The position numbers and the translations under genes were made by a program. Shown piece after piece: positions 1-12,996 of a DNA stretch of 12,996 nucleotides. Each line of letters begins with the position of its first letter. Within the stretch, counting starts at the first letter, position 1. The notes beneath the pieces were generated by a model. The model made no database searches. It saw only the letters and a program-made list of their open reading frames with translations, and was not told where the DNA came from. Source of the stretch: an uncultured Hippea sp. (GTDB lineage: Bacteria; Campylobacterota_A; Desulfurellia; JAADFJ01); NCBI GenBank assembly GCA_913009315.1, contig CAJVZA010000058.1:1-12996 (forward strand), given 5' to 3'.

Positions 1-230
1 CGAATCTCTTTGAGAATATGCTTATCCAAGAATATATCTATTATTTTGTAAATCGTTGCAGCGGAAATTGACGGAAACTCATTCTTCATCTTCTTATAAA
101 TCTGATCGGTAGAAATATGTCCGGCATCGGAAATCTCATTTATCAATGCTATCCGCTGAGGAGTTACTTTCAGAGCTTTTGCTCTCAAAATATCCATGGC
201 TGCCTTTTTATTGTCTATTGTTTTCATCAT
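1..230 (-). CDS. Fur/PerR-family metalloregulator (N-terminal part, runs off window)
   Basis: The first 76 residues of a Fur-superfamily repressor are visible; the C-terminal dimerisation and metal-binding half lies outside the window. The winged-helix DNA-binding domain is clear: KVTPQRIALI at residues 21-30, then GHISTDQIYKKM (about 37-48) and the recognition helix region SISAATIYKIIDIF (about 54-67). The histidine in GHISTDQIY (His38) sits where PerR-type proteins have a metal-ligand His. The gene is divergent from rubrerythrin with 109 bases between the starts, which favours a peroxide-sensing (PerR-like) role over iron sensing; this is inferred from context. The start is an ATGATG doublet at 230/227 with no Shine-Dalgarno site, but with a promoter -10 ending only six bases upstream, so a leaderless mRNA is likely. 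Family assignment is strong; the PerR versus Fur subtype is not decided. Confidence 0.88.
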   Translation of the reverse strand, partial: MMKTIDNKKAAMDILRAKALKVTPQRIALINEISDAGHISTDQIYKKMKNEFPSISAATIYKIIDIFLDKHILKEI

Positions 231-236
231 ACTTTA

Positions 237-265
237 AATATAGCATAAAGCATCTGAAATATCAA
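237..265 (-). promoter_or_regulatory. Promoter of the Fur/PerR-type gene (leaderless geometry)
   Basis: On the minus strand TTGATA (265-260), a 17-bp spacer and TATATT (242-237) form a good sigma-70-type promoter. Only six bases (TAAAGT) separate the -10 from the ATG at 230, so transcription should start at or within a base or two of the start codon. There is no Shine-Dalgarno sequence. Confidence 0.6.
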
Positions 266-282
266 ATAATAATTTTTATCCC

Positions 283-310
283 TTGACATTTCCCCTACTT
301 ATAGTATATT
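283..310 (+). promoter_or_regulatory. Rubrerythrin promoter with a PerR-box-like site over the -10
   Basis: TTGACA (283-288), a 16-bp spacer and TATATT (305-310) form a strong promoter for rubrerythrin. Two heptamers, TTATAGT (299-305) and ATTCTAA (308-314), each match a PerR half-site at six of seven bases, but they are separated by two bases where the Bacillus PerR box has one. The site covers the -10, as expected of a repressor operator. The promoter call is firm; the operator is a weak inference. Confidence 0.6.
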
Positions 311-339
311 CTAAACGAAATATAATATAGGAGGGAACT

Positions 340-924
340 ATGAGCAAAACATTTGAAAATCTGACTAAGGCATTTGTTGGGGAATCTCAGGCAAGAAATC
401 GCTACACAATGTATTCAAAGATTGCAAAGAAAGAGGGGTATGAACAAATAGCCGCTCTTTTCGGTGAAACGGCAGATAACGAAAAGGAGCATGCAAAATG
501 GTTTTTCAAAATGGCCGACGAATTAAATAAAAATTCAGAGAAAAAACTTGATGAAATAAGCATAGAAACCGCTGTTCCTCTGACATTGGGAGATACAGTC
601 GAAAATCTCAAAGCTTCTATTGCAGGTGAGCACTTTGAACATGCTGAGTTGTATCCTGAGTTTGCAAATATTGCAGAAAATGAAGGTTACAAGAAGATAG
701 CATTGAGAATCAGAGCAATTGCAAGCGTTGAGAAGCATCACGAAGCAAGATATAAGGAGCTCCTCAAAAATGTGGAACAGGGGAGTGTGTTTAAAAAGGA
801 AACAAAGGTTTATTGGATATGCAGGAATTGCGGATATATTTATGAAGGAGAAGAGCCGCCTAAGAAATGTCCGTCATGCGACCATCCTGAAAGCTATTTC
901 CAGGTTTTGGTTGAAAAGTATTAA
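340..924 (+). CDS. rbr: Rubrerythrin
   Basis: A non-haem diiron peroxidase of the cytoplasm that reduces hydrogen peroxide to water with electrons passed through its rubredoxin domain. The 194-residue length is typical. The N-terminal ferritin-like four-helix domain carries the ligand residues in order: Glu15 (GESQARNRY), the E48-x-x-H51 motif (EKEH), the E97-x-x-E100 pair (GEHFE) and E131-x-x-H134 (EKHH). The C-terminal rubredoxin domain binds iron through C161-x-x-C164-G and C177-x-x-C180. The start is fixed by a strong Shine-Dalgarno site (AGGAGGG, about 329-335) at proper spacing. It is divergent from the Fur/PerR-type gene and likely repressed by it. Downstream it converges on the TRIC gene across a large hairpin repeat. 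All key residues are present, so the protein should be functional. Confidence 0.97.
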   Translation: MSKTFENLTKAFVGESQARNRYTMYSKIAKKEGYEQIAALFGETADNEKEHAKWFFKMADELNKNSEKKLDEISIETAVPLTLGDTVENLKASIAGEHFEHAELYPEFANIAENEGYKKIALRIRAIASVEKHHEARYKELLKNVEQGSVFKKETKVYWICRNCGYIYEGEEPPKKCPSCDHPESYFQVLVEKY

Positions 925-935
925 TTTTGTTTTCT

Positions 936-1018
936 AAAAATTATTAGCTCACTCTGCACTCATACGCGCTGCTGCCTCTGAGGTTGCGTTCGGTGCGTAA
1001 GGTGAGTTAATAATTTTT
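936..1018. terminator. Long hairpin between convergent genes, possible two-way terminator
   Basis: The left arm AAAAATTATTAGCTCAC (936-952) pairs with GTGAGTTAATAATTTTT (1002-1018): 17 pairs with one G-T wobble, enclosing a GC-rich internal stem-loop. Read from either side, the stem ends in a run of five T, so it could stop transcription of rubrerythrin (plus) and of the TRIC gene (minus). It forms part of repeat copy A, so the terminator role may be secondary. Confidence 0.5.
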
Positions 1019-1065
1019 GCTCTTTCTTTGACTTCTGTGACTGCGTTTATTGTGCAGCGATCTCA
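936..1065 (+). repeat. Repeat copy A (palindromic element, right end at 1065)
   Basis: This segment between the two convergent genes is related to copies B and C. Its right part, 1020-1065, contains CTTTGACTTCTGTG, then GTTTATTGTGCAG and the terminal GATCTCA, matching the arms of copy C. Over the last 30 bases it differs from C's right end (2748-2777) at six positions. No left terminus matching C's TGAGACC end is present, so the copy is partial or diverged. It ends five bases before the TRIC stop codon (1070-1072). The internal part, 953-1001, is noticeably GC-richer than its surroundings and contains nested short stems such as CCTC-T-GAGG. Confidence 0.6.
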
Positions 1066-1069
1066 CAGT

Positions 1070-1690
1070 TTAAAGCTTTGGAAGATGCCATTTCATAGAT
1101 ATTGCCAAAATTCTTACGGCAAGAACAATTGAAAATGTTGTATATATAACCGCGTTTTGATTTAAGCCAAGATTTATTGTTATATAAAACCACACAGCGC
1201 CTATTATGGCACAGGTTGCATAAAAATCTTCTTTCAGAACCATAGGAACCTTATTTGTCAAAAGATCGCTGATTAAGCCCCCGCCGACAGCCGTACTGAA
1301 CGACAACAGTATTATCCCGGCGATATTAAATTTTGTTTGATATGCCGCGACGGCTCCTGTTACAGTAAAAGCGGCAAGACCGACAGCATCAAATATCTTT
1401 ATAATAACAGTTTTGCTGATGTCTTTTCTTGTCAATTTATATGTAATTGCGGCAGCAAGAATACCGGTGAAGGTAAAGCCGATGTCATTATAGCCCAGGA
1501 ATGCGGCAGGTAATCGGTTTGCTAATATATCTCTGGTAATTCCTCCTCCCAGTGCAGTCATAAATCCCAGAACGGTGACACCGAGGATATCGAGATCACA
1601 GTTTATTCCTTTGTAAGCACCTGATATCGCAAAAGCCATAAGTCCGATATCATTTGTAATGCTATAGGCAAAATCGTTCAGAGCAATCAT
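1070..1690 (-). CDS. TRIC-family cation channel (UPF0126)
   Basis: A 206-residue integral membrane protein of the TRIC/UPF0126 family (YicG and YadS type), expected to form a trimeric cation channel in the inner membrane. The family's internal duplication is plain: each half has three hydrophobic helices and a glycine-rich kink, GGGITRD at 48-54 and GGGLISD at 136-142. The second copy has Ser where the first has Arg. The N-terminus (NDIGLMAFAISGAYKG) fits the usual family start, although no Shine-Dalgarno site is evident before the ATG at 1690. It stands alone, convergent with rubrerythrin, and its stop lies five bases from the end of repeat copy A. Family assignment is confident; the physiological ion is unknown. 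Confidence 0.88.
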   Translation of the reverse strand: MIALNDFAYSITNDIGLMAFAISGAYKGINCDLDILGVTVLGFMTALGGGITRDILANRLPAAFLGYNDIGFTFTGILAAAITYKLTRKDISKTVIIKIFDAVGLAAFTVTGAVAAYQTKFNIAGIILLSFSTAVGGGLISDLLTNKVPMVLKEDFYATCAIIGAVWFYITINLGLNQNAVIYTTFSIVLAVRILAISMKWHLPKL

Positions 1691-1799
1691 AGAACAATTT
1701 TAATTCATTTGAAACAAATTGAAAGTGTTTATATTTAAAGGACATTTACCAATCCATGAATGATCATCCCGAGTCCCAAATTCGTTTTCTCTTTTGTCG

Positions 1800-1821
1800 C
1801 AAATTTTGAATTCTCAATTTG
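1800..1821. repeat. 22-base AT-rich inverted repeat in the 1691-1943 intergenic gap
   Basis: CAAATT and AATTTG flank a central GAATTC palindrome, with two intervening bases on each side. The segment lies in the 253-base gap between the divergent TRIC and PAP2 genes. Apart from this repeat, a 7-base inverted pair AAGGACA/TGTCCTT (1738-1744 and 1844-1850) and repeat copy B, I see no gene in the gap. The promoters of the two flanking genes are not clear. Confidence 0.35.
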
Positions 1822-1848
1822 AAACATTTAGAATCAACAGAAGTGTCC

Positions 1849-1922
1849 TTGAGAATTTAGTTTCTCGAAGATTGCCCTTTATTTGACTTCTGTGTGGATC
1901 TGTTTATTGTACAGTGGTCTCA
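1849..1922 (+). repeat. Repeat copy B (single arm of the palindromic element)
   Basis: This stretch matches one arm of copy C in the same orientation. Bases 1850-1891 correspond to 2601-2643 (both contain GAAGATTGCCCTTT), and 1875-1922 is the reverse complement of C's left arm (2513-2558) with five substitutions and a 2-base gap. It ends in CAGTGGTCTCA at 1922, only 21 bases before the first possible PAP2 start. No opposite arm is found to its left, so this looks like a solo or eroded half. It may have displaced the PAP2 promoter. Confidence 0.65.
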
Positions 1923-2513
1923 TTATGCAATCAGAGGTTTTAAATGAATCATAATAGCTTGACGCAAAAGGGTCGTTTATATTACTATTTATATTATCCG
2001 GAGCAATTTAAAGCTATGATACATAGAAGATTTATTGTAATAGTATGTATTATAATTGCTGTTTTGCTCAACTCTTATCTATATGCGTTTGCGGGCAATT
2101 TAACTGTTCCTTATCTGTACCACGGCTATGAAAATGATATCAACTACAGCATCAATAAAATTGGGAAAAATTGGGAAATTTCATTAGGTGCAGCCGTAGT
2201 TATTGGAGCAAGTTTTTTTACGGATAAGGCAGCAAAAAGTTATTTTGTCAAACATCAAAACGATGGAATGAATCATTTTACGAACATTGTTAAATCTTTT
2301 GGAAACGGGTTTTTTGTTCTTCCGATAGCCGCAGGGCTGGGAACGATAGGCTATATTTCAAAAGACGACAGATTACTAAACGCTTCATACACATCTATCG
2401 AATCAGGATTGACTGCTGCAGCTATCACAGGTTTGATAAAATTTACTGCCGGAAGAGCCAGACCAAGAATAACCGGCGATACTTTACGTTTGAAACCTTT
2501 TAATGTACATAAT

Positions 2514-2776
2514 GAGACCACTGCACAGTAAGCATATCCACAGAAGTCAAAGAAAGGGTGAGATTTAGAAATTAAAATTTGAGGTACTAACCGGTTAGTT
2601 TGAGAATTTTAATTTCCTGAAGATTGCCCTTTCTTTGGCTTCCCTGCGGGCTTTATGAGGTTTCCCATATACTTCGTTAAACTTCTTTGAATTAACCCGT
2701 TAGTCCTTCAGAAGTTTGCCTTGTCTATAGAAAACCTCATAAAAAGCTGTGAATTTGCTTATTGTGCAGTGGTCTC
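2514..2776. mobile_element. MITE-like palindromic element (copy C) inserted in the PAP2 gene
   Basis: The element begins GAGACCACTGCACAGTAAGC and ends with its near-exact inverted copy (one mismatch in 20). It is flanked by direct repeats ATAAT at 2509-2513 and 2777-2781, the expected target duplication; TAA with one more base in each terminus is an equivalent reading. No transposase is encoded. The left arm, 2513-2558 (46 bases), pairs with 2628-2643 plus 2748-2777 (16 + 30 = 46 bases), interrupted by a separate hairpin at 2644-2747. Inner arms 2568-2579 and 2605-2616 pair perfectly over 12 bases, around the 14-base palindrome ACTAACCGGTTAGT (2586-2599). Without the nested part it would be a nearly full-length hairpin of about 161 bases. 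Mobilisation by a transposase encoded elsewhere is inferred. Confidence 0.8.
2644..2747. mobile_element. Second palindromic element nested inside copy C
   Basis: This 104-base block interrupts the right arm of copy C exactly between GGCTTC and TGTGAAT, which are contiguous in copies A and B. It has its own inverted ends, TTTATGAGGTTT (2652-2663) and AAACCTCATAAA (2732-2743), and an inner perfect 8-base pair, AAACTTCT (2679-2686) and AGAAGTTT (2710-2717). I could not identify a clear target duplication around it. It has no coding capacity. The nested-insertion reading rests on the arm arithmetic and on comparison with copies A and B. Confidence 0.55.
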
Positions 2777-3110
2777 ATAATAATTATCAATCTTTTCCAT
2801 CGGGAGATGTCACGGTTGCATGGTCGTTTATAACCCCTTATGCCGTTTATTATCATCAGCCTCTTCTCTATTTGATACCGCTTTCGGTCAACATTGAAAG
2901 AATCTATAAAAATGCCCACTGGTTATCTGATACTTTAATGGGAACAGCAATCGGTTTTTTTACCGGATACTTATTCAGCACATCTCATATCAATAACGAC
3001 TTTTCAATTTATACCGATGGCAAAACAATTGATATAAGCTGGAAATTTTGATAGCCGATTTTGATTATATTTTCATTTTAACGAACCGAAATATCTACAG
3101 ACAAAGAAAA

Positions 3111-4238
3111 TCAAATAAAGCTTTTATGTTCTATTTTTAAAGAAAATATGGTGATAACAATAAGTCCTATTATAGAAAACAAGAAAGCTTTTTCTTCTGT
3201 AAAATATTTCCAGATTAAACCGATAGAAACAGCACCTAAAGCACCGCTTATAGCTACCCCGCCATATAAAACACCGTAAACAGTACCTTTGTTGTAAGCT
3301 TTAATTGAAATATAAGTCCTTATTGCATTCAAACTTATAACCGTAAAAATTCCAAGTAAAATGAATCCTATAATTATAAATTTAAAATACAGGCTCACCA
3401 TAGATAATATTCCAAGCACGAAAGAGAATAAAAGCATTTTTCCAGGCCCTATTTTATCTATCTTTATGCCTGAAAAATAACTTAATGATGTCTGCGTAAG
3501 ATTGAGCAAAACAATAAGCAAAGGAATATACGCTATCTTGAATCCTGTTTCTTTAGCTTTGATTATATAGAAAGAATCATTAAACATAAAAAATATAAAT
3601 CCAAAATACACCAACAATATTGGAAGCAGTGAATAATCTTTACTAAAATCAAATTTATTTTGCTTTTCAATGAGCGGTGCGTCATTTACAAAAAATAAAA
3701 CTATCAAAACAGACAATATTCCAGGGATAAGAGTCAGTGCAAATATATTTCTGAAAATCTCTTCACTTTTACCTACATAAAACAGGATTAAAAATGCGAT
3801 TATACTTCCTGTTAATTCGCCTGCTGTATCCATTGTTTTATGAAAACCAAATACTTTGCCGCTTTCTTTGCCTGCATAAGCAGAAATCAAAGAGTCTCTT
3901 GACGCACTCCTTATGGCTTTTCCCATTCTTTCTATTCCTCTTAAAGCGGCAATCTGATGCCAATTAGAAGTAAAATAGAGCAAAGGTTTTGTAACAGTCG
4001 AAGTCAAATATCCTACAGTTAAAAAAGGCTTGGTTACGCCGTATTTATCGCTTAAGTATCCAAAAAATATTCTAAATCCATACGATACAAAAACAGCAAT
4101 AGCTACCACAAACCCCAGCTTATCAACGCCTTCGCCTAAAATATATACGATAAAAATCGGCAGAATAGACGTAACCATGCTGCTTGCTGTATCCGTAAAA
4201 AAGCTGACAAATCCAAGGGCTATAATATTTTTGTTCAT
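3111..4238 (-). CDS. MFS transporter, substrate unknown
   Basis: A 375-residue polytopic inner-membrane protein with about 11-12 hydrophobic helices and Major Facilitator Superfamily features. The N-terminal part (FVSFFTDTASSMVTSILPIF, residues 11-30) leads to the loop 2-3 signature FFGYLSDKYG (about 58-67). The basic segment RGIERMGKAIRSASRDSL (about 100-117) resembles the loop seen in a bacterial MFS group with a conserved arginine-rich stretch. It is the last gene of the minus-strand cluster, starting 9 bases after the stop of the DedA-PAP2-LssY gene, so it is almost certainly co-transcribed. Its place beside lipid-carrier genes hints at an envelope or lipophilic substrate, but the sequence does not define one. 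It converges with the PAP2 remnant; no convincing terminator is visible in the 59-base gap. Confidence 0.85.
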   Translation of the reverse strand: MNKNIIALGFVSFFTDTASSMVTSILPIFIVYILGEGVDKLGFVVAIAVFVSYGFRIFFGYLSDKYGVTKPFLTVGYLTSTVTKPLLYFTSNWHQIAALRGIERMGKAIRSASRDSLISAYAGKESGKVFGFHKTMDTAGELTGSIIAFLILFYVGKSEEIFRNIFALTLIPGILSVLIVLFFVNDAPLIEKQNKFDFSKDYSLLPILLVYFGFIFFMFNDSFYIIKAKETGFKIAYIPLLIVLLNLTQTSLSYFSGIKIDKIGPGKMLLFSFVLGILSMVSLYFKFIIIGFILLGIFTVISLNAIRTYISIKAYNKGTVYGVLYGGVAISGALGAVSIGLIWKYFTEEKAFLFSIIGLIVITIFSLKIEHKSFI

Positions 4239-4247
4239 AACATATTT

Positions 4248-6341
4248 TTAATCTTTAATCCACACTATATATGCTTTGCCGTCTGTGAAAAATTGATCTC
4301 CATAGAAATTTTTGCCTGTGAACGGTTTTGTTAATCGTATAAGTCTGTATTTTTTTATCAAACCGTTATTTTTCAAATTTTTAAAGAAAAAGTCTCTTTC
4401 GTTGTCCACATAAGGGCTTATTTTATGTACAATCCACCTGAATCCTTCATCAAAACTCAAAGCCGCAACATAAATCCTTTCACCGTTGATAGTAAATGGC
4501 GTTTTCCAAATTCTACCGTGATGTCTTACCTTTACGCTTTTTGTAGGTTTCTCTATACCGAAATTATTTACTCTGTAATCCCAAAAATCAGGCGATATGG
4601 ACGCTTTATTGTACGGCCTGCTTGAAATGAGTGCTTCCATAAATCTTTCCACAGAATTCAGATTTAGTTTATCTGCCAAATACCAGCCTGCATTTCTTAT
4701 GGCACTCAAGAGCTCTTTGTCGCTTTTTGCCACAATTATAAAGTTTACCGGTTCCTGTCTTGCTCCAATAATAGTATAGGTATATTTCAACTTTTTATTT
4801 TTAAATATAGTTGTTATGTTATCTATAGGTACGGTTTTTATTTGCGGTAGTTTTAATAATTCAGGTTTAAATGTGTATCCCAAATATGCATACCCTGACA
4901 GAGATAAAACAATCAAAGCGATGGATACGATTTTTACTGATGGGTTTATTGTGTGACTGCTGCCGTTTTTATGTTTGAATAAATAATATTCACTAATTGC
5001 TATGCCTGTTATAACCCACAAAGCACCCAGCATATAGCCTGCCCATACATCGCTGAAATAGTGCACGGATAGATAAATTCTGCTTAATCCTGTTAGAAAT
5101 ATTATAAGAAAGGCGGCAAAGGCTATATTAAGTCTGCTCTTGAGATTCTTTATTTCTCTTATCAGGATATATGCAATAAAACCATAGAAGGCAACAGCGA
5201 TTGCGGCATGTCCGCTCGGAAAAGAATAAAAAGATTCATGATATACTGCAGCAAGCGGCCTTTGTCTTCCCACCAAATATTTTATCAGATTATCGCTTAA
5301 AACCGTGAAGATAACTGTTACTGATAAGGGAAGTATGTAATTATGCTTTTTATGAATAATCAGGATAATCAAAACCGCTAAAGAAATAATTATTATGGTT
5401 TTTGTATTGCCAAGCATAGTTATAAATAAAAATAGCTTAACGAGAGACAGACTTCTGAAACTTGCAAGAAGATTAGAAAACATCAGATCAAACTGAGCTA
5501 TTTGACCAAAGTGCATTACATCCAAAAGTGTTCCTATAAAAGCTATAAAAAGATAAACAAAGGATATTGATAAAAGTGTAAGCGGCAAACCGGAAAATTT
5601 CTTTCTATCAACTCTTTTTGCCAAAAAGTCAAACAGTTTTGAGTGTTTCTTAGTAAAAGCTTCCACATCAGGATTTTCTTTTATGGAATAAAACAAAGAT
5701 TTCTGAAATTGCCAAATACTTTTTCCGTCTTTTATTATTAAAAATTTAATCATATAGAACAGAACAAACAGCAAAAATATAAAAGCAAGGAGAAGTGTTA
5801 GATGTCCGAGCCATGCCCTTGCCAAAGAAAGCGATGAACCGAAAAGATATCCGACAGATAAAAACTCAAGACTCCATGCTATACAGCCAAGCAGATCCCA
5901 GAAAAGAAATTTCCTCATATCCATCTTAACGCTTCCGGCAATAAACGGGAAAGTTTCTTTTAATCCGGGGATAAGTCTGCCGAGAAACAGAGCTTTTGCG
6001 CCGTATGTATTAAAAAAATATCTCCCCTTTTCGAAATGTTTCTCTTTTATAAACCGTTTGTTCTTAGCCCACGAGTATCCGTATTTTCTGCCTATGTAAT
6101 AATTTATGTTATCACCTATAAGTGCTGCAATAACGGCAAACCACATAAGATCGCCAAAGTCATAATAACCGTTTGCAGCCAAAGCTCCAAAAATTAAGAC
6201 AATTGTGGAGCCTGGCATAAAAAGACCCACGATCAAAATAGTTTCAAGCAGAGCAGCCGAAAACAGTATCCAGTAGCCCCAAATGCCAAGGTGCGATATA
6301 TTGGGAAGAATAATATTTTGAATAGTGTCTATAATATGCAT
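4248..6341 (-). CDS. DedA-PAP2-LssY triple-domain membrane protein
   Basis: A 697-residue fusion. Residues about 20-175 form a DedA/SNARE-associated domain with FMPGSTIVLIFGALAA (41-56), GDNINYYIGRKYG (76-88) and GRLIPGLKETFPFIAG (121-136). Residues about 255-450 form a PAP2 phosphatase with all three motifs complete: KYLVGRQRP (354-362), SFPSGH with catalytic His378, and SRIYLSVHYFSD with Arg421, His427 and Asp431. After one more helix (about 470-490), the last 200 residues resemble the soluble LssY C-terminal domain. DedA proteins are known undecaprenyl-phosphate translocases, and PAP2 enzymes dephosphorylate C55-PP, so one polypeptide could release and recycle the lipid carrier. The ATG directly follows the uppS stop codon with no base between, supporting coupled translation. 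Phosphatidic acid or another lipid phosphate remains a possible substrate. Confidence 0.9.
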   Translation of the reverse strand: MHIIDTIQNIILPNISHLGIWGYWILFSAALLETILIVGLFMPGSTIVLIFGALAANGYYDFGDLMWFAVIAALIGDNINYYIGRKYGYSWAKNKRFIKEKHFEKGRYFFNTYGAKALFLGRLIPGLKETFPFIAGSVKMDMRKFLFWDLLGCIAWSLEFLSVGYLFGSSLSLARAWLGHLTLLLAFIFLLFVLFYMIKFLIIKDGKSIWQFQKSLFYSIKENPDVEAFTKKHSKLFDFLAKRVDRKKFSGLPLTLLSISFVYLFIAFIGTLLDVMHFGQIAQFDLMFSNLLASFRSLSLVKLFLFITMLGNTKTIIIISLAVLIILIIHKKHNYILPLSVTVIFTVLSDNLIKYLVGRQRPLAAVYHESFYSFPSGHAAIAVAFYGFIAYILIREIKNLKSRLNIAFAAFLIIFLTGLSRIYLSVHYFSDVWAGYMLGALWVITGIAISEYYLFKHKNGSSHTINPSVKIVSIALIVLSLSGYAYLGYTFKPELLKLPQIKTVPIDNITTIFKNKKLKYTYTIIGARQEPVNFIIVAKSDKELLSAIRNAGWYLADKLNLNSVERFMEALISSRPYNKASISPDFWDYRVNNFGIEKPTKSVKVRHHGRIWKTPFTINGERIYVAALSFDEGFRWIVHKISPYVDNERDFFFKNLKNNGLIKKYRLIRLTKPFTGKNFYGDQFFTDGKAYIVWIKD

Positions 6342-7082
6342 CTAAGACGTTCCGTTAAATAATTTTATAGTTTGCCTAAGTCCGCCAAAATTTCTCTGCC
6401 TTTTTTTAAATTCTTTTATGGCTTTTATAAAGTCGGATTTTGTAAATTCAGGCCAGTATTTATCTAAGAAAACAAATTCAGCGTATGATGCTTCCCATAA
6501 AAGAAAATTGCTTATCCTTTTTTCGCTGCCTGTTCTTATCAAAAGATCAACATCCGGCATACCTTTTGTGCAGAGGTAGCTGTTTATAGTACCTTCGGAT
6601 ATATCTTTGATCGATAACTTTCCTTCTTTGGCATCCTTGGCTATTTTTTTACAGGCTTGGGTTATTTCAAGGCGTGAGCCATAGTTCAAAGCTAAAGTCA
6701 AAGTCATCGTTTCATTGTGTTTTGTTTTTTGAGTAACGCTCTGAAGTATATTCTGTGTTTTTTCGGGGAATGCTTTTATATTTCCTATAAAATTGAATTT
6801 TATATTGTTCTCGCAGAATAACTTTTCTGTTTTTTTTAAATATATATTCAAAAGACTTATAATAAATCTGATTTCTGATTTCGGCCTTTTCCAATTTTCT
6901 GTAGAGAAAGTATAAAGCGTCAAATACTTTATACCTATACCGGATGCTGCTTTTGTTATTTTATCCACAACTTTAGAACCTATATAGTGTCCGTATGTTC
7001 TGTTTTTACCGAGAGATAGAGCCCATCTTCCGTTGCCATCCATAATGATGGCAACATGAACAGGTGTTTTGTCGGACATCAA
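6342..7082 (-). CDS. uppS: Undecaprenyl diphosphate synthase (cis-prenyltransferase)
   Basis: This cytosolic, membrane-associated enzyme condenses isopentenyl diphosphate units onto farnesyl diphosphate to make C55-PP, the lipid carrier for peptidoglycan and O-antigen. The 246-residue length is normal. Motifs are complete: VAIIMDGNGRWA (10-21) with the Mg-binding Asp15, YTFSTENWKRP (57-67), DLLIRTGSEKRISNF (179-193) with the pyrophosphate-binding Arg183 and Arg189, and WEASYAEF with Glu202. The start is an ATGATG doublet preceded by AAAGAG. It lies 24 bases after the LysE-family gene and directly abuts the DedA-PAP2-LssY gene. Usual neighbours such as cdsA, frr and dxr are absent; whether this is the only copy in the genome cannot be seen here. 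Confidence 0.96.
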   Translation of the reverse strand: MMSDKTPVHVAIIMDGNGRWALSLGKNRTYGHYIGSKVVDKITKAASGIGIKYLTLYTFSTENWKRPKSEIRFIISLLNIYLKKTEKLFCENNIKFNFIGNIKAFPEKTQNILQSVTQKTKHNETMTLTLALNYGSRLEITQACKKIAKDAKEGKLSIKDISEGTINSYLCTKGMPDVDLLIRTGSEKRISNFLLWEASYAEFVFLDKYWPEFTKSDFIKAIKEFKKRQRNFGGLRQTIKLFNGTS

Positions 7083-7106
7083 TCTAAATCTCTTTTTGTC
7101 TGTGAG

Positions 7107-7760
7107 TCATATTTTGAATCTTACAAAAACTTCTGTAGATTTAAGCAGGAAATATAAAGAGAATGCAATTAATAAAATTCCCATTATCCTGTTAATCTTG
7201 TATTCTATTTCAGGGGATATCTTTTTGCCCATTTTTTTTAAAAACAGAGTTAGACCGACTAAATATGATACTATGCCTAATCCGGCGGACAAAATAAAAA
7301 TAATGGCATACATTGACGCAGAAGAAGGTACAATACCTATGCTTTTTATAAATTCAAAACAAAATAACCACCAGAATATTATCGGAGGATTTGTAGCGGC
7401 GAGAGAAAATCCTATAAACAGTGATGTATTAGATTTAAACAGCGTTGCCTTTTTGGTATTGTTAGAGCTGCTTTTATCGCTATAAATTAATGTAAAAACA
7501 CCTAAAATAATCAATATTATTCCGCCGACAAACCAGAAAAATGCCTCTACCTTTTCATCTTTCAAAAAAGGAGCTATTCCGAACATGGCTATAAAACCGT
7601 ATATCATATCCGATGCAACTGAACCTGTGATAACCATCATGGCCTCTTTGAAATAGCCCGATATCGATCTTTTGGCCATCTCTACCTGCGTTGCGCCTAT
7701 AGGAATGGCCGTAAAAAAACCGATTATGTACGATACGACAATCAATAAAATTAATTTCAT
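7107..7760 (-). CDS. LysE/RhtB-family exporter-like membrane protein
   Basis: A 217-residue inner-membrane protein with six predicted helices and the LysE-superfamily pattern. The first helix ends in the short conserved turn FFTAIPIGATQVEMAKRS (about 15-32), where family members usually read PGP. A second helix follows (SVASDMIYGFIAMFGIAPFL) and then TNPPIIFWWLF in the second half. The family exports amino acids and other small molecules; the substrate cannot be assigned here. A good AAGGA Shine-Dalgarno site supports the ATG at 7760. It starts 3 bases after the GT9 gene's stop, so it belongs to the operon. Its presence beside lipid-modifying genes may reflect co-regulation only. Confidence 0.8.
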   Translation of the reverse strand: MKLILLIVVSYIIGFFTAIPIGATQVEMAKRSISGYFKEAMMVITGSVASDMIYGFIAMFGIAPFLKDEKVEAFFWFVGGIILIILGVFTLIYSDKSSSNNTKKATLFKSNTSLFIGFSLAATNPPIIFWWLFCFEFIKSIGIVPSSASMYAIIFILSAGLGIVSYLVGLTLFLKKMGKKISPEIEYKINRIMGILLIAFSLYFLLKSTEVFVRFKI

Positions 7761-7763
7761 AAT

Positions 7764-9179
7764 CTATCTGTCCTTAGATAAATAGATTATTATATCTTTT
7801 GCTATTTCAAATCCGCTTATGCCTTCAAAGCATCTGACATTTCTGCATTTTTTTGCTTTTTTATTTATGCATGTGATGTTTCTGCATGGAGCTTTAGAGA
7901 TATACAATCTGGACGGCTTGTTTTGCCCTGGTTTTAAAAAATTCCCGTTATAAGAATCATAGCCGTACATTCGAGCTGATGAGGCTCCAAAAACTGAGAA
8001 AACAGCTGTTTTATTTCTTAATTCATCTCCCGATTCGTTAAATTTTTTTGCCGAAGCAATGTGCATGGTTCCTGTATCCGCCGTAACAAAGACATCGCAG
8101 AAATCTATCAGAGCTGCATAAACATCAATGGGCATCTCTTTTGGAATTACAGTAACTTTATTGTGACTCGGCAGAGCGTTCAGCAGCTTGTTTTCAATAC
8201 CTATGTAGGTATGTCCGGAGGTTAGAAGGATGGCCTGAACCGAGTCCGATTTACATAAACTTTTCAATATATTTAGTTGAATATCAAAAGGCAGCCGTGT
8301 ATATTTTGAAGTAGCGTCAGAATTAAAAAGAACCAATCCTTCACTACGCAGCAACCCGTTCTTAAACAAGAATTGCCCGGCCATACGTATAGATTCATCG
8401 GGTATCCATATTGATGTTGCAAAAACGCTTTTTCGTGCCGCAGAGCTGTTAATCTTTTTTGCCTTACAAAACAGATTCGAAAAATAGTGATAAGCCTGGT
8501 ATGATACATGATTCAAACCATTGGAGTAAAGCTCATTATGAACAAGTCTTATTGATAGTGATCCGTAGTCTATAAAAGGCAGCTGTTTATTGCCGATAAT
8601 ATGATTCTTTTTGAAAAACGGACATAAATTTACGACGATATCGTATTTTTCCGAATCAATTAGAGAACTTACGGATTTTGAACTCATATAGATATTGGAA
8701 GTAGACAAAATATTAAATACTCTGTCAACATAAGGATTGAAAACAATAAGGTTATACATACTTTTGTTTACGGCATAATCTACTTTTGACTCAGGGAAAA
8801 CTTTTTTTACCGCCAACGCAACGCTTTGAAGATTTACGGAATCACCCATATTTAAATCACTTATAATAAGTATTTTCTTAGAATTTCTCGCTTTTGCCGC
8901 AATATGTAAATCTTTTTTCTGCATCAGCTTTACTGTCAATATGTTGGCAGCCGATGCAATAAGATTATTGGTAATATATTTACCTGTTCCCGGCAATATA
9001 TCTGTAAGCATCGATGATGCCGCAGCAACGGTATCCGGCAGATAAACAGATTTGATCCATGCATCAATCTTTTCATATATATAGTCATGCAGTAGGAGTA
9101 TTTTTTCTTTGACAGATGCATGATATTTTGGATTTACCTTATGCATCTTATTACAGCTGCCGGAGGCAGATTTGCCCAT
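7764..9179 (-). CDS. GT9-family glycosyltransferase (heptosyltransferase-like)
   Basis: A 471-residue protein with a GT-B fold like ADP-heptose:LPS heptosyltransferases. The N-terminal Rossmann half begins at KKILIISDLNMGDSVNLQSV (101-120). The C-terminal nucleotide-sugar half contains the family signature ADTGTMHIA (367-375). A Cys cluster (C432, C437, C445, C450) near the end matches that seen in many GT9 enzymes. It carries an unusual N-terminal extension of about 100 residues (possible membrane-associated helices) before the catalytic fold. The donor and acceptor are unknown; LPS or another surface glycan is likely. The start is uncertain: ATG 9179 overlaps the preceding methyltransferase gene by 46 bases with no ribosome site, while ATG 9146 (Met12) would overlap by only 13 bases. 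Confidence 0.85.
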   Translation of the reverse strand: MGKSASGSCNKMHKVNPKYHASVKEKILLLHDYIYEKIDAWIKSVYLPDTVAAASSMLTDILPGTGKYITNNLIASAANILTVKLMQKKDLHIAAKARNSKKILIISDLNMGDSVNLQSVALAVKKVFPESKVDYAVNKSMYNLIVFNPYVDRVFNILSTSNIYMSSKSVSSLIDSEKYDIVVNLCPFFKKNHIIGNKQLPFIDYGSLSIRLVHNELYSNGLNHVSYQAYHYFSNLFCKAKKINSSAARKSVFATSIWIPDESIRMAGQFLFKNGLLRSEGLVLFNSDATSKYTRLPFDIQLNILKSLCKSDSVQAILLTSGHTYIGIENKLLNALPSHNKVTVIPKEMPIDVYAALIDFCDVFVTADTGTMHIASAKKFNESGDELRNKTAVFSVFGASSARMYGYDSYNGNFLKPGQNKPSRLYISKAPCRNITCINKKAKKCRNVRCFEGISGFEIAKDIIIYLSKDR

Positions 9180-9724
9180 ACGGCATTTGAAATATTAATT
9201 GTTTTGAATTTTCTGTTTAAAATCTTTCTAAATCTGTTTTGGCTTGGGAAAACAAAGGTATGAAGATATATATATGTTAAAAAACTTCCACCCGGATTCA
9301 ATATTCTATAGATAATTCTCAACAGCCTGCTCTGCGCAACATGGCTAAAAGCAGCCCACGGAAGCGAAGAAATTATCACATCTGCCTTGTCGATAGAATA
9401 CTGTTTCATATATTTCTCAACATTCTCGGCAAAATCGTTTATAACAATAACTCCGGGATACTTCCGTTTTACTATTTTCGTAAAGGTTTGATTTGTATCG
9501 AAAGCAATAAAAACGGCACCGTCGGAAAGATTTGATACTATATCTCTTGTTATGGCACCGCTGCCGCAGCCAAGCTCAAAGATAACTTTAGCGTTTTTAA
9601 GATTAGCTTTATCAATTATTGTTGAAGATAAGGCTTTGGAAGACGGAACTATCGAACTTACTGTCGTCGGATGCAGCAAAAATTCTTTCGAAAACATTAT
9701 AATATCATGCATATCCGTAATCAT
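9134..9724 (-). CDS. SAM-dependent methyltransferase, phospholipid N-methyltransferase (PmtA)-like
   Basis: A 196-residue class I methyltransferase. The SAM-binding loop ELGCGSGAI (50-58) and the acidic residue Asp76 after strand 2 (FIAFDT) are clear. The N-terminal segment FLLHPTTVSSIVPSSKALS (15-33) and SSLPWAAF (119-126) resemble bacterial PmtA-type phospholipid N-methyltransferases, which convert phosphatidylethanolamine towards phosphatidylcholine at the membrane face. The length also fits. The gene starts within the stop codon of the phosphatase gene (ATGA overlap, 9721-9724) and its end overlaps the GT9 gene, both typical of translational coupling. The methyltransferase fold is certain; the lipid substrate is inferred, and an rRNA or quinone methyltransferase-like role is less likely. 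Confidence 0.8.
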   Translation of the reverse strand: MITDMHDIIMFSKEFLLHPTTVSSIVPSSKALSSTIIDKANLKNAKVIFELGCGSGAITRDIVSNLSDGAVFIAFDTNQTFTKIVKRKYPGVIVINDFAENVEKYMKQYSIDKADVIISSLPWAAFSHVAQSRLLRIIYRILNPGGSFLTYIYLHTFVFPSQNRFRKILNRKFKTINISNAVWANLPPAAVIRCIR

Positions 9725-10290
9725 ATACCCTCTTTTTTCACAAACAAATTATCTTTTGATCTTATGAAGCTTTTATCCATTGCAACAGTTGGGCTGCCAA
9801 GATACGGAAAATGTCCGAACAAGACAGATAATTGTTCAAAAGATTTTTTAAAAGAATAATGTTTTATTTTATACATCCATAAAGCTGCGATCAAGCCGCT
9901 TCTGTCTGCTCCGGCTTTGCAATGTATCAGTATTGGTTCCGGTAATTTTTCTAAGAGAGCAACAACGGTTCTCATTCTTTTTATACTTAACAGATGAGAT
10001 GCGGAGAAGCCGTAGTCATAGTGAATAACACCAAATTTTTTGGATATTTTAATTTCATTTTTATACCATTGTGAATCCGGGCTTTTTCCTCTTAGATTCA
10101 AAACGCTTTTTATATGATATTTCTTGAGATAATAGCTAAGCTCATCGTTATCCAGCTGTGCGCTTCTGTATAATTCGTTTTTGGTTACAACATGGAAATT
10201 GCCTTCTTCTTCAAAATAAAAGTAACCGCTTATAGCAACAGCGATTAAGATTATAAAAGATAAGATAATTCCAATCTTAATTTTATTCAT
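9721..10290 (-). CDS. Membrane-anchored dual-specificity (Siw14-like) phosphatase
   Basis: A 189-residue cysteine phosphatase with one N-terminal transmembrane helix (residues 5-26) and a soluble DSP domain, probably on the periplasmic side. The family marks are YRSAQ (41-45), the strand SVLNLRGKSPDSQWY (62-76) and the catalytic P-loop HCKAGADRSG (123-132), with nucleophile Cys124 and Arg130 in the CX5R pattern. Relatives act on phosphotyrosine, inositol polyphosphates or phosphatidylglycerophosphate (PTPMT1-like). Being first in an operon of lipid genes, a lipid phosphate substrate is plausible but unproven. A GAGGG Shine-Dalgarno site precedes the ATG at 10290. The stop overlaps the next start (ATGA). 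Confidence 0.88.
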   Translation of the reverse strand: MNKIKIGIILSFIILIAVAISGYFYFEEEGNFHVVTKNELYRSAQLDNDELSYYLKKYHIKSVLNLRGKSPDSQWYKNEIKISKKFGVIHYDYGFSASHLLSIKRMRTVVALLEKLPEPILIHCKAGADRSGLIAALWMYKIKHYSFKKSFEQLSVLFGHFPYLGSPTVAMDKSFIRSKDNLFVKKEGI

Positions 10291-10340
10291 TTTATTTCCC
10301 TCTTTGTTTTTTATAAATATTCAGTTTCAGAACACCTTTA

Positions 10341-10369
10341 TTAATAGGCATATTCCGCTATGTTTCCAA
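10341..10369 (-). promoter_or_regulatory. Probable promoter of the seven-gene minus-strand operon
   Basis: On the minus strand TTGGAA (10369-10364), a 17-bp spacer and TATTAA (10346-10341) lie about 50 bases upstream of the phosphatase ATG, leaving a short leader with GAGGG before the start. A second possible -10 (TATAAT, 10415-10410) lies further upstream without a good -35. Confidence 0.4.
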
Positions 10370-10463
10370 AAAATTTAATTTTAACCTCCTGTATAATATT
10401 GTTAGACGCATTATATATCATGATTATTAAGATAGCATTTCCCGAACATTAACATTTTGTAAT

Positions 10464-10492
10464 TTGACATAGTCTTTATTAAATTTTATATA
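10464..10492 (+). promoter_or_regulatory. Response-regulator promoter (leaderless geometry)
   Basis: TTGACA (10464-10469), a 17-bp spacer and TATATA (10487-10492) form a near-consensus promoter. Only TAAGGT separates the -10 from the ATG at 10499, so the transcript should begin at or next to the start codon. A tandem AACATTAACATT (10446-10457) just upstream of the -35 could be a regulator half-site pair; that part is speculative. Confidence 0.6.
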
Positions 10493-10498
10493 TAAGGT

Positions 10499-11167
10499 AT
10501 GAAGATCCTTTTGATTGAAGACGATAGAGAAACCGGAGAATATATTGCAAAAGGACTCAATGAAAACGGTTATACTGTCGATTATGCTGCAGAGGGCAGC
10601 GATGGATTGTATTTTGCCATGAATAACGAGTATGATTTAATTATTATGGATCGTATGCTGCCCGGTATAGATGGGCTGAGCATAATAAAGATGTTGAGGT
10701 CGGTAGAAAAGAAAATGCCGATTTTGATATTATCCGCTCTTGGTGATGTTGATGAAAAGGTGGAGGGGCTAAAGGCCGGCGGCGATGATTATTTGGCAAA
10801 GCCGTATGCTTTCTCCGAACTTTTAGCCAGAATAGAAGCCCTGCTCAGAAGAGGCAAGGAAATCTCAGGACAATCTCTTCAGGCAGGCAGCCTCAAAATA
10901 AATCTCGAGAACTATACTGCTACGCGAGGCGGCAAAAAAATAGAACTAAAACCAAGAGAATTTAGGCTGTTGGAATATCTGGTACGTCACAAAGATCATA
11001 TAGTTACAAGAACAATGCTGCTTGAAAATGTCTGGGATTATAATTTTGATCCGCAGACTAATGTAATTGATGTTCATATAAGCAGACTGAGATCAAAGAT
11101 TGATAAAGATTTTGATAAACAGCTTATAAAGACAATAAGAGGAGTCGGGTATAAAATCGAGGGATAG
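10499..11167 (+). CDS. OmpR/PhoB-family response regulator
   Basis: A 222-residue two-component regulator. The receiver domain (1-120) has the acidic pocket E7-D8-D9, the phosphoacceptor Asp51 (IIMDRMLPG), the Ser79 switch residue and Lys101 (YLAKPY). The C-terminal winged helix (about 125-220) carries LKPREFRLLEYLVRH and the recognition region VIDVHISRLRSKID, ending with the typical TIRGVGYKIE. The N-terminal sequence (MKILLIEDDRETGEYIAKGL) resembles the heavy-metal-type group (CusR/CzcR), but the signal cannot be assigned. The start is fixed by the canonical MKILLIEDD opening, although there is no spaced ribosome site and the promoter suggests a leaderless mRNA. The kinase gene follows after 10 bases. 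No target gene lies next to the pair except the divergent lipid operon. Confidence 0.95.
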   Translation: MKILLIEDDRETGEYIAKGLNENGYTVDYAAEGSDGLYFAMNNEYDLIIMDRMLPGIDGLSIIKMLRSVEKKMPILILSALGDVDEKVEGLKAGGDDYLAKPYAFSELLARIEALLRRGKEISGQSLQAGSLKINLENYTATRGGKKIELKPREFRLLEYLVRHKDHIVTRTMLLENVWDYNFDPQTNVIDVHISRLRSKIDKDFDKQLIKTIRGVGYKIEG

Positions 11168-11177
11168 GATAAAAAAA

Positions 11178-12548
11178 TTGCTGCATACAACAGCTATCAA
11201 GTTATCCTTAAAATATTCTTTAATTTACATCTTTATTTTCGGGGTTATTTTTCTGTTTCTGTACTGGTTTATCGGTTCTTTTGTGCAGGATCAAACAAAG
11301 GCAAATTTGATCAGGGAAAGCAAAAAGGTGGAAATGATATACAACAGTCGAGGTATCGATGCCATCAAGAAATATATCACGGCTCACCGTCAGTACAAAG
11401 GAGAAGATCATAGATATTATCTGTTGATAAATAAAAAAGGAGAACCGGAAGCAGGAGATCTAAAAGAATGGCCCCCGGACTTAGAAACAGATGAAAATGT
11501 TATGAATATTTGGGTGGCAAAAAAAGATATAGAGGGCAGTGTCAAGGATGGCGACGGATACTGGCCTATGATAACCTTGAGCTTCAAAAACGGATATAGG
11601 ATGCTTATAGCGCAAGGTATTCGCGGAACAGAGGATTTGAGAGAAACAATGTTTGCCGTTATGGCTTTAATATTCGGAATCATAGTTATTTTAATCATAG
11701 CATTGGGGTTATCTTTAGGAAAAAGTGTGCTTTGGCATATCGATAATATAAATTTAGCGCATCAAGCTATTATGAACGGCAATCTATCTGTCAGAATAAA
11801 GATAAGCGACAGGAATGATGAGTTTGATATGATAGCCGAACAGTTGAATGAAATGCTGGATAAAATAGAACAGCTGATTACCGAAGCAAAACAGGTGACT
11901 AATAATATAGCCCACGATTTAAGAAGCCCCCTTAATAGAATAAGAAACAGGTTGGAAATAAGTCTCATCAATAAAAACGGGGACGATTGCGGTGAGGTTT
12001 TAGAAAAAACCATAGGTGATATGGATAACATAATTAAGACATTCAACGGCATTCTTGAAATAGCTCAGGCAGAATCGGAAGCTGCCAAAAAATCATGGAA
12101 AAATATAAATATAAGCAATATAACCTTAGATGTTGCAGAATTATATCGCCCTTTGGCTGAAGATAAATCCATAGAGTTTCATGTTCATATAACGGAGGGA
12201 ATAACAATCAAAGGCAATAGACATCTTATTGCTCAATCCATCAGCAACATAATAGACAACGCTGTAAAATATACACCTGAAAGCGGAACTATAGACATTT
12301 ATGTAAAAGAAAACGAAAAATACGTTGAAATTTCGGTTTTAGATAGCGGCCAGGGCGTAAACAGCAAAGATTATAAGAATATAACAAAAAGATTCGTCAG
12401 ACTTGACACGTCAAGGCATACTCCGGGGAATGGTCTTGGACTGAGTCTTGTCGAAGCTGTGGCCGGACTGCACAATGCCGATCTTATCTTTGAAGACAAT
12501 AAGCCCGGTTTATGCGTCAAGCTTGTTATCCGAAAACAAAGATTGTGA
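11178..12548 (+). CDS. Two-component sensor histidine kinase
   Basis: A 456-residue inner-membrane sensor that should phosphorylate the upstream regulator. It has one N-terminal helix (about 14-33), a periplasmic sensor region of about 120 residues (34-155) with no recognised fold, and a second helix (about 157-180). A HAMP linker (about 181-235) leads to the dimerisation domain with the phospho-His246 (NNIAHDLRSPLNRIRNRLE), then an ATPase domain with the N box (SISNIIDNAVKYTP, about 354-367), G1 DSGQGV (389-394) and G2 GNGLGLSL (417-424). The start is TTG, 10 bases after the regulator's stop, with AGGAT just upstream. A short tail ends at 12548, and no clear terminator follows before the MITE-like element. 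Confidence 0.94.
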   Translation: MLHTTAIKLSLKYSLIYIFIFGVIFLFLYWFIGSFVQDQTKANLIRESKKVEMIYNSRGIDAIKKYITAHRQYKGEDHRYYLLINKKGEPEAGDLKEWPPDLETDENVMNIWVAKKDIEGSVKDGDGYWPMITLSFKNGYRMLIAQGIRGTEDLRETMFAVMALIFGIIVILIIALGLSLGKSVLWHIDNINLAHQAIMNGNLSVRIKISDRNDEFDMIAEQLNEMLDKIEQLITEAKQVTNNIAHDLRSPLNRIRNRLEISLINKNGDDCGEVLEKTIGDMDNIIKTFNGILEIAQAESEAAKKSWKNINISNITLDVAELYRPLAEDKSIEFHVHITEGITIKGNRHLIAQSISNIIDNAVKYTPESGTIDIYVKENEKYVEISVLDSGQGVNSKDYKNITKRFVRLDTSRHTPGNGLGLSLVEAVAGLHNADLIFEDNKPGLCVKLVIRKQRL

Positions 12549-12578
12549 ACATCTCGGTTTTTCGGGGTCGCCTCTTTG

Positions 12579-12706
12579 GAGGCTGTTGATAAACTCCTAT
12601 TTGTCATTGCGAGCACCGAAAGGTGCGTGGCAATCCCTTTATTGTCAACGTTTTTTGAGATTGTTCCGTCACTCTATTCCCGGCAATGACATTTATCAAC
12701 AGGCTC
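12579..12706. mobile_element. MITE-like hairpin element with a GTCATTGCGAG-type repeat inside
   Basis: Inverted ends GAGGCTGTTGATAAA (12579-12593) and TTTATCAACAGGCTC (12692-12706) match at 14 of 15 positions and are flanked by TTTG on both sides (12575-12578 and 12707-12710), a likely target duplication. The inside carries a second inverted pair, GTCATTGC (12603-12610) and GCAATGAC (12683-12690). It also has a sharp hairpin, GCACC-GAAA-GGTGC (12613-12626), within ATTGC/GCAAT arms. The GTCATTGCGAG...GTGGCAATCC motif is a familiar dispersed repeat of several bacterial phyla (recalled, not searched). There is no coding capacity. It lies 30 bases beyond the kinase stop. Confidence 0.6.
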
Positions 12707-12995
12707 TTTGCATTTGACAAAACTCCTTGATTTCATCCGTATCGGCTAAGACCGACAGGCTTATTTCTCTGTAGTTGATTAAAAACAAGGGTATCTCAGC
12801 CGGAAGAATGGAATCATGCGGGGGTTTTTATTGATAAAAGATGTAGAATTTTGATACCCGGCTTATATGCAATAGTTTCATAATAAAAACTACAATCAGA
12901 CTAAGTCCTATGCTTTTACCCTGTTTTTGATTGTCGGCGATAACCGTAATCTTATCTCTGCCTTTTAAGGCTGCCGCTATAGCTTCAACCTGACG
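12696..12995 (-). pseudogene. Coding remnant with in-frame stop, family not recognised (runs off window)
   Basis: One minus-strand frame entering at 12995 reads 55 residues, RQVEAIAAALKGRDKITVIA onwards, to a TAA at 12828-12830. The same frame then stays open for 43 more residues, including AEIPLFLINYREISLSVLAD, until a TGA at 12696-12698 contributed by the end of the MITE-like element. Both segments have protein-like composition, so this may be the tail of a gene broken by a premature stop and then cut by the element. Equally, the real gene may end at 12828. I do not recognise the family. Bases 12549-12996 otherwise contain only the MITE-like element. Confidence 0.35.
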
Positions 12996-12996
12996 G

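Follow-up and report, generated by a model that had tools for sequence, protein, structure and literature searches.

How a lipid phosphatase gene came to stand in two pieces is the question raised by a stretch of DNA from an uncultured Hippea sp. This stretch of 12,996 nucleotides, the window, corresponds to contig C58 in a draft genome (G000; 1.74 Mb, 96 contigs, 87.6% complete). The host belongs to a phylum-level group of 25 genomes including a Hippea MAG, and Hippea is placed in Desulfurellia by NCBI. An interrupted PAP2-type lipid phosphatase gene occupies positions 1944-3051. Its 5' part (1944-2513, plus strand) comprises 190 codons with motif 1 (KX6RP), and its 3' part (2782-3051, plus strand) comprises 89 codons and a stop, with motif 2 (PSGD) and motif 3 (RX5HX3D). 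The two parts are separated by an element of 263 bp (2514-2776) and by the two copies of ATAAT, directly read at 2509-2513 and 2777-2781, that flank it.

The open reading frame of the 5' part (1944-2531) closes at a TAA at 2529-2531, within the element, and the 3' frame, listed as 2749-3051, begins within the right arm of the element. The codon AAT at 2511-2513 is in frame with the ATG at 1944, and the AAT at 2782-2784 carries this frame on once 268 bp are removed. Rejoined in this way, the halves give 279 codons (190 + 89), and the protein is recognized as PAP2 by PF01569 (E = 1.4e-15). Both halves are open and undamaged. The sequence-only reading had described a PAP2 gene split by a 263-base element between ATAAT repeats, of which the removal together with one repeat yields a continuous 279-codon gene; its coordinates are right to the base, and the frame and the family match agree with it. 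The same reading set motif 1 before the junction and motifs 2 and 3 after it. This placement stands, except that motif 2 (2797-2808) has the sequence PSGD rather than PSGH. In the closest homolog (L178), Asp likewise replaces the motif-2 histidine, so PSGD is a trait of the subfamily and not decay following the insertion.

Three PAP2 homologs are contiguous across the exact junction, and the insert is found in none of them. The closest, from a MAG labelled Desulfohalobiaceae, is 60% identical over residues 50-279 and reads FNMSSNYQSFPSGD where the window has FNVHN/NYQSFPSGD. A homolog from a Hippea sp. MAG (G023; L179/L023) is 54% identical and reads FNTDDKYQSFPSG, after which its contig ends, and the third (L022, genome G034) is 45% identical. 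The two congeners G001 and G002 showed no detectable homolog of the PAP2 gene nor of the neighbouring MFS gene, and for this reason no syntenic empty site is available at the DNA level for this insertion. Taken together, the homologs show that the PAP2 gene was intact before the insertion broke it in two.

The palindrome, its folding, the dispersed copies, the counts of terminal inverted repeats (TIRs) and the filled and empty sites identify the element as a non-autonomous MITE without coding capacity. Its left TIR (GAGACCACTGCACAGTAAGCA...) lies at 2514-2543 on the plus strand and the right one at 2747-2776 on the minus strand; with the flanking repeats included, complementarity between the arms 2509-2543 and 2747-2781 reaches 89% over 35 nt. 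The interior holds two palindromic modules, module A at 2543-2642 with two 50-nt arms of 70% complementarity, and module B at 2652-2743, in which the arms 2652-2672 and 2723-2743 are 86% complementary. As a single strand, the element folds at -60.2 kcal/mol, compared with -22.3 +/- 3.8 for shuffled sequences (z = -10). Signals for a promoter or terminator created by the element did not rise above those of the shuffles, and Rfam gave no match within the window. Two further remains of the family lie upstream. An older eroded copy of the right end (1805-1921, TIR at 1901-1921) lies 22 bp ahead of the start codon of the PAP2 gene, and a relic right end occupies 1011-1064, with its TIR at 1044-1064 carrying 3 mismatches.

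The TIR GAGACCACTGCACARTAARC has 85 + 84 matches (169) in G000 at no more than 3 mismatches, and the reversed-pattern control has 0; the element is present in roughly a hundred copies in this genome. The congener G001 has 78 + 73 matches, and G002 has 1 + 2. With the whole element as query, 0 matches were found in 11 further genomes, most of which belong to the same class, and comparison of the MITE DNA with plasmids and phages gave no match. The TIR pattern had two single matches in viral contigs, neither of them a TIR pair; one (L137) is a lone TIR-like stretch within DNA that appears to be ordinary coding sequence, and both were set aside. Most copies are intergenic, and many contigs of G000 end inside a copy. 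The closest relative of the window copy, on contig C5, differs from it at 1 of 263 bases, which indicates that the movement is recent; the copies on C24 and C43 each differ at 6 of 263.

The five flanking bases follow the consensus ATWAT over 185 element ends. Comparison of G000 with G001 gave four sites that are filled in one genome and empty in the other, with flanks overlapping by exactly 5 bp and with elements of 263, 154, 263 and 261 bp. The copy on contig C43 (L076, 9262-9524), 98% identical to the window copy, splits an 891-codon gene judged by eye to be formate-dehydrogenase-like, and the congener sequence of this gene is uninterrupted across the aligned flanks. With the insertion in the window, the clear gene disruptions thus number at least two. 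That a transposition event hit a gene that had been intact, as proposed from the sequence alone, is borne out by the contiguous homologs, by sibling copies identical at up to 262 of 263 bases and by the filled and empty sites with exact 5-bp duplication. Neither outcome named as refuting it was seen: none of the three homologs carries the same 263 bases, and homologs with a contiguous junction exist.

Copies of the family fall into length classes of about 47-63, 136-220, 257-275 and 299-457 bp. One orthologous site holds 52 bp in G000 and 457 bp in G001 between the same flanks, which means that the element changes length in place. Some at least of the length variants, from about 47 to 457 bp, originate at the site itself, and slippage at the bases of hairpins is the likely route. 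A 49-bp copy on contig C13 (L064, 3058-3106), the flanks of which are unmatched, ends a membrane protein gene that is UPF0014-like as judged by eye and continuous in G001; this arrangement is consistent with deletion beside or between copies. A supposed change from 262 to 49 bp at this site was rejected, since the congener stretch is gene sequence and not an element. A second palindromic repeat, which starts near GGGCAACTCTATTAAT, is present in some long copies. The window itself has, at 1738-1860, a palindromic stretch (AAAGGACATTTACCAATC...GAATCAACAGAAGTGTCCTT) related to a module that is nested in long copies of the family elsewhere; it is possibly a mobile palindrome in its own right.

A trace of the probable transposase source is present in G000 on contig C15, where a DUF772 transposase reading frame sits behind a perfect 20-bp MITE terminus. 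This copy and the MITE have 20 of 20 terminal bases in common, after which the sequences diverge. The transposase is truncated, lacking its C-terminal part, and its element lacks the far (right) terminus. Among the named relatives of this transposase, the best is 56% identical and is located on a plasmid of Aliarcobacter cibarius (pACIB element). That element measures 1,529 bp, has the ends GAGACCACTGCA... and GAGCCCACTGCA... with ATATA on both sides as a 5-bp duplication, and begins with the same 12 bases as the MITE terminus. A more distant IS1182 relative from Priestia has the TIR GAGACC and the 5-bp duplication CCTTG; the IS relatives in other genomes have the first 6-12 terminal bases in common with the MITE. 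Against NCBIfam, the C15 fragment scores 123 bits for IS1182 (cut-off 270) and 111 for IS5_4 (cut-off 140), both below cut-off; the full-length Aliarcobacter transposase reaches 179.8 for IS5_4, above 140, and 186 for IS1182, below 270. The C15 terminus, these relatives and the scores place the probable parent in an IS5_4/IS1182-like clade.

Some candidates were discarded. IS5 relatives of Agrobacterium and Lactococcus have GGACCCCTC- and GGGCACCTCT-like termini and no 5-bp duplication, and a TIR pair 2.6 kb apart on contig C37 (L093), which looked autonomous, encloses ordinary genes. A search of the genome_contigs collection with the C15 transposase gave no confirmed match, and the analysis yielded no intact transposase bounded by both termini. 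The source of the transposase is probably an IS5/IS1182-like insertion sequence, and a transposase of the C15 type, or an intact copy missing from the assembly, may have moved the MITE.

The explanation that can be held with high confidence is that an IS-derived MITE, probably moved in trans by an IS5/IS1182-like transposase, recently split the PAP2 gene at an ATWAT target. A DDE transposase of this clade, acting in trans, would recognize the TIRs of about 30 bp (GAGACCACTGCACARTAARC...), make a 5-bp staggered cut at ATWAT and insert the MITE; gap repair of the cut would then produce the 5-bp duplication. A recent insertion of this kind split the gene. A very improbable alternative is a reversible switch, in which precise loss of 268 bp, whether driven by a transposase or caused by hairpin-mediated slippage from one ATAAT repeat to the other, reactivates PAP2 in part of the population. 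The precise excision of Tn5 and Tn10 is an example of slippage deletion at direct repeats flanking a palindrome, and the direct repeats here surround a near-perfect palindrome in just such a deletion-prone arrangement; the intact state of both halves and the changes of size in place within the family agree with it as well. However, the undamaged halves are accounted for by the recent insertion alone (1 of 263 bases against the sibling copy), the largely intergenic distribution is unlike that of a dedicated switch, and no excised form was found. That the element could be excised, as proposed earlier, remains a conjecture: no molecule or genome was seen to have this PAP2 site empty at the DNA level, and an intact transposase was not recovered. 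It is very improbable that the hairpin MITE acts as a switch on PAP2, and perhaps also on the formate-dehydrogenase-like gene of C43, with precise loss through the ATAAT repeats regenerating the gene at a useful rate. If true, cells of one population would differ in their energy metabolism and in the lipid phosphate of their envelope.

The split could also be an artefact of assembly, the contig joining flanks from two different repeat copies. The family often breaks assembly, as the many contig ends inside copies indicate; nevertheless, the two flanks are parts of a single PAP2 gene, are in frame and carry matching 5-bp repeats, and the homologs are continuous across the junction. An artefact is slightly less credible than the switch. 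Least credible of all is that the break in the gene is only apparent and that the insert is an in-frame tolerated palindromic element, similar to those of Rickettsia, or a self-splicing intron. A palindromic element does lie inside a gene here, and adding 5 bp to the lengths of the shortest family members mostly gives multiples of 3. Yet the 268-bp insert shifts the frame and carries stops, none of the 76 listed TIR pairs is crossed by an open reading frame of at least 100 codons, and the window had no match to a group I or group II intron model.

The recent MITE insertion remains the preferred reading. Rickettsia palindromic elements (RPEs), like the present MITE, are palindromic repeats able to sit inside genes. 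RPEs remain in frame within expressed genes; the copies of the present family do not. REP/REPIN elements with RAYT are likewise high-copy short palindromes. A 5-bp target duplication is not known for REP elements, whereas the present family has both this duplication and the terminus of a DDE transposase. The IS5_4/IS1182-like elements of Aliarcobacter cibarius and Priestia have in common with the MITE the terminus GAGACC(ACTGCA) and the 5-bp duplication; unlike it, they encode a transposase, and the IS end of G000 agrees with the MITE over no more than about 20 terminal bases.

The element is short and non-coding, with TIRs, a 5-bp duplication and dispersed near-identical copies, as in the definition of prokaryotic MITEs (PMC10969869). 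MITECca01 of Cardinium, with 169 copies, is a comparable case (PMC9769881). IS-derived prokaryotic MITEs such as MITECca01 and QMITE2 of Coxiella are mobilised in trans by a related IS; as in the present family, they are non-coding, below 500 bp and mostly intergenic, with TIRs, short target duplications, a strong hairpin and high copy number (PMC10969869, PMC9769881, PMC5896051). The present family differs from these in its termini, its target (ATWAT, 5 bp) and its parent IS clade, in its strong variability of length with nested palindromic modules, and in its host lineage, a Hippea relative for which no description was found. The family appears undescribed, while the type of element, an IS-derived MITE, and the insertion event are ordinary.

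Other features of the window were noted. A 697-codon reading frame at 4248-6341 fuses, as judged by eye, a DedA-type membrane domain to a second PAP2 domain; it adjoins an undecaprenyl-diphosphate-synthase-like frame at 6342-7082, and a phosphatase-like frame and a two-component system are also present, all likewise assigned by eye. The L178 homolog adjoins a PAP2/dual-specificity-phosphatase-like frame and a response regulator. The interrupted gene may plausibly act in the metabolism of lipid phosphates of the envelope. Another high-copy repeat, at 12579-12733, has about 12-14 matches in the G000 stretches examined, with inverted ends near AGGCTGTTGATAAA and TTTATCAACAGGCT enclosing a TCATTGCGAGC...GGCAATGACA palindrome, and is possibly a second MITE-like family.

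For metagenome bins, the locus offers a worked example of how gene disruptions can be called, and no new principle. For the organisms, it documents a recently active and very abundant MITE family that reshapes the small genomes of Hippea relatives, disrupts genes (PAP2, formate-dehydrogenase-like), breaks up metagenome assemblies and lets insertion sites be compared between two species to the exact base. Since the parent IS is truncated, the family may be losing its transposase.
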